Positions 1 to 64,000 of a stretch of 64,000 nt of DNA are shown in pieces. The notes under the pieces are model-generated. The model had not been told where the DNA came from. It searched no databases and was given only the letters and a program-made list of their open reading frames with translations. Numbering within the stretch: the first letter of the stretch is position 1; each line of letters starts with the position of its first letter. The position numbers and the translations under genes are program-made. This stretch comes from Dehalogenimonas lykanthroporepellens BL-DC-9 (GTDB lineage Bacteria; Chloroflexota; Dehalococcoidia; Dehalococcoidales; Dehalococcoidaceae): positions 682,001 to 746,000 of the forward strand of contig CP002084.1 of assembly GCA_000143165.1 (NCBI GenBank), read 5' to 3'.

Positions 1-2
1 TT

Positions 3-1460
3 TCTGAAATCGCCCGTCGCAACAACGGGACTATAGAAGTCGATGATGTCACTCTTGAAACAAAGAACCCTGGAGTTTTTGCTGGTGGCGATACAGTCAC
101 TGGCCCTTCGAATGTCATTGAAGCGGTGGCCGCAGGTAAAAAGGCGGCTGAATCCATCAAACGATTCCTTCAAGGGAATGACATGACAACCGGTCGAAAC
201 GTCAATCCTGTTACAACCACGTACCAGGGAATGAAACCCCGCCATTCAGCCCGGGCTACTGTTTCTCATGATATCGACCTCTCGAACAAGTTCGGCGAAG
301 CCGAAGGCCCTCTTACCCCGGAACAGGCCATCTCCGAGGCTTCACGTTGTCTTAATTGTGCTGTCTGTTCCGATTGTCGTCAATGTGTCAAGGTATGTGA
401 ACCCGGATGCATCGATTTCGACCAGGTTGCCGAGACCATCGAGATAACAGCCGGCAACATAATTGTTGCCACCGGGTACGATGTTTTCAATCCGACTCCG
501 TTATCCCGATACGGTTACGGCAAGCTGGATGATATCTATACCAGCCTTGAATTCGAACGCCTGGCTAATGCTTCCGGCCCTACTAACGGGCGTATTCTTC
601 TTAAGAACGGTAACAACCCTCAAAGTGTGGCTTTCGTACACTGTGTGGGCTCACGGGATAAAAATTACCAGGACTACTGCTCTCAGATATGCTGCATGTA
701 TTCTCTCAAGCATGCGCATCTGGTCAAAGAACGTACTGGAGCCGATGTTTACCAGATGTACATCGATATCCGATGTGTCGGTAAGGGTTATGAAGAATTC
801 TATCATCGGGTCGCCGAAGAAGGCATAAACCTGATCAGAGGTAAAGTAGCGGAGATAACAGAGCAGACGACCGGTGATGAAGAACAGGGGCAAATGATAA
901 TTATTGTTGAGGATACTCTGTCCGGGCAAGTTCTCCGAATTCCGGTCGACATGGTTGTACTGGCAGGCGCCATGATTCCCCAGTCCGACAGCTCGTCCAC
1001 CGCCCGCCTTTTCGGTTTATCCCGAAGCCAGGACGGTTTCCTGCTGGAACAGCACCCCAAAATGGGCCCTATCTCCACCATGAACGAGGGAGTATATATT
1101 GCCGGCTGTGCCCAGGGCCCGAAAGACATCCCTCATACTGTTGTTCAGGCGCAGGCGGCGGCGGGTCGCGTCCTGGCTACTATCGCCAGGGGTTATTTAA
1201 CCCAGGAACCTTTTATTTCTCAGGTCGTGGATGAAAACTGCGATGGTTGCGCCTATTGCGTGGACCCCTGCCCTTACGACGCCATTTCGCTTATTGAGTA
1301 TCGCAAAAACGGCGAAACCAAAAAGACAGTGGAGGCCGACCCAATGCGCTGTCATGGATGTGGCGTCTGCATGGCTACCTGTCCCAAACAGGGAATCACC
1401 GTCAGGAACTTTGGAACAGCTCAACTCGGCGCCATGGTTGACGCTATTATTTCGGCTTGA
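3..1460 (+). CDS. HdrA-like FAD/iron-sulfur oxidoreductase, 5' end outside the window
   Basis: The frame is open from base 3, so the gene began upstream. The first residues (FAGGDTVTGPSNVIEAVAAG) are the C-terminal FAD/NAD(P) signature of the glutamate-synthase small-subunit/NfnB family. A Cys cluster follows (CLNCAVCSDCRQCVKVC, about bases 351-401), then an HdrA-type flavoprotein segment (FVHCVGSRD, CCMY) and two C-terminal [4Fe-4S] ferredoxin motifs, CDGCAYCVDPCP and CHGCGVCMATCP. The tail is nearly the same as that of the 1,008-residue HdrA at 20285-23311, so the two are paralogues. By family it passes electrons between a pyridine nucleotide or flavin and iron-sulfur carriers in the cytoplasm; the partner is unknown. 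Thioredoxin follows 91 bases downstream. The family is clear, the substrate is not. Confidence 0.85.
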   Translation, partial: SEIARRNNGTIEVDDVTLETKNPGVFAGGDTVTGPSNVIEAVAAGKKAAESIKRFLQGNDMTTGRNVNPVTTTYQGMKPRHSARATVSHDIDLSNKFGEAEGPLTPEQAISEASRCLNCAVCSDCRQCVKVCEPGCIDFDQVAETIEITAGNIIVATGYDVFNPTPLSRYGYGKLDDIYTSLEFERLANASGPTNGRILLKNGNNPQSVAFVHCVGSRDKNYQDYCSQICCMYSLKHAHLVKERTGADVYQMYIDIRCVGKGYEEFYHRVAEEGINLIRGKVAEITEQTTGDEEQGQMIIIVEDTLSGQVLRIPVDMVVLAGAMIPQSDSSSTARLFGLSRSQDGFLLEQHPKMGPISTMNEGVYIAGCAQGPKDIPHTVVQAQAAAGRVLATIARGYLTQEPFISQVVDENCDGCAYCVDPCPYDAISLIEYRKNGETKKTVEADPMRCHGCGVCMATCPKQGITVRNFGTAQLGAMVDAIISA

Positions 1461-1492
1461 AACTTTGTTTGGGGAACTCTGGTCGAAACAGT

Positions 1493-1521
1493 TTGACCTT
1501 TGGAAGATTAAGCGTTACCAT
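1493..1521 (+). promoter_or_regulatory. weak candidate promoter for trxA
   Basis: TTGACC at 1493-1498 is followed 17 bases later by TACCAT (1516-1521). The -35 is good and the -10 poor. It lies in the 91-base gap before trxA. Thioredoxin could equally be read through from the upstream oxidoreductase. Confidence 0.25.
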
Positions 1522-1551
1522 TTTCATAAGCGAATATTTAAGGAGTGTGCT

Positions 1552-1869
1552 ATGCCAATTGAGATCAGCGACGATACCTTCGAATCGGAGGTCATCAAGT
1601 CAGAGTTACCGGTACTGGTGGATTTCTGGGCCCCATGGTGCGGCCCTTGCCGTATGGTTGCCCCTGTGGTTGATAAGCTTGAAGAAAAACACCAGGGCAA
1701 GTTCAAGTTCTGTAAAATAAACGTTGATGATAATCAGAAGACTGCCGGTCAGTTCCGGGTTATGTCAATACCAACGCTGATGTTTTTCAAGGACGGCGAA
1801 GTACAGGAAACCGTGGTCGGGGCTGTACCGGAAAGTTCATTGCAGGAAAAAATCGATAAATTGATCTAG
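1552..1869 (+). CDS. trxA: thioredoxin
   Basis: A 105-residue single-domain thioredoxin, the usual length, with the redox motif WCGPC at residues 30-34 and the cis-Pro loop SIPTLMFF. It reduces protein disulfides in the cytoplasm. The start is the ATG at 1552, behind AAGGAG and at the normal beginning of the fold; the open frame runs further upstream but that part overlaps the HdrA-like gene and is not thioredoxin-like. Its position after an iron-sulfur flavoprotein suggests a possible shared redox role, though no thioredoxin reductase is present in the window. Confidence 0.95.
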   Translation: MPIEISDDTFESEVIKSELPVLVDFWAPWCGPCRMVAPVVDKLEEKHQGKFKFCKINVDDNQKTAGQFRVMSIPTLMFFKDGEVQETVVGAVPESSLQEKIDKLI

Positions 1870-1893
1870 TGGCGGCACATGTTCATGCAAACA

Positions 1894-1924
1894 CGGAGGG
1901 CTTCATTGGAGCCCTCCGTTTATT
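1894..1924 (+). terminator. intrinsic terminator after trxA
   Basis: A perfect 9-bp stem (CGGAGGGCT at 1894-1902 with AGCCCTCCG at 1910-1918), a 7-base loop, then TTTATTTT. It separates trxA from the convergent cobU. The T-run is on the plus strand, so it mainly serves trxA; it may also slow minus-strand transcription. Confidence 0.8.
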
Positions 1925-2471
1925 TTATCTTCAGGGGTATGCCGGCTACCATCAGATAGACCTCTGAGCAAGCCTTGGCTAATTGTTGATTAGCCCTTCC
2001 CAGAGCGTCACGATAAGCTCTTGTTGCCGCACCGATAGGAATAATGCCCTCACCAACTTCGTTGGTAACCAGAATATAAGAAGTATCATTTACTTCCATC
2101 AAGCCTATCAGACCGTCAATTTCCTTTTTCACTTCTGCCTCGAATAATTCTTCATTGATGCAATCACTGGCCGACGACATATGCCGGCAAAGGATATTGG
2201 TCACCAATAACGTTACGCAATCGAATATGATGGTATCTTTCGAATTTATGTCCTCAGCAATTGCCTTGCCGACATTCGTCGGAGCTTCCAGCGTGCGCCA
2301 GTCATCTGGCCGGGATTTTTGATGGGCAGCTATCCTTTTTCTCATTTCTTCATCGCCGGCTTCAGCCGTAGCCACAAATAGCACTTCACCCCCGCACTCT
2401 TTTGCCAGCTCTTCGGCGTAATTGCTTTTGCCTGAACGCGCGCCGCCGATTAACAATATCTTCCTGTTCAT
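1920..2471 (-). CDS. cobU: adenosylcobinamide kinase / adenosylcobinamide-phosphate guanylyltransferase
   Basis: 183 residues, typical for CobU. The N-terminus carries the P-loop GGARSGKS (residues 9-16). The family phosphorylates adenosylcobinamide and then transfers GMP to give adenosylcobinamide-GDP, the substrate of CobS. It is the last gene of the corrinoid operon; its ATG overlaps the stop of cobC in an ATGA junction, and GAGGGAACGAC precedes the start. A terminator hairpin lies just beyond its stop. Confidence 0.93.
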   Translation of the reverse strand: MNRKILLIGGARSGKSNYAEELAKECGGEVLFVATAEAGDEEMRKRIAAHQKSRPDDWRTLEAPTNVGKAIAEDINSKDTIIFDCVTLLVTNILCRHMSSASDCINEELFEAEVKKEIDGLIGLMEVNDTSYILVTNEVGEGIIPIGAATRAYRDALGRANQQLAKACSEVYLMVAGIPLKIK

Positions 2472-3136
2472 GTCGTTCCCTCTATTTCAATACAATGAGA
2501 CATGTCGTTGAGGCAATCCAGCACAGCCTTATCTCCAGTCAGCCGGAGTATACTGACCGATGCCCGCTCCACGGTCAATTGCCAGTGATGACTGACAGGG
2601 ATCCCCAGTAAATGACAGATAATAATCCTCAAAGGCCCCCCATGAGACACAATCATGACAGTATCCCCCGGCCCGTGTTCAGCTATCACTCGCTGAATGA
2701 ACATCGTGGAGCGTTCAATGAGTGACTGAAAGTTTTCACCTCCGGGAAAAGCTATCTCGGTACTGCCGCTCAGCCATAATTCCGCAATATCGGGATATTC
2801 CTTGAGCACCCAGTCATATGTCTGTTGTTCAATGCGACCAAAATTAACTTCATTGATGGCCTCATCGACCTTAACTGTTTTCGAGTGTAGCCGGGACACT
2901 ATATCAGCTGTATCACGTCCCCTCTGAAGAGTAGAAGAATAAAAGGTTTCGATGCGTTCCATGGCAAACCTTTTTTGTAAAGCCGCCGCTTGTGTACGCC
3001 CCTTCTCTGAAAGGGGAACATCGGTAGACCCGTAGCATATCCCAGTACCCGCTGAAGCTATTTCCCCATGCCTGACCAGTATCAGTTTCAAATCTTCACT
3101 GCCCTCAAATCCAGTTAATGAATAATAGAATGGCAA
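2468..3136 (-). CDS. cobC: histidine phosphatase family protein, probable alpha-ribazole phosphatase
   Basis: Histidine-phosphatase (phosphoglycerate-mutase-like) fold with the catalytic LVRHGE near residues 21-25 and a second active-site His in VSHGG. In a cob operon this family removes the phosphate of alpha-ribazole-5'-phosphate or cobalamin-5'-phosphate, completing the lower ligand. The longest frame starts at ATG 3136 and overlaps cobS by 32 bases. A TTG at 3091 with GAGG about ten bases upstream would remove a 15-residue N-terminal tail and the overlap, and may be the true start. The assignment rests on family plus context; the fold alone would not exclude another phosphatase. Confidence 0.85.
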   Translation of the reverse strand: MPFYYSLTGFEGSEDLKLILVRHGEIASAGTGICYGSTDVPLSEKGRTQAAALQKRFAMERIETFYSSTLQRGRDTADIVSRLHSKTVKVDEAINEVNFGRIEQQTYDWVLKEYPDIAELWLSGSTEIAFPGGENFQSLIERSTMFIQRVIAEHGPGDTVMIVSHGGPLRIIICHLLGIPVSHHWQLTVERASVSILRLTGDKAVLDCLNDMSHCIEIEGTT

Positions 3137-3872
3137 ACAATGTCAACACTGCTACTTCGCTGATTTCATTTATTGTCCCGTAGCTGTCACCGGTCAACCC
3201 GCCGATTTTCCTTTGCATGGTTCGGGCAATGACGATAACTACACCGACGACTGCGGCAAGAATGATAAGGCTCTGCCAGCCTCCCACAATGAGTCCGATA
3301 CCCAATGTTATCAAGGTTGCCAGCATCAGAATCCCGGATCCGCCCCCTTGCTGTAACAGTTTCCCCATCCCCTGCTCGCGGGCGTAAGGATAACCAATCA
3401 CCGCCACAACCATAGCCCATCTGCTGAAAACCGGCATGATAATCAGAGCCTGGTAAATGCTACTTTCCCCTATACCGGCAAGAGCGGCATATTTCAGTAG
3501 AATGATAACCCCGAAGGCGACAACGCCCATAGCACCGACTCCGGGTTCTTTCATTATCTGTTTTCGCCGCTCCGCTGATCGATGCCCTCCGGCCAGCCCA
3601 TCGAAGGTGTCGATCAATCCATCGAGGTGTAAGCCCCCGGTCAGATAGATGGCAAGTCCAAGGATAAAGCCGGGAATCATAATCTCCGGCATTATGGCAC
3701 TGAACAACCAGTAAGCGGCGCACAGTATCAGTCCAATTATCAGTCCGATTAACGGATAATATACCAGGGATTTGGTGAACTGCTCCTGCGACAACGGCTT
3801 GTTCCAGTCCTCGCGATGAAACGGCACCGGAATAATGGTAAGAAAACGCCACGCCGCCAGTAAAGACAACAT
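3105..3872 (-). CDS. cobS: adenosylcobinamide-GDP ribazoletransferase (cobalamin synthase)
   Basis: A 255-residue integral membrane protein with several hydrophobic segments and the family's acidic motif GGLHLDGLIDTFDGLAGG (residues 79-96; Asp84, 88 and 91 bind the metal and substrate). It joins adenosylcobinamide-GDP to alpha-ribazole (or its phosphate) at the membrane to give adenosylcobalamin or its 5'-phosphate. The start ATG at 3872 is six bases past the cobT stop. Confidence 0.93.
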   Translation of the reverse strand: MLSLLAAWRFLTIIPVPFHREDWNKPLSQEQFTKSLVYYPLIGLIIGLILCAAYWLFSAIMPEIMIPGFILGLAIYLTGGLHLDGLIDTFDGLAGGHRSAERRKQIMKEPGVGAMGVVAFGVIILLKYAALAGIGESSIYQALIIMPVFSRWAMVVAVIGYPYAREQGMGKLLQQGGGSGILMLATLITLGIGLIVGGWQSLIILAAVVGVVIVIARTMQRKIGGLTGDSYGTINEISEVAVLTLFAILLFINWI

Positions 3873-3877
3873 TACCG

Positions 3878-4936
3878 CTATTCCGCCTCTGAAACCCCGG
3901 CCTCACCGAAAGTAGCCATTTCATTCAACAGTCTGGCCGCCGTGTCGGCGATGAACATGCCGATTGCCGCACCGGTACCTTCTCCCAGCCTCAGGTCCAG
4001 CGTTACAATCGGGGTCAGCCCCAGCTTTTCAGCCATCATCCGGTGCCCTGGCTCGACTGATAAATGTCCTAAGAACATGTAATCCCGCGACCGTTGGCAT
4101 AAACCTTCGGCAATCAGAGCCCCGGCTCCCGAAATGAACCCATCGACTACCACCGGTACACCTCTGGCCGCCGCGCCCAAAATGACGCCAGCAATCCCGC
4201 CGATTTCGAAGCCCCCCAGCTTGGCCAGTACCTCAATAGGATTACCCGGGTTCGGTTGATGGTGTGAAATCGCTTTCCTTATCACTTCTATTTTATGTCC
4301 GAGCTGTTCATCGCTCAGCCCGGTACCCCTGCCAGTCACCTTCTCTACCGCTTGCCCGGTCATAACAGCGCAGATAGCCGCTGAAGGAGTGGTATTACCG
4401 ATACCCATATCACCGGTGCCGACTATATCCAGTCCTTTGTCTATCTCCGCGTTAACCACCTCGATACCGGCCTCGATCGCTGTGACCGCCTGCTCTTCGG
4501 TCATGGCCGGCTCCCTGGCGATGTTACCGGTTCCCCGGGCAATAAGTTTATCGACTATTCCGGTGCCGGGCGGCAAGTCACCGGCTACGCCCATATTTAC
4601 AATAACCACACTGGCGCCGATTTGCCTGGTAATAACATTGATAGCGGCACCGCCTCTTAGGAAATTCAGGACCATCTGTGGAGTGACTTCCTGAGGATAA
4701 TTGCCCACTTTTTCCGCAACCACCCCGTGGTCACCGGCCATGGTGATAACCGCTTTTCGTGCTACTTCCGGACATGGTTTGCGTTGAATACCGGCGAGTT
4801 TGATGGATATCTCTTCCAAACGCCCTAACGCTCCCTGGGGTTTTATCAGCATGTCCTGTCTGGCCGCGGCTTGCGCCATGGCTTTCTCATCCAGCGGTTT
4901 AATGGCGGCCAGCGTTTTCTCAAGCAGTTCGCCCAT
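3878..4936 (-). CDS. cobT: nicotinate-nucleotide--dimethylbenzimidazole phosphoribosyltransferase
   Basis: About 352 residues, family length. CobT activates the lower-ligand base (dimethylbenzimidazole or related) with nicotinate mononucleotide to form alpha-ribazole phosphate. Typical segments include KPQGALGRLE near the N-terminus, GDHGVV, GDMGIGNTT and the C-terminal GEGTGAA around the catalytic Glu. I chose ATG 4936 because AAGGAGG lies six bases upstream; the alternative ATG 4954 overlaps the cobD stop as ATGA but has no Shine-Dalgarno. No dimethylbenzimidazole synthesis gene is visible, so the base may be imported or made elsewhere. Confidence 0.93.
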   Translation of the reverse strand: MGELLEKTLAAIKPLDEKAMAQAAARQDMLIKPQGALGRLEEISIKLAGIQRKPCPEVARKAVITMAGDHGVVAEKVGNYPQEVTPQMVLNFLRGGAAINVITRQIGASVVIVNMGVAGDLPPGTGIVDKLIARGTGNIAREPAMTEEQAVTAIEAGIEVVNAEIDKGLDIVGTGDMGIGNTTPSAAICAVMTGQAVEKVTGRGTGLSDEQLGHKIEVIRKAISHHQPNPGNPIEVLAKLGGFEIGGIAGVILGAAARGVPVVVDGFISGAGALIAEGLCQRSRDYMFLGHLSVEPGHRMMAEKLGLTPIVTLDLRLGEGTGAAIGMFIADTAARLLNEMATFGEAGVSEAE

Positions 4937-4950
4937 TGGTGCCTCCTTAG

Positions 4951-6039
4951 TCATTCTACTATATTTTCAGATAAAACGGCCGCAACCAGCCTGCGGCACT
5001 CAGGCAATGTTCGAGGAGCAATACGAATATATTCCGGCAACCCGAAAGAAGTACAGTCCCTGACAATTATTCCGTGCTTCATCAATCGTAACCTGAATTC
5101 TCTGGCGTTGCCTACCTGAACCAGAAAGAAATTTGTCTCGCTGGGCAACACTCTATACCCCATCGCGGACAGTTCCCGAATAAGGTACTCTCGGTTACTC
5201 CTGATTTCCTTTTCACTTGAGGCAAGGTACTGTGTATCTTCAATCACCTGCCTGCCCGCCGCCTGAGCTACCGCATTGACATTCCAGGGCGGTTTTACCC
5301 TCATCATTATGTCTATTATTTCAGGGCTGGCTAATCCGTAACCCAGTCTCAGCCCGGCCAGCGCGTAATCCTTGGTCATGCTTCTGATTATTATTATGGA
5401 AGACCCTCCCGATATCAGCCCTGAAGAATCCCATCGGTTACGGGTAAAAGGGGCATAAGCTTCATCCACCACAAGCAATCCATCACTGCCCAAAGCGCCG
5501 ACGATTCTCTGGACATCGGTCTTGTCAAGATATTGACCGGTCGGATTGTTAGGATTGCAAAGGAAGACCAATCCGGGTGCAAAATCTCGAATTTTACTAA
5601 CCGTACGATCGACATCGATTCTAAAATTATCTTCAGCTAATGCCTGGATCTCATATATTTGGGCATCCGCTATGCGGCAGGCGGTTTCGTACTCCCCAAA
5701 AGTCGGTTTAAACAATAATGCCTTGTCGCCGGATTTTATGAACGTTTGGGTTATTATCCGTATCAGTTCGATACTCCCCGAACCGACGATGACATTCTCT
5801 TCCGAAACCCGGTTCTGCAGGGCTATTCCCCGTCGTAAATCGGTCGAATCGGAATCCGGATAATGGTCGATAACGATATCATCCAGAGTGAAATTCAACC
5901 GGTAAGAAAAAGGATTCGAATTGGCGCTGAAGTCAAGAACCTGCTCCAGCCCTATTCCCATCCTTTCGAACTCTGCGTAGTCGGGACCGCCATGGTAGCA
6001 ACGCTTCAGCTTCTTGATATTGTTTTTAACCGAACGCAA
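4951..6039 (-). CDS. cobD: threonine-phosphate decarboxylase-like PLP enzyme (CobD, HisC-like)
   Basis: A 362-residue fold-type I aminotransferase-like protein. It has the substrate motif CNPNNPTG (161-168), VVDEAYAP, and the PLP lysine in SMTKDYALAGLRLGY (Lys223). CobD decarboxylates L-threonine-O-3-phosphate to (R)-1-amino-2-propanol phosphate, the aminopropanol arm attached by CbiB, which is encoded immediately upstream. The fold is close to histidinol-phosphate aminotransferase; the operon decides the assignment. It begins at a TTG overlapping the cbiB 3' end by 14 bases. Confidence 0.85.
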   Translation of the reverse strand: MRSVKNNIKKLKRCYHGGPDYAEFERMGIGLEQVLDFSANSNPFSYRLNFTLDDIVIDHYPDSDSTDLRRGIALQNRVSEENVIVGSGSIELIRIITQTFIKSGDKALLFKPTFGEYETACRIADAQIYEIQALAEDNFRIDVDRTVSKIRDFAPGLVFLCNPNNPTGQYLDKTDVQRIVGALGSDGLLVVDEAYAPFTRNRWDSSGLISGGSSIIIIRSMTKDYALAGLRLGYGLASPEIIDIMMRVKPPWNVNAVAQAAGRQVIEDTQYLASSEKEIRSNREYLIRELSAMGYRVLPSETNFFLVQVGNAREFRLRLMKHGIIVRDCTSFGLPEYIRIAPRTLPECRRLVAAVLSENIVE

Positions 6040-6955
6040 TCAGGGCACCTCCGACGGCATAACAGGCCAGAAACCATATCCATGTCGCCCAATTTATCAA
6101 GCGGAGCGAATCATCTACGATACCGGTGGCTAAAGGCCTCACCGGATCACCCAGGAGATACTGTCCGGTCTTTTCCAACCGCACCTGTAAAGCCCCGGCG
6201 GCGGCGGCCATCGGCCAGCCGGCGTTCGGGCTATCGGTTTTTCCATGATCCCGTCGCGCTATTTTCCATGCTTTTTCCGATGACATTCCAGAAAAACGCG
6301 AGCCTAGTATTATCAAACCAGCGCTTATCCTGGCTGGTATATAATTCAGCACATCGTCCAGCCTTGCCGGAAACTTCCCGAAATATTCATATTTACCATG
6401 ATAGCCTACCATGCTGTCGAAGGTGCTGACTACCCTGAAAGCCAGGGCTCCCGGCACGCCCAGAATCAGAAAATAAAACAAAGGACTGACTACGCTGTCA
6501 CACAGGCTTTCCGATACCGATTCGGCAGTGGCCGAAACCAGTAAAGGCTGAGGTAGCTGTGACGTATCCCGGCTCACCAGTCCTCTCAAATCTAACCTGG
6601 CACTTTCAATATCTCCCGAATCCAGTTGTTTCTTTATGCCCATTGCGGTCTTTCTCAGGAAGAAAAAACAAAAACTGGACTTAAGTAACAACCCGAAAAT
6701 TACTATATAAAGCCAGTAGTTGATACTCTCCAGCCATTCCCCGATGACAAAGGCAAACAATCCGACTGCTACGGCCAGTAGCATGGTCACAACCGCACCA
6801 TAAACCAGTTGATACCTTGGGCCTCCCCCAAAGGCCGCCTTTTCCAACAGGTTGATTGCTTTTCCCATCCAGGCAACCGGATGGAACCTGTTCGGCGGAT
6901 CACCGACGGTAAATTCTATTATCAAGGCAACCGTCAGTATAAGAACGATATCCAC
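6026..6955 (-). CDS. cbiB: adenosylcobinamide-phosphate synthase
   Basis: A 309-residue membrane protein matching CbiB/CobD(Pseudomonas) in length and motifs: GDPPNRFHPVAWMGK at the N-terminus and HGKTDSPNAGWPMAAAAG in the second half. It attaches the aminopropanol (phosphate) arm to adenosylcobyric acid. With cobD, cobT, cobS, cobC and cobU it covers the late steps from cobyric acid to cobalamin. No corrin-ring genes are in the window, consistent with salvage. GTG start, 49 bases downstream of the ABC ATPase gene. Confidence 0.93.
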   Translation of the reverse strand: MDIVLILTVALIIEFTVGDPPNRFHPVAWMGKAINLLEKAAFGGGPRYQLVYGAVVTMLLAVAVGLFAFVIGEWLESINYWLYIVIFGLLLKSSFCFFFLRKTAMGIKKQLDSGDIESARLDLRGLVSRDTSQLPQPLLVSATAESVSESLCDSVVSPLFYFLILGVPGALAFRVVSTFDSMVGYHGKYEYFGKFPARLDDVLNYIPARISAGLIILGSRFSGMSSEKAWKIARRDHGKTDSPNAGWPMAAAAGALQVRLEKTGQYLLGDPVRPLATGIVDDSLRLINWATWIWFLACYAVGGALIAFG

Positions 6956-7004
6956 ACAAACTACCTTTGACTGGTATTACCCATAATAGATCATCGATAC
7001 ATCA

Positions 7005-7811
7005 TCATATGCAAGTATCACCGTTGCGGATATTGCCCACTTTAGGCAAAACGGCTGGTAAGCCCGTCAATGGGTGATTATGAACGTAACTACCTGGCCC
7101 ATACACCTGACAGATATTGTCGGTGGTGATCACTTCACTGGGTGTGCCGAAAGCGTAGAGTTCTCCCTTTCGGATAAGTACCAGTTTCTCGCAGTAATGA
7201 GCGGCCAGATTCAGGTCATGAATCGCGGCAATAACCGCCAGGTGTCGTTTTTTACATTCGTCCTTGATCAGATTCAGCACCTCGATTTGCCGGCCGATAT
7301 CGAGATTGGCGGTTGGTTCATCAAGTAAAACCCCGGCAGTCTCCTGTGCCAGCGCTCGCGCTATCAGCACGCTCTGGATTTCCCCGCCGGATAGTTCTGA
7401 TATTCGTCGTTGCGCGAATTGCTGTACGCCCGCCCTGACCATAGCATCCCAGGCTATGGTCAAGTCTTTCTCGCCCTCATATTGAAAAGTCCCCAGATGA
7501 GGATTACGCCCCATCAGCACTATTTCGAAAGCGGTATAAGCGCTGGGTAGCCAGGGGGTCTGCGGTACAACGCTGATCAGCTTGGCAAGTTCTTTCCGGC
7601 TAAGCTCGGCAATATCGTTTCCGTTGGCAGTTACTCTGCCGCTGGTCGGTTTCAACACGCGGCTCAGCGTTTTAATCAAAGTTGATTTGCCGGACCCGTT
7701 CGGCCCGACCAACCCCACCATTTCGCCACCTTCTATGGCAAAGGATATATCATGGACGACTTCCTTGTTCCCATAAGCGATGGATAGTTTTTCGACTCCC
7801 AGTCTCAACAT
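7005..7811 (-). CDS. btuD: corrinoid (iron-siderophore family) ABC transporter ATP-binding protein
   Basis: 268 residues with a Walker A GPNGSGKST (36-44), Q-loop, signature LSGGEIQ, Walker B VLLDEPT and the H-loop AAIHDLNLAAH. It is the ATPase of a BtuCD/FhuBC-type importer, placed directly after the permease gene (two-base gap). The family imports B12, haem or ferric siderophores; the surrounding cob genes favour corrinoids. The C-terminal 40 residues go beyond the core ATPase fold. Confidence 0.9.
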   Translation of the reverse strand: MLRLGVEKLSIAYGNKEVVHDISFAIEGGEMVGLVGPNGSGKSTLIKTLSRVLKPTSGRVTANGNDIAELSRKELAKLISVVPQTPWLPSAYTAFEIVLMGRNPHLGTFQYEGEKDLTIAWDAMVRAGVQQFAQRRISELSGGEIQSVLIARALAQETAGVLLDEPTANLDIGRQIEVLNLIKDECKKRHLAVIAAIHDLNLAAHYCEKLVLIRKGELYAFGTPSEVITTDNICQVYGPGSYVHNHPLTGLPAVLPKVGNIRNGDTCI

Positions 7812-7813
7812 GG

Positions 7814-8887
7814 CTAAAATAACACCCTGGTTCTTTTTCTAAGCAGATACAGGAAGAACGGGGCCCCGCATATCGCGGTAATAATCCCAATCGGGATTTC
7901 AGTCGGCGCCATCAGCGTCCTGGCTAAGATATCGGCCAGAATCATGAATATTCCGCCGACCAGCGCCGACAGTGGAAGCAGAAACCGATGGTCAGGCCCC
8001 CATATCAGACGGACGGCGTGGGGGACTATAATACCGACAAAACCAATAATGCCGACAAAGGAAACGGCCGCCGCCGTAATCAGAGTGGACACCGCCAGCA
8101 GGATAATCTTTACTTTTTCAACATCTATCCCCAGTTGCTTGGCCTGATCCTCTCCCAATTGAATGATATTCAGCGCACGGGCAAAAAGAAAAATAATACC
8201 GACACCCACGAGTATCACCGGCCATGTAATCTTTACTTCATCCCACTGACTGGAAGAGAAACTACCCATCATCCAGAATATTATGCCGTGGATTTTATCA
8301 CCACTGATGGTAATGAGATAGGAAACGATCGCCGAAAACAACGCTCCCATAGCCACACCGGCCAGAATCAGCGTGGTCACCGGTATCACGTTGCCTACTC
8401 TGGCCAGGAGGTATACCATAGACACACTTATCAACGCTCCGGCAAAGGCGAAAATGGGGACGGCTCCGGTGGCACCTCCGAATATGGCCACCGGGAACAG
8501 GAATCCCAGTACCGCCCCCAGTGCCGCCCCTTGTGCCACGCCGATGAGATATGGATCGGCTAACGGATTACGGAACAGCCCTTGGTATGAGGCGCCAGCT
8601 ACCGCCAGAGCAACTCCCACAATACAGGCCAGAAGGACCCTTGGTAACCGAATATTTGAAATAATCAGTTCGTGCGAGACCGACCAATCTGGTGATATAT
8701 CTATAAACGGCAGTTTATCCAGTAATATCTTAAATGTTGTGCCTAGGGGGATATCCACACTGCCAATGGTAGTCGCCAATCCGCCTACAAATACCAGAAT
8801 CACCGCCAATGAAATAATGGCGATGAGCCGGGTCCGCCAGGTTCGGGCAACCTCTTCGGTTCGTTGTTGGAGTTCGGTTACGGACAA
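7814..8887 (-). CDS. btuC: corrinoid ABC transporter permease
   Basis: A 357-residue, roughly ten-helix permease of the FecCD/BtuC family. The coupling-helix segment LGEDQAKQLGI and the GASYQGLFRNPLADPYLIG region are family hallmarks. It forms a homodimeric membrane channel that works with the ATPase encoded next and the lipoproteins encoded upstream. TTG start. A strong hairpin lies between its start and the preceding binding-protein gene. Confidence 0.92.
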   Translation of the reverse strand: MSVTELQQRTEEVARTWRTRLIAIISLAVILVFVGGLATTIGSVDIPLGTTFKILLDKLPFIDISPDWSVSHELIISNIRLPRVLLACIVGVALAVAGASYQGLFRNPLADPYLIGVAQGAALGAVLGFLFPVAIFGGATGAVPIFAFAGALISVSMVYLLARVGNVIPVTTLILAGVAMGALFSAIVSYLITISGDKIHGIIFWMMGSFSSSQWDEVKITWPVILVGVGIIFLFARALNIIQLGEDQAKQLGIDVEKVKIILLAVSTLITAAAVSFVGIIGFVGIIVPHAVRLIWGPDHRFLLPLSALVGGIFMILADILARTLMAPTEIPIGIITAICGAPFFLYLLRKRTRVLF

Positions 8888-8910
8888 TACAGTTTGATCC
8901 TATACTTAAT

Positions 8911-8938
8911 GGCTGGATGAACCAACGTTCATCCAGCC
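8911..8938 (-). other. intercistronic 12-bp hairpin in the corrinoid operon
   Basis: GGCTGGATGAAC (8911-8922) and GTTCATCCAGCC (8927-8938) pair perfectly around a CAAC loop, between the binding-protein stop and the permease start. Read on the minus strand it is followed by ATTAAGTATAG, so it lacks the U-run of an intrinsic terminator. It may stabilise the 3' end of the binding-protein message and set different amounts of lipoprotein and permease. Confidence 0.7.
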
Positions 8939-8945
8939 GTTTATT

Positions 8946-9905
8946 CTACTTGAAAAGGTCAGGGTGAAGCCTCTTTGCCAGTTCTTCGAGAGCATCGACT
9001 ATCCTCGGCCCCGGTCGCCCCACCTCGTCGGATATTACACCGAATATCGTCCCGCTTTGTCTGGCGTCCGTCTGTGCCAGTAACGGTTCAGTTTGAGCAT
9101 ATATCAGGGGGCCGTCCTCGCCCGTTCCCATACCTATCTGAGCAATGATCGCCTGGGGATTCTTTCCGATGACCGTTTCCAGGCTCAGCTTGGGATATTT
9201 TTCTTCGATGTCACCAGCTATGTTGGAACCGCCGGCCGCTTCAATGAGGCTATGAATAAAGGAGGTAGAACCGATACTCTGCAAAGGATCGTGCCACACA
9301 ATATAAAAGGTCCTGGTTCGCTGTTCCTGACGGAGTGTCGTGGTTTTGCTGGTAACCGCGTCAATTCTTTCATTGAATCCTTTAACCAGAGGTTGAGCAA
9401 CATGATTAACATTAGATACTTTCCCAACCAACTCTATAGCCTGGATGACTTCATAAATATCATCGGGGCTGATCGCCACTACAATTAGGCCCATACTTTC
9501 CAGTTGAGGGATAGCCTTACCGGAATGTATATTTGCCGCAAAAATGACATCCGGCTGTGCATTTGTAATGAGTTCGGCATCTACGGTGGAGAACCCGCCG
9601 ACTTTAGGCTTGTCCAGCGCCGCCTCGGGGTAATTACAATAGGTCGTTACCCCGACCAAACGCTCCTGGAGCCGCAGAGAATAAATGATTTCCGTATTGC
9701 TGGGAGCCAGTGAAATTATTCTTTGAGGTTCACTTTTAATGGTGACAACACGTCCCAGCTGGTCGGTGATGGTCAATGGATAAGTCGTTTCGGGCACCAA
9801 ATCCTCGATAGCTGTCTGTTCCTGCTGGCACCCGGACAATACCCCCGCCAGTACCGTCACTGAAACCAGTGTTGTTGAAATCACCGCCTGATTTAACTTA
9901 AACAT
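8946..9905 (-). CDS. btuF: corrinoid ABC transporter substrate-binding lipoprotein (copy 1)
   Basis: 319 residues with a signal peptide and lipobox LSGC (Cys26), then a class III periplasmic-binding fold: PQRIISLAPSNTEIIYSLG-like segment, LVGVTTYCNYP and PDVIFAAN. In a monoderm it would be anchored to the outer face of the membrane and deliver corrinoid to the permease. It is homologous to the adjacent copy 2 throughout but clearly diverged. Confidence 0.9.
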   Translation of the reverse strand: MFKLNQAVISTTLVSVTVLAGVLSGCQQEQTAIEDLVPETTYPLTITDQLGRVVTIKSEPQRIISLAPSNTEIIYSLRLQERLVGVTTYCNYPEAALDKPKVGGFSTVDAELITNAQPDVIFAANIHSGKAIPQLESMGLIVVAISPDDIYEVIQAIELVGKVSNVNHVAQPLVKGFNERIDAVTSKTTTLRQEQRTRTFYIVWHDPLQSIGSTSFIHSLIEAAGGSNIAGDIEEKYPKLSLETVIGKNPQAIIAQIGMGTGEDGPLIYAQTEPLLAQTDARQSGTIFGVISDEVGRPGPRIVDALEELAKRLHPDLFK

Positions 9906-9950
9906 TTAATTCCTGTCCCACCCTAAAGAATTGATTTGAACTACCGCCAA

Positions 9951-10892
9951 CTATTCGAATAAATCCGGGTGCAGTATCTTGGCCATCTCCTCGAGTCCCT
10001 CTATCAACCGCGGGCCTGGTCGGCCGGTGAGGTCATCGTTCATGCCGAAGATATCACCATTTATTCTGGCTGTGGTAGTCTCGAGTCTCTCGTCACCGAG
10101 TGCAAACTGGTAGGCAAAATCGCCCATCGTTTCGCTGGCGGAAGCCAGAATCACCTGAGGGTCCCGGTCTATCAATTCCTCCAGCTGAACTGCCGACCCC
10201 TCGTTCTCAGCGAATATATTGATACCCCCGGCCGCTTCTATAAGCGCCGAGCCAAGTGAATGCCCGCCGTGGACAAAAATCGGGTCATGCCAGATCATAT
10301 ACACGGTTCGCGGCTTTTGTGCCTCGGACAGACCATCGGTTTTATCTGTAACCGCTTTTACTCTAGCCTGCATATCGGTAATGATATCGTTGGCTTTATC
10401 CGTTGTGTCGGTCACTTGCCCGATCATCTCTATCGTGTCATAAACTTCCTGAAAACTACCGATACTGGTGCCTTTGACTACCACAACCGGTTTCCCTGGC
10501 AGGACGTTTTCCAATTGATCGACTACATCGGGTACCGCCGAGATATCGACCAGAATAAGGTCTGGATTCAAGCCGACGATGGCTTCGTAATTCACTGCGA
10601 ACAGGTTACCCACTTTGTCCACATCCAAAGCCGCTACGGGGTAGTCGGAGTAGTCATCGACCCCGACCAGTTTGTCGCCAACCCCCAGAGCATAGAGTAT
10701 CTCGGTATGACTGGGAACCAGCGAGATTATTCGCTGCGGCTCGCCATTAATAGTTACCTTCCGGCCCGCATGGTCAGTCAAGCTCAATGGTTCATTATTA
10801 TTATCTGGACTACATCCCCAACCTCCGAACATCAGGGCAACTCCCAACAGCAACGCCACAAACAGTTTTCCAGTAGGTAACAACCTCTTCAC
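9951..10892 (-). CDS. btuF: corrinoid ABC transporter substrate-binding lipoprotein (copy 2)
   Basis: 313 residues, GTG start, signal peptide with a weaker lipobox ending in Cys27. It has the same fold as the next gene, with PQRIISLVPSHTEILYALG and LVGVDDYSDYP. It is the promoter-proximal gene of the corrinoid operon. Two tandem binding proteins for one permease suggest different corrinoid ligands, for example cobalamin and cobinamide, which is an inference. Confidence 0.9.
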   Translation of the reverse strand: MKRLLPTGKLFVALLLGVALMFGGWGCSPDNNNEPLSLTDHAGRKVTINGEPQRIISLVPSHTEILYALGVGDKLVGVDDYSDYPVAALDVDKVGNLFAVNYEAIVGLNPDLILVDISAVPDVVDQLENVLPGKPVVVVKGTSIGSFQEVYDTIEMIGQVTDTTDKANDIITDMQARVKAVTDKTDGLSEAQKPRTVYMIWHDPIFVHGGHSLGSALIEAAGGINIFAENEGSAVQLEELIDRDPQVILASASETMGDFAYQFALGDERLETTTARINGDIFGMNDDLTGRPGPRLIEGLEEMAKILHPDLFE

Positions 10893-10944
10893 TGTTTCGT
10901 TTCCCCCTTGGTAATCAAGTATTCTTTAGTTTATTTAGGTCGAC

Positions 10945-10964
10945 TTGCGTATTATATAACGCAA
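10945..10964. promoter_or_regulatory. palindromic operator candidate over the -10 box
   Basis: TTGCGT (10945-10950) and ACGCAA (10959-10964) form a perfect inverted repeat with an 8-base AT spacer that contains the -10 element and start point of the corrinoid promoter. The geometry fits a dimeric helix-turn-helix repressor that blocks polymerase. The regulator is not identifiable from the window. Confidence 0.55.
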
Positions 10965-10981
10965 ATATGGCATGGTGTCAA
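10951..10981 (-). promoter_or_regulatory. sigma-70-type promoter of the corrinoid operon
   Basis: On the minus strand a perfect TTGACA (10981-10976) is followed after 17 bases by TATATA (10958-10953), or after 19 by TATAAT (10956-10951). Transcription would start near 10945, leaving a leader of about 50 nt before the GTG of the first gene. That is too short for a cobalamin riboswitch. Confidence 0.75.
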
Positions 10982-10996
10982 ATGTTAACCTGGAAA

Positions 10997-12775
10997 TTAG
11001 TGTCGCATGAAATATGCTTTTACCAACTCGATACCGGTATCGCCAGTACACAGGGGTTGTAGCTCACGACTGTCGTCGCGATATACGGTTATCCCCTTCA
11101 AGCCGGATTCATAAGCCATCCGAAATACAGATGCTAACTCTTCTCTGGTCGCCTGCCGGGCAAAGTTCACGGTTTTGGACACGGCATTGTCGGTAAATTC
11201 CTGGAAAGCCGCCTGTATTTTAACATGCCACTCGGGAGATACCTGGTGAGCGGTAACGAAGATTTTCCTGATTTCCTCCGGCACGTCGTGCTGATCATGC
11301 AGATGATTGCATTTCACCAGTCTGGCCAGTAACTCTTCCGAATAAACACCGGCGTCTTTGACAGCTTTTTCAAAATGAGGATTAACTTCCAGCAGGTTTT
11401 CCCCATCGAGTATGTTTCTGACAAATACCCCGGCAAATACCGGTTCAATACCGGAGGAACATCCGGCTATTATCGAAAGCGTCCCTGTAGGCGCCACGGT
11501 AGTACAGGCGGCGTTGCGCATCGGCTCCAGACCTTCCCGATCGTAGATACTACCCTTAAAGGCCGGGAACGGGCCTCTTTCTCTGGCCAACAGGCGTGAA
11601 GTTCTGTGGGCTTCATCTTTTATAAAGCGCATGACCTCCCTAGCTATCTTGACCGCGGATTCGGAGTTGTATGGGATACCCATCTGATAGAGCATATCAG
11701 CGAAACCCATAACCCCGAGGCCGATTTTTCTGGTGCGTTTGGTCATTTCTTCAATTCTGGAAATAGGGAATTTATTGACATCGATGACGTTGTCCAGGAA
11801 TCTGACAGCCAGCGATACTACGTCTTTGAGAGTATCGAAATCGACTACCGTCCGGTTATTATCGAGCTTAACCATTTTAGCCAGATTTATGGATCCCAGA
11901 TTGCAGGATTCATACGGCAACAGAGTCTGCTCTCCGCAACCGCTGATAATCTCGATCCGGCCTAGGTGAGGCGTAGGATTAGCCCTGTTGATCTGGTCGA
12001 TAAAAACAAACCCAGGATCGCCGGTTGACCACGCCTGATCAACTATCCGGTCGAAAACGGCGCCGGCATTCAGCCAGCCGGTAATCTGACCGTTCCTGGG
12101 GTAGATCAAGGGATAATCCTGCCCAGTTTTCACTCGGCGCATGAAGTCATCGGTTACTGCCACCGATATATAAAAATTGGTGAGAGACAGCGGATCGGCT
12201 TTGGCTTTGATGAAGTCCATGATGTCCGGGTGGTCTACCGGCAACACTACCGAATTACATCCACGCCGGATACCTCCCTGCCGAACGTAATCCGCCGCCT
12301 TTGAAAAAACATCAATCAGCGCAACCGGACCGGTAGCGGCATCAGCCCGTCCATCGACATCATCGCCGACAGGACGAACGTGAGCAAAGGAAAAACCTGT
12401 GCCTCCCCCGCTTTTGTGTATTTGCGCCGTGTATTTTACTGCTTCGAATATGGCTTCGATGGAGTCTTCGACCGGTAGCACGAAACAAGCAGATAATTGG
12501 CCGCTGGTGGTACCGGCATTCAGCAGTGTCGGTGAATTTGGCAGAAAAAGAAGTCCGCTCATAATTCGGTAAAACTCGTCGGCGATATAACGGACGCTGG
12601 TATCCGAAGCGTATTTTCTTTCAGCCGACGCAACCGCATCGGCTACCCTTCGAAACAATTCTGCCGGTGTTTCGACCACTTCCCCCCGACTGTCCCGGCG
12701 CAGGTAGCGCTTTTCCAAAACTCGGAGCGCGTTCGGGGTAAGATTAAGAAGGCTGTCAGACACGCTCTGGGGCAT
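10997..12775 (-). CDS. nrdJ: class II (adenosylcobalamin-dependent) ribonucleoside-diphosphate reductase
   Basis: 592 residues. Recognised by PNSPTLLNAG (79-88), LSACFVLPVEDS (Cys97 of the redox pair), ESCNLGSINLAK (Cys291) and the C-terminal barrel motif APTGTLS. It makes deoxynucleotides using an adenosylcobalamin radical, fitting the corrinoid operon next door. Two oddities: the thiyl-radical loop reads SGCGEQ (278-283) where the family normally has NPCGEQ, and the short tail has one Cys (QPLC) instead of the usual CxxC pair that re-reduces the active site. The start ATG overlaps the stop of the radical SAM gene (TAATG). Confidence 0.88.
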   Translation of the reverse strand: MPQSVSDSLLNLTPNALRVLEKRYLRRDSRGEVVETPAELFRRVADAVASAERKYASDTSVRYIADEFYRIMSGLLFLPNSPTLLNAGTTSGQLSACFVLPVEDSIEAIFEAVKYTAQIHKSGGGTGFSFAHVRPVGDDVDGRADAATGPVALIDVFSKAADYVRQGGIRRGCNSVVLPVDHPDIMDFIKAKADPLSLTNFYISVAVTDDFMRRVKTGQDYPLIYPRNGQITGWLNAGAVFDRIVDQAWSTGDPGFVFIDQINRANPTPHLGRIEIISGCGEQTLLPYESCNLGSINLAKMVKLDNNRTVVDFDTLKDVVSLAVRFLDNVIDVNKFPISRIEEMTKRTRKIGLGVMGFADMLYQMGIPYNSESAVKIAREVMRFIKDEAHRTSRLLARERGPFPAFKGSIYDREGLEPMRNAACTTVAPTGTLSIIAGCSSGIEPVFAGVFVRNILDGENLLEVNPHFEKAVKDAGVYSEELLARLVKCNHLHDQHDVPEEIRKIFVTAHQVSPEWHVKIQAAFQEFTDNAVSKTVNFARQATREELASVFRMAYESGLKGITVYRDDSRELQPLCTGDTGIELVKAYFMRH

Positions 12776-13518
12776 TAATAGACCCTCACCGCCTTGTCGC
12801 CGATGCGCTTCATGTCCAGAGTGAGAATCGTAACGTTGTTGACATGCTTCCGGGCTCGTTCCGCCGCCTCTTCTACTTCCTGATTATTAGCCGCCCGCCA
12901 TGGGCATTCCGGCACCGGGAAATAGGCGTCTATTCTGAATGGCGTCTCCGGATTTACCGTGGCCACAAATTCAGCGACTTTCTCAATTTCATCACCTTCA
13001 ATAAGCTCGGGAATCAATACAACCTCAGCGTGCAGATTTATACCGGTTTCGGCAATTTCACGGAAATGCCTCAACGCTGATTTATTGGACCGTCCGGTAT
13101 ATTCCCGGTACAAATCCTCCGAAAATGCTTTCAAACTGAATATCACCTGGTCGATATCCTTCAAGTCGGGCATCACGATACCATTGGTTAACAGTATATT
13201 GTAAGATTTCCATCTGTCGTGAAGCTCTTTTGCCAACCTGGGTAGTTCAGGGTCTAGAGCGGCTTCAGTCCCCATGAATACCGCGAATTTTATCTCCAGC
13301 GGCTCCAGATATGCGATGACCTCATCGTAGGTTAGAAATTTGTCCGGTGGTTCCTGCCGTTGTCGGTTCTTGATATCGTCCAGGGCGTCATCATACAGTC
13401 CGAAATCAAAAAGTTCCCAGTTGGTGTAACAGGCCTGGCAATCCAGGGTGCATTTAGTCCAGACATGGATATCTACTGAACCGTAAGACGGCTCATAGGC
13501 AATATGGTAGACCTTCAA
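12775..13518 (-). CDS. radical SAM protein coupled to the class II reductase
   Basis: 247 residues. Cx3Cx2C at Cys23, Cys27 and Cys30 (KCTLDCQAC) marks a SAM-binding [4Fe-4S] cluster, and FMGTEAALDPEL fits the following strand. No extra C-terminal cluster is evident. It resembles small activase-like radical SAM proteins such as NrdG, but the RNR partner is class II, which needs no activase. TTG start with AAGGAG upstream. The overlapping stop/start with nrdJ implies linked synthesis. Its reaction is unknown. Confidence 0.8.
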   Translation of the reverse strand: MKVYHIAYEPSYGSVDIHVWTKCTLDCQACYTNWELFDFGLYDDALDDIKNRQRQEPPDKFLTYDEVIAYLEPLEIKFAVFMGTEAALDPELPRLAKELHDRWKSYNILLTNGIVMPDLKDIDQVIFSLKAFSEDLYREYTGRSNKSALRHFREIAETGINLHAEVVLIPELIEGDEIEKVAEFVATVNPETPFRIDAYFPVPECPWRAANNQEVEEAAERARKHVNNVTILTLDMKRIGDKAVRVY

Positions 13519-13560
13519 CGGCGTACTCCTTGAGCAAGTAATCTATTATCGTTATCGTTA

Positions 13561-13568
13561 TTCCCACC
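13561..13568. repeat. target-site duplication, left copy
   Basis: TTCCCACC occurs immediately outside the left end of the IS element and again at 14943-14950. The match extends by AG on both sides (10 identical bases), but eight is the usual duplication size for the family. Confidence 0.8.
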
Positions 13569-13570
13569 AG

Positions 13571-13597
13571 TAGAATCCCCGTACGTGGTGTAAATTC
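13571..13597 (+). repeat. left terminal inverted repeat of the IS256 element
   Basis: TAGAATCCCCGTAC followed by GTGGTGTAAATTC. The last 13 bases match the right end exactly and about 8 of the first 14 match in register. Confidence 0.75.
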
Positions 13598-13676
13598 CTG
13601 GAATTGAAAAAGCAGGCCATTGTGTGGTTTCTTGAAAGAAAATAACAACAAAGACTTTCAGGAGGTAACCACAACA

Positions 13677-14890
13677 ATGGCCAAAGACAGGATGACACTT
13701 TTGGAACTGCTACGCAAGTCAGGGAGTGACGGTGATCTTGATTTTCTGAGAGAAGGGGTGAAGATGCTGGCCGAAGCGGTCATGGAGCTTGAGGTTAAGC
13801 AGAAGACCGGAGCTGAGAAACATGAGCGCAGTAACGGTCGTTTAACCTACCGTAACGGCTACCGGGGGCGTATCTGGGACACCCGGGCCGGCACGATACC
13901 CTTGGCGATTCCCCGGTTGCGGGACGGCAGTTATTTCCCAGCTTACTCGAGCCCCGGCGCCGGGCGGAACAGTGCCTTGCTGGCGGTAATCCAGGAAGCC
14001 TATGTATTGGGCATCAGCACCCGCAAGGTGGAATCTCTGGTTCAGTCACTGGGGCTTAACGGGGTCAGTAAGAGCGAGGTATCGCGAATATGCGGGGCTC
14101 TGGACGATGAAGTGGAACGATGGCGCCACCGGCCTTTGTTATGGCGTTATCCCTATCTGTGGCTGGATGCGACCTACGTCAAGGTCAGGGATTCAGGGCG
14201 GGTGGTCAGTCAGGCGGTAATTATCGCCTACGGCGTCCGGGAAACCGGAGAACGCGAGATCATCGGGCTTGAGGTCGGCCCCAGTGAAGACGGTGTATTC
14301 TGGAAAGAGTTTCTGCGGGGGTTGGTCAGCCGTGGTTTGAGCGGGTGATGCTGGTAATCAGTGATGCTCATCTGGGACTGAAGGAAGCCATCAGCACGGT
14401 ACTCACCGGGGTATCGTGGCAACGCTGCCGGGTGCACTTCATGCGCAATGCGCTGGCCAGAGTGCCGCGGGGCGCCCAGGCTATGGTATCTGCCGCTATC
14501 CGGACCATCTTCGCTCAACCTGACCGCGACAGCGCTTACAGCCAGCTCCGCCGGGTAGCCGATAACCTCAGACTCCGATTCGGTCCTGTGGCCGACCAAT
14601 TGGAAGAGGCAGAACCGGATATCCTGGCCTATACCGCCTTCCCCCGGGAACACTGGCGGCAACTGTACTCTACCAATCCCCTGGAGAGACTGAACAAGGA
14701 AATCAAGCGCCGCAGTAATGTGGTCGGCATCTTTCCCAACAGCCAATCGGTAATCAGGCTGATTGGGGCGGTGTTAATGGAACAGCAGGACGAGTGGGAG
14801 GTCGGACGACGCTACTTTTCTTTGGATTCGATGAAGAAAACGCTGGAAGGGGCGCAGGAGGAACCCCTGATCATGGCTTTACCAGCTTGA
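13677..14890 (+). pseudogene. IS256-family (Mutator-type) transposase, frameshifted
   Basis: Two overlapping frames make one transposase of about 404 residues. The first (ATG 13677 to stop 14348; GGAGG upstream at 13661-13665) has the first catalytic Asp in LWLDATYVKVR. The second (from about 14345 to 14890) has the second Asp in LVISDAHLGLKEA and the Glu region NPLERLNKEIKRRSNVVG. The break is at GAGCGGGTGATG: with one more G the protein would read GLSGVMLVISDAH without a gap. IS256 transposases are normally one ORF, so this is a 1-base deletion in a G-run or a sequencing error. There is no A-rich slippery site to suggest programmed frameshifting. Confidence 0.88.
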
Positions 14891-14913
14891 TTATTCGGGA
14901 AACCACCAATGAT

Positions 14914-14940
14914 GAATTTACACCACTTGACGGGACACTA
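14914..14940 (-). repeat. right terminal inverted repeat of the IS256 element
   Basis: Reverse-complemented it reads TAGTGTCCCGTCAA then GTGGTGTAAATTC, matching the left end. A TTCCCACC target duplication follows two bases later. Confidence 0.75.
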
Positions 14941-14942
14941 CC

Positions 14943-14950
14943 TTCCCACC
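14943..14950. repeat. target-site duplication, right copy
   Basis: TTCCCACC, the second copy of the sequence at 13561-13568, directly abutting the right IS end. Confidence 0.8.
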
Positions 14951-15041
14951 AGGAACGATCAGTCACATTAAAACAGCAAAGGAATTATATCACAAGTTAC
15001 ACATATTAACATACCGACCGATCCCCCTGAGGCATATCCTT

Positions 15042-15069
15042 TTGAATATACATATTCATAATCTATAAT
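15042..15069 (+). promoter_or_regulatory. ccdA promoter, likely leaderless transcript
   Basis: TTGAAT (15042-15047), a 16-base spacer and a perfect TATAAT (15064-15069). The expected start point, 6-7 bases after the -10, falls on the ATG of ccdA at 15076, and no Shine-Dalgarno can fit between. Confidence 0.65.
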
Positions 15070-15075
15070 GTCCTT

Positions 15076-15774
15076 ATGGATGAGCCCAATCTGCTGATCG
15101 CTTTTGGCGGTGGAATACTGGCCTTCTTTTCTCCCTGCGTTCTCCCCATGATGCCGATATACCTGGCTTCCCTGGTCGGCCCGGAATTTCTTAATACAAC
15201 TGCCAACCCCTCTTCGTCCACTATGTCACGGCACACTGCCAAACATGCCCTGGCCTTTATTTCCGGCTTCAGTCTTATCTTTACCTCTGTGGGTTTTATC
15301 GCCGGCGTGACCGGCACGTTGATCGACCCGGAACACATCGCAGTCAGGCTGGTTACCGGAGCTGTCCTGATAATCTTCGGCGGCACGATGTTGGTCGGGC
15401 TTCTCTGGCCAAAGTTCAGTTTTGAGAAGCGACTTCCATTACCCGCACGTGTCCACGGCCGCTTGAGGTCCTTTACCACCGGCGCGGTGTTCACCCTGGC
15501 TTGGACTCCTTGCGTTACCCCTATTCTTGGAGGCATATTGACATTGGCGATTCTGGGTCAGAATATAGCCAACGCCACGTTGTTGTTATTCGTCTTTTCT
15601 TTAGGAATGGCGATACCTTTAATGACTATAGCCCTGGTCGCCGGCGCGGTTCTCCCGGTTATCCGACGATATCAACCGGTTCTTAACTGGGCTTATATTT
15701 TTGGTGGCATCGCCCTGCTGGTAACCGGTTTATTGATTCTTTTCGGATATTTGAATCTGATTTCGTCTGTCTAA
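15076..15774 (+). CDS. ccdA: cytochrome c biogenesis protein CcdA (thiol-disulfide transmembrane carrier)
   Basis: A 232-residue, six-helix membrane protein. One redox Cys is in FFSPCVLP (Cys21) and the other in AWTPCVTP (about 140), the pair that moves reducing equivalents from cytoplasmic thioredoxin across the membrane. The next gene, 10 bases on with AAAGGAGG before it, encodes an exported thioredoxin-like lipoprotein, the natural acceptor. No cytochrome c assembly genes are nearby, so the role may be general extracytoplasmic thiol reduction. Confidence 0.92.
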   Translation: MDEPNLLIAFGGGILAFFSPCVLPMMPIYLASLVGPEFLNTTANPSSSTMSRHTAKHALAFISGFSLIFTSVGFIAGVTGTLIDPEHIAVRLVTGAVLIIFGGTMLVGLLWPKFSFEKRLPLPARVHGRLRSFTTGAVFTLAWTPCVTPILGGILTLAILGQNIANATLLLFVFSLGMAIPLMTIALVAGAVLPVIRRYQPVLNWAYIFGGIALLVTGLLILFGYLNLISSV

Positions 15775-15784
15775 AGGAGGAACC

Positions 15785-16267
15785 ATGCATATAGGCCGAA
15801 TCATGCTGACAATCATTCTGTTCTCATTACTCACCTTAACGTTCACCGGTTGCAATGATGGATTGATAGGAAGTGAAGCCCCAAAATTTACTTTACCCGA
15901 CACGCAAGGTAAACAGGTATCTTCGAGTTTACCAGACGCTACTCCCACCTTGCTAAATTTCTGGCAGATGAACTGCCCGGAATGTATCGAGGAGATGCCT
16001 TACATTCAGGCTCTTCACCAGAACAGCGAAAAGAATATTCGTATCCTGGCTGTCAACCTTGGAGATTCAACCGCTTCCGTATCTTCTTTCATGAACGACA
16101 ACGGATACTCGTTTCAGGTGCTTTTCGACAATTTCGGTGTAGTCGCCGGTCATTACGGCATCCGATTTACGCCGACTAGCTACCTTGTGGATACAAACGG
16201 CAGAATCGCCGATGTTCGAATCGGGCCTTTCGCCGATATGGATGACCTGTACCAATTTATCGAATGA
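15785..16267 (+). CDS. TlpA/ResA-like thiol-disulfide lipoprotein
   Basis: 160 residues with a signal peptide and lipobox ending in Cys23 (TFTGC), then a thioredoxin fold with CPEC at 64-67 (FWQMNCPEC) and the cis-Pro loop FTPTSYLVD. Membrane-anchored on the outside, it would accept electrons from CcdA and reduce or isomerise exported disulfides. It forms a two-gene operon with ccdA. Confidence 0.9.
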   Translation: MHIGRIMLTIILFSLLTLTFTGCNDGLIGSEAPKFTLPDTQGKQVSSSLPDATPTLLNFWQMNCPECIEEMPYIQALHQNSEKNIRILAVNLGDSTASVSSFMNDNGYSFQVLFDNFGVVAGHYGIRFTPTSYLVDTNGRIADVRIGPFADMDDLYQFIE

Positions 16268-16307
16268 CCACCGCCGTCGAAAAGGGGAACAGGATACGCA
16301 GGTGATG

Positions 16308-16313
16308 TATAAT
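16308..16313 (+). promoter_or_regulatory. possible -10 element for the Cys-rich small gene
   Basis: A perfect TATAAT about 45 bases before the next ATG. No convincing -35 lies 16-18 bases upstream, so this is tentative. Confidence 0.3.
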
Positions 16314-16357
16314 ATACACGACAATCCGATTAAGTCATCTTAACGAAGAGGTTTTCT

Positions 16358-16669
16358 ATGTCCGAAGATATTTTGAATGAAGCCAATAATATTGCCCAAT
16401 GTCGCGAGTGCCCCTGGTATAAGTCATGCGCTACGCCGATGCGTTTTTCACCGGAAGACCTCCAGCGCCAGATGCAATCACAGCAAGGCGCGGGTTTCGG
16501 TGTACCGGAAGATGAGACCATGCAGAACATGATGGCCAATATGGCACAGGCGGTACAGAATTCCATGGTGGAAGCCTGTCCTGTTTTTATTCACCGTTTG
16601 AAAACGTCGCCGAAACTCGCCGAGCGCATCAAGAAGATTATGCAGAACTGGTCAGACGATTCGGTCTGA
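16358..16669 (+). CDS. uncharacterised Cys-containing small protein
   Basis: 103 residues, ATG with AGAGG upstream. Four cysteines: CRECPWYKSC (Cys15, 18, 24) near the start and ACPVF (Cys74). A Met/Gln-rich helical middle (about 35-72) separates them. The layout could bind zinc or an iron-sulfur cluster. I do not recognise the family. It is convergent with, and two bases from, the hydrogenase maturation protease gene, so it is not in that operon, though it may act with it. Confidence 0.75.
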   Translation: MSEDILNEANNIAQCRECPWYKSCATPMRFSPEDLQRQMQSQQGAGFGVPEDETMQNMMANMAQAVQNSMVEACPVFIHRLKTSPKLAERIKKIMQNWSDDSV

Positions 16670-16671
16670 TA

Positions 16672-17163
16672 TCAGCCGAAGTATTGTTTCTCAATGAAAT
16701 CGGCGGTTTCTGTTACGGCGGAAATAATAGCCTCGGACATTCCGCCAGTAACCATCTCTGGTATCTCAGTCGGTTGAGCGGCAATTATGGTGACTTTGAC
16801 ACCGGACTGATCCCGCAATTCCTGTAGCAGATTCAGGCTGGGCGCCAGATGAAGTGAAAAATCATGTTGCTTGATGGCGGGTACTTCATCCACTTTTACC
16901 TTGAATATTTCACCTGGTTCGCGTCCACAGTCAAGAGCATCGATAATCACCAGTTCATCAGGCCGGGCCTGGCTTAAAATCAGGTCGAACAGTATCTCCC
17001 TGACTCCGGTCCCCACATCCAATACCGCCGTGAATGACGGAACCCGGCCGCGGCGTTCCAGTTCCTCCGCCACGGCCGGGCCGAATCCATCATCCCCGAA
17101 CAGCGGATTACCCACTCCCAGTATCAGAAGCTTTTTGGTATAGTAATCCGGCAGAAATTCCAT
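16672..17163 (-). CDS. [NiFe]-hydrogenase maturation endopeptidase
   Basis: 163 residues of the HyaD/HycI/FrcD family: GVGNPLFGDDGFG near residues 17-27, DALDCG in the middle and a later HDFSLH. It clips the C-terminal peptide of the large subunit after Ni insertion. It directly follows the large-subunit gene and shares a base with it. Its target would be the 26-residue extension seen on that subunit. Confidence 0.93.
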   Translation of the reverse strand: MEFLPDYYTKKLLILGVGNPLFGDDGFGPAVAEELERRGRVPSFTAVLDVGTGVREILFDLILSQARPDELVIIDALDCGREPGEIFKVKVDEVPAIKQHDFSLHLAPSLNLLQELRDQSGVKVTIIAAQPTEIPEMVTGGMSEAIISAVTETADFIEKQYFG

Positions 17164-18605
17164 TAGTGATTGGTCAACGTCTCGATCAATTCCCCATCGG
17201 CGCCCACAATATCCAGCTTACAGGCTAACTGGCCGTTGAGGTCGTGTGAGGCGCAGGACAAACACGGGTCGTAAGCGCGAATGGTCATTTCTACAGTGTT
17301 AAGAATACCCTGGTCGTACTTGCCGTCCTTGATCAGCATCTTGGCCGCCTGTTTCACCGACATGTTGATAGGTGCGTTGTTCTGGCAGGTGGCCACTATA
17401 AGGTTGGCCGAAGTCACCAGCCCGTTTTCATCGGTGGTGTAGTCATGAATCAAGGTGCCGCGCGGCGCCTCGGTACAACCGACGCCCCGGGCCGCCCTGG
17501 GGGTGACCGGAACCCTGGTGTTGGTGTCGGTGATTTCCGGGTCGTTCAACAGTTCCAGAGTCTTCTCGGCATTATATAGAATCTCGATAAGCCGGGCCCA
17601 GTGGAACAGCAGTGTCGCCTGAGCCGGGCGTCCAAAGGTCTCGCGGAATTCTTCCAATTCGGCTTGAGCCAGCGGAGTGCTGAGCTTATCAGATACGTTC
17701 ATCCTGGCCAGGGTGTTGACACGATAGATGCCGCTGGGATTATCCGGATCCATGGAAAATTCACCCCATTTCTTATTATAGGGGAATTTAACGTATGACC
17801 ATGGCTCGACATGCTCGGTGATATAATCCAGGTAATCCTTGGCTTCGAACTCCTCATAATTACCTTCGGGATCCATCATCCTGAGCTTACCGTCATACAG
17901 GTCCATGGTTCCATCGTCCTTGACCGTTCCCAGAAAACCGGTCTTAATGACCCCGACCGTTTTGACCGCGTCAATGTAAGCCGGAAAAATGTTCTTCTTG
18001 GCATAGTCTATGGAGAATTTAGCCAGCTCGAACGCTTCCTCGGCCATGGGTATCAGCTTTTTTCGCTCTTCCTCAGTCAGGGGCTTGGAAAAGCCACCAG
18101 GGACAGCCGCAGTCGGATGAATCGATTTGCCGGCAATGATTTCCAGCATATGAGCACACATGTGTCTGACCTTGACGACATTCCGTGCCACATCGGGCAA
18201 TTTCTGAGCGATACCGAAAACATTTCTTACGGCGTAATCGGCATCGGGGCCCATAATGAAGTCGCCACCGCCCAGGAAGTAGAAATGCAGGATATGCTCC
18301 TCCATATAGGCGATACTGTTGCATAATTCGCGCAACTTGCGGCCGGCCGGAGGCGGCGTGACGCCGAAAACGGCATCGCAGGCCTTGGCCGAAGCCAGGT
18401 GGTGCGACCATGGGCATACACCGCAAATACGGGTTGTGATACGGGGCATTTCCTCTACCGGACGTCCGACGCAAAATCGCTCGAACCCCCGGAGTTCCAG
18501 AACATTCACCTGAGTATCGGCAACATTGCCATCATCATCCAGTTTGATGGTTATCTTGGCCCCGCCTTCGATACGGGAAACCGGTTGAATTACAATTTCT
18601 TTCAT
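17163..18605 (-). CDS. mvhA: [NiFe]-hydrogenase large subunit, MvhA/VhuA-like (group 3c type)
   Basis: 480 residues. Ni-Fe ligands lie in RICGVCPWSHH (Cys61, Cys64) and DPCLSCASH (Cys448, Cys451, His454). The 26 residues after His454 are the peptide removed by the maturation protease encoded next. Context with mvhG, mvhD and hdrABC defines an F420-non-reducing, Hdr-linked cytoplasmic hydrogenase that oxidises H2 and feeds electrons through MvhD to HdrA. No membrane anchor or signal is present. Confidence 0.93.
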   Translation of the reverse strand: MKEIVIQPVSRIEGGAKITIKLDDDGNVADTQVNVLELRGFERFCVGRPVEEMPRITTRICGVCPWSHHLASAKACDAVFGVTPPPAGRKLRELCNSIAYMEEHILHFYFLGGGDFIMGPDADYAVRNVFGIAQKLPDVARNVVKVRHMCAHMLEIIAGKSIHPTAAVPGGFSKPLTEEERKKLIPMAEEAFELAKFSIDYAKKNIFPAYIDAVKTVGVIKTGFLGTVKDDGTMDLYDGKLRMMDPEGNYEEFEAKDYLDYITEHVEPWSYVKFPYNKKWGEFSMDPDNPSGIYRVNTLARMNVSDKLSTPLAQAELEEFRETFGRPAQATLLFHWARLIEILYNAEKTLELLNDPEITDTNTRVPVTPRAARGVGCTEAPRGTLIHDYTTDENGLVTSANLIVATCQNNAPINMSVKQAAKMLIKDGKYDQGILNTVEMTIRAYDPCLSCASHDLNGQLACKLDIVGADGELIETLTNH

Positions 18606-18631
18606 TGTTCGCTAATCTCCTAATCCCTTAT

Positions 18632-19549
18632 TCAGCGGGTCGGCATCGGGCGCAGTCGTCCAGCGCCGATAAATCTATTAAAGGTCGCCATGCGATCTTC
18701 AATTTGTTTCGCGTCCAACCCAACAGATGATAACGCTCCCATCATATCGACCATGGGATTAGCCCCAGCCCTGATCGGCCCGTAACAGCCACGGCAAGGC
18801 ATGTAGGCCTTGATGCAACGCGGAGTTTTTTCAGAGCCGCCGCAACCGGTGCGGGTTGCCGGCCCTAGGCACAGAATGCCTTGCTCGTTCAGACAGCGCA
18901 TATTGTCATATCGGCCTGGAGTGAACTCCGGCGCTTGCAACGGCCGCCGGATATTAACCTGAGCTTTTTTCTCTCTGACAGTCGGGCAATCGTCACAGAC
19001 ACTTCGTTCCGGCAGACTGAAACTCTTGCCCTCCAGCAGAGCTACAAGAGCGTTGGCAATCCATTCCGGAGTCGGCGGACAGCCGGGAATGGATATATCC
19101 ACCTTAATCACTTCATTTACGGAATAGACCCGGTCGGTCAACGCCGGCAAAGCCTCATTGGGGTCATCTCCAGCCTCGGTACTGGCTGTTTTGCGATAGG
19201 CAGTATCGAAGATTTCACTATTCGGATACATGTTACCCAAAGCCGGAATACCGCCGAAATTGGCGCAGGAACCGAGTGAGATGATAATTTTACACTTTCG
19301 CCGCATTTCTTCAGCCAGTTCTTTGTTTTCCTGGCTCCGGATACTGCCGGTTATGATACCGACATCGGCATCGGGAATTTCCATCTCCGATTTTTCCCCG
19401 GTCTGACCGAACAGCTTGTGGTCCATCAGCACCGGAATGTGTACAAATTCCAGGCTGGGCAACAGATCCAACAGGGGCTCACCTATATCCAGGATTGATA
19501 CCTCACATCCACCACATACCGCAAACCATTCTTCGGCAACTCGTACCAT
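18632..19549 (-). CDS. mvhG: [NiFe]-hydrogenase small subunit, MvhG-like
   Basis: 305 residues with the proximal-cluster motif CGGCEV (Cys12, Cys15), ISLGSCANFGG, IPGCPPTPEWIA and two further Cys groups (CLNEQGILCLGP..GCGG and CRGCYGP) for the medial and distal clusters. There is no Tat signal, so it is cytoplasmic. It relays electrons from the Ni-Fe site to MvhD. Confidence 0.93.
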   Translation of the reverse strand: MVRVAEEWFAVCGGCEVSILDIGEPLLDLLPSLEFVHIPVLMDHKLFGQTGEKSEMEIPDADVGIITGSIRSQENKELAEEMRRKCKIIISLGSCANFGGIPALGNMYPNSEIFDTAYRKTASTEAGDDPNEALPALTDRVYSVNEVIKVDISIPGCPPTPEWIANALVALLEGKSFSLPERSVCDDCPTVREKKAQVNIRRPLQAPEFTPGRYDNMRCLNEQGILCLGPATRTGCGGSEKTPRCIKAYMPCRGCYGPIRAGANPMVDMMGALSSVGLDAKQIEDRMATFNRFIGAGRLRPMPTR

Positions 19550-19621
19550 GCTTAGGTCCTCCTTGTTTAATTTGATTGAACTACCGTGTAAAAGCCGGTA
19601 ACCGGTGACCCGGCGAAGTGG

Positions 19622-19807
19622 TTAAACACTGACCTCTTTGACCACCCTTCTGGTGAACAGATAATACTTATCATCCTCACAAAAGGCTTTGACATCGAAT
19701 CCGTCAGCGGAGTATTGCTGTTCCTGTTTTTTGCTTTCAGCTTCGGTTTCATAAACGACGCCATCCCACATGAATTTCCTATTATCGAAATATCGCGCCA
19801 AATCCAT
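19622..19807 (-). CDS. 61-residue protein inside the hdr-mvh operon
   Basis: A small hydrophilic protein starting at ATG 19807, chosen because TGAGG lies a few bases upstream and the longer frame would overlap mvhD. It begins MDLARYFDNRKFMWDGVVYE and ends VVKEVSV. One Cys, several aromatics, no membrane segment. Set between mvhD and mvhG, with ordinary spacing, it may be an assembly factor or accessory subunit. I do not recognise a characterised family. Confidence 0.7.
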   Translation of the reverse strand: MDLARYFDNRKFMWDGVVYETEAESKKQEQQYSADGFDVKAFCEDDKYYLFTRRVVKEVSV

Positions 19808-19815
19808 TGATAACC

Positions 19816-20268
19816 TCACATTTTGTACGGGCTGGGGCCCAGTTGTTTTAGTTGGCCTACCATTTCGGTAACAACCTGAGCGAACCTGGCACCTTCGGAA
19901 GCCGAAACCCATTCCAGACGATAACGTTCTTCTTCCAACCCGAAATCCTGCAACATCAATTGGATGGCCTCAGCCCTGGCTTCCGCTTTCAAATTACCTT
20001 CACGGTAATGACAGTCACCCGGGTGACAACCGCACATCAACACACCATCGGCTCCTTTTGTAAGGGCATCGATAACCAGATTCGGGTGTACCATGCCGGA
20101 ACACATTACCCTGATTATCCTGACGTTTGGCGGATACTGAATCCGCGATACTCCGGCCAGATCGGCGGCGGCGTATGAACACCAGTTACAGGCGAAACAG
20201 ATAACCAGGGGCTCATACCCGTTATCTTCAACTGCTTCCGTTTGATTATTTTGCGTAGCGATATTCAT
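19816..20268 (-). CDS. mvhD: hydrogenase iron-sulfur subunit D, MvhD-like
   Basis: 150 residues with the cysteines of the family's [2Fe-2S] cluster region: CFACNWC (24-30), Cys56 and CGCHPGDC (79-86). In methanogen complexes MvhD links the hydrogenase to HdrA. It lies between hdrA and mvhG here, as expected for that bridge. Confidence 0.92.
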   Translation of the reverse strand: MNIATQNNQTEAVEDNGYEPLVICFACNWCSYAAADLAGVSRIQYPPNVRIIRVMCSGMVHPNLVIDALTKGADGVLMCGCHPGDCHYREGNLKAEARAEAIQLMLQDFGLEEERYRLEWVSASEGARFAQVVTEMVGQLKQLGPSPYKM

Positions 20269-20284
20269 GTCTTATCTTCCTTAG

Positions 20285-23200
20285 CTATACCGGATTCATA
20301 ATCGTGGCGACCATCTCCGAAAGCTCATCCAGGTAGAAATTCTTAACCATGATGCCTTTTTTCGGACAGGTAGCCATACATACCCCGCAACCGTGGCATT
20401 TAGCCGGATCCGCTTCGACGGTTTTTTTCAAACCACCTTTGAAATTGTACTCAAGCAATGAAATGGCATCATAAGGGCATGGGTCCACGCAGTAGGCACA
20501 CCCGTCACAGTTTTCATCCAGCACCTCCGAAACACAGGCTTCCAGTCTGATACTGTCCTTCGACAATATCGCCGCCGCCTTGGCCGCCGCGGCTCCTGCC
20601 TGGGCTATCGACTCCTCAGCCAGTTTTGGGCTATGTGCCAGCCCTGCCAGGAATACCCCTTCTACCGGAGAATCTACCGGGCGGAGTTTGATATGGGCCT
20701 CCATCAGGAAACCGTCATCGGAGAACGGGACCTTCATCAATTTGGCCAGTTTCTGGTCTTCCCCCGGAACCACGCCGGTTGACAGTACTACCAGATCGGC
20801 CGGAATATTAATTTTAGCTTTCAGAACCTGATCGATGACAGATACTTTCAGGCTATCCTTTTCAACAGCGACCTCCGGATTCTGTCCTTCTTCGTATCTG
20901 ATAAAACGAACACCTAGCTTTCGTGCCCGGCTGTATTCAGCCTCATGCAAACTGTAAGCCCGGATATCCCGGTACAGAATGAAGACATCGGTTTCCGGAT
21001 ACCTGGCCTTAAGTTTGATGCTGTTCTTGATCGCCTGTATACAACACAATCTGGAACAATAAGGATGTTTCTCATCACGTGAACCAACGCATTGCACCAT
21101 GACAATGGTTCTGGCCTGCACCCGGTTTTCGGATACGAGAGATTCCAGTTCCAGCTGAGTAACAACACGTTCATCCTTGCCGTACAGGTATTCTACCGGT
21201 CGGTATTCATTCGCTCCGGTGGCTACGATAACAGCGCCGACCTTGAGTTTGCCGGTCTGACCATCTTCAGTATATTCAATAACGAAATTACCGGCGGAAC
21301 CTTCGAAGGAAGTGACCTCGGTATTCAGATGCAGGGTAATTCCCGGATGGACCTTCACTCTTGCCATCAATTCATTCAGCTTGGTCTGGGGGTCCTCACC
21401 GGATCTACCGAATTTTACCCGCCGCAAGTTTCCGCCAAGCTCATCCGTTATTTCCATCAGATGGGTACCGAAACCGGCATCGGCCAGGTCGAGAGCCGCT
21501 GTCATTCCGGCCAGCCCGCCGCCGATTACCAGACCTTCGTTACAGACTGACATATTACCCGGATACAACGGTTTGAGATGCGACACTTTGACCACAGCCA
21601 GGCGAACGATGTCCTTGGCTTTACTGGTCGCCTCTTCGGGCTGGTTCATGTGCACCCAGGAGCACTGATTCCGGATATTGGCAATTTCCATCAGGTACGG
21701 GTTCAAACCGGCTTCTCGCATGGTGTCCTGAAACAAACCTTCATGGGTCCGCGGAGTACAGGCGGCAATTACTACCCGGTTCAACCCGTTATTGATTATA
21801 GCCTGCTTGATTTTCTCCCCGGCATCGGATGCGCAAGCAAAAAGGGTGTCATCGACAAACGCCACGTTTTCCAAATTCCTGGCGTCCTCTACAACGGTTG
21901 GAATGTCGACAACCGAAGATATATTCTTTCCGCAATGGCAGACAAAGACCCCGGTTCTGATTTCTTCCCCGATCGGTCTTTCTTCAGGATAAGTACGTTC
22001 TTTTACCAACTGTCCGCGTTCATCGGCCAGCAAGGCCAGAACACGCGAAGCCGCCGCCCCGGCCTGGACCACCGTGTCGGGAATATCTTTGGGTGATGTG
22101 AAAGTACCGACAGCATACACACCTTCGACATTGGTCGCTACCGGATCCATACCTTCTGTGGCACAGAAGCCGTCGGGGGTGGTCTTGACACCGAGCTTTC
22201 CGGCCAGTTCCTGTCCGGCTACCGACGGCCGCAAACCACAGGACAACATTACCATTTCAAAGGTCTCATCCATCATGCGGCCTTGTTCATCCTGATAGCG
22301 GACGATGATGTCGCTATTAGCCGGAATCTGTTTCAATGACGAAGGCTGGCAACGAACATATCTGACCCCGGCTTTTTTTGCTCTTTCATAATAAGACTCA
22401 AAACCTTTGCCGTAGGCTCTGATATCTATATAGAAGATGGTGACTTCAATTTCGGGGTGATGTTCTTTGAGTATCAGTGCCTCTTTGGTGGCGTACATAC
22501 AGCAAACGGCAGAACAAAAATCAGCCGATATTTCCCTGGACCCGACACACTGAATAAAGGCTACTTTCTTAGGTAACTGACCATTTGAAGGGCGAGCTAC
22601 CTTTCCGGCCGACGGGCCGGAAGCCGACAGCATACGCTCAAACTGCAGACTGGTCAATACGTCGGGATACCGGCCATATCCCAATTGAGGCTTTTCGTTA
22701 GCATCGAACAGATCATAGCCAGGTGCCATGACAACCGCACCGACATTTATCTCGATTTCTTCGTCCTGCTGGTCCAGCAGTACGGCATTGGCCTCGCAGA
22801 ACATTTCACAGGCGCGGCATCCTTTGCCTTTTTTGAAGAATATGCAGTTATCCTTGTCAATGACCGGCACGTTAGGCACAGCCTGCGAATAGAGGGTATA
22901 AATCGCCTTGCGCTTGGCCAAGCCTCGGTCAAATTCACTTTCGGTTTTTGCCGGACACTTTTCAATACAGACATTACAGCCGGTGCATTTGGATTCATCG
23001 ACACATCGGGCTTTCTTCTTAATTCTCACCTTGAAGTTGCCCGCTTTCCCTTCATAACTGATGAACTTGGAATTAGTGATAAGTTCAATATTCAGATGCC
23101 GGTCAATATTCACCAGCCTGGGTGATACGGTACACATGGCACAGTCGTTGGTGGGAAAAGTCTTGTCCAATTGAACCATTTTCCCGCCGATGGCGGGGGC

Positions 23201-23311
23201 TTCTTCCAGCAGATAAACCTTGATACCAGCTTCAGCCAGGTCGAGCGCAGTCTGCATGCCGCCGACGCCTCCACCGATAACCAAAGCCGCGCCAATCTTG
23301 TTTTCCCCCAT
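20285..23311 (-). CDS. hdrA: HdrA-type flavin electron-bifurcating subunit, 1,008-residue extended form
   Basis: Larger than methanogen HdrA (about 650). Order: an N-terminal FAD module with VIGGGVGG (11-18) and a ferredoxin-like CTGCNVCIEKCP; a middle HdrA domain (VCHCGKNI, about 455); a second thioredoxin-reductase-like FAD domain (VIGGGLAGM); and two C-terminal [4Fe-4S] motifs CDGCAYCVDPCP and CHGCGVCMATCP. HdrA splits hydrogenase electron pairs between ferredoxin and the HdrB site. The extra N-terminal module may give a second flavin or another electron entry point. Confidence 0.9.
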   Translation of the reverse strand: MGENKIGAALVIGGGVGGMQTALDLAEAGIKVYLLEEAPAIGGKMVQLDKTFPTNDCAMCTVSPRLVNIDRHLNIELITNSKFISYEGKAGNFKVRIKKKARCVDESKCTGCNVCIEKCPAKTESEFDRGLAKRKAIYTLYSQAVPNVPVIDKDNCIFFKKGKGCRACEMFCEANAVLLDQQDEEIEINVGAVVMAPGYDLFDANEKPQLGYGRYPDVLTSLQFERMLSASGPSAGKVARPSNGQLPKKVAFIQCVGSREISADFCSAVCCMYATKEALILKEHHPEIEVTIFYIDIRAYGKGFESYYERAKKAGVRYVRCQPSSLKQIPANSDIIVRYQDEQGRMMDETFEMVMLSCGLRPSVAGQELAGKLGVKTTPDGFCATEGMDPVATNVEGVYAVGTFTSPKDIPDTVVQAGAAASRVLALLADERGQLVKERTYPEERPIGEEIRTGVFVCHCGKNISSVVDIPTVVEDARNLENVAFVDDTLFACASDAGEKIKQAIINNGLNRVVIAACTPRTHEGLFQDTMREAGLNPYLMEIANIRNQCSWVHMNQPEEATSKAKDIVRLAVVKVSHLKPLYPGNMSVCNEGLVIGGGLAGMTAALDLADAGFGTHLMEITDELGGNLRRVKFGRSGEDPQTKLNELMARVKVHPGITLHLNTEVTSFEGSAGNFVIEYTEDGQTGKLKVGAVIVATGANEYRPVEYLYGKDERVVTQLELESLVSENRVQARTIVMVQCVGSRDEKHPYCSRLCCIQAIKNSIKLKARYPETDVFILYRDIRAYSLHEAEYSRARKLGVRFIRYEEGQNPEVAVEKDSLKVSVIDQVLKAKINIPADLVVLSTGVVPGEDQKLAKLMKVPFSDDGFLMEAHIKLRPVDSPVEGVFLAGLAHSPKLAEESIAQAGAAAAKAAAILSKDSIRLEACVSEVLDENCDGCAYCVDPCPYDAISLLEYNFKGGLKKTVEADPAKCHGCGVCMATCPKKGIMVKNFYLDELSEMVATIMNPV

Positions 23312-23314
23312 CTG

Positions 23315-24181
23315 CTACACCGCCCTCGTCAATACTTGTTCAGACTCAACAAAATGCTTGCCCAACATCAGATCCTTTTCTGGGACACCAATAGCCAGGG
23401 CCACCAACTCGGTAAAATAATATATGGGCAAATCGTATCGCACGCCCTTTTTCGCCAGGTCTTCCTGCCTGACGTCCAGGTTCAACTGACAAAAGGTGCA
23501 AGGCACCGCCACAGCGTTCGCCCCGACCGATCTGGCATCATTCAATATGCGGCTGGTCAAGTCAAGGACTATATCAGGCCTGGTGATCGACAGCGAGCCG
23601 CCACAGCACTCTACCTTGTGCGACCAATCGATTGTCTTTATGCCTACGGCGCTAAGGATTTTGTCCATGGTCATCGGGTATTCGGGGTTGTCCAGAAAAC
23701 CAGTCTCTTTATGAGGCCTGACCAGAAGACAACCATAGTAGCTGACAACCTTGAGATGCGATAGGTCCCTGACAACCAGTGATTTCAATTTTGCCAGATT
23801 GTCTTCCCGGGCGAGTATTTCCAGAGGATGAAATACGCCAATTTCTTTTTCAAATTTATGCTCAATGATTTCTTCAATTTCTTTTTTAACCCGACGGTCT
23901 TCGTCGTCTTCATACTGCGCTACCTTGAACCGGTTATAACAGGCGGTACAGGGCACCACGACTTCATCCAAACCCATTTTCTCTATTTCCGCCAGGTTTT
24001 TCAGCGGCAGAGTTTCCGCCAGGAGCACGGAAGAATTGTGGGCCAGAGTAGAGCCGCAACAAACCCATTTCTTAGGCTCTTCTAGCTCTATTTCCAATTT
24101 ATCGAATACCCGCATCAGGGACTGATGATATTCCCTACCGGTGGACCGCAGAGAGCAACTGTTGTAATAGGCGTATTTCAT
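23315..24181 (-). CDS. hdrB: heterodisulfide reductase subunit B-like
   Basis: 288 residues with two CCG domains: Cys (YNSCS), WVCCGS and CTACYNR in the first half; GCLL, ECCGGS and CTFCQLN in the second. In methanogens these hold two noncubane [4Fe-4S] clusters that cleave CoM-S-S-CoB. Bacteria lack those coenzymes, so the substrate here is another disulfide, a thiol/persulfide or an alternative acceptor. It overlaps hdrC by four bases. Confidence 0.9.
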   Translation of the reverse strand: MKYAYYNSCSLRSTGREYHQSLMRVFDKLEIELEEPKKWVCCGSTLAHNSSVLLAETLPLKNLAEIEKMGLDEVVVPCTACYNRFKVAQYEDDEDRRVKKEIEEIIEHKFEKEIGVFHPLEILAREDNLAKLKSLVVRDLSHLKVVSYYGCLLVRPHKETGFLDNPEYPMTMDKILSAVGIKTIDWSHKVECCGGSLSITRPDIVLDLTSRILNDARSVGANAVAVPCTFCQLNLDVRQEDLAKKGVRYDLPIYYFTELVALAIGVPEKDLMLGKHFVESEQVLTRAV

Positions 24182-24768
24182 GAACCGGCCAACTCCTGTT
24201 CCTTTTTGGCAACTCTTTGAAAGATCTTTTTCATCTCATCGGCATTCTGTGAATGCGGGATTACTTCCAGCTTGCCTTTTTTCAGCATTCTCAATCCCAG
24301 ACCGAAATCCCGCCCCAGCGTACCGGTCTTCAGGGACAGTAAACCTGCCACACCGGCTTCGTACATCATCCCGTACCGCTTAACCAGATTAAGGCCGGTG
24401 CGGTAAAACTCAGCCACTGCGGGTTCCCTGGGCTTGATGCCTTCCTTGATGGCGATATTGGCCAGCGCATCCATGACCATCAACAAACCGGTATCCTGAG
24501 GACATCTGCCGGTGCAGGTGCCACAGGCAACACACAGCCAATAGGTATTGGAATTGAGTACTATATCCTTCAGCCCCAGCCTGACGGCATGAATCACCTG
24601 GGTGGGTGTCATATCCATGTATTCATTGAGCGGGCATCCGGATGTGCATTTGCCGCATTGATAGCACATGTTGGCATCCACGCCGTGCATGGCTTTGATA
24701 TTGCCGGCAAGTTCGCTGATATGTCCGGGCAACAATTCGTATTCGAGAACGACTTGGGTTTCAGTCAT
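24178..24768 (-). CDS. hdrC: heterodisulfide reductase subunit C-like
   Basis: 196 residues from ATG 24768, chosen for the GAGGTG nine bases upstream; a longer frame from 24810 has no Shine-Dalgarno. Two classical [4Fe-4S] motifs: CYQCGKCTSGCP (Cys35-45) and CVACGTCTGRCP. It wires HdrA to HdrB. It is the first gene of the hdr-mvh operon. A weak promoter may lie within 24870-24910; nothing else is seen between it and elp3. Confidence 0.92.
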   Translation of the reverse strand: MTETQVVLEYELLPGHISELAGNIKAMHGVDANMCYQCGKCTSGCPLNEYMDMTPTQVIHAVRLGLKDIVLNSNTYWLCVACGTCTGRCPQDTGLLMVMDALANIAIKEGIKPREPAVAEFYRTGLNLVKRYGMMYEAGVAGLLSLKTGTLGRDFGLGLRMLKKGKLEVIPHSQNADEMKKIFQRVAKKEQELAGS

Positions 24769-24909
24769 ACCACAACACCTCAACCTCTGTCTTTGTAGTC
24801 CGCTTGCCATACGGTTGACGACAAAATTACCAACCTGCGGGTTTGAGCAGTAATTATTACCATCTGCCTCTGACAGGTAGTACTATATCCAAAGTACCAT
24901 GCCAAAATA

Positions 24910-26325
24910 TTAGCTTAATCGGCTGATTTTGTCAATCGTTTTAGTACCGGGGCGAAGGTTTTTGACCATATATGGATGACTCAGTAAATAACCATGGCTC
25001 TTATAATAATTCCTGACGCCGACCCCGGACAGCACTGCCATTCTGCTGACCCCGAATTCATCAACAGCAATTCTTTCAGCCTGGCTGATTAGGCGCCGGC
25101 CAAGACCCTGATGTTGAACCGAATCGGAAGCAGTCAGGCCGAATCCAACTTCAGGTCCATAGACGTGGAGTTCGCGAATCAAGCCCAGCGGACCGCCGTC
25201 CGGTGATAAAGGCGCCGGAATTGTTTCCTGGAAACGCAGTCGCAACAGCCCAAAAAGAGTCTCATTGTCGTCTTCCAGCGAAAGAAATACTTCATGACCC
25301 CCAGCGGCCTCATAATCCAGTCTCCGCAATTCCGGTGTCCCTATCGCCAGCTTACGGTTTGAACGATGTCCATATTCACGGCACCGAACGCATCGACATT
25401 CGGCCCCTTCATCTTCCAGCAGTTGTCTCACTTTATCCCGCAACGAGTTTTTCAGCCCGCCGTTTATATATTCAGCGGGGATATCCCGAAGCACCCGGGA
25501 AATCCTGACATATGGCGGAATCAGTTTTTTGATGTCCGCTATCAATCTCACCATCATGCCATCACTGTAAGGTCGGTACCGACCGGAACGATACCATTCA
25601 TCCAGTTCGGTACCTTCAACCACCATCGTTGGGTATAATTTAAGACCGTCCGGCCGGAAATCCGGGTTATCGAATATCATTTTGGTCAGCCTGAGATCGT
25701 TTTCCGTATTTGAGCCGGGGAGCCCGGGCATCCAGTGATAGTGCACCTTCAACCCCGCTGTCCGTAGTCGTCGAGTGGCCTCCACTACCGCTACCACATC
25801 ATGGCCGCGTTTCACCTGTTCGTACACACGGTCATCCGGCATCTGCACACCCAGTTCAACTCGGGTGGTGCCCCAGTTAATCATGCGGGCTATTTCAACC
25901 TGCCCGCAATAATCCGGCCGGGTCTCGATACACAAGCCAACGGCGCGATGTTCTGCCAGCTCATTATTTTGTTGCGCTTCTTCCAGACTTCCCGAAGAAG
26001 AGCCATTAAGAGCATCGTAGCAATCCTTGATATAGTCAGTCTGGACATCCGGCGGATTGGAAAGAAAGGTGCCGCCCATGATGATAAGCTCCACTTTGTC
26101 AGTTGGATGCCCCATATCTTCCAGGATTTTAAGTCTAAGTTTTACCTGTTCGACAGCATCATAATTCCTAGATGCTGCTCGCATGACCGCCGGTGAATGA
26201 GGGGTATAACTGCGCGGAATACCACTGAATTCAGGACAATAGACGCATTCACCGGGACAACCCGCCGGTGGAGTCATCACCGCCACGGGGGTGACTCCCG
26301 ATATGGTTCTGGTTTTCTTTTTCAT
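24910..26325 (-). CDS. elp3: Elongator-like tRNA uridine-34 modification enzyme (Elp3)
   Basis: 471 residues. N-terminal radical SAM domain with Cx3Cx2C (Cys23, 27, 30; CPGECVYC), MGGTFLSNPP and IETRPD; a Cys-rich segment CRCVRCREYG near the domain border; and a C-terminal GNAT acetyltransferase domain (GLGRRLISQAE, about 400). Elp3 uses acetyl-CoA and SAM to make 5-carboxymethyluridine at the tRNA wobble position. A Dehalococcoides mccartyi Elp3 has been studied structurally, so bacterial occurrence in this group is known. It is divergent from a Trm9-like methyltransferase 54 bases away. Confidence 0.93.
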   Translation of the reverse strand: MKKKTRTISGVTPVAVMTPPAGCPGECVYCPEFSGIPRSYTPHSPAVMRAASRNYDAVEQVKLRLKILEDMGHPTDKVELIIMGGTFLSNPPDVQTDYIKDCYDALNGSSSGSLEEAQQNNELAEHRAVGLCIETRPDYCGQVEIARMINWGTTRVELGVQMPDDRVYEQVKRGHDVVAVVEATRRLRTAGLKVHYHWMPGLPGSNTENDLRLTKMIFDNPDFRPDGLKLYPTMVVEGTELDEWYRSGRYRPYSDGMMVRLIADIKKLIPPYVRISRVLRDIPAEYINGGLKNSLRDKVRQLLEDEGAECRCVRCREYGHRSNRKLAIGTPELRRLDYEAAGGHEVFLSLEDDNETLFGLLRLRFQETIPAPLSPDGGPLGLIRELHVYGPEVGFGLTASDSVQHQGLGRRLISQAERIAVDEFGVSRMAVLSGVGVRNYYKSHGYLLSHPYMVKNLRPGTKTIDKISRLS

Positions 26326-26379
26326 GAATATGATGGTTTAATTATACATTAACTTATCAGGTGGCAGGAATTTATACCG

Positions 26380-27042
26380 ATGGCCCCACATAAACCAGAA
26401 GCCGAGTTCGACGATATCGCGCCCGCATGGTACGGTTTCCGGCACTATACCATCTTCCGTACTGAGCTTGAATCTCTATCCAGACACTGGCACTCCGGCC
26501 GCCTGCTCAACGCCGGTTGCGGCCACGGGGCTGATTTTCTCCCCTTCCGGCAGAATTTTGAGCTATTCGGCATCGACATATCCTCGGAAATGCTACGCTA
26601 TGCGGAAAAATTCAAAATCAAGCACCGTTTTGATGCTGTCTTGCGACAGGAGGACATGAGGTCCCTGGATTTCCCTGACAATTATTTCGATTTTGCCATC
26701 GCTGTGGCCAGCCTGCATCACCTGGACAGCCCGGAAAGCCGCCGTCAGGCCTTGGCAGAAATTCACCGCGTCGTCCGTCCCGACGGCGAAATTTTTCTGA
26801 CCGTGTGGAATGCCTGCCAGCCACGCTTCTGGTTCAGCCGACGTGATACGCGCATTCCCTGGAAAACCGGGGATAAAACTGTTTTTCGCTATTATCATTT
26901 GTTCACCTACCGAGAAATCGAACGTCTGGCAAAGGACGAAGGCTTTACTGTTATGTCATCCAGGCCGGAGGCCTTCTTCCGAGGTCCCCTGAAGTATTTT
27001 TCCCGAAATATCTGCCTTCACCTGCGAAATTCTGTCGTGTGA
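26380..27042 (+). CDS. Trm9/ALKBH8-like class I SAM methyltransferase
   Basis: 220 residues. It has FDDIAPAWYGFRHY at the start, the SAM loop NAGCGHGADF (44-53), ASLHHLDSPESRR and, after the core strands, IPWK (159-162) and RYYHLFTYREIERL (from 170). The last two match the C-terminal signature of eukaryotic Trm9, which methylates cm5U34 to mcm5U34 in tRNA. Divergent placement next to elp3, which makes cm5U, supports the same role. Generic SAM methyltransferases share the core, so the function is inferred from these motifs and the neighbour. AGGA lies ten bases before the ATG. Confidence 0.75.
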   Translation: MAPHKPEAEFDDIAPAWYGFRHYTIFRTELESLSRHWHSGRLLNAGCGHGADFLPFRQNFELFGIDISSEMLRYAEKFKIKHRFDAVLRQEDMRSLDFPDNYFDFAIAVASLHHLDSPESRRQALAEIHRVVRPDGEIFLTVWNACQPRFWFSRRDTRIPWKTGDKTVFRYYHLFTYREIERLAKDEGFTVMSSRPEAFFRGPLKYFSRNICLHLRNSVV

Positions 27043-27109
27043 TTTGTTCACTGCCGGTTAAACTGATACCATTTAGCGACAGTTCATCATCCGGCCAAGG
27101 AGTGACAGT

Positions 27110-27331
27110 ATGCTGGTAAACATAACCTGCCCTCAATGCAACACTAGCGGTGGTTTTTCCATCAGTGACGAACGATATATCGGCCCCTATCGTTGCTGGA
27201 AATGCCGCGCCGCCATGAAAATCCATTTGGAACGTAACAGGCTGGAAAGTTGTGAAATCATGAGCGAAGAGGAATTCACCCGGTTCGAGCAGGAAATGGA
27301 AATCCGCCGTAGAGCTCGCGGCGGCCGTTGA
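27110..27331 (+). CDS. small zinc-ribbon protein
   Basis: 73 residues with two CxxC knuckles (ITCPQC Cys7/Cys10; CWKC Cys29/Cys32) and a charged helical C-terminus rich in Glu and Arg. AAGGAG precedes the ATG. It probably binds zinc and perhaps nucleic acid or a protein partner. It follows the methyltransferase by 67 bases on the same strand and ends seven bases from the convergent rimI. Function unknown. Confidence 0.75.
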   Translation: MLVNITCPQCNTSGGFSISDERYIGPYRCWKCRAAMKIHLERNRLESCEIMSEEEFTRFEQEMEIRRRARGGR

Positions 27332-27337
27332 CCTGTC

Positions 27338-27910
27338 TTATTGGGTCACGCCGTGATCAATTGGTAACGGGATGAGGGTCATTATCAGAGCGTCTTCCCG
27401 GTTATCAGTGTAGTACGCCCGCCTGATGCCAGTTTCAACGAAGCCGCAAGCCGAATACAGCTTCTGGGCCCCATAATTACCGGCCCTGACCTCCAGAGTC
27501 ATGCAGTGTGACTGCCTCTTGGCCGCCTCCTCAATCAGTTCCCGAAGCATTAGCCGTCCCAGACCTTGCCGCCGGCAATCCTTCCTGACCGCCAGACCGA
27601 TAATATGGGCTTCACCAGCCATTATCCAGAACCCCCCGAAGGCAATGATTCGTCCTTCTTCCCTTTCGTGTGACGCCATCCAGCGTTTAACCTTGCCGGC
27701 GACACCGGTTCCACTGATTTCATCAATGGTCGAAGCATCCTCACCCGCGGACGGTCTTTCCACCATCACCAAATACGTGGCCAGTTGATTTTCCAGTTCC
27801 CGGTGGTAGTTCATAGGTGGCCACATCGTAGGAAAGGCTTCCCGGTCAATAGCCGTAACCTGAGCGACATCCAGTCGGCACATTGGCCGGATAACGATAT
27901 CGTTACTCAT
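27338..27910 (-). CDS. rimI: ribosomal protein S18-alanine N-acetyltransferase (RimI family)
   Basis: 190-residue GNAT protein. Acetyl-CoA loop RRQGLGRLMLRELIEEA, then LEVRAGNYGAQKLYSACGF and the ending typical of RimI (GIRRAYYTDNREDALIM). It would acetylate the N-terminus of ribosomal protein S18. About 40 residues longer than E. coli RimI because of an insert near residues 50-75. It is the third gene after ruvB and queH, with a TGATG overlap with queH. Confidence 0.85.
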   Translation of the reverse strand: MSNDIVIRPMCRLDVAQVTAIDREAFPTMWPPMNYHRELENQLATYLVMVERPSAGEDASTIDEISGTGVAGKVKRWMASHEREEGRIIAFGGFWIMAGEAHIIGLAVRKDCRRQGLGRLMLRELIEEAAKRQSHCMTLEVRAGNYGAQKLYSACGFVETGIRRAYYTDNREDALIMTLIPLPIDHGVTQ

Positions 27911-28452
27911 CAGCGGACTGATGCCTCTTCAGCGCTGTAACGACAGCCGCAGTATCGCTGACGATAAAGGCCCAGCGGCCGCGTCAATTTTCGGCTGTCA
28001 GAGTAACGTTTTCTGATATCTGTATACTTGAACTTCACCCCGTATTCATCGGCCGCCGTCAGCCCGGCGTCTCGCACTATCTTGTGATACTGTTGCGGAC
28101 TTATAAGCAGACTGGTGGTAAAGCCATCATATTTTTCCGAAGCGGCAAATCCGGCTGTCGCCTGTAATCTGAGCGAATAGCAGACCGAACACCGAGCCGG
28201 CTTCTGCTTCTCCTCTGTCAAAGCGTCATCATACTCATCTGGGCGATAATCACCATCAACGACAAGTTCGATTCCCGAGTCGGTCAGATACCGACGAAGC
28301 GCCTGCAATCTTTCCTGGTGTTCATCGGTGGGATGTATATTGGGATTATACCAGTATGAGGTTACATCGAAACCCTGCTCTCGCCAGTATCTCAATGTAT
28401 AGGCTGAGCAATGAACACAACAGCAATGTACCAGCAACATCGGAGCTTTCAT
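27910..28452 (-). CDS. queH: epoxyqueuosine reductase QueH
   Basis: 180 residues of the QueH (DUF208) family: the N-terminal HCCCVHC (9-15), CSVC in the middle and YCGC near the end supply iron-sulfur and metal ligands. It reduces epoxyqueuosine to queuosine at the wobble base of GUN-anticodon tRNAs, and is a non-orthologous alternative to QueG. The tRNA-Asp (GUC anticodon) in this window would be a substrate. Other queuosine genes are not in the window. Confidence 0.9.
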   Translation of the reverse strand: MKAPMLLVHCCCVHCSAYTLRYWREQGFDVTSYWYNPNIHPTDEHQERLQALRRYLTDSGIELVVDGDYRPDEYDDALTEEKQKPARCSVCYSLRLQATAGFAASEKYDGFTTSLLISPQQYHKIVRDAGLTAADEYGVKFKYTDIRKRYSDSRKLTRPLGLYRQRYCGCRYSAEEASVR

Positions 28453-28500
28453 TGTCTTCGGGAGCCTGCCATTCCTTTGGTTTCTTTAATGACTACGGCT

Positions 28501-29541
28501 TCATATCAACGAAGCCTGAGAGGAATTTTTTACTGAATAAGGAATTTGCAGATGGTCATACGCCGCCCTGGTAGCTACCCGGCCACGAGCTGTTCTTTCC
28601 AAAAATCCCAACTGCATCAGATAAGGTTCGTAGATATCCATAATGGTGTCCGAATCTTCACTGATAGCCGCCGCCAGCGTTTCCAGGCCGACTGGGCCAC
28701 CGGAAAATTTTTCAATAATGGTTCGTAGCAGATGGTGGTCGATACTGTCCAGGCCGACACCGTCCACCTCCAGCCTTCCCAAAGCGGCTCCAGCGATATC
28801 AGCGTCAATGCTTCCGTTTTCCTTCACCTGAGCGTAATCACGAACCCGCTTCAACAGCCGGTTGGCCACCCGGGGCGTACCGCGCGCGCGACAGGCTATC
28901 TCCCTAAGTCCTGCGTCATCGGCCTTAACGTCCAATATCCGAGCGGACCGCCTGATTATGGATTCTATTTCCGAATCGTTGTAATACTCCAGCCGGTAAA
29001 CTGAACCGAAACGATCACGTAACGGCGAAGACAGCATGGCGTATCGGGTGGTAGCGCCTATAAGTGTAAAGTGCGGCAGTTTGATACGCAGATTTTTAGC
29101 GCCGGGTCCCTTACCGATAACGATATCCAGGGCAAAATCTTCCATGGCAGGATAGAGGATTTCCTCAACGGTTCTTCCCAATCTATGAATTTCATCGATG
29201 AACAGCACATCATTGCTCTGAAGAGAAGTCAAAATAGCCGCCAAATCACCGGGACGCTCAACTGCCGGGCCGGCTGTAATCCGGATATTGACCCCCATAT
29301 CCCGGGCGATTATATGGGCCAGTGTGGTTTTGCCAAGCCCCGGAGGACCATAAAGCAACACATGATCCAGCGCTTCTCCCCGGCCTCTGGCGGCTTCCAT
29401 GGTAATACCCAGGTTGTCTCGAAGCCGCTCCTGTCCAATAAAATCATCGAGTGATTTCGGCCGGAGACTGTTCTCCGCCCCTTCCTCTTCGTTGACGGAT
29501 TGACTGGAAATGATTCGTTCGTTCATGTCGTTTACTGGCAT
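28501..29541 (-). CDS. ruvB: Holliday junction branch-migration helicase RuvB
   Basis: 346 residues, normal length. Contains [11 protein letters not shown], Walker [10 protein letters not shown], Walker [12 protein letters not shown] and sensor [18 protein letters not shown], then the winged-helix C-terminus. A hexameric AAA+ motor at Holliday junctions. ruvA and ruvC are not adjacent. The first ATG (29541) is used; ATG 29526 is an alternative six residues in (five residues shorter). Confidence 0.95.
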
Positions 29542-29563
29542 TATAACACATCATTCCTTATGG

Positions 29564-29600
29564 AAAAGGGAGAGCCTGCAGGCTCTCCCTTTTCTCTATT
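29564..29600 (-). terminator. bidirectional intrinsic terminator after rpoC
   Basis: A perfect 13-bp stem: AAAAGGGAGAGCC (29564-29576) with GGCTCTCCCTTTT (29581-29593) around TGCA. It has A-tract and T-tract flanks, so it works in either direction. It closes the rpoB-rpoC unit and lies in front of ruvB, insulating the downstream operon. Confidence 0.88.
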
Positions 29601-29617
29601 CTTGACTGAACAGTGCT

Positions 29618-32600
29618 TCAGATTACAGGTTGTTCCAGTTGTTCAATCTGAACCAGTTTGGCGGCTTCAAGTTCCGCGGCCCTTTCCGAAGTGGCATCGC
29701 GGCAAGACTGGCATTGCGCCGGTATCAATTTACCAATAATGACATTTTCCTTGAGCCCGGCCAGAATGTCCTTCTTGCCGTGAATAGCCGCATCGGTCAA
29801 CACTCGAGTCGTCTCCTGGAATGAAGCGGCCGCCAGCCAGGACTCGGTGGACAGACTGGCCCGGGTGATACCCATAAGCACGGTATGAGCTGTTGCCGGT
29901 TCACCGCCTTCGGCCAGTACTTTGTTGTTGATATCTTCGAAACGGAACTTGTCCACCAGTTCACCTGGTACCATTTCAGTATCCCCGGAAGTATCCACCC
30001 GAACTTTATTCATCATCTGTCTGACAATGACTTCAATGTGTTTGTCGTTGATATGTACGCCCTGGGAGAAGTACACTTTCTGGACCTCCTCTACCAGGTA
30101 ACGCTGTACTGATTCCCTACCGAGTACCGACAATATATCCTGCGGATTGATCGACCCGTCGGTCAGTTTCTGCCCGGCTTTGACGGTCTGCCCGTTGATT
30201 ATCAGGATGTGAGTGGAGGCGGGAATCATGTAATCACGCTCATCGATATCTTCGTAACGGATTACCAGTTTATCACCTTCCAATGAAGCGCGACCGCTGA
30301 CTCTGGCTACCAGCACCGACTCCCCATCAGCCGTCAGGTGAACCGCGTCTTCTGCATTCTCAGGCGCGGTGGCCAGCACTGAACCCATATCAACCACCTG
30401 CCCGTCTTTAACTTCAACCCGCCACCCGGCCGGAAGTTCATATTCGTCCTGATACGTTTCCCGTGCCACGACATGAACGCTTCTACCTTCATCACTTTCG
30501 ATGATTTCAACTACACCGTCGATCTCGGTAATGATGGCCTGAGCCTTTGGTGGTCGGGCCTCAAACAACTCCTCAACCCGAGGCAGACCGGTAGTAATGT
30601 CAGTACCAACCACACCACCGGTGTGGAACGTCCGCAGAGTCAGCTGGGTGCCTGGTTCACCGATACTCTGAGCCGCCAGGATGCCGACCGCGGTAAAGAA
30701 CTCAACCGGCTTCCCACGACCCAAATCTCTCCAGTAACACTTCTGACAGATACCGCGCTGTGAACCGCAGGTCATCGGCGACCGGACATAAACGCCGGTT
30801 ACGCCAGCCGCGGCAATCTCCCGGGCTTTCTGGTCGTCGATTTCGCCATCACGATCAATCAAAATCTCACCGGTTTCCGGATGAGCTACCGGCATGGCGG
30901 CCAGCCGGCCGGCGATACGCTCGGCAAGCGGCGGCAGAATACCTTTTTCCGAGGGTTCCTCTATCCAAAGGCCGTCCAGTGTCCCACAGTCCTCTTCGTA
31001 TATGATGAGGTCCTGGGTCACGTCAATCAGCCGACGGGTGAGGTATCCTGAACCGGAAGTCCTCAGCGCAGTATCGGCTAGACCCTTGCGAGCGCCGTGA
31101 GTGGAAATGAAGTACTCAATGGTGGACAAACCTTCCCGGAGACTGGATTTGATGGGAAAATCGATAATCTTACCCGAAGGATTGGTCATCAGACCGCGCA
31201 TACCGGCCATCTGCCGAATCTGGGAAACATTACCCTTGGCGCCGGAGTTGGCCATCATATAGACGTTGCCGACATTGTCCATGCCTTTGGCGATGGCTTC
31301 ACCAATCTGATCGGTGGCCTTGAGCCAGATTTCCACTACGCCGTTATATCTTTCGTCCTCGGTGATCAAACCATGGATATATTGTTCCTCAATCTGGTCG
31401 GCTTCGTGATCAGCCCGGGCAATGATTTCAGCTTTTGGCCCGGGTATCGCGATATCGGCCATGGCAATGGTAATGCCCGACCGGGTTGCATACTGAAAAC
31501 CCAGATTTTTGATGTGATCCAGCGATTTTGCCATCTGCAGATCATCGGTGACCTTCTTGCACTCACCGATAAGTTTCCGCAGAGTGGATTTATCCACCGA
31601 CTTATTGAAAAAGCCCATCCCTGGCGGCAATGCTTCATTAAAAATAATCCGGCCAACTGTTGTCTTAACCTTTTCTCCGGAATCAAGCCTTACCTCTATT
31701 TCAGCTCTCAGGTCTATAACACCCATATCAAAATAACGTATCGCCTGCTGGACATTGCCGAAGGCCCGGCCTTCGCCTTTCAGTCCGGGACGGGTGGTAG
31801 TCAGGTAGAAACAACCGAAAACCATATCCAGACTGGGCGTCACTACCGGGTCACCGGAGGACGGTAACAACATATTGTGAATCGACAGCATGGCTTCCCG
31901 CGCTTCCTTGACGGCGGCTTTTGACAGCGGCAGGTGAACCGCCATTTGATCGCCGTCAAAGTCAGCGTTGAAGGCGGCGCATACCAACGGATGAATCCGG
32001 ATGGCAGAACCATCGATTAGAACCGGTTCAAAGGCCTGAATTGACAACCGGTGCAGTGTCGGGGCACGGTTGAGCATCACCGGTCTTTCCTTCACCACTT
32101 CTTCCAGGATATCGTATACCTCGGGGCGGGCTCTTTCGACCAGTCGCCTGGCACTCTTGATATTGGGCGCCAGCCCGTCGGTTACCAGCCGGTGCATGAC
32201 GAATGGCTTAAACAATTCAAGCGCCATCTTCCGGGGTAAACCGCATTCATGAAGTTTCAATTCCGGACCAACTACGATAACCGAACGCCCGGAATAATCG
32301 ACACGCTTACCCAGCAGATTCTGGCGGAACCGCCCCTGTTTGCCCCGTAGCAGGTCGGAAATGGACTTGGCCTTATGGTCACCAGAAACAGCGACACTGC
32401 GACCGCGCCGCCCGTTATCGATCAATGAATCGACCGCTTCCTGCAACATCCTTTTTTCGTTGCGGATGATAATCTCCGGCGCCCCGATTTCCAGAAGATG
32501 ACTCAGGCGGTTATTACGGTTGATGACCCTCCGATAGAGGTCGTTAAGGTCGGAGGTGGCAAATCGCCCGCCGTCAAGCTGAACCATCGGTCTCAGGTCA

Positions 32601-33508
32601 GGAGGTAGCACCGGCAGTACCGTCAGTATCATCCATTCCGGCTTATTACCACTGCGGCGGAAGGCCTCAACCAACTGCAATTGTTTTGAAGCCTTCTTCC
32701 GTTTCTGTCCGGAAGCCGATCTGGTTTCCAATACGAGGCGATTGCGCATGGCGCCCAAGTCGATTGATCTTAACAGATCCAGAATCGCCTCAGCCCCCAT
32801 CTTAGCCTCAAAGACATCGCTGAAACGAGTTTTCAGTTCATAGCACTGCATTTCCGTCAACAGGACGCCCCTGCGCAGGTTACGCAACTGCTCGACCAGG
32901 TCTACAGTCTGGCTTTCACTTTCCTCTTTTTCGGCTTCAAAATCTCTTCTTATCTTATTGATTTCTTCAATATCGCCGCCTTCATTCTCCATCTCGGCGA
33001 TACGGGAGTTGATTTCACTCTCCCGGTCATCCATCTCCATCCGCCGTCCCTGCTCCAGGCTTTCCACTGCGGCCTGTCGGGCGTTTTCATCCAGCGAAGT
33101 CACCACGAAATGGGAAAAGTAGATTATCTTCTCCAGCTCTCTGGTCGACAGGTCGAGCAACAGCCCGATGCGGCTGGGAATACCCCGGGTGAACCAGATG
33201 TGACCGACCGGGCAGGCCAGTTCAATGTGGCCCATGCGTTCCCGTCTGACCTTAGCGCGGGCTACTTCAACATTACATTTATCACAGATGATACCCTTAT
33301 AGCGGATACGCTTGTATTTACCGCACTGACATTCGAAATCCTTGGTGGGCCCGAAGATCCTTTCACAAAATAGCCCGTCCCGTTCCGGCTTCAGAGTCCG
33401 GTAATTGATGGTTTCCGGCTTGGTAACCTCACCATACGACCAGCCTCTTACCTGCTCGGGAGAAGCCAGAGAAATCCTTATGGCATCGAAATCAATTACT
33501 TCGTTCAT
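29618..33508 (-). CDS. rpoC: RNA polymerase subunit beta'
   Basis: 1,296 residues. N-terminal zinc site ([19 protein letters not shown]), the catalytic Mg motif [12 protein letters not shown] and the second zinc site [13 protein letters not shown] near residue 915. A Glu-rich coiled coil near 150-210 precedes the clamp. Its ATG overlaps the rpoB stop by one base (TAATG). It ends before a strong terminator. Confidence 0.98.
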
Positions 33509-36500
33509 TATTCGTTTTCTTCTTCCTCTTCCTCGGTTTCCTCAGGCTCTTTCCCCAACAGGTTGACGGCCATTTCACCGGCCAGCGCCAATTCGGAAAC
33601 TTCCTGTTCGGCCTGAGGTTCGTTAAGATGTTCAGCGGGTAACAGCCGCTCTTCCTCGTTAATTACTTCCACCGCCAGCCCCAGGCTCTGCAGTTCCTTC
33701 ACCAGAACCTTGAATGATTCAGGTACACCCGGTTGTGATACATCTTCGCCCTTGACGATGGATTCGTACGCCTTGGCACGACCAGTCACATCGTCACTCT
33801 TGATGGTCAGCATTTCCTGAAGATTATAGGCGGCACCATAGGCTTCCAGTGTCCATACTTCCATCTCTCCGAACCGCTGACCGCCAAACTGGGCCTTACC
33901 GCCCAGCGGTTGCTGGCTGATGAGAGAGTAAGGGCCGGTCGACCGGGCGTGAACCTTGTCCTCTACCAGATGGATAAGCTTCAGTATATACATGTTGCCG
34001 ACGGTCACCGGCTGATCAAAGTAATCGCCCGTCTTGCCGTCACGCAGTTTCGCCTTGCCGTCTATCGGCAGAGGAACATTAAGTTCTCTAGCCAGCTGAA
34101 AAGCCTTTTCGAACAGTTCACCCATCGGTATTTTTGCGGCGCCGTCTACACCCTGGTCTTCCAGCCATATACGCAGGCAGACTTCCCGGGCAAACCCCAC
34201 CGTCCGGTCATCGAAAACCTTGTCGCCGTCATAACCCCGGTCATTGACCCACGCCTTTGCGGCGGCAATAATTTCTTCGGTATTGCGGGATTCATAGTCC
34301 AGCCTGATAAGCCCGGCCATCTGGGCTATTGCCGCCCGAGCCAGGTCGTCTTCGATATCGACATCGGTGGCACCATCGAAGACCGGTGTTTTGACCCTAA
34401 AACCCATTAAATGTCCGGCCCAGCCCAGGTGTAACTCCAGAATCTGCCCCAGATTCATACGGGAAGGCACACCGATGGGATTGAGAATCACGTCAACCGG
34501 TGTTCCGTCGGGCAGATACGGCATATCTTCCGAAGGAGCGATGATGGACACGATACCCTTATTGCCGTGTCGTCCGGCGAGCTTGTCACCCACCGAAATC
34601 TTGCGCTTCTGGGCGACCCAGACCTGTACCCATTTATTGACACGGGCCGGCAGGTCGTCCCCCTCTTCCCGCGAGAAAATCTTCACATTGATAACCTTGC
34701 CCCATTCACCGTGAGGCATGCGCAGTGAAGTATCCTTGACTTCCCGAGCCTTCTCGCCGAAGATAGCCCGTAACAGCTTTTCTTCGGCCGACAGTTCGGT
34801 TTCACCCTTGGGGGTAATTTTACCAACCAAGATGTCATCGGGGCCGACCTCGGCGCCGACGCGGATGATCCCGTCCTCGTCCAGTTCCCGCAGAGATTCC
34901 TCCCCGACATTGGGGATATCCCGGGTGATTTCCTCGATGCCCAGCTTGGTGTCCCGGGCTTCGAGTTCGTAGCGGGTTATATGTAATGAGGTCAGCCGGT
35001 CATCCTTGACCAGCCGTTCGTTCAGAATAATGGCATCTTCGTAGTTGTAACCATGCCAGCTCATGAAGGCGCAGACCAGGTTCTGACCCAGGGCCAGCTC
35101 TCCATTTTCGGTGGCTGAAGAGTCACCCAGCACCTGCCCTATCTTCACCTGCTCGCCACGTTTTACCACCGGTCTTTGATTGATACAGGTACCCTGATTG
35201 GTCCGCATGAACTTGACCAGCTTATAGACGTCTTCCTCGCCTCCGGCGGTTTCAACTACAATCCGCTCGCTGGTAACCGACGACACTTTGCCGTCCCTGC
35301 GGGCGAAAATAACGTGGGAACTGTAACGAACCGCCTCTTTCTCCATGCCGGTGGCTACCAGTGGGGCTTGAGGCCTAAGCAAGGGTACAGCCTGCCTCTG
35401 CATATTGGCACCCATCAAAGCCCGGTTGGCATCATCATGCTCCAGGAACGGAATCAGAGACGCCGCCACGCTGAAAATCTGCTTGGGTGAGATATCCATG
35501 TACTCGATCTTGGTCGGCGGCTCGTAGAGATAGCTTTCGCCGAAGCGAGATTCAATCCGTTCATCCAAGAATCGGCCGCGATCATCCAGTTTGGCGTGAG
35601 CCTGAGCTATGACGTGCTTGTCTTCTTCATCGGCGGCCAGATAGTATATTTCGTCGGAAACAAAAGGTTCAATTTTTATGGACGTCTCCGGCAACTTGGC
35701 AATGGACTTGAAAGTCTTGTCATCCACCACCGATCCGGCGGACAACAGTGGCTTGCCGGCGCTGTCAACGATATCCTCAATCACAACCTGCCCGACCAGC
35801 CGGAGGTCATGATTAGCCAGTTCGTGGTATACCTTGCGATAAGGCGTTTCTATAAAGCCATACCGATTGACCCGGCCGTAGGCGGCCAGAGAACCGATCA
35901 GACCGATATTGGGGCCTTCCGGCGTTTCAATGGGACATATCCGTCCGTAATGAGAAAAATGCACGTCACGAACATCGAAACCGGCCCGGTCACGTGACAG
36001 ACCGCCAGGACCCATAGCCGACAGACGCCGCTTGTGAGTCAACTCGGCCAGAGGATTGGTCTGATCCATGAATTGAGACAACTGCGAGCCGCCGAAGAAC
36101 TCTCGCACCGCCGCCACCACCGGTCGGATATTGACCAGTCCAGAGGGTGTCACCTGATCCAGAGGCACGATGCTCATTCTTTCACGGGCCACTCTTTCAA
36201 GCCTTACCAGTCCGATGCGGAACTGATTCTGAATAAGCTCCCCCACCGTACGGATACGGCGGTTGCCGAGATGGTCGATGTCGTCACCGTGCTCCCGACC
36301 GTTGTTGACGCGGATGAGGCGTTTGATAATGGCGATGATATCTTCCCGGGTCAATGCACGGTTCTCACCGCCAACATTATCATCCAGTCCCAGGCGCCGA
36401 TTGACCTTGTAACGCCCGACCTCACCCAGGTCATAATGGTCAGGGCTGAAAAACATATCGTTGACCAGACGAGAAGCATTATCGACGTTCGCCGGGTCAC

Positions 36501-37266
36501 CTGGCCGCAATCGCCCATAAAGGTCAATCAAAGCCCCAGCGGTGTCCCGAATCAACGGGTCCTTGTCGATAGATGACTGAATGTACATATGATCAGTAGA
36601 GTCATCTACATCGGCGAAAAGGTTCAGCAGTTCGTTGTCGTCGCTGTAACCGATAGCCCTGAGAAAAGTGGTAACCGGAATCTTACGTCGGCCATCAATC
36701 TTGACGGAAATGACGTCACGGTTGGATGTTTCAAATTCCAGCCAGGCGCCCCTTGATGGAATGAGATTAGCCTGGCAAAGCGGGCGCCCCGTGGCGGTAT
36801 CATCCTGAGCCTTGAAATAAACACCTGGAGAGCGCAACAGCTGACTGACCACCACTCGTTCGGTACCGCTGGTGATGAAGGTACCGTTGGCCGTCATCAA
36901 CGGCAGGTCGCCGAAGAATAGCTCGAAGGGCTCCTTGATTTCGCCGGTTGCCTTGATGACCAACCGCGCCTTGATATACAGGGGGATGGAATAGTCCTTG
37001 TCCCGGTGCTGGCATTCTTCTTCCGACATGCGGGGTTCACGGAATTCATAACCCATGAATTCCAGTTCCATCCGATTGCCGTTGAAATCCCTGACAGGGG
37101 TAATCTCCTCGACCAGTGCTTTCAAGCCGTCTTCCATCAGCCAACGGAAAGACGCCAGTTGGATGTCGATGAGATTGGGGATATTGACCACTTCGGGAAT
37201 TCTGGAATAGGACTTCCGGGTAACCGCCGATGATGAGGCTCCGGCAACGGGTAAAGTTGAAACCAT
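33508..37266 (-). CDS. rpoB: RNA polymerase subunit beta
   Basis: 1,252 residues. Contains the rifampicin-region sequence [31 protein letters not shown]-like block (about 400, quoted in part: [20 protein letters not shown]), RHGNKGIVS near 880 and the C-terminal [20 protein letters not shown]. The tail beyond is acidic (EEEEEE-rich). It opens the rpoBC operon behind a strong promoter. The rif block keeps the usual residues (Gln, Asp, His, Arg, Ser), so no resistance substitution is obvious. Confidence 0.98.
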
Positions 37267-37329
37267 GTCTACTCCTTAAAATAAACGATATCAGCCACGA
37301 TTAAGGAAAATGACGGATTATGACCAAAG

Positions 37330-37353
37330 AAAAAAAGGGGCCAAAAGAGACCC
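37330..37353 (-). promoter_or_regulatory. terminator-like hairpin in the rpoBC leader
   Basis: On the minus strand GGGTC (37353-37349) and GGCCC (37342-37338) form a short stem (one G-U) with a 6-base loop, followed by C and seven Ts. It lies between the promoter and rpoB in a leader of about 120 nt. It could act as a weak attenuator or a pause site. Confidence 0.4.
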
Positions 37354-37395
37354 TGTAATGCAACACTCGTAAGAAGGCATAATTAACAACCACTC

Positions 37396-37424
37396 AGTAT
37401 ATACCAATACAGCTACCTTGTCAA
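37396..37424 (-). promoter_or_regulatory. rpoBC promoter
   Basis: Perfect TTGACA (37424-37419), exactly 17 bases, then TATACT (37401-37396). Transcription should begin near 37389. Confidence 0.8.
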
Positions 37425-37466
37425 TACCGCTGTCCCTCTTTATTGACGGCTTTTCCTGCCGGCAAA

Positions 37467-37495
37467 TTGAGGTTTTCCTCCGTTCATGTTAAGAT
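37467..37495 (+). promoter_or_regulatory. candidate ribF promoter
   Basis: TTGAGG (37467-37472), a 17-base spacer and TAAGAT (37490-37495). A moderate match, placed so that a leader of about 70 nt would include the terminator-like hairpin before ribF. Confidence 0.4.
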
Positions 37496-37533
37496 TTGAT
37501 CCTGAACAACTATCGGCCCAGATCCGTTTATTC

Positions 37534-37556
37534 AAGGGGATGATTATCCCCTTTTT
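37534..37556 (+). terminator. terminator-like hairpin just before ribF (possible attenuator)
   Basis: AAGGGGAT (37534-37541), loop GATT and ATCCCCTT (37546-37553), running into TTTT. No plus-strand gene lies upstream that would need terminating, since rpoB is transcribed away. It therefore probably controls read-through into ribF. No FMN-riboswitch core is recognisable upstream. Confidence 0.6.
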
Positions 37557-37569
37557 GGTTTAAATAAAA

Positions 37570-38502
37570 TTGACACATTTACTCAAAGAATTTGAATTAG
37601 CCGGAAGGAATCAGCCGACAGCTCTGACTATCGGAGTTTTCGACGGGGTGCACCTGGGCCATCAGGCCTTGCTGACTGAAACGGTACGTCAGGCTACCCG
37701 CTCCGGTCTGACTCCCGCCGCGGTCACTTTCACCGGACACCCCCGGCTGGTACTGGGCCGTCATTCGGAACTGCCTCACCTGACTTCACTGAACCAGCGC
37801 CTGTGCCTGCTCAGGGAGTGCGGTATTAATCATGTGGCGACACTGACCTTTTCCCCTGAGTTGGCAGAATTGTCGGCTTCGGATTTCATCAGCCTTCTTC
37901 TGGAATATCTGTCCTTGCGCCATCTTATAATAGGGCCGGATTTCGCTCTTGGCCGGGACCGCGCCGGTGACGCGGATTACCTGCACCGGTTAAGCCGGGC
38001 AAAAGAGTTCGATCTGACCATTATCCCCCCGGTAATCATTGACGGCGAAAGGGTCAGTTCTACTTTGATACGCCGGGCCATGGCAGACAGCGACATGCCT
38101 CGTGTCCGCAAGTTGCTGGGCCGATGCTTTGCCCTTGAAGGCCGCGTCATCCACGGAGAAGGTCGCGGCGCCCGCCTGGACATTCCAACGGCCAACCTGG
38201 AACTGGAAGCGGATCAGGCTTTGCCGGCGGACGGGGTTTACGCCTCTCGAACAACCATCGGGAATGTCACATACGCTTCCATCACCAATATCGGTACCCG
38301 CCCGACCTTCGGTACCGGCCGGCGCACCGTAGAAACTCACATCATGAACTTCAACGGTGATCTTTACGACCGCGGTCTTGAAGTTGCTATAATAGAACAG
38401 ATTCGGCCGGAGCTTAAGTTCGATTCTCCGGACGCTTTGAAGAAACAGATCCAGTCAGATATCACCCAGGCCGGACATATCCTGGCAAAGGCGGAGTGTT
38501 GA
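37570..38502 (+). CDS. ribF: bifunctional riboflavin kinase / FAD synthetase
   Basis: 310 residues, typical length. N-terminal FAD synthetase with GVFDGVHLGHQALL (23-36), and a C-terminal riboflavin kinase domain with GRGARLDIPTANL and GVYASRTTIG. It makes FMN and FAD, needed by the Hdr flavoproteins. It starts at a TTG 14 bases after the hairpin, with no clear Shine-Dalgarno. It ends in an overlap or near-overlap with tyrS. Confidence 0.93.
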   Translation: MTHLLKEFELAGRNQPTALTIGVFDGVHLGHQALLTETVRQATRSGLTPAAVTFTGHPRLVLGRHSELPHLTSLNQRLCLLRECGINHVATLTFSPELAELSASDFISLLLEYLSLRHLIIGPDFALGRDRAGDADYLHRLSRAKEFDLTIIPPVIIDGERVSSTLIRRAMADSDMPRVRKLLGRCFALEGRVIHGEGRGARLDIPTANLELEADQALPADGVYASRTTIGNVTYASITNIGTRPTFGTGRRTVETHIMNFNGDLYDRGLEVAIIEQIRPELKFDSPDALKKQIQSDITQAGHILAKAEC

Positions 38503-38504
38503 AC

Positions 38505-39725
38505 GTGGCAGACCTTGATTTTGTACTTCGGCGAGCGGTTAGTGAAATCATTTCCGAGAAGGAATTGCGCTCACTCCTGTCTTCCGGCAAAAAGCTTCGG
38601 CTCAAGGAAGGTTTCGATCCCAGTTCCCCGGACATCCACCTCGGCCACATGGTCGGCCTTCGTAAACTCCGTCAGTTTCAAGAGATGGGCCACCAGGTCG
38701 TACTTATCGTCGGTGACTGGACTGCCCAGATCGGTGACCCTACCGGGGCTTCGGTCACCCGACCGATTCTGACGGCGGAGCAGGTCAGGGCCAACGCCGA
38801 AACCTACCTTCAGCAGTTTTTCAAGGTTGTGGACCGCGCCAGAACCGAAGTCAGATGGCAGAGCGAATGGTTCACCGGCTTTACCCTGGCCGATGTCATC
38901 AAACTGACATCACGATTCACCATCGCCCAGATGCTGGCAAGAGACGACTTCAAGAAACGTTTCGACAGCAACCGCCCCATTACCATCACCGAATTTCTGT
39001 ACCCCCTGCTTCAGGCTTATGATTCCGTCATGGTCGAGGCCGATATCGAATTCGGCGGTAACGACCAGAAATTCAACCTGCTGGTCGGACGCGAACTCCA
39101 GTCCATGATTGGTCAACCGCCGCAACAGGTATTCATGACCCCCATCCTGACCGGAACCGGCGGCGGCCGCAAGATGTCTAAAAGCCTGCATAATCATATC
39201 GGGGTCGCTGAGCCGCCCGAAGTGATTTTCGGCAAGGTCATGTCCATAGGAGATGACCTTATCATGCAGTATTTTGAATTGCTGACCGACATTACCGATA
39301 ATGAACTCGACACAATCGCTGAAGACCTGAAAGCGGGCCAGGTTAATCCTATGGAGTATAAAAAGCGCCTGGCGAGGGAGATTCTCCTGCAACTTTACCC
39401 GAAAAGTTCAGCTGATAAAGCAATGGCCTATTTTGAAAGCGTCCACCAGAGACATGAAGTCCCGGATACCATTCCGGAAATCCGAATTGATTACTCAGCC
39501 TTCACCAGGGACGGCGGCGACATAGACTTGACTTCTATTTTATGTCAATCCGGTCTGACCGCCAGCCGGGGCGAGGCCAAGAGGCTGATTGCCCAGGGCG
39601 GTGTTTCCATTGACGGGAATAAGGTGACAACAGACACTTTGTCTCTGTCCAGCGGATGCGTCGTCAAGGCCGGTAAAAGAAAATTCGCCCGGTTGATCGA
39701 CTACGAAAATCGATCGGCTGACTGA
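38505..39725 (+). CDS. tyrS: tyrosyl-tRNA synthetase
   Basis: About 406 residues. HIGH-type motif HLGH in DIHLGHMVGL, KMSKS in GGRKMSKSLHN and a C-terminal S4 RNA-binding domain (SRGEAKRLIAQGGVSIDG). Belongs to the TyrS branch with the S4 tail. I chose GTG 38505 because GGAG sits eight bases upstream; GTG 38496, three codons earlier and overlapping ribF, is the alternative. Confidence 0.95.
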   Translation: MADLDFVLRRAVSEIISEKELRSLLSSGKKLRLKEGFDPSSPDIHLGHMVGLRKLRQFQEMGHQVVLIVGDWTAQIGDPTGASVTRPILTAEQVRANAETYLQQFFKVVDRARTEVRWQSEWFTGFTLADVIKLTSRFTIAQMLARDDFKKRFDSNRPITITEFLYPLLQAYDSVMVEADIEFGGNDQKFNLLVGRELQSMIGQPPQQVFMTPILTGTGGGRKMSKSLHNHIGVAEPPEVIFGKVMSIGDDLIMQYFELLTDITDNELDTIAEDLKAGQVNPMEYKKRLAREILLQLYPKSSADKAMAYFESVHQRHEVPDTIPEIRIDYSAFTRDGGDIDLTSILCQSGLTASRGEAKRLIAQGGVSIDGNKVTTDTLSLSSGCVVKAGKRKFARLIDYENRSAD

Positions 39726-39760
39726 AGATATCGGTATAGTTTAGGAAAAGGAGAGAAGCA

Positions 39761-40849
39761 ATGCAGAATCTGAGAATCCCCGGCCCCACCCCCTGCCCCC
39801 CGGAAGTGTTACAGGCCATGGGTCACCAGATGATTAACCACCGCGGCGTGGAATTTGCCGATGCCCTGAAAGATGTCACGTCCAAGATGAAAAAGGTCTT
39901 TCAAACCCAGGCCGACCCCATGCTGATTACCGGCTCCGGCACCGCCGGTCTGGAAACCGCCGTCGTTAACATGCTGTCTCCCGGCGACACCGTATTGTCG
40001 GTGTCCATCGGCGTGTTTGGCGAACGTTTCGCCAAAATCGCTGAAACTTATGGCGCCAATGTGGTCGCCCTCAACTTTCCTCACGGTCAGGCCGCCAACC
40101 CTTCATCCGTCGCCGAAGCCCTAAAGCGAAATCCGGCGGTCAAGGCAGTGCTGGTCACCCACAACGAAACATCCACCGGTATCACTAACGACTTGGGCGC
40201 CATCGCCAAGATTGTGAAATCAGCCGGTAAACTGCTATTGGTGGACTGTATCAGTTCCCTCGGTTCCATTGATGTACCGGTAGACGAGTGGGGCATCGAT
40301 GTGGCCATCTCCGGTTCTCAAAAAGGCTGGATGGTACCGCCGGGCATGGCGATGGTGGCGGTTTCCGAAGCCGGCTGGCAGGCTTATGCCGAGGCCAGAA
40401 TGCCGCGCTTCTATCTCGACCTGGGTAAAGCCCGCAAAAGCCTGGAGAAAGGACAGACCCCCTGGACTCCCAATGTTTCCGCCGTCCTGGCCTTCCGGAT
40501 AGCGCTTGATATGATGCTGGCCGAAGGACTGGAAAACATTTTCGCCCGTCACCGCCGCATGGGACAGTTCACCCGCGATGGGATCAAGGCCCTCGGCCTC
40601 ACCCTGCTGGCCGATGAACAATACGCCTCTAATACGGTAACTTCCGTCGTGGCTGATCGCGGCCTCGATCCGAAAAAACTGAACAAAATCATGCGTGAAG
40701 AGTTCGACATCGTCCTGGCCGGTGGTCAGGGACCGTTGGAAGGCAAGATTTTCCGCATCGGTCACCTGGGTCTGGTCAAGGAAGCCGATATCCAGGCCGT
40801 TTTCGACGCGCTGAAAATAGCTCTGCCCAAAGCCGGCTTTACCGGTTGA
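39761..40849 (+). CDS. class V aminotransferase (serine/alanine-glyoxylate type)
   Basis: 362 residues, PLP fold type I. The PLP lysine is in ISGSQKGWMVPPG (about 191-203), and the start IPGPTPCPPEVLQAMG is typical of serine-pyruvate/alanine-glyoxylate aminotransferases. Directly followed by serA. No serC is seen, so this enzyme may supply the amino group in the serine pathway from 3-phosphohydroxypyruvate, or convert serine and glyoxylate or pyruvate. Context favours serine metabolism; the exact substrate is inferred. GGAGAG precedes the ATG. Confidence 0.85.
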   Translation: MQNLRIPGPTPCPPEVLQAMGHQMINHRGVEFADALKDVTSKMKKVFQTQADPMLITGSGTAGLETAVVNMLSPGDTVLSVSIGVFGERFAKIAETYGANVVALNFPHGQAANPSSVAEALKRNPAVKAVLVTHNETSTGITNDLGAIAKIVKSAGKLLLVDCISSLGSIDVPVDEWGIDVAISGSQKGWMVPPGMAMVAVSEAGWQAYAEARMPRFYLDLGKARKSLEKGQTPWTPNVSAVLAFRIALDMMLAEGLENIFARHRRMGQFTRDGIKALGLTLLADEQYASNTVTSVVADRGLDPKKLNKIMREEFDIVLAGGQGPLEGKIFRIGHLGLVKEADIQAVFDALKIALPKAGFTG

Positions 40850-40901
40850 ACGGCAATAGCCAAAAAGATAATATTGTCAACAATCAGGTAACTCAAGGAG
40901 A

Positions 40902-42488
40902 ATGACTGTGCCGCAGAAAAAAGTGCTTGTCGCCGACGCCCTGGCCGCCGGCGGTATCGAAAAACTCAAGACCGTAGCCTCCGTCGATGTCAAGACCGGA
41001 ATGAAACCCGATGAACTTGTCGGTATCATCGGCGATTATGATGCCCTGCTGGTGCGGTCGCAGACCAAAGTTACTGCTGAAGTCATCGCCGCCGGAAAAA
41101 AACTGCAGATAATCGGCCGCGCCGGCGTCGGCGTGGACAATGTAGATATCAATTCTGCGTCCGAAAGAGGCATCATCGTCGTCAACGCCCCGACCGGAAA
41201 CACCATTTCGGCGGCGGAGCATGCCTTCGCCCTGATGCTCTCCCTCGCCCGCCATATTCCTCAGGCTAACGCTTCACTGAAAAGCTGTCAGTGGAAACGG
41301 TCGGATTTCCTGGGAACCGAGCTCAAGGGGAAAGCACTGGGTGTGGTCGGCCTCGGGAACATCGGCTCCGAGGTTGCCAAGCGGGCCCGCGGTTTCGAGA
41401 TGAAGGTCCTCGGCTTTGACCCTTACGTCACCGAAGAGCGGGCAAGGAACATGCAGGTTGAGCTGGCCTCTCTGGAACGCATCTACCGGGAAGCCGATTT
41501 CATCACCCTGCACGTCCCCCTTACCGCCCAGACCCGCAACATGATCGGAGCCAAACAGCTGGCCATGATGAAGCCGACCACTCGTATCATCAATGCCGCT
41601 CGGGGTGGCCTTATCGACGAAGAAGCCCTGGTTGCGGCCATCAATAACAACCGACTGGCTGGTGCCGCCATCGATGTCTTCGTCAAGGAACCATGCACGG
41701 AAAGTATTCTGTTCGACGTGCCACGCATCATCGTCACGCCTCATCTGGGGGCTTCCACCGCCGAAGCTCAGGACATGGCCACTGCCGACGTTGTCGATCA
41801 GGTTATCGACGTCTTCGCCGGCCGGCCGGCGCGCTATGCCGTCAATGCCCCTTACATCCCAGCCGAAAGCCTGCCGGTCATTTCTCCTTACGTGAAAGTC
41901 GCCAAAATGCTGGGCCGACTGCTCCAGCAAATGTCGGAAGGTCAGTTCAAGAGCCTGAACATCAAATACTCCGGTGAAATATCCGGTTACGAAACCAGAG
42001 CGCTCAAGGCGACCATTCTCGGGGGCATCCTGGAGCAGGTTTCAGAAGAACGGGTCAATGTCGTCAACGCTGACATCGTGGCCAGCAAGCGCGGTATCTG
42101 CGTTTCGGAACAGAAGGAGCCGTCATGTGAAAACTACCAGAGCATGATGACCGTAGAAGCGACCACATCCGGCGGCCCGCTGTCGGCCGCGGCCACCTTC
42201 CTGCGCGACCAGGTTCATATCGTCAGAATCAACGATTACTGGATTGACATCACGCCGGGGGGGTTCTTCCTGTTCGCTGACCATCGGGATCGACCGGGCC
42301 TTATCGGTGCCGTCGGCGGTATCACCGGCAAGGCCGATGTTAATGTCAGCTACATGCACCTGTCGCGTCTGAAGCCCCGGGGACAGGCTCTCATGGTGCT
42401 GGCACTGGATGAATCACTGTCTGATGCTGATCTGGCCGAAATCCGATCCCTTGACGGAGTCAATTCAGCCAAAATGGTAAGCCTGTGA
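40902..42488 (+). CDS. serA: D-3-phosphoglycerate dehydrogenase
   Basis: 528 residues, the long form: substrate and NAD domains (GRAGVGVDNVDINSA, GVVGLGNIGSEVAKRA), the catalytic His region VTPHLGASTAEAQ, then the allosteric-substrate-binding insert and a C-terminal ACT domain (FADHRDRPGLIGAVGGITG) that senses serine. It catalyses the first committed step of serine synthesis. It is in line with the aminotransferase upstream and pdxT downstream. Confidence 0.96.
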   Translation: MTVPQKKVLVADALAAGGIEKLKTVASVDVKTGMKPDELVGIIGDYDALLVRSQTKVTAEVIAAGKKLQIIGRAGVGVDNVDINSASERGIIVVNAPTGNTISAAEHAFALMLSLARHIPQANASLKSCQWKRSDFLGTELKGKALGVVGLGNIGSEVAKRARGFEMKVLGFDPYVTEERARNMQVELASLERIYREADFITLHVPLTAQTRNMIGAKQLAMMKPTTRIINAARGGLIDEEALVAAINNNRLAGAAIDVFVKEPCTESILFDVPRIIVTPHLGASTAEAQDMATADVVDQVIDVFAGRPARYAVNAPYIPAESLPVISPYVKVAKMLGRLLQQMSEGQFKSLNIKYSGEISGYETRALKATILGGILEQVSEERVNVVNADIVASKRGICVSEQKEPSCENYQSMMTVEATTSGGPLSAAATFLRDQVHIVRINDYWIDITPGGFFLFADHRDRPGLIGAVGGITGKADVNVSYMHLSRLKPRGQALMVLALDESLSDADLAEIRSLDGVNSAKMVSL

Positions 42489-42510
42489 CCACCGGAGACA
42501 GAGACTGGAT

Positions 42511-43119
42511 ATGAAAATCGGCGTACTGGCTCTCCAGGGGGCTTTCATTGAGCATATCCATATGCTGGAACGGGTACCATCCGTTGAGGCGGTCGAAGTA
42601 CGCCGGACTTCTCAAATACAGGGATTGAGCGGTCTGATAATCCCCGGTGGTGAAAGCACCACCATCCTCAAGCTTATCCGTCAGCACGGAATAGATTCCC
42701 GGCTGACCGAACTATCCGGCAACGGCTTTCCCATCTGGGGCACCTGTGCCGGCACTATACTGCTGGCCGGTCAGATAGCCAATACCAATCCCAACATGCC
42801 GGCCGGACTGGGGCTGATGAATATCACAGTAGTTCGTAATGCCTTCGGCCGTCAGGTGGACAGTTTCGAAAGCAACCTGCAAATACCGGTATTGGGTGAC
42901 ATTCCTTTTCCGGCGGTATTTATCCGAGCCCCGCTCATTGAGGAAACTCAGCCTCCGGTAGAAGTTCTGGCCCGGCTGGGCAACGGATCGATAGTCGCCG
43001 CACGTCAAGAAAATCTGCTGGCAACAACCTTCCACCCGGAACTGGGGCAGGACGACCGTTTTCACCGCTATTTCATCACCATGGCCGAAGCGTATCTCGC
43101 TTATTCCCGGGACTGCTGA
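42511..43119 (+). CDS. pdxT: pyridoxal 5'-phosphate synthase glutaminase subunit
   Basis: 202 residues. Triad glutaminase with GVLALQGAF at the start, IPGGEST, the Cys nucleophile in WGTCAGTI (Cys79) and FHPEL (catalytic His). PdxT supplies ammonia to PdxS for PLP synthesis. No pdxS is adjacent or in the window. Following a PLP enzyme and serA makes metabolic sense. It is convergent with ileS, only nine bases away, with no terminator visible. Confidence 0.93.
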   Translation: MKIGVLALQGAFIEHIHMLERVPSVEAVEVRRTSQIQGLSGLIIPGGESTTILKLIRQHGIDSRLTELSGNGFPIWGTCAGTILLAGQIANTNPNMPAGLGLMNITVVRNAFGRQVDSFESNLQIPVLGDIPFPAVFIRAPLIEETQPPVEVLARLGNGSIVAARQENLLATTFHPELGQDDRFHRYFITMAEAYLAYSRDC

Positions 43120-43128
43120 CGCCCCTTC

Positions 43129-46100
43129 TCAAGACGAAGTACTGTCTTGGGCTTTGCTGACGCCCAGTTTCACCGACTTGCCGTCCAACTTGTAGGCATC
43201 GGCTACGAGCCCGATATCTTCCGGTACCCCTTCAACAATAACGACCGCCAGGGTTTCTTTCCGGATATAAGTGTCCCATTCCCGGATGACGTCCGCAATC
43301 TCTGCAGAGGCCTCGAAATAAACTTTGATATGGTCCGCTATCTCGAGATCGGCGTTCCGGCGCAGTCCCTGAATACGATGGGTGATTTCCCGCACCAGTC
43401 CTTCGTCCACCAGATCCGGCGTCATCGTCGTATCGATACCGACCGTCAGACCGGCATCGGCAACCATAGCCGCTTCAGCCGGCATATCGTTTTCGCCTGT
43501 AAATACTATCTCCTTGACATTCAGCTCCTCGGCAATGGCTTCGACCAGCGCAGACAGACCGGCAGGCTTACCGGCGGAAACACCCTTGACCAGGGCCCGG
43601 CTCAAGGGCTGTCGCACCTTGATTCCGGCTTGTGCCCGGGCCGCCCGGCCGATACTGGATATCTTCATCGCCTGCCGCATAGCGGTTGACAGGTTCAGAT
43701 CTATCGCTTCTTGGTCAGCTACCGGGTAATCGGTCAAATGAACACTGTCGGGCGCATCCGGCTTCACTGACTTCACCAGATTCAGATATATGGTATCGGC
43801 CAGGAAGGGCAGGAACGGCGCCAGCAACTGAGCCGTCTTCACCAGACACTGGTACAGCGCATAATAGGCCGAAAGCTTGTCGGCATCGCTCTCCGATTTC
43901 CAGAACCTTCTCCGGGACCGCCGGACGTACCAATTGGACAGGTAATCGACAAAGCTTTCCATCGCCCGGGCTCCGGAGACCGGATCATAATTCTCCATGT
44001 TTTCAGTGACCTCGGCAATAAGCTGATTCAACTCGCTGAGTATCCAGCGGTCGAGTTCAGACACCACCGGTGGTTCTGGCCCGCTGGGATCATATTTATC
44101 GATATTGGCATACAGCACGAAGAAGGAGTAGACATTCCACAGAGTGGACATGAACGACCGGCTGACCTCTTTCACCAATTGCTCCGAAAAACGCCGGGCG
44201 TTGCCGGCAGGTGAGGCGGTGAACAGATACCAGCGCACGGCATCGGCGCCATGCTTGTCGATGACTGATTCCGGGGTGACCACATTACCCCGTGACTTGC
44301 TCATTTTCTCGCCCTTACCGTCGAGTATGTGCCCCAGGCATATCACGTTTTGAAAGCTGGGCCGGCCGAACAGCAAAGTGGACAGCGCGTGGAGGCTGTA
44401 GAACCAGCCGCGGGTCTGGTCGATGGCTTCACAAATATAATCTGCCGGAAAACGACCGTCATCGAATATCCCCCGGCTATCGGGGTCAAAGGGATAATGA
44501 TATTGAGCTACCGGCATGGCGCCGGAATCGAACCAGCAGTCGATGACATCGGTTACCCGGAGCATGGAACCACCGCACCCGGAACAGTTGAAGGTGAATT
44601 CATCTACATAAGGCCGGTGCAGATCCAGAGACTCAGGCAATCCGGAAAAACCTGGCTTAGAACTCAGCTCTTCCAGACCGCCGACGCACTCCAGACTACC
44701 GCAGTCACTGCAACGCCAGATGGGCACCGGGGTTCCCCAGTAGCGTTCCCGGGAAAAGGCCCAGTCGACATTATTCTGTAGCCAATCACCGAAACGGCCG
44801 GTCTTGATATGACCCGGATACCAGTTGATATCGTCATTGCCGGATATCAGCTCTTCCCGACAGACGGTCGTCCGGATATACCAGCTTTGTTTGGCAAAAT
44901 AAAGCAGTGGCGTACCGCACCGCCAGCAGAAGGGATAGGTGTGCAGGATTTTCTCACTCCTGAACATTAATCCCCGACTTTCCAGGTCGGAAATGATAGC
45001 CGGGTCGGCTTTTTTAACAAACTTGCCGGCACCGGGATACTCTCCGTTGATCTTCCCCTGCAGATCTACATGATGTATAAAATACAGGCCGTGTTTTCTT
45101 CCTGAATCGTAATCGACCTCCCCGTATGCCGGAGCAGTATGCACGATACCGGTACCATCGTCCATGGATACATAATCGGCGGCAATTACCGGATACTCCA
45201 GGTTTTCCGGAGAAGCCGGCGTCAGTTCACCGTTAACCAGCCGGCTGACAGTCATGCCGAATTGACCTGGGTCGTACAGGGGAGCATATGTCAGGCCAAC
45301 GAGTTCGGCGCCGGTCACTCGGCCTGCCGTTTGATATTCGTCGGCCAGAATGGCGTTGACACGAGCTTCCGCCAGTACCAGATATTCATCGCCCAGGTCC
45401 ACAACAGCGTAATCGGCGCTCTCCGATATCGCCAGCGCGGTATTGGCCGGCAATGTCCAGGGAGTGGTCGTCCAGGCCAGCAGGCTCAATGGTTTGCCGG
45501 CATAAACAGCCAGATTACCGGTCAGCCCCTGTGGGTTGACCCGAAACCTGACGTAAACCGACGGATCCTCAGTGTTCTCTTCATATCCGAGAGCTACTTC
45601 ATGAGAGGATAGTGATGTGCCGCACCGGGGGCAATGCGGAGTCACCTTGTGCCCCTGGTAAACCAGTCCTTTGTCCCATAGTTGCTTGACCACCCACCAG
45701 CCACTTTCAATGTAACTGTTGTTCATGGTGACATAGGCATTATCCAGGTCTACCCAGTAACCGATGCGTTCTGTCAGCTGGTTCCAGTCGTTGACATACC
45801 GGAAAACCGATTCCCGGCATTTCTGGTTAAACTCGGCGATGCCGTATTTTTCGATATCGGTCTTGCTTTTGAAGCCAAGTTCTTTTTCCACTTCCAGCTC
45901 CACTGGGAGGCCGTGGGTATCCCAACCGCCGATGCGCGGGGCGTAATATCCCTTCATCACCTTGTAACGGGGAATGACATCCTTGAATACCCGTGACAGT
46001 ACGTGATGAATGCCCGGCTTACCGTTGGCAGTCGGCGGCCCTTCGTAAAGGGTAAACCTCTTGTTGCCTTTCCGGTTCTGGACCGAACGCCGAAAAATAT

Positions 46101-46176
46101 CCTTTTCAGCCCAATAAGCCATTACTGCTTTTTCGGTTTCGTTGAAATTTACTCTGCTGTTGACCGGGTTGAACAT
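43129..46176 (-). CDS. ileS: isoleucyl-tRNA synthetase
   Basis: About 1,015 residues, the size of the class I Ile enzyme with editing domain. PTANGKPGIHHVLSR holds the HIGH-equivalent, WTTTPWTLPANTAL the editing domain, and GEKMSKSRGN the second signature; the anticodon-binding domain closes the protein. The start ATG 46176 has GAGGG seven bases upstream; an upstream in-frame codon would fall inside the T-box terminator. Controlled by a T-box leader. Confidence 0.96.
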   Translation of the reverse strand: MFNPVNSRVNFNETEKAVMAYWAEKDIFRRSVQNRKGNKRFTLYEGPPTANGKPGIHHVLSRVFKDVIPRYKVMKGYYAPRIGGWDTHGLPVELEVEKELGFKSKTDIEKYGIAEFNQKCRESVFRYVNDWNQLTERIGYWVDLDNAYVTMNNSYIESGWWVVKQLWDKGLVYQGHKVTPHCPRCGTSLSSHEVALGYEENTEDPSVYVRFRVNPQGLTGNLAVYAGKPLSLLAWTTTPWTLPANTALAISESADYAVVDLGDEYLVLAEARVNAILADEYQTAGRVTGAELVGLTYAPLYDPGQFGMTVSRLVNGELTPASPENLEYPVIAADYVSMDDGTGIVHTAPAYGEVDYDSGRKHGLYFIHHVDLQGKINGEYPGAGKFVKKADPAIISDLESRGLMFRSEKILHTYPFCWRCGTPLLYFAKQSWYIRTTVCREELISGNDDINWYPGHIKTGRFGDWLQNNVDWAFSRERYWGTPVPIWRCSDCGSLECVGGLEELSSKPGFSGLPESLDLHRPYVDEFTFNCSGCGGSMLRVTDVIDCWFDSGAMPVAQYHYPFDPDSRGIFDDGRFPADYICEAIDQTRGWFYSLHALSTLLFGRPSFQNVICLGHILDGKGEKMSKSRGNVVTPESVIDKHGADAVRWYLFTASPAGNARRFSEQLVKEVSRSFMSTLWNVYSFFVLYANIDKYDPSGPEPPVVSELDRWILSELNQLIAEVTENMENYDPVSGARAMESFVDYLSNWYVRRSRRRFWKSESDADKLSAYYALYQCLVKTAQLLAPFLPFLADTIYLNLVKSVKPDAPDSVHLTDYPVADQEAIDLNLSTAMRQAMKISSIGRAARAQAGIKVRQPLSRALVKGVSAGKPAGLSALVEAIAEELNVKEIVFTGENDMPAEAAMVADAGLTVGIDTTMTPDLVDEGLVREITHRIQGLRRNADLEIADHIKVYFEASAEIADVIREWDTYIRKETLAVVIVEGVPEDIGLVADAYKLDGKSVKLGVSKAQDSTSS

Positions 46177-46192
46177 GTTATTTCCCTCAAAT

Positions 46193-46451
46193 AAAAAATT
46201 CCCGCCCCTCAAGGGACGGGATATACCCGCGGTACCACCCTCGTTCCCCGGTTTTGATTACCGGAGCACTCATTCAAGGCACTATCATGCCTGTCCGTTA
46301 TAACGGTCGGCTCCGTCCAGGGCTAATCAAGATTTCTCTTTCACCCGGCAACTCAGGAGTGATTTTCAACCGGTTCTGCGCCGTCCGCTTCCACCGTACC
46401 GGACTCGCTGGGGCCGCCACCGGACTACTCGTCTCCGTCTTCGCTTTATGA
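46193..46451 (-). ncRNA. T-box riboswitch leader of ileS
   Basis: Read on the minus strand, the conserved T-box AGGGTGGTACCGCGGG is at 46241-46226. An intrinsic terminator follows: CCCGTCCC, TTGA, GGGGCGGG (46220-46201), then AATTTTTT. Upstream there is a long stem I with a GGTGGAAGC apical element. The likely specifier codon is ATC (Ile) at 46363-46361, matching the downstream gene. Uncharged tRNA-Ile would stabilise the antiterminator and allow ileS expression. Confidence 0.92.
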
Positions 46452-46457
46452 AAAGTC

Positions 46458-46486
46458 AGGATACCATATCATTTTACTTGCGGCAA
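46458..46486 (-). promoter_or_regulatory. ileS/T-box promoter
   Basis: TTGCCG (46486-46481), 17 bases, TATCCT (46463-46458). Placed right at the start of the T-box leader and 15 bases after the jag stop. Confidence 0.6.
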
Positions 46487-46500
46487 ACCAGGACCGGGTT

Positions 46501-47190
46501 TTAGCGGATGGCCCCGTCACGCGGCACAACCACTACCTTCCGTTCATCACCGACACCGACACTCTGAGTCACCACCGCCGGGTCGCCGGCCAGCACCAGG
46601 TGAACAATGCGCCGCTCGAAAGCCGACATCGGATCAAGGGGAACCGGCATTTTCTTCACTCTGACCTGTTCAGCAGTTTTTCTCGCCAGCACCTCCAGCG
46701 CCTTAAAACGCCGCTGACGATAACCGTTGACATCGACCAGGATGGGCAGATACTCTCTGATTCGCTGTGCCACCAGGATGCGCACCAGGTACTGGAAGTT
46801 AGCCAGCGTCTGACCGTGCCTGCCGATCAGCAATCCCAGGTCTTCCCCCAGAATATCGAAGACCAGACCGGACTCATTTTCGGCCTCCTCGGTTACCATG
46901 GCATCCGGGAGATATTCGACACCCGCGTCCAAACCCATATGATCCACCAGCCCCTGAATGATTTCAGTGGTGATGGCTATCGCCTCTTCAGCACAGACTC
47001 CGTTCTGTTTCTGGCCGTCAGGTTTCAAAGAAACGGTGATACAGGCTTCCTCTGCGCCGAGGCCGAAGATGCCCTGGCTACCTTCGCTTATTACGTCGAT
47101 GTCCAGGTCTTCCCTTTTTACCTTTAGCTTTTCCAGGGCGCTGCTGATCGCTTCCTCCACCGTCCGTCCGTATATCTCCTGGTGTTTCAT
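46501..47190 (-). CDS. jag: Jag/KhpB RNA-binding protein
   Basis: 229 residues in the order Jag-N domain (EIYGRTVEEAISSALEKL; SQGIFGLGAEEA), KH-like domain (LGLLIGRHGQTLANFQYLV) and C-terminal R3H domain (MSAFERRIVHLVLAG). An RNA-binding regulator linked to cell-envelope growth in other bacteria and usually downstream of yidC. Its first 37 codons overlap the 3' end of yidC in another frame. Confidence 0.92.
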   Translation of the reverse strand: MKHQEIYGRTVEEAISSALEKLKVKREDLDIDVISEGSQGIFGLGAEEACITVSLKPDGQKQNGVCAEEAIAITTEIIQGLVDHMGLDAGVEYLPDAMVTEEAENESGLVFDILGEDLGLLIGRHGQTLANFQYLVRILVAQRIREYLPILVDVNGYRQRRFKALEVLARKTAEQVRVKKMPVPLDPMSAFERRIVHLVLAGDPAVVTQSVGVGDERKVVVVPRDGAIR

Positions 47191-48034
47191 CGATTATCTC
47201 CTCGGATTGATCCACCACGACAGGTTCCGTCGGGGTGGTGACATTCTTTTTTTCATTAGCGGCAACCCTGGCCTTGATATCTCGTTGTCCCTGGAACCGA
47301 GCCAGAATACCCTGAAACCATGGCTTCAGTTCGCCCGGACCGGTAGTTATCCACTGCATGATGATGCGCAGAATACTTGAGGTAAGCCAATACACAGCCA
47401 GTCCGGCCGGAAAGGTTATGGAGATGAACACAAACATACCCGGCATCATGAAAAGCATCATTTTACTTTGAGCGGCAACCTTGGGGTCGGTAGACGGAGG
47501 AGTGGTCATCTTCTGTTGCAGGAACATAATACCGCCCACCAGAAAAGCCAGGAGATAATCTGGAACAGCCAGATTCAGCCACAGAAACTGAGCATCCAAC
47601 GGCAAACTCTGGTAAAGTACCGGCCAGTCATATAGTCGACCGGAAAGGTTGACGAAATCTTCCGGGGTAACGGCCAGCACTCGTATTATGGACTGGTACA
47701 AGGCAATCCAGATCGGCATTTGGACTACCATGGGTACCAGACACCCTGAAGCACTGGCACCGGATTCCTTCATCAGTGTCATCTGCTCCTGAGCCAGCTT
47801 CTGCCGGTCGTTGGCGTATTTCTTCTGCAAGGCCTGAATCTTTGGCTGTAGCTCCTGCATGGCCTTGGTCGCCCGTATCTGCTTTAGCGCCAAAGGGTAC
47901 ATTAAGGCGAAAATAATTACCGTCAATACGATGACCGTCAGACCGAAACTATGGAACAACACGCTGGACAGCCAGACCATGACATTGATCAGCGGGTTTA
48001 ATATTATCAGATCCCAGATGGCGCCTATATCCAC
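47078..48034 (-). CDS. yidC: YidC/Oxa1-family membrane protein insertase
   Basis: 318 residues of the short Gram-positive type, with no large periplasmic domain. Several hydrophobic segments, the LKQIRATKAMQELQPKIQAL cytoplasmic region, and a charged C-terminal tail ending KKGRPGHRRNKRR suited to ribosome contact. It inserts membrane proteins with or without Sec. The GTG start lies 12 bases after the beta-propeller gene. The tail coding overlaps jag by 113 bases. Confidence 0.93.
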   Translation of the reverse strand: MDIGAIWDLIILNPLINVMVWLSSVLFHSFGLTVIVLTVIIFALMYPLALKQIRATKAMQELQPKIQALQKKYANDRQKLAQEQMTLMKESGASASGCLVPMVVQMPIWIALYQSIIRVLAVTPEDFVNLSGRLYDWPVLYQSLPLDAQFLWLNLAVPDYLLAFLVGGIMFLQQKMTTPPSTDPKVAAQSKMMLFMMPGMFVFISITFPAGLAVYWLTSSILRIIMQWITTGPGELKPWFQGILARFQGQRDIKARVAANEKKNVTTPTEPVVVDQSEEIIDETPGDIRTDGGGSDQQRPGKAKGKKGRPGHRRNKRR

Positions 48035-48046
48035 TTGATTACCCCT

Positions 48047-49135
48047 TTACTGAACATCATAGAACCAGATCTGAGATCCGGTGGCGGTGTTGAGCGCGTA
48101 GATGGTTTCGTTGGTCTGGGAATGGACGAAGACTACATCCCCGCTGACCGCCAGCGGCGCCCTGACCGTGGTACCCAGGTCGGTAATTCTGGTTATCTGG
48201 CCGGAACCGATATCCAGCAGACTCACCGTTCCATCTTGGGCGGCTATTACAAGTTTACCGTTGATCAAAACCGGAGCCGCAGAGAGCGGCGCTGTAAATT
48301 CATAATTGGCTTCCAATGAACCCGACGCCAAATTGACGGCATACAGAGTGCTGTCGGTATTGGGAGCAAAAACCGTGCCCTCGCTAACTACCACGGACGT
48401 CCAGAACCAGCGGTCTCCAGAAAGGGACCAGCGTTCCTTGCCGGTATTACGGTCAATGGCGTACAGGTTGCGGTCGAGACTGCCGATAATCACCGTATCA
48501 CCTTCTACCACCGCTGGTGCCGTGAATACTCCATCAGCTTTGAACGACCATAACTGCTGACCGGTTTCAGCCTCGACGGCGTAAAAATGCTTATCGAAAG
48601 AGCCGAAATAGATGACTCCGTCAGCGACAACCGGCGTCGCCCATATCTTGGCCCCCGTTGAGAACTCCCAGTTTCGGGCGCCGGTACCAGCGTCATGAGC
48701 ATAAAGGTTGCCGTCATCCGAACCATAAATAATCAAACCATCATGGTAAGCCAGACCGGTTGCCACAGCCGAAGGCAGTTTGTTATCGAACGGATAGGTC
48801 CATTTCAGGGTGCCGGCAGTATTCAAAGCATAAACTTTGCCGGAGTAGCCGACGACATAAATAGTATCATCAACCACCAACGGACTGCCGTACGCTCCCT
48901 GCGCCCCTTCCAGGCTGTTCTGCCATACGGGGATTCCATTTTGGGAGTTCAGGGCAAACAAAGTCCCTTCGCGGGTAACAAAATAAAGGTTATCACCATC
49001 AATGGTCACACCGCTCCAGCCCAGAGGCCGGGTGGTACCACCGAAACAACCAGTGGTTATCAATGCCAGGGCTACCAGCATAATGGTGACTGTAACTGTT
49101 TTCTTGAATAAGCTCAATTCTTTTTCCTCGTACAT
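48047..49135 (-). CDS. PQQ-type beta-propeller lipoprotein (BamB-like)
   Basis: 362 residues. Signal peptide with lipobox ending ALITTGC, then at least seven repeats of the type LYAINRNTGKERWSL, YALNTATGSQIWFYDV and YAHDAGTGARNWEF. These form an eight-blade-like propeller resembling BamB. With no outer membrane expected, a BamB role is unlikely. It sits between yidD and yidC, so it may help folding or quality control of exported or membrane proteins. The start abuts the yidD stop. Confidence 0.85.
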   Translation of the reverse strand: MYEEKELSLFKKTVTVTIMLVALALITTGCFGGTTRPLGWSGVTIDGDNLYFVTREGTLFALNSQNGIPVWQNSLEGAQGAYGSPLVVDDTIYVVGYSGKVYALNTAGTLKWTYPFDNKLPSAVATGLAYHDGLIIYGSDDGNLYAHDAGTGARNWEFSTGAKIWATPVVADGVIYFGSFDKHFYAVEAETGQQLWSFKADGVFTAPAVVEGDTVIIGSLDRNLYAIDRNTGKERWSLSGDRWFWTSVVVSEGTVFAPNTDSTLYAVNLASGSLEANYEFTAPLSAAPVLINGKLVIAAQDGTVSLLDIGSGQITRITDLGTTVRAPLAVSGDVVFVHSQTNETIYALNTATGSQIWFYDVQ

Positions 49136-49345
49136 TCAGGGAACCGGGTCATAGCCGCCCTGGTTCAGCGGATGGCACCTTGCCAGCCGTCTGGCCCCCA
49201 GCCAGACTCCCTTTATAACACCATACTTTACGATTGCCTCATAAGTATACTGAGAGCACGTCGGCAGGAATCGGCACGAGGACGGAGTCACTTTCGATAT
49301 GCTGTTCTGGTACAACCTGATAATCCATAAAGCTAGATTGCTCAT
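49136..49345 (-). CDS. yidD: membrane protein insertion efficiency factor YidD
   Basis: 69 residues with the conserved YQNSISKVTPSSCRFLPTCS, YTYEAI and RCHPLNQGGYDPVP. A small amphipathic protein at the inner face of the membrane that assists YidC-dependent insertion. It overlaps rnpA by ATGA. Confidence 0.95.
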   Translation of the reverse strand: MSNLALWIIRLYQNSISKVTPSSCRFLPTCSQYTYEAIVKYGVIKGVWLGARRLARCHPLNQGGYDPVP

Positions 49346-49674
49346 ATATTACCGACCAGTCCGGCTCGTTTCGCCAGACCCCTTGAACTTTTTTCCAGCT
49401 GAGCGTAGGTAGCCCTCGCGGAGGTTTGCCGGGCGATAAAAACGATGTCGTATCCCGGCATCAGGTTCTGCCCCCTTATTATCTCTTTCAACCTTCGGCG
49501 AACCATATTTCTGACCACAGCGCCGCCGACTTTCCTGCTGACTACGAAACCGTAGCGGTTGAGCGAAGAACCGTTGAAAACCTTCTTCATCACCAGGTTC
49601 CGATCTGACCAGCCGCCGGATGTGTCCATTATCCGGCGAAACTCCCGACTATTTTTAATGGTAACCAATTTCAC
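49342..49674 (-). CDS. rnpA: ribonuclease P protein component
   Basis: 110 residues, standard length. Contains the RNR-like signature VVRNMVRRRLKEIIRG and RYGFVVSRKVGGAVVRN. It binds the catalytic RNA that matures tRNA 5' ends. In the usual position between rpmH and yidD. Confidence 0.94.
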   Translation of the reverse strand: MKLVTIKNSREFRRIMDTSGGWSDRNLVMKKVFNGSSLNRYGFVVSRKVGGAVVRNMVRRRLKEIIRGQNLMPGYDIVFIARQTSARATYAQLEKSSRGLAKRAGLVGNI

Positions 49675-49713
49675 TTCAGCCGCATCGCCTTCCGCTCCCC
49701 GAGGCGGTATGAA

Positions 49714-49854
49714 TTATACTACCGTCAGGCGCGTCCGTCCTTTGGCTCTCCGGTTTTTCAGTACGTTGCGACCGCCGCGGGTAGCCATCCTCGCCATAAA
49801 CCCGTGCTCGCGTTTGCGGGGCACTTTTTTCGGTTGATATGTCCTTTTGGGCAT
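49714..49854 (-). CDS. rpmH: ribosomal protein L34
   Basis: 46 residues: begins [10 protein letters not shown], then a basic stretch with [20 protein letters not shown] and ends RTRLTVV, the complete L34 pattern. It starts at ATG 49854 and stops at 49714, 39 bases before rnpA. It is too short to stand out by length but unmistakable by sequence. Confidence 0.95.
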
Positions 49855-49895
49855 ATGTTTATCCCTCACCAATTTCTGTTTAAATTTGGCCTGAA

Positions 49896-50357
49896 TCAGG
49901 CCTGGGCTTCACCCTCGGTCAAAGCTTCGGCAGGTTGGGTGGCAACCGCTGTTTCATCGTCTTTACCGGCATCGACCGCTTCGGCGGGGCTGGCTTCGGG
50001 GGTCGTTTTCGTCTCCGGCGCCACGGCTACCGGGACACCAGGGCTGACCGTCCAGCTGGTACCGGACACACGAATATGCTCCGGCACAAAAGGCAATAGA
50101 GCTATCATCCGGGCTTGTTTGATGGCATTGGCCAGGGCCCGCTGATGCTTGGCGCAGGTGCCACTGCGTCGCCTGGGATTGATCTTGCCCCGCTCCGAAA
50201 TATATCGGCTCAGACGGGCGGTATCCTTGTAATCGATGACCAGATTCTTGTCGGCGCAGAAAGCGCACACCTTGCGTCGCGCCTGGAATCTTCCCCGACC
50301 GAATCTGCCGCCGGGCCGGCCTTGAGGCCTCGTTCCTGCATTTCTAATAAAAGCCAA
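49896..50357 (-). CDS. rpsR: ribosomal protein S18 with C-terminal extension
   Basis: 153 residues, roughly twice normal. The S18 core ([51 protein letters not shown]) covers about residues 28-95. The N-terminus is Gly/Arg-rich, and about 55 residues after the core are Ala/Glu/Thr-rich and probably disordered. Cys residues in CAFC and GTC could bind zinc. RimI, encoded elsewhere in the window, acetylates S18 in other bacteria. Lies between ssb and rpmH. Confidence 0.93.
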
Positions 50358-50402
50358 GTTCTTATTCTCTCCTGTCCACTCTAAAGTTTTGAATTATTCT
50401 AA

Positions 50403-50807
50403 CTAAAACGGAAGGTCGTCCGGACTGATGTCGCCACTGGTCTCACTTCCGGAGTTATCGGTCCCGCCGCCCGGAGGGCGCCGGTCCAGCGGCATAACGG
50501 AACTGGCCACAACTTCGGTCCGATAATGCTTCTGGCCATCCTGTCCGTCCCAGCTTCGGGTCTGCAGACGCCCTTCAACGTAAACCAACCGTCCTTTGGT
50601 AACGAATTGATTACACTGTTCAGCCAGCTTGTTCCAGGCAACCACGCTGAACCATTCGGTCTCTTCTTTCGTTTCCCCTTCGCCGGACTGATACCTCCGA
50701 TTGGTGGCGACTCTGAATGAAGTTACCGGATGGCCTGAAGGGGTGAACCTCATCTCGGGTTCCACACCGACGTTACCGATTATCATGACTTTGTTGAGAC
50801 TTGCCAT
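50403..50807 (-). CDS. ssb: single-stranded DNA-binding protein
   Basis: 134 residues: an OB fold from MASLNKVMIIGNVG to about 105, a short Gly/Ser linker and the acidic tip DDLPF that recruits repair and replication partners. In the usual rpsF-ssb-rpsR order. Confidence 0.95.
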   Translation of the reverse strand: MASLNKVMIIGNVGVEPEMRFTPSGHPVTSFRVATNRRYQSGEGETKEETEWFSVVAWNKLAEQCNQFVTKGRLVYVEGRLQTRSWDGQDGQKHYRTEVVASSVMPLDRRPPGGGTDNSGSETSGDISPDDLPF

Positions 50808-50836
50808 TCGCCTCCCCCTTTTCCGACTGTGCCTGT

Positions 50837-51157
50837 TTAGGCGCCTGGCCGGATGGCCATATGACGCAGTACGTTTTCCGAGATTCTAAGCTCATCGGAA
50901 ATCTTCCGAATCAGGGAAGAACCGGCCTGGAACTTGAACAATATATAAACCCCTTCAAGCTGTTGTTTGATGGGATAGGCCAGTTTGCGCTTGCCCCATT
51001 TATCGACTGCCTCTACGGCGCCGCCGCTTGAGGTAATCGCGTCGGTGATGAATTTCACGGCACTATCCAGTTTTTCCTGGGACATCTCCTGACGATAAAT
51101 TACAACCAGCTCATAGTTGTTGACCGGTTCGGTGCGATTCCGCAACAGGTCGGTCAT
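50837..51157 (-). CDS. rpsF: ribosomal protein S6
   Basis: 106 residues. NYELVVIYRQEMSQEKL, GKRKLAYPIKQQLEGVYILFKF and ISENVLRHMAIR match S6, which pairs with S18. There are about 13 extra residues before the normal N-terminus. An AGGA lies almost against the ATG, and no better start is visible. First gene of the nine-gene run down to jag. Confidence 0.93.
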   Translation of the reverse strand: MTDLLRNRTEPVNNYELVVIYRQEMSQEKLDSAVKFITDAITSSGGAVEAVDKWGKRKLAYPIKQQLEGVYILFKFQAGSSLIRKISDELRISENVLRHMAIRPGA

Positions 51158-51220
51158 TTCCTGACTTCGTTTTTCTTTGACTGCGATGGTAGTACCCTCC
51201 CGAACTGAACTTTATCCTAA

Positions 51221-51234
51221 AATACCGCGGTATT
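51221..51234. promoter_or_regulatory. 14-bp perfect palindrome at the rpsF-operon start point
   Basis: AATACCGCGGTATT overlaps the edge of the -10 box and the expected +1 of the rpsF promoter. It could be an operator or the first hairpin of the leader. Confidence 0.45.
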
Positions 51235-51260
51235 ATAGCACATGGCCTGGCGCCAAACAA
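51232..51260 (-). promoter_or_regulatory. promoter of the rpsF-ssb-rpsR-rpmH run
   Basis: TTGTTT (51260-51255), 17 bases, perfect TATAAT (51237-51232). Transcription is expected near 51225, with about 68 nt of leader. Confidence 0.65.
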
Positions 51261-51310
51261 CAATATGTGGCTGTTCAATCTCCGAAGTATGTTGCCGGAC
51301 TCCGGCTCGT

Positions 51311-51340
51311 TTGACACCAACCTGTAAAATGGGGTATATT
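51311..51340 (+). promoter_or_regulatory. tRNA-Asp promoter
   Basis: Perfect TTGACA (51311-51316), 18 bases, TATATT (51335-51340), about a dozen bases before the mature tRNA. Confidence 0.7.
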
Positions 51341-51352
51341 GCTTCGTCGCGC

Positions 51353-51429
51353 GGCCCCGTGGTGTAGCGGTCTAACATGCCACCCTGTCACGGTGGAGAT
51401 CGTGGGTTCGAATCCCATCGGGGTCGCCA
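51353..51429 (+). tRNA. tRNA-Asp (GUC anticodon), CCA encoded
   Basis: 77 nt. Acceptor GGCCCCG pairs with CGGGGTC (one G-U), D-arm GTGT/ACAT, anticodon stem CCACC/GGTGG with loop CTGTCAC (anticodon GTC), T-arm GTGGG-TTCGAAT-CCCAT, discriminator G and encoded CCA. G at the discriminator fits aspartate. The GUN anticodon makes it a queuosine target. Confidence 0.97.
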
Positions 51430-51503
51430 TTCTTCACCTTATCATGATTTCCCTCCGCCCGGTTCGTTCCACACTTTGCCTTCCTCGTTGACGGCTGTTA
51501 CCA

Positions 51504-51509
51504 TATAAT
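51504..51509 (+). promoter_or_regulatory. possible -10 element for mutS2
   Basis: TATAAT, 60 bases before the mutS2 ATG, but without a good -35 at standard spacing. A small GCCGG/CCGGC hairpin (51514-51528) follows. Confidence 0.3.
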
Positions 51510-51568
51510 CGTAGCCGGTCATGCCGGCGCCAAACTCTGATGACAGGAGACCGGGCTAACCGGAACCC

Positions 51569-53926
51569 ATGCACGCTAAGGATCTTGATTCTCTGGATTT
51601 CCCCCGGGTCAGGGAATTTCTCGCCGGTTTTTGTCACTCTGAACCCGGACGTGAACTGGCTCTGGCTGTCACTCCGTCAACCGATATCGACTGGATGCGG
51701 AAGAGATTGGCCGAATCGGCTGAATCACGACTTCTGCTGGAGGCCGAGCCCGACATCTCTGTATCAGGTCTGTCGGATTTATCGGTTGCTCTGCGTCAGG
51801 CGGAACTGGGCCGGACTCTGGACCCGCCGACACTGGCTGAAATCAGCCGGAACCTGCGTGTCATCCGTGCTTTGAAGTCTGCGGTATCCAGTACTTCTTT
51901 TGACATACCTCTACTGACGGCACTGGCCAAAAATCTGGTCCGCTTCGACCCGCTGGAAAAAGCCATCGACCGGGTGGTGACCACAGACGGACAGCTACAG
52001 CCCGGCGCTTCCCCGGAACTGGTCGCTATCCGTAATAGAATGAGAAGCCGGCGCGATGAACTGACCAACCGCCTCCAGGGTATCATCGCCGACGAAAGTT
52101 CGCGGCGGTTCATTCAGGAACCGGTAATTACCGAACGCGCTGGCCGTTTCGCTCTGGCGGTCAAAGCCGAATATAAAAATGAGATAAAGGGATTCGTCCA
52201 TGACGTGTCCAATACCGGTTCCACCGTTTTTCTGGAGCCGTTCGCCACGCTGGATCTGGGCAATGAACTCAAGGAACTGGACATCGCTGAAGCCCGTGAA
52301 ATCGAACGCCTGCTGGCGGAAATATCCGCCCGTATCGGCCAATCTGCCCCCTCCATCGTCGAAAGTATTCGAATTGCCGCCAATCTTGATGTGATAATGG
52401 CCAAAGCCCGTTATGCCCGCCGGGCTCACGCTGTTGAAGCCTTGGTCTATTCCCCTGAAGTGGAAAGTGCCCAGCCGGCGCTTAAACTGGTTGAAGCTCG
52501 CCACCCTTTGCTGGGCGACAAGGCGGTACCGCTATCCATCGAACTGGGCTTGGACTTTCAACTGCTGGTAGTGACCGGCCCCAATACCGGCGGCAAGACG
52601 GTGGCCCTCAAGACCATCGGCCTGTTGGCCTTGATGACTCAGTCCGGTCTGCCGATTCCGGCGGAGGCAGGTTCCCGACTGCCGGTATTTCCTGGAATAT
52701 TCGCCGATATCGGCGATGAACAAAGCGTTCAGGCATCCCTGTCCACCTTCAGCGGCCATATTTCCAACATCGCCCGGATTCTGCACTCCGCCGCGCCGGG
52801 AAGCCTGGTGTTGCTCGACGAACTGGGCGCCAGTACCGACCCCCGGGAGGGTTCGGCCCTGGCCGGGGCCATCCTCCGTCACCTGGCGGCTAACGGCTGC
52901 ATCGGTGCCGTGACAACCCATTTTTCAGAACTGAAGGTCTTTGCTCATATCACCCCCGGCCTGCGCAACGCTTCGTTCGATTTTGACCCCGATACTTTCA
53001 AACCGACCTACCGCCTGACCATGGGCCTGCCCGGCGGCTCCAACGCCCTGGCCACCGCCGCCCGCTACGGTCTGGCTCAATCGATCATCGATAACGCCCG
53101 CAACTCACTGTCGGCGGACAATCGCCGGCTCGAAGAACTGCTCAGTGAGCTCAATTCTGAGAAACAGAGACTGGAGACCATTCGCCGCCATCTGGAACAG
53201 GAACTGTCAGCCGCCTCAGCCAGCCGGTCAGCCCTGGCAGGTGAACTGTCTCGTCTGCGAGAGGAAAAACAGGCTATGGTGACTGAGGCCAGGGATGCCG
53301 TTGTCGCTGAAGTCGCCCTGCTGGAAAAAGAGCTTCGCCGCGCCCGTAACAGTCTGGAGAAAGAAAACACGCGGCAGAATCAGGGAAAAGCCCGGCTGGC
53401 TTCACAACAGGTTCAAGCCAGACTGCACCAGGGTATTCTGACCCGGGACAACGACTCGGCTGAGGCAACCGGGGATGAATTGCCGGCTCCGGGTGACCGT
53501 GTCTGGCTGAAGGAACCCGGCATCGAAGGCCGTATTCTTTCCATCAATGAAAAGACCGGACAGGCCGAAATCTCAGCCGGGGCGTTACGCTTCCGCCTGG
53601 AAAAGTCGGGCTTTACCCAGCTGACCAGCCAACCGGAAAAGTTGCCGTCGACCGCCGTCAGTTTTCATTCCGCCGGAGGTCGTGTACCGCTGGAACTCGA
53701 CCTTAGAGGTCGCAGAATAGACGAAGCCGAAGCCCTGGTAGATGAATATCTGAACGACGCCGCTACCGCTAATCTGAGCGAAGTCCGGGTAATTCACGGT
53801 CACGGCACCGGGGCTTTGCGTGACGCTGTCCGCCAGTTGAGCGCCCGACACCCGCTGGTCGCCTCGTTCGCCGCCGCGCCCCAGAGCCTGGGCGGCAACG
53901 GCGCCACCACCATCAGGCTCAGGTAA
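51569..53926 (+). CDS. mutS2: MutS2 family endonuclease/ATPase
   Basis: 785 residues, full length. Core and clamp helices to about 310, ATPase with TGPNTGGKTVALKTIGLLAL (about 335), LLDELGASTDPREGSAL, a long charged coiled coil (about 515-620), then a KOW-like part and a C-terminal Smr nuclease domain (LDLRGRRIDEAEA, HGHGTGALRDAV). It lacks the MutS mismatch-recognition domain. Members suppress recombination or rescue stalled ribosomes. No strong Shine-Dalgarno before the ATG. Confidence 0.95.
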   Translation: MHAKDLDSLDFPRVREFLAGFCHSEPGRELALAVTPSTDIDWMRKRLAESAESRLLLEAEPDISVSGLSDLSVALRQAELGRTLDPPTLAEISRNLRVIRALKSAVSSTSFDIPLLTALAKNLVRFDPLEKAIDRVVTTDGQLQPGASPELVAIRNRMRSRRDELTNRLQGIIADESSRRFIQEPVITERAGRFALAVKAEYKNEIKGFVHDVSNTGSTVFLEPFATLDLGNELKELDIAEAREIERLLAEISARIGQSAPSIVESIRIAANLDVIMAKARYARRAHAVEALVYSPEVESAQPALKLVEARHPLLGDKAVPLSIELGLDFQLLVVTGPNTGGKTVALKTIGLLALMTQSGLPIPAEAGSRLPVFPGIFADIGDEQSVQASLSTFSGHISNIARILHSAAPGSLVLLDELGASTDPREGSALAGAILRHLAANGCIGAVTTHFSELKVFAHITPGLRNASFDFDPDTFKPTYRLTMGLPGGSNALATAARYGLAQSIIDNARNSLSADNRRLEELLSELNSEKQRLETIRRHLEQELSAASASRSALAGELSRLREEKQAMVTEARDAVVAEVALLEKELRRARNSLEKENTRQNQGKARLASQQVQARLHQGILTRDNDSAEATGDELPAPGDRVWLKEPGIEGRILSINEKTGQAEISAGALRFRLEKSGFTQLTSQPEKLPSTAVSFHSAGGRVPLELDLRGRRIDEAEALVDEYLNDAATANLSEVRVIHGHGTGALRDAVRQLSARHPLVASFAAAPQSLGGNGATTIRLR

Positions 53927-54070
53927 ACCGCCGGCCTTGACAATCCCGCGCCTTATGTTACCCTTATATGACAAAAAGATGAACGAACGCTCAATCTTTC
54001 CTGCGGCAAGAAACCCCACTGGCTCGCCCCCGACCCCGCTTCAAAATAGCCTGTTCAGGGGATATTGATC

Positions 54071-57000
54071 ATGGATTCTTCCTTCGTGTTCACTCCCTAC
54101 ACATTGGGTTACGCAGTCTCTCTGGCTATCGCCGTCACCGACGCGGTGGTATCCTGGCAACGCCGGCAGTCGCCCAGGGGCATGGCGCTGTTCTTCCTGA
54201 TGACCGCGGCCTCCATCTGGATTTTTTTCGGTATGCTGGAGGTCTCGGCCACCAGCGTCAATACCAAGATACTGCTTTCCCAGCTCGAATACATCGGCGG
54301 TGTCACCACTCCGGTGCTGTTCCTGGTTTTCGCCGCCGTGTATGGCGGCTTTCGGCACTGGGTACGGCCGCGCTACCTGCTCATCGCCTTCATCATTCCG
54401 GCGCTCACACTAGTCCTGGCCACCACCAACAGCACTCATCACCTGGTCTGGGCTGGTTTTTCGGCTATCGACCCGGACTCGAACCTGATGGTATACGAGC
54501 ATGGCCCCTGGTTCTGGTTCGCCAACGCAGGTTACTCCACACTGTGCCTTCTGGCCGGCAGCCTGATAATCATCCGTAGCGCCTTCCAGACCAGTAAAGA
54601 GTACCGGCCGAGCGCCATTCTTCTGCTATCAGGGGTGGCCGTACCCTGGCTGGCAGGTATGATTTATGTATCTGGTTTCAACCCTTTCCCCGGGTATGAC
54701 CTGACCCGCATCGGGGTGGCCTTTTCCGGTATCATGTTTCTGCTGGCTATTTACGGCCGACACCTGCTGGACATCACGCCAATAGCCCGGAACATCATCA
54801 TCGACACCATTCCGGATGGAATGCTGGTGCTGGACCGGAAAAAACGGATAATCGACATCAATCGCGCCGCCCGCGATATGATCGGCACCGACGCCCAGAC
54901 CGCCATCGGCAAACCACTGGTCGACCTCATCTCCACAGCGCCCTGGCTATCCTCAGTCACTTCATCCATCGAGACTTCGACCTCCATGTGCCTGATAACC
55001 GGTACCGACCGCCACCTGGAAGCTAGCATCAGCGTTCTTCGCGACTCCCTTGGTCAATCCTCCGGACGCATCGTTTTACTCCGGGATATCACCGAACGGC
55101 AGATATCACAGGAGGCCATCCGCCGGAGCGAAGAACTTTACCGTTCTTTGTTCGACAACATGATCAACGGCTTCGCTTTCTGCCGCTTGACCTATGAGAA
55201 CGGCAAGCCCGCCGATTTCACGTTTCTGGAAGTCAACCCGGCCTTCGGCCGGCTGACCGGGCTGGCCGATGTCTCCGGCAAGCAGGCTTCAGCATTGATG
55301 CCTGCTTTCGCCGTCAAAGACATCACCCTGCTCGAAATGTTCGCCCGAGTGTCAGCTACCGGCAGAGCAGAAAAGATGGAGACCTACATTCACAGCTTGA
55401 ATATGTGGCTGGACATCGCCGTGTACAGTACTGCCAGAGAGCATTTCGTCGCTGTATTCGATGTGGTCACCGAACGAATACAACTGGAATCCCGTCTGCG
55501 AGCCGCGGCTACGGACTGGGAAACTACCTTCAACTCCATCCGGGACGCCATCAGCATCCATGACGGCGACTACAACATCATCCGGGTCAACCAGGCTTTC
55601 GCCGAACTGGTAGGCCGACCGGTCGAGGCCATCATCAATCATAAATGTTATGACATCGTTCACGGTCTCCAGGCGCCGCTTCCCGGTTGCCCTCATACCT
55701 GCACCATGAGCGAATGCCGACAGGTATCTTCGGAGTTTTTCGAGCCGGCGCTTTGTCTTTATGTCGAAATCACCACTTCCCCCATCGTCGAACCGGACGG
55801 CCGGTGCACAGGCTCGGTGCATGTCATCAAGGACATCTCCGCCCGTAAGGAAACCGAGCTCGCTCTGCGGGAAAACGAAGCCCGTCTGAGTTCACTGTTC
55901 CAGAGCATGAGCGAAGGTGTGGCTCTGCACCAGCTGGTCATGAACGAAGCCGGCGACCCCGTTGATTACCGCATCGTCGACGTTAATCCCAAATTCGAGG
56001 AAATCATCGGCCTCAAAAGGGAGCAGGTGGTCAACCGTCTGGCCACCGACGCTTACGGGGTCGCCGCTCCGCCTTATCTGGCACAATATTCCCGGGTAGC
56101 CCTCAGCGGCAAACCGGGCCACCTGTCGGTATACTTCGAGCCGCTGGACAAGCATTTCGACATCTCCATCGCCCCGTGGGGCGATGGCGGCTTTGCCACC
56201 ATTTTCACCGACGTCACCGAACAGATGCGCATCTGGGAAACTAAATCCCGTCTGGCAGCCATCGTCGAGTTTTCCGCCGATGCCCTGATAGGTCGCGGCC
56301 GGGACGGGCGTATCACTTCCTGGAACAGGGCCGCCGAACACATGCTGGGATATTCCGCGGAGGAGATGATCGGCCGCACCAACGACATTCTGATACCGCC
56401 GGACATGGATAACGAAGTACCGGAAAGGCTTCGGGAAATCGACGAAACCGGGCGGACTGTCAAGTGGGAAACCCGCCGTCGCCGCAAGGACGGTACCATT
56501 ATCGACGTCGCCGTCACCATCTCGCCCATCAGGGATACTGAAGGCCGTGTCACCGGCTACTCCACCATCGCCCGGGACATCACCGAAAGTAACCGTTCGC
56601 GGGAACGTCTCAAATCAGCGCTGGCGGAAAAGGAACTGCTTCTCAAGGAAATCCACCACCGCGTCAAGAACAACATGCAGGTCATCTCCAGTCTGCTTAA
56701 GATGCAGGGACAATTCGTCAACGATGAATCGACACGGGCTATGCTTCAGGAAAGCCAGGAACGCATCAAGAGCATGTCGCTGGTTTATAACAAGCTCTAT
56801 CAGTCTTCTGATCTGGCCTGTATCGGCATGAAGGAATATGTTCCCGAACTGGTCACCAACCTGGTTCACGCCTACGCTACTTCACCGGACAGTGTCAAAC
56901 CGGAACTGGATGTCGATGATGTCACCTTCGACATCGACACAGCCATCCCGCTCGGGTTGGTCATCAACGAACTGGTGACCAACGCCATGAAATACGCCTT

Positions 57001-57241
57001 CCCTTCCGGCCGTCGGGGTAAAATACTGGTATCCTTGAAACGCCTGGACGCCGGTTCAACCGGTTTCCGGCTGGTCGTCCGGGATAACGGCGTCGGCCTG
57101 CCGGAAGACTTCGACCCGCTGACCAACCGCTCGCTGGGCATGCGCCTGGTCAATGCCCTGGCCCGGCACCAGCTCGGCGGCACGGTGGAACTGCTCCGCG
57201 ACGGCGGCACCGAATTCATAATCACATTCGAGAAAGGTTGA
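54071..57241 (+). CDS. 7TM multi-PAS sensor histidine kinase (HisKA_2 type)
   Basis: 1,056 residues from ATG 54071 (AGGGGA eight bases upstream). Layout: about seven membrane helices (1-235, histidine-kinase 7TM type), five PAS-like domains (about 238-345, 355-470, 480-600, 605-720, 725-850), then a HisKA_2 dimerisation domain with the phospho-His in LLKEIHHRVKNNMQV (about 875) and a HATPase (NELVTNAMKYAFP; DNGVGLPEDF). PAS3 contains CPHTCTMSEC, a possible cofactor or metal site. It pairs with the response regulator four bases downstream. Signal unknown. Confidence 0.92.
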   Translation: MDSSFVFTPYTLGYAVSLAIAVTDAVVSWQRRQSPRGMALFFLMTAASIWIFFGMLEVSATSVNTKILLSQLEYIGGVTTPVLFLVFAAVYGGFRHWVRPRYLLIAFIIPALTLVLATTNSTHHLVWAGFSAIDPDSNLMVYEHGPWFWFANAGYSTLCLLAGSLIIIRSAFQTSKEYRPSAILLLSGVAVPWLAGMIYVSGFNPFPGYDLTRIGVAFSGIMFLLAIYGRHLLDITPIARNIIIDTIPDGMLVLDRKKRIIDINRAARDMIGTDAQTAIGKPLVDLISTAPWLSSVTSSIETSTSMCLITGTDRHLEASISVLRDSLGQSSGRIVLLRDITERQISQEAIRRSEELYRSLFDNMINGFAFCRLTYENGKPADFTFLEVNPAFGRLTGLADVSGKQASALMPAFAVKDITLLEMFARVSATGRAEKMETYIHSLNMWLDIAVYSTAREHFVAVFDVVTERIQLESRLRAAATDWETTFNSIRDAISIHDGDYNIIRVNQAFAELVGRPVEAIINHKCYDIVHGLQAPLPGCPHTCTMSECRQVSSEFFEPALCLYVEITTSPIVEPDGRCTGSVHVIKDISARKETELALRENEARLSSLFQSMSEGVALHQLVMNEAGDPVDYRIVDVNPKFEEIIGLKREQVVNRLATDAYGVAAPPYLAQYSRVALSGKPGHLSVYFEPLDKHFDISIAPWGDGGFATIFTDVTEQMRIWETKSRLAAIVEFSADALIGRGRDGRITSWNRAAEHMLGYSAEEMIGRTNDILIPPDMDNEVPERLREIDETGRTVKWETRRRRKDGTIIDVAVTISPIRDTEGRVTGYSTIARDITESNRSRERLKSALAEKELLLKEIHHRVKNNMQVISSLLKMQGQFVNDESTRAMLQESQERIKSMSLVYNKLYQSSDLACIGMKEYVPELVTNLVHAYATSPDSVKPELDVDDVTFDIDTAIPLGLVINELVTNAMKYAFPSGRRGKILVSLKRLDAGSTGFRLVVRDNGVGLPEDFDPLTNRSLGMRLVNALARHQLGGTVELLRDGGTEFIITFEKG

Positions 57242-57245
57242 TAAC

Positions 57246-57866
57246 ATGCCCAAAGCCAGGATATTGGTAGTCGAAGATGAAGCCATCACTGCTCAGGATA
57301 TCCAGCTCAGCCTGGAAGCCATGGATTACGAAGTTGTCGGCCCCGTCGCCAATGGCGATGACGCCCTGGCACTGGCAGAGACACATCGCCCGGAACTGGC
57401 GTTGATGGACATCGTGCTCAAGGGCCCCCATACCGGCATCGCCACCGCGCTGGAACTCAACCGCCGTTTTTCGATACCGGTAGTTTACCTGACCGCCTAT
57501 GCCGACCAGGCTACCCTGACTCAGGCCAGAGAAGCCGAACCGCTCGGATATTTAACCAAGCCTTTCAACGAAAATGACCTGCGGGCCGCCGTCGAGATGG
57601 CGCTCTACAAAGCCGGTATGGAAAAGGAGCGGCGGGAACTTACCCGCCAGCTCCAGGAAGCCCTCGACAACATCAAGATGCTCAAAGGACTGATACCGAT
57701 TTGCGCCAACTGTAAACAGATACGCGACGACAAGGGTTTCTGGCAATCGGTGGAAAATTACATGACCGAACACGCCGGGGCTGACTTCACCCACTCCATT
57801 TGTCCGGATTGCACACGCAAGCTGTACCCGGAATATTATGACCAGGTATATAAGGATAATGAATAG
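57246..57866 (+). CDS. response regulator with Cys-motif C-terminal domain
   Basis: 206 residues. Receiver domain: acidic pocket VVEDE, phospho-Asp in LALMDIVL (about 56), Thr in VVYLTAYAD and Lys in LTKPF. A short helix (about 130-150) leads to a small domain, LIPICANCKQIRDDKGFW ... HSICPDCTRKLYPE, with two CxxC pairs that look zinc-binding. There is no DNA-binding domain, so output is by protein interaction or another route. It acts with the adjacent kinase. Confidence 0.92.
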   Translation: MPKARILVVEDEAITAQDIQLSLEAMDYEVVGPVANGDDALALAETHRPELALMDIVLKGPHTGIATALELNRRFSIPVVYLTAYADQATLTQAREAEPLGYLTKPFNENDLRAAVEMALYKAGMEKERRELTRQLQEALDNIKMLKGLIPICANCKQIRDDKGFWQSVENYMTEHAGADFTHSICPDCTRKLYPEYYDQVYKDNE

Positions 57867-57889
57867 ACAGGCCTGGCGCTATTGCCTGT
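57867..57889 (+). terminator. possible weak hairpin after the response regulator
   Basis: ACAGGC (57867-57872) and GCCTGT (57884-57889) can pair, but only TTG follows. It is a poor terminator. Confidence 0.25.
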
Positions 57890-58219
57890 TGCGGTAAATG
57901 CGGATGGCCAGCGGGATGAAAATAGCGGTAATCGCCGCCAGCCGCTCCGGCCGGTCCTTTTCCGCCAGTATCACCTTCAGCCGGTCGCTCTTATTCATGA
58001 CCGCCTCCCCATTGGCGGCAACGTGACCGGTCAGGGTCATAAACACTTGGCGCAGAGTTGTGGTCGACCGAATGAAAAAGATGATACCTGCATTCCGGCG
58101 TTGCTCAGATCGGTCACTACCCGGTTGGCCGTCTCGGCAGTCGATGCCCTGACCGACATTTCCGTGGAGTCGTTTTTCAGTCGGTCAACCGGTCGGGTTG
58201 CCACCTGCTTTTGATTCAT
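57879..58219 (-). pseudogene. frameshifted 3' remnant of an ABC transporter ATPase (DrrA-like tail)
   Basis: Two minus-strand frames overlap as ATGA. The first (58219-58037) ends GMQVSSFSFGRPQLCAKCL; the second (from 58040) begins MTLTGHVAANGEA. If the frame is corrected near 58050, the joint reads SFSFGRP-TLRQVFMTLTGH, the usual C-terminal end of DrrA-type ATPases (RPSLDDVFLTLTG). The nucleotide-binding part is missing. An internal ATG at 57998 has a perfect GGGGAGG and would give a 39-residue peptide with one hydrophobic stretch (AAITAIFIPLAIRIY). Read as gene decay, identified from memory of the family. Confidence 0.5.
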
Positions 58220-58325
58220 GTCCGTTCATGTTTTTTCCTCTTTGTCCGTCAACCGGTGGCCCTTCCCGTTTTCGGCCGACCACCGATTGTACCGGAAATA
58301 AATCGGTTAGGCTGCCGACCGCCCA

Positions 58326-58354
58326 TTGCCAAACCCCCGGGATGCCGCTACAAT
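58326..58354 (+). promoter_or_regulatory. typA promoter
   Basis: TTGCCA (58326-58331), 17 bases, TACAAT (58349-58354). Transcription near 58361 gives a leader of about 125 nt before the GTG. In the 620-base gap 57867-58486, the other content is the ATPase remnant on the opposite strand. Confidence 0.6.
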
Positions 58355-58486
58355 GTTATGTAATAATATGCTCTTAGATTACATCCGGAACTTTTCCGTA
58401 CCCCGACGTCGCCACCGCTTCCGGCTGTAGGCGTTTTCCCGGTAATCCCGCCGTTATGACTCCCTGTATTTTCAAAGGAGACTTGT

Positions 58487-60298
58487 GTGCCCAAATATCG
58501 TGATGACATCCGCAATATCGCCATTATCGCCCACGTCGACCACGGCAAGACCAGCCTGGTCGATGTGATGCTCAAACAGAGTCATATCTTCCGGGAAAAT
58601 CAGGAAGTCGGCGAACTCATCATGGACCGGAACGCCCTGGAGCGGGAAAAAGGTATTACCATCCTGGCTAAAAACACCGCCGTCGAATACCTCGGTCGCA
58701 AAATAAACATCATCGACACCCCCGGCCACGCCGATTTTTCCGGCGAAGTCGAACGGGTGCTCAACATGGCCGAAGGTTGCCTTCTGCTGGTCGATTCCAC
58801 CGACGGCCCCATGCCGCAGACCCGGTTCGTCCTGCAACAGGCACTGGAAAAGAAACTCAAGCCTATCGTCGTCGTTACCAAGATGGACCGGCCCACCCGC
58901 CGGCTCAAGGAAGTGCTGGCCATGACTCAGGATCTTTTCCTGGAACTGGCTACCGAGGATGCCCAACTGGACTTCCCGGTCGTTTATTCCAGTTCGAAGG
59001 ACGGCTTCGCCGTCACCGATCCGGATGACGAAGGCCGCGACCTCATTCCCCTGTTCGAATGTATTATGAGCCATATCCCGCCGCCGGAAATCGAGGAAGG
59101 CCCGTTGCAGATGCTGGTTTCCAACCTGGACTATTCTTCCCACAAAGGCCGTATCGCCATCGGCCGTATCCGGCGCGGCGCGGTCGCCCCCCGCGACAGT
59201 GTGGTCGTCATCGGTCGCCACGGCGTCTCCCCGCGCTCTCAGGTTAACGAGGTGTTCACCCACCTGGGACTGAACCGCCGGGAAGTAGAACGCGGCGAAG
59301 CCGGAGACATCATCGCCCTCACCGGACTGCCGGAGGTCAATATCGGCGACACCATCGCCGCGCCGGAAAGACCGGAACCCTTGCCGGGCATCCACATCGG
59401 CGAACCGACCGTCAAGATGACCTTCGGTGTCAACACCTCTCCCTTCGCCGGCCGGGAGGGCAAGTACTCCACTTCCCGACAGATCCGCGCCCGTCTCTAC
59501 CGCGAACTGGAAACCAACATCAGTCTGCGGGTTGAGGAAACGTCGTCTCCGGACGTCTTCCTGGTCTCCGGCCGGGGCGAGCTTCACCTTTCCATCCTTA
59601 TCGAAACACTGCGCCGTGAAGGCTATGAACTGGAACTGTCCAAACCCGAGGCCATCACCAGGGACATCGACGGAAAGCTTATGGAGCCGATGGAGGCGCT
59701 GACCATTGATACCGCCGAAGAATACATCGGTGAACTGACCGAAATGCTGGCCCGGCGCAAAGGCCGCATGACCAATCTGCATCACGACGGCCTGGGTAAT
59801 GTCCGACTGGAATATCACATTCCCACCCGAGGCCTCATCGGGTTCCGCAGTTCCTTTCTGACCGCCACCCGCGGCCGCGGCGTGATGAACACGCTTTTCC
59901 TCCACTACGAACCGTGGCAGGGCGATATCGCCAGTTCCCGTTCCGGCGTCCTCGTCGCCTCCCAGTCCGGCACCGCTGTGACCTACGGCCTGAATAATGC
60001 CCAGGAACGCGGCCTGACCTTCATCGACCCGATGACCGAGGTATACGAAGGCATGATTGTCGGCCTCAACGCCCGCGGTCAGGATCTGGCGGTCAATGTC
60101 TGCAAGGAAAAGAAAATGACCAACATCCGCTCCTCTACCGGTGACATCGCCGTCAAACTAACGCCCCCGGTTAAGATGTCGCTGGAAGAGTCGCTGGATT
60201 TTGTTGAAGATGATGAACTGGTCGAAGTTACCCCCGGCAATATCAGACTGCGCAAGAAACTGCTGTCAGCCCATAACCGCAAGCGCGCCGAAAAATAA
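58487..60298 (+). CDS. typA: ribosome-associated GTPase TypA/BipA
   Basis: 603 residues. G1 AHVDHGKTSL, G2 GITILAKNTAV, G3 DTPGHADF, G4 VTKMDRP, followed by EF-G-like domains and the BipA-specific C-terminus (GLIGFRSSFLTATRG; RPQTGTAVTYGL-like AVTYGLNNAQERG). It binds ribosomes and helps 50S assembly and stress adaptation. GTG start with AAAGGAG six bases upstream. Confidence 0.97.
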   Translation: MPKYRDDIRNIAIIAHVDHGKTSLVDVMLKQSHIFRENQEVGELIMDRNALEREKGITILAKNTAVEYLGRKINIIDTPGHADFSGEVERVLNMAEGCLLLVDSTDGPMPQTRFVLQQALEKKLKPIVVVTKMDRPTRRLKEVLAMTQDLFLELATEDAQLDFPVVYSSSKDGFAVTDPDDEGRDLIPLFECIMSHIPPPEIEEGPLQMLVSNLDYSSHKGRIAIGRIRRGAVAPRDSVVVIGRHGVSPRSQVNEVFTHLGLNRREVERGEAGDIIALTGLPEVNIGDTIAAPERPEPLPGIHIGEPTVKMTFGVNTSPFAGREGKYSTSRQIRARLYRELETNISLRVEETSSPDVFLVSGRGELHLSILIETLRREGYELELSKPEAITRDIDGKLMEPMEALTIDTAEEYIGELTEMLARRKGRMTNLHHDGLGNVRLEYHIPTRGLIGFRSSFLTATRGRGVMNTLFLHYEPWQGDIASSRSGVLVASQSGTAVTYGLNNAQERGLTFIDPMTEVYEGMIVGLNARGQDLAVNVCKEKKMTNIRSSTGDIAVKLTPPVKMSLEESLDFVEDDELVEVTPGNIRLRKKLLSAHNRKRAEK

Positions 60299-60329
60299 AG
60301 CCGGGCATCACCGGTCATCAGAGGTTCAA

Positions 60330-62168
60330 TTGGAAGAAACGTCCCTGGAAACCGTTACCTTGAAACTTACCGCCGCCGGTCCTTTCGGCGGGGCCACCGG
60401 TACCTGCCAGGGCCGGCTCATCAACGTCTTCGGCGGCATCCCCGGTGAAACGGTCAGCGCCCGCATCCTCCGGGAAGCCGGCGACCTTACCGATGCCATC
60501 GTCAAAGAAGTCATCGAGCCATCGCCCCATCGCCGTCAGGCACCATGCCCTTACTTCGGCGAATGTACCGGGTGCCAGTACCAGCAAATCGACTACCCCC
60601 ATCAGCTGGAACTCAAACGGGAATCCGTGATTGACGCTCTGACAGGCCACGGCATCACTGCCCCGGTCAACCCGGCGGTGCCGTCACCGGACGAATTCGG
60701 CTACCGCAACCATGCCCGGCTGACCGTACGCCGCCGAGCCAACCGGTTCGGCTTCATCAATCGCGTCACCAGACGTTTCGTGCCGATAGACCACTGTCTC
60801 ATCATGGCCGAAGGCGTCAACTCACTGCTCTCAGCCCTGGACGGGCGTTGCGGCGAAACCTCTCAGTTCTCCATCCGTTACGGCGTCAATACCGATGAAT
60901 TTCTCATTCAGCCGAAGCTTAAAAACCCCGACATCACCGTCACCAGCGGTCAGCTCTGGTACCACGAAATCCTCTGCGGCCGACGTTTTCGCGTTTCCTC
61001 ACCGGCATTTTTCCAGGTCAATACCCCTCAGGCGGAAAACCTGGCCGACCTCATCGGTGAACGCCTCGCCCTGACCGGCGCGGAAACCATCATCGACGCT
61101 TACGCCGGCGTAGCCACTTTCGCCGCTCTGCTGGCCCCGCGGGTGAAAAAGGTCATCGCCATCGAGGAATCCTCAGCCGCGGTCAAAGACGCCCGGGTCA
61201 ATATCAAAGGTCTGGCTAATGTTGAACTGCTGGAAGCCCGCACCGAATCGGTTCTGCCCCACCTGGGCAAACTGGCCGATGCGGTCATCATCGACCCTTC
61301 GCGCAACGGCTGTCACCCCGGGGCGCTTCGTATTCTCAACCGCCACCCGGCCAGCCGGCTGGTCTATGTGTCCTGTAACCCGGAAGCGCTGGGGCGTGAC
61401 CTGGCGACACTGACCCGAGGCCCCTGGATTATCGAAGACATCACCCCTGTGGATCTGTTCCCACAGACCTATCATGTGGAGACGGTAGTTACGCTGAAAT
61501 ACGATCCGGAGCGGGAACTGGCTTTCAACCGCCGTCAGGAACTGGTGCTGGCTTCAGCCTCTCCCCGCCGCGCTGACCTGCTGACAGCCATCGGTCTTCA
61601 GTTTACCATCGCTGTTTCCGGGGTCGATGAAACTCCCGTCATCGGTCTTTCGCCAGATGAACAAGCCCTGTATCATGCCCGGAGCAAGGCGTCAGCCGTG
61701 GCGAAGACAATGTGTTCCGGCACCGTCATCGCCGCCGACACCGTAGTTGACCTGGACGGCGAGATTCTGGGCAAACCAACATCACCGGCTTCAGCCGCTA
61801 CCATGCTTCAGCGCCTGCACGGCCGCTCACACCGGGTGGTTACCGCCGTCGCCGTCGTTGACGCCGCTACCGGCGAGACCCTGGCCGACATGCGGGTCAG
61901 CCGGGTGACCATGCGCCACTACACCGATGACGAAATCAATGATTATGTCAACTCTGGTTCCCCGATGGACAAGGCCGGCGCTTACGGCATCCAGGACAAG
62001 AGATTCAACCCGGTCGAGCGGGTTAAAGGCTGTTATCACAACGTCGTCGGTCTGCCGGTCTGTCTCCTGCTGGATACCCTGCTGAAACTGGGAGTTCACC
62101 CGAAAGCAGACCTTAAGCGGATTCCGGGTGACAAATGCCCGGATTGCCGGCGCTGGCAAAGTTACTGA
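60330..62168 (+). CDS. fusion of a TrmA/RlmD-type RNA m5U methyltransferase with a Maf nucleotide pyrophosphatase
   Basis: 612 residues from TTG 60330 (GAGG five bases upstream). Residues about 1-400 form an RNA methyltransferase: TRAM-like start (GRLINVFGGIPGETV), [4Fe-4S] cysteines in CPYFGECTGCQYQ (about 70-82), FFQVNTPQAENL, the SAM site DAYAGVATFAALLA and the nucleophile in YVSCNPEALGRD (about 349). From about 403 a full Maf domain follows: LVLASASPRRADLL, AADTVVDLDGEILGKP and GAYGIQD. Maf cleaves non-canonical or modified NTPs to NMPs. The two are normally separate genes, and the join is in frame with no stop. Confidence 0.9.
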   Translation: MEETSLETVTLKLTAAGPFGGATGTCQGRLINVFGGIPGETVSARILREAGDLTDAIVKEVIEPSPHRRQAPCPYFGECTGCQYQQIDYPHQLELKRESVIDALTGHGITAPVNPAVPSPDEFGYRNHARLTVRRRANRFGFINRVTRRFVPIDHCLIMAEGVNSLLSALDGRCGETSQFSIRYGVNTDEFLIQPKLKNPDITVTSGQLWYHEILCGRRFRVSSPAFFQVNTPQAENLADLIGERLALTGAETIIDAYAGVATFAALLAPRVKKVIAIEESSAAVKDARVNIKGLANVELLEARTESVLPHLGKLADAVIIDPSRNGCHPGALRILNRHPASRLVYVSCNPEALGRDLATLTRGPWIIEDITPVDLFPQTYHVETVVTLKYDPERELAFNRRQELVLASASPRRADLLTAIGLQFTIAVSGVDETPVIGLSPDEQALYHARSKASAVAKTMCSGTVIAADTVVDLDGEILGKPTSPASAATMLQRLHGRSHRVVTAVAVVDAATGETLADMRVSRVTMRHYTDDEINDYVNSGSPMDKAGAYGIQDKRFNPVERVKGCYHNVVGLPVCLLLDTLLKLGVHPKADLKRIPGDKCPDCRRWQSY

Positions 62169-62183
62169 GCCGGGAAATCGGCC

Positions 62184-62333
62184 TTAAGCGCCCCTTGCCC
62201 AGAGTTGTGAGTTGTCGGCGGGCAGTCCAACGATATCCCTCAGGGTGAGGTAACGAATCGACGGATTGGCGGTGTCTGCTTCCAACAGCCATTCCAGCGG
62301 ATTTCCTTTGAGTAATGCCTGCCGGCAGGTCAT
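62184..62333 (-). CDS. 49-residue ORF coupled to nadE, possible truncated gene
   Basis: ATG 62333 is two bases past the nadE stop, with AGAGGGG nine bases upstream. It encodes a peptide with NPLEWLLEADTANPSIRYLT and LRDIVGLPADNSQLW, then a TAA. The Pro-Ser-x-Arg-Tyr-x-Thr-Leu pattern recalls the start of larger helical-repeat proteins, so it may be a truncated remnant or a genuine microprotein. Its far end is convergent with the fusion gene. Confidence 0.5.
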   Translation of the reverse strand: MTCRQALLKGNPLEWLLEADTANPSIRYLTLRDIVGLPADNSQLWARGA

Positions 62334-62335
62334 CG

Positions 62336-63961
62336 TCAGGCCCCTCTAAATTTATTGGTAATCGGCAACCGTCGGTCCCTGCCGAAAGCCTTGGGTGTAA
62401 TCTTCACCCCCGGCGGTGCCTGTCGCCGCTTATATTCACTGCCGTCCACCAGGCCGGCTATCCGCCGCACCGTCTCCGGATCATGTCCCAGCCCGATAAT
62501 ATCGGCCACTCCCAGGTCCTGTTCGACATAGGCTTCCAGGATGGGATCCATGACATCGTACGGCGGCAGGCTGTCGGCGTCTTTCTGCCCCGGCCTCAGT
62601 TCGGCCGATGGCGCCCGGTCGATGATGGACTGCGGTATCAGTGTTCGCCCGGCCGTCCGGTTGCGATAACGGCACAAATCGTACACCAGTGTCTTGGGCA
62701 CGTCCTTGATAACGGCGAACCCGCCGGCCATGTCGCCGTACAGCGTAGTGTATCCGGTGGCTGTTTCACTCTTGTTGCCGGTATTAAGCACCAGCCAGCC
62801 GAACTTGTTGGACAGCGCCATCAACAGGTTCCCCCGGATGCGCGCCTGTATATTTTCCTCGGTGATATCCGGGGCCTGTCCGGTGAAAACCCCAGTCAGC
62901 GATTCCAGGTAAGCGGCATAAGGGCCTTCGATGGGTATTTCATTCACCCGGATTCCCAGGTTGTCAGCCAGTTCGGCGGCATAAGCCGCACTTTCCGGGG
63001 CGGAAAATCGCGACGGCATGATAAGGCCGTTAACCGCCGAAGCCCCCAGAGCATCGACTGCTACCGCCGCCACCAGAGAGGAATCGATTCCCCCCGACAA
63101 GCCGACAACCACCTGCCGGAAAGCGTTCTTCATCACGTAATCCCGGGTGCCGGTCACCAGCGCGCGATATATTTCATCATATTCATCCGGCAGTTCAGCC
63201 ACTATTCCCCGGCCGTCCCGACCGTCACCGGCCAGGTCCACAAACAGCAACTCCTCCTCGAACTGACGGGCACGGCCCAGCACCCTGCCCCCGGCGTCGA
63301 TAACCACGCTGGCACCGTCGAAGACCAGTTCATCCTGGCCGCCAACCAGATTGCAGAAAACCACCGGCACACCACCCCCGGCGGCGCGAGCCTTGAGCAT
63401 GCGCTCTCTCTGGTGATACTTGCCCCGATGAAAAGGCGACGCACTTATATTGATAATGATATCAGCGCCATCCCGGGACTGAACGACCATCGGTCCGTCG
63501 TCCCGCCAGATATCCTCGCAGACGTTGACTCCCAGTCGGAGGCCACCGGTGCCTTCGAACACCGGGCAATCGTCGCCCGGTTTGAAATAGCGTTGTTCAT
63601 CGAACACACCGTAATTCGGCAGGTGCCGCTTGTGATAGATATGCCGGATTTCCCCCTGGTGTATCACCGCCGCGGCGTTGTACAGTCCGTCAGGGGCGGT
63701 ATCGACGAAACCGACCACTGCCGTCAGGTCGCCGACTGTCCCGGCCACTTCGGCCAGGGCTTGCTGACCGGCCTCGATGAACGATGGTTTGTGAAGCAAA
63801 TCTTCCGGCGGATAACCGCTGACAGCCATTTCAGGAAAAACCACCAGTCCGGCGCCTCCGTCCGCCGCGTCTTTCAGGTAACGACGGATGAGACTGACAT
63901 TACCGACATAGTCGCCGACAGTGGTATTTATCTGGGCCAGAGCCAGGCGGATATCATTCAT
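62336..63961 (-). CDS. nadE: glutamine-dependent NAD+ synthetase
   Basis: 541 residues in two domains. N-terminal nitrilase-type glutaminase: Glu in FPEMAVSGYPPEDLL, Lys region HLPNYGVFDEQRYF, Cys in LGVNVCEDIW. C-terminal synthetase with the P-loop GLSGGIDSSLVAAVA (about 290) and NTGNKSETATGYTTLYGD. It converts deamido-NAD to NAD using glutamine ammonia. The start ATG is 39 bases from the window edge; upstream control is outside. Confidence 0.95.
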   Translation of the reverse strand: MNDIRLALAQINTTVGDYVGNVSLIRRYLKDAADGGAGLVVFPEMAVSGYPPEDLLHKPSFIEAGQQALAEVAGTVGDLTAVVGFVDTAPDGLYNAAAVIHQGEIRHIYHKRHLPNYGVFDEQRYFKPGDDCPVFEGTGGLRLGVNVCEDIWRDDGPMVVQSRDGADIIINISASPFHRGKYHQRERMLKARAAGGGVPVVFCNLVGGQDELVFDGASVVIDAGGRVLGRARQFEEELLFVDLAGDGRDGRGIVAELPDEYDEIYRALVTGTRDYVMKNAFRQVVVGLSGGIDSSLVAAVAVDALGASAVNGLIMPSRFSAPESAAYAAELADNLGIRVNEIPIEGPYAAYLESLTGVFTGQAPDITEENIQARIRGNLLMALSNKFGWLVLNTGNKSETATGYTTLYGDMAGGFAVIKDVPKTLVYDLCRYRNRTAGRTLIPQSIIDRAPSAELRPGQKDADSLPPYDVMDPILEAYVEQDLGVADIIGLGHDPETVRRIAGLVDGSEYKRRQAPPGVKITPKAFGRDRRLPITNKFRGA

Positions 63962-64000
63962 GGTGTCGCTATCGTATGAGGCCGCCGCCGCCTTGTCAAG

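Follow-up and report, generated by a model that had tools for sequence, protein, structure and literature searches.

One of the closest described counterparts of the gene pair analyzed here is the eukaryotic route, in which Elongator (Elp1-6), with Elp3 as its catalytic subunit, is followed by Trm9-Trm112 in yeast or by ALKBH8-TRMT112 in human. Eukaryotic Trm9 works with Trm112, as archaeal Trm9 reportedly does. To our knowledge, the Elongator subunits other than Elp3 have been reported absent from prokaryotes, and the archaeal systems of Haloferax volcanii and Sulfolobus consist of an Elp3 without those subunits plus a Trm9 orthologue. Clustering of elp3 and trm9 has been reported in Sulfolobus solfataricus (PMC5372719). 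Haloferax is among the Archaea that have Elp3 but no other Elongator subunit, mcm5U34 has been reported there, and archaeal Elp3 acts alone in vitro (PMC7663514). This type of pathway is already known, then, from eukaryotes and archaea.

Most bacteria use MnmE-MnmG (PMC7663514), which, together with MnmC, makes (c)mnm5U34. CmoM, present in some bacteria (E. coli among them), forms the methyl ester of cmo5U34. According to a 2020 review, Elp3 occurs in Dehalococcoides and direct evidence for cm5U derivatives there is lacking (PMC7663514); a 2017 review states that genes similar to those of Trm112-dependent methyltransferases are undetectable in bacterial genomes (PMC5372719). In our own literature search, which was not exhaustive, we found no report of a bacterial Trm9 or of bacterial mcm5U, and nothing tying Trm9 or mcm5U to Chloroflexota or to Dehalococcoides chemistry.

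We analyzed a stretch of 64,000 nucleotides from Dehalogenimonas lykanthroporepellens BL-DC-9 (the window), in which elp3 lies next to a gene for a Trm9-like protein. With the eukaryotic system this pair would share the Elp3 catalytic subunit and a Trm9-fold carboxyl methyltransferase that keeps the same substrate-site residues. In contrast to that system, the window Elp3 stands alone (471 aa) and lacks the long N-terminus, its gene and that of the methyltransferase are divergent neighbors, and the window genome has no PF03966 Trm112. Like the archaeal pair, it couples an Elp3 that would act without further Elongator subunits to a Trm9 relative; unlike it, it is bacterial and divergent, with 54 bp between the genes and Trm112 not found in the window genome, and its methyltransferase belongs to a subfamily of small Trm9 proteins to which, in our tree, DPANN proteins are most closely related. 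The predicted target (C5 of the wobble uridine) and decoding role are those of MnmE-MnmG, but the enzymes and the chemistry differ. As with CmoM, a wobble-uridine carboxylate would be esterified in a SAM-dependent reaction, in this case by a distinct methyltransferase family.

The divergent genes and Elp3

The window genome, a single contig of 1.69 Mb that is 99.99% complete, belongs to the same family as Dehalococcoides. The features of the locus, each with its basis in brackets, are:

24910..26325, minus strand: elp3, radical SAM/GNAT tRNA U34 carboxymethylating enzyme, 471 aa (TIGR01211, 5l7j, catalytic residues)
26326..26379, no strand: intergenic stretch of 54 bp between the divergent start codons (direct reading)
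26380..27042, plus strand: Trm9-like putative tRNA U34 carboxyl methyltransferase, 220 aa (sequence, structure model, reciprocal match, residues)
27110..27331, plus strand: zinc-knuckle protein, 73 aa, CPQC-x18-CWKC (sequence; membership of the system unproven)

The original prediction placed elp3 and the methyltransferase gene divergently and 54 bases apart, and the coordinates and strands of the two ORFs are exactly so. If the pair is transcribed from 26326..26379, this stretch would hold both promoters or a single shared one. On the methyltransferase side, the 73-aa gene is followed by a RimI-like acetyltransferase gene (27338-27910), and nearby lies a gene for QueH (epoxyqueuosine reductase, PF02677; 27910-28452, minus strand), which is also a wobble-base enzyme. 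On the other side, a ferredoxin-like Fe-S protein that reads like HdrC is encoded beside elp3 (24178-24810, minus strand), and the nearby ORFs at 23315-24181 and 20285-23311 (minus strand) read like the heterodisulfide-reductase subunits HdrB and HdrA.

By its sequence, the product of 24910-26325 is Elp3 and should be active. It matches TIGR01211 with 556 bits (cut-off 350) over residues 2-457, through both the radical SAM and the GNAT domains, and its best PDB match is DmcElp3 (5l7j, 655 bits). For a decade, Dehalococcoides Elp3 has been used as a structural model of Elongator. Pairwise alignment with this crystallized protein gave 292 identical positions out of 458 (64%), and the Fe-S cysteines 23/27/30 (CxxxCxxC) and the Zn cysteines 310/312/315 of DmcElp3 are kept in the window protein. 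The acetyl-CoA/active-site residues named for DmcElp3 (PMC6367351), K77, K193, E386, H388, R411, and Y441, are all identical as well. Two other genomes of the family, G008 and G010, encode an Elp3 that is 92-93% identical to the crystallized D. mccartyi enzyme.

The Trm9-like methyltransferase

Generic class I methyltransferase models cover mainly the core domain of the 220-aa protein (METHYLTRANSFERASE). Among PDB sequences, its top match was 5cm2_Z, the Yarrowia Trm9 from a Trm9-Trm112 complex (phmmer, 1.5e-15), and a profile built from 28 orthologues also placed 5cm2_Z first (7e-20). This match extends into the C-terminal part of the protein, whereas the next matches do not. The search held in the reverse direction: with fungal Trm9 as the query, the 220-aa protein was the sole match in the window genome (5.3e-16), and the elp3 neighbor was the best match in 25 of the 27 genomes that gave any match.

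The AlphaFold2 model of the protein (pLDDT 91.3) shows a class I fold in which two strands, 156-163 and 166-173, form a lid above the active site; these strands match the lid known from Trm9 (PMC5372719). Foldseek ranked 5cm2 first for this model. Superposition on 5cm2 with VIA-align gave an rmsd of 1.8 A over 173 residues at 28% identity, the lowest rmsd and the highest identity in the table; the Z score of 21.6 was tied with those of many methyltransferases, several of them from unrelated families.

Two motifs had been singled out in the original prediction as Trm9-type elements, IPWK (residues 159-162) and RYYHLF (residues 170-175). In the alignment to 5cm2_Z, these pair with VPWV and RYYHLY of the fungal enzyme, and the 28 orthologues mostly have [IV]PW[KR] and R[YF]Y[HY]LF. 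Among them R170, Y172, L174, and F175 do not vary at all, and P160 and W161 hardly do. The proposed kinship is borne out on both counts, since the motifs are conserved and the best match, by sequence and by Foldseek, was Trm9 and not an unrelated family. We conclude from these comparisons that the 220-aa methyltransferase is a Trm9 relative, that is, Trm9-like.

In yeast Trm9, the substitutions R29A, H115A, R241A, Y243A, and N271A result in loss of tRNA affinity and activity (PMC5372719). The equivalents of R29, H115, R241, and Y243 in the window protein are R21, H113, R170, and Y172, and these, along with N210, show no variation across the 28 rows of the orthologue alignment; position 171 (242 in yeast Trm9) varies between Y and F. 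Yeast numbering was placed using the letters of 5cm2 together with a yeast Trm9 sequence that has R at 29 and H at 115. Two alignments with 5cm2 both support H113, R170, and Y172, and one of them aligns R21. N271 is probably conserved too, as N210: the two residues stand opposite each other in one 5cm2 alignment, and a gap lies between them in the second. A few members of the class have V or H in place of Y243. Four additional methyltransferases from these genomes, when co-aligned, proved to lack this set of residues.

A maximum-likelihood tree separates a group made up of Trm9, its archaeal relatives, and the elp3-linked proteins from 11 other methyltransferases (support 95/89). The proteins closest to the Chloroflexota clade came from Aenigmatarchaeota and Woesearchaeota. 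Because several branches are long, the inner order of the tree is uncertain.

Trm112 and the zinc-knuckle protein

We found no match to Trm112 (PF03966) at E 0.01 in the window genome, and in the 11 genomes of its family the only matches were weak ones, inside frames of 272-823 residues that belong to other proteins. In contrast, 17 other genomes of the order, from several other families, have a short Trm112-like frame of 58-91 residues with a clear PF03966 match. The original claim of a pathway without Trm112 thus stands for the window genome and fails for those other families, which encode one. Since no clear Trm112 was found in the window family and one is present elsewhere in the order, Trm112 is no fixed companion of the Trm9-like enzyme. 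In four of the five order loci that we read, PF03966 proteins adjoin QueD/FolK-like genes; the elp3-methyltransferase pair does not adjoin them. Given the lack of PF03966 in the window genome, we do not file the system as a Trm9-Trm112 holoenzyme and file the enzyme as Trm9-like.

The 73-aa protein encoded at 27110-27331 (plus strand) has the pattern CPQC-x18-CWKC, in which CWKC is invariant, and its family was found in 44 of the 61 genomes of an order survey (the window's own and 60 relatives). We considered it as a candidate Trm112 and rejected this identification: it has no PF03966 or NCBIfam match, and its hhalign match to Trm112 is weak (probability 61%). Its predicted fold gave a weak LysW-like match (Foldseek, E 0.36), with Trm112 not among the 50 matches listed.

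A role as an accessory of the methyltransferase is possible. It would refine the two-step pathway into a three-protein system, in which the enzyme needs a zinc-knuckle partner, either Trm112 where present or the 73-aa protein as a stand-in. We judge this refinement rather unlikely. The 73-aa gene shares a contig with the methyltransferase gene in 30 of the 40 order genomes that hold both, and in all 30 it is downstream and co-directional; its CPxC...CxxC layout and the hhalign value also fit a zinc partner. However, many methyltransferase-bearing genomes have the gene at an unlinked site or yielded no copy of it, four genomes carry it without a methyltransferase, and the fold comparison points weakly to LysW. 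Trm112 occurs in 3 of 19 genomes with a linked 73-aa gene and in 9 of the 13 genomes lacking a linked copy (raw p 0.0035), but this contrast is not significant (p 0.19) once the window's family is counted only once.

Linkage, distribution, and the predicted pathway

Within the order survey, the methyltransferase is present in 50 of 61 genomes, and elp3 is present in all 50. Both genes lie on one contig in 49 genomes and are divergent in every one of them. Four order genomes have elp3 with no detected methyltransferase; in three of these elp3 is represented just by a fragment at the end of a contig, and in G013 a full-length elp3 lies on a 4.1-kb contig that does not carry its partner. A Trm9-led alignment scan of an independent contig collection returned 80 loci, 72 of which contain elp3, all in divergent orientation. 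Half of the eight loci without elp3 are cut by contig ends. Because the divergent pair recurs in 49/49 linked order cases and 72/80 independent loci, the pairing is not due to chance.

Three of the independent loci (L081, L106, and L119) have about 3 kb between elp3 and the methyltransferase gene and are still divergent; L081 and L106 are apparently one contig, and the ORFs in the gap of L081 are glycosyltransferase-like, repeat-protein-like, and response-regulator-like. The L096 locus has no elp3: rpoC is followed downstream by the methyltransferase gene, a zinc-knuckle gene, and a RimI-like gene, and this genome may have lost elp3 or moved it elsewhere.

The divergent pair was also found in one Candidatus Peribacteria genome, one unplaced bacterium, and one Woesearchaeote, and the best PDB match of the Peribacteria protein is again Trm9. 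The lid motif of two elp3-linked methyltransferases is altered relative to RYYH, to RYVH in the Peribacteria protein and to REVF in that of the unplaced bacterium, and their substrate or chemistry may therefore differ.

In a class survey of 147 genomes with completeness of at least 90%, Elp3 was detected in 28 and the methyltransferase in 28, and these are the same 28 genomes (p about 1e-30, with genomes counted as independent although they are related). MnmG was found in 30 of the 147, with zero overlap with the 28 Elp3 genomes (p 0.001 for exclusion, counted in the same way despite relatedness). Among the 41 nearest genomes, including the window's own, none matched the MnmG model (TIGR00136), whereas all nine bacterial controls did. 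We also did not find MnmG in the Peribacteria, unplaced-bacterium, and Woesearchaeote genomes that carry the pair, for which completeness is not given, nor in three archaeal genomes, likewise of unstated completeness, in which the linkage to elp3 is missing.

Matches to the MnmE model were present in nearly all genomes and were rejected as MnmE. We read them as Era/Der-type GTPases because they cover the GTPase domain alone and fall below the cut-off, and because archaeal controls gave the same result. At the thresholds used, about 89 of the 147 Dehalococcoidia genomes have neither MnmG nor Elp3 and so have no known means of modifying the wobble uridine at C5.

It could be argued that this relative of Trm9 has some other substrate, such as a small molecule, another wobble derivative (for example cmo5U, as for CmoM), or another tRNA position, and that it is linked to elp3 by coincidence or for reasons of regulation. 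Many enzymes share the class I methyltransferase fold, and fold alone leaves the substrate unfixed: METTL6, CmoM, and glycine N-methyltransferase had VIA-align scores like that of Trm9, and overall identity to Trm9 is around 30% (about 26-33%). On the other hand, Trm9 came first both by sequence and by Foldseek, the reciprocal test held, and the substrate-site residues of Trm9 are kept. The CmoM model (PRK11036) was not among the best 25 of the 26 NCBIfam matches to the 220-aa protein (E 0.001), and the gene occurs in exactly those genomes of the class survey that bear Elp3. Taken together, these results make a different substrate improbable.

A conserved chromosomal neighborhood with no functional coupling is very improbable: synteny can last by descent within one order, and the 73-aa gene, the RimI-like acetyltransferase gene, QueH, and RuvB are a part of the flank that the window's genus has in common with Dehalococcoides, but the pair stays while its outer neighbors vary between families, its presence is all-or-none across 147 genomes, and it recurs in the Peribacteria, the unplaced bacterium, and the Woesearchaeote.

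We favor a bacterial cm5U-to-mcm5U pathway because of the reciprocal Trm9 match, the class-wide co-occurrence with Elp3 (28/28), and the absence of MnmG. Elp3, acting alone without the other Elongator subunits, would use acetyl-CoA and a SAM-derived radical to carboxymethylate U34 at C5, giving cm5U. The Trm9-like protein would then methylate the carboxylate with SAM as the donor, and the resulting ester would be mcm5U34. The step order, the tRNAs targeted, and independence from Trm112 are inferred. In the Dehalococcoidia lineage, the pair would replace the MnmE-MnmG route. The two-enzyme mcm5U pathway originally proposed is in this way supported, with its chemistry inferred, and we consider it highly likely that the pair constitutes such a two-step cm5U34-to-mcm5U34 pathway in place of MnmEG. 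Dehalococcoidia that have the pair very probably make mcm5U. For a broader proposal, we see the chances as even: several distant bacterial lineages would have a full Elp3-Trm9 pathway to mcm5U34 that replaces MnmEG, with a Trm9 that works without Trm112 or with an unrelated 73-residue zinc-knuckle stand-in.

What is new here is the bacterial version: elp3 and trm9 as a compact divergent pair with perfect co-occurrence in the class survey, the exclusion of MnmG, and a family without recognizable Trm112. The second enzyme, missing until now, is encoded 54 bases from elp3 in the window genome and beside elp3 throughout the lineage. The finding predicts mcm5U, possibly mcm5s2U, in bacterial tRNA, and the pair suggests a wholesale replacement of MnmEG by a route of the eukaryotic/archaeal type. 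It also provides a small enzyme for studying why Trm112 is required by eukaryotic Trm9.
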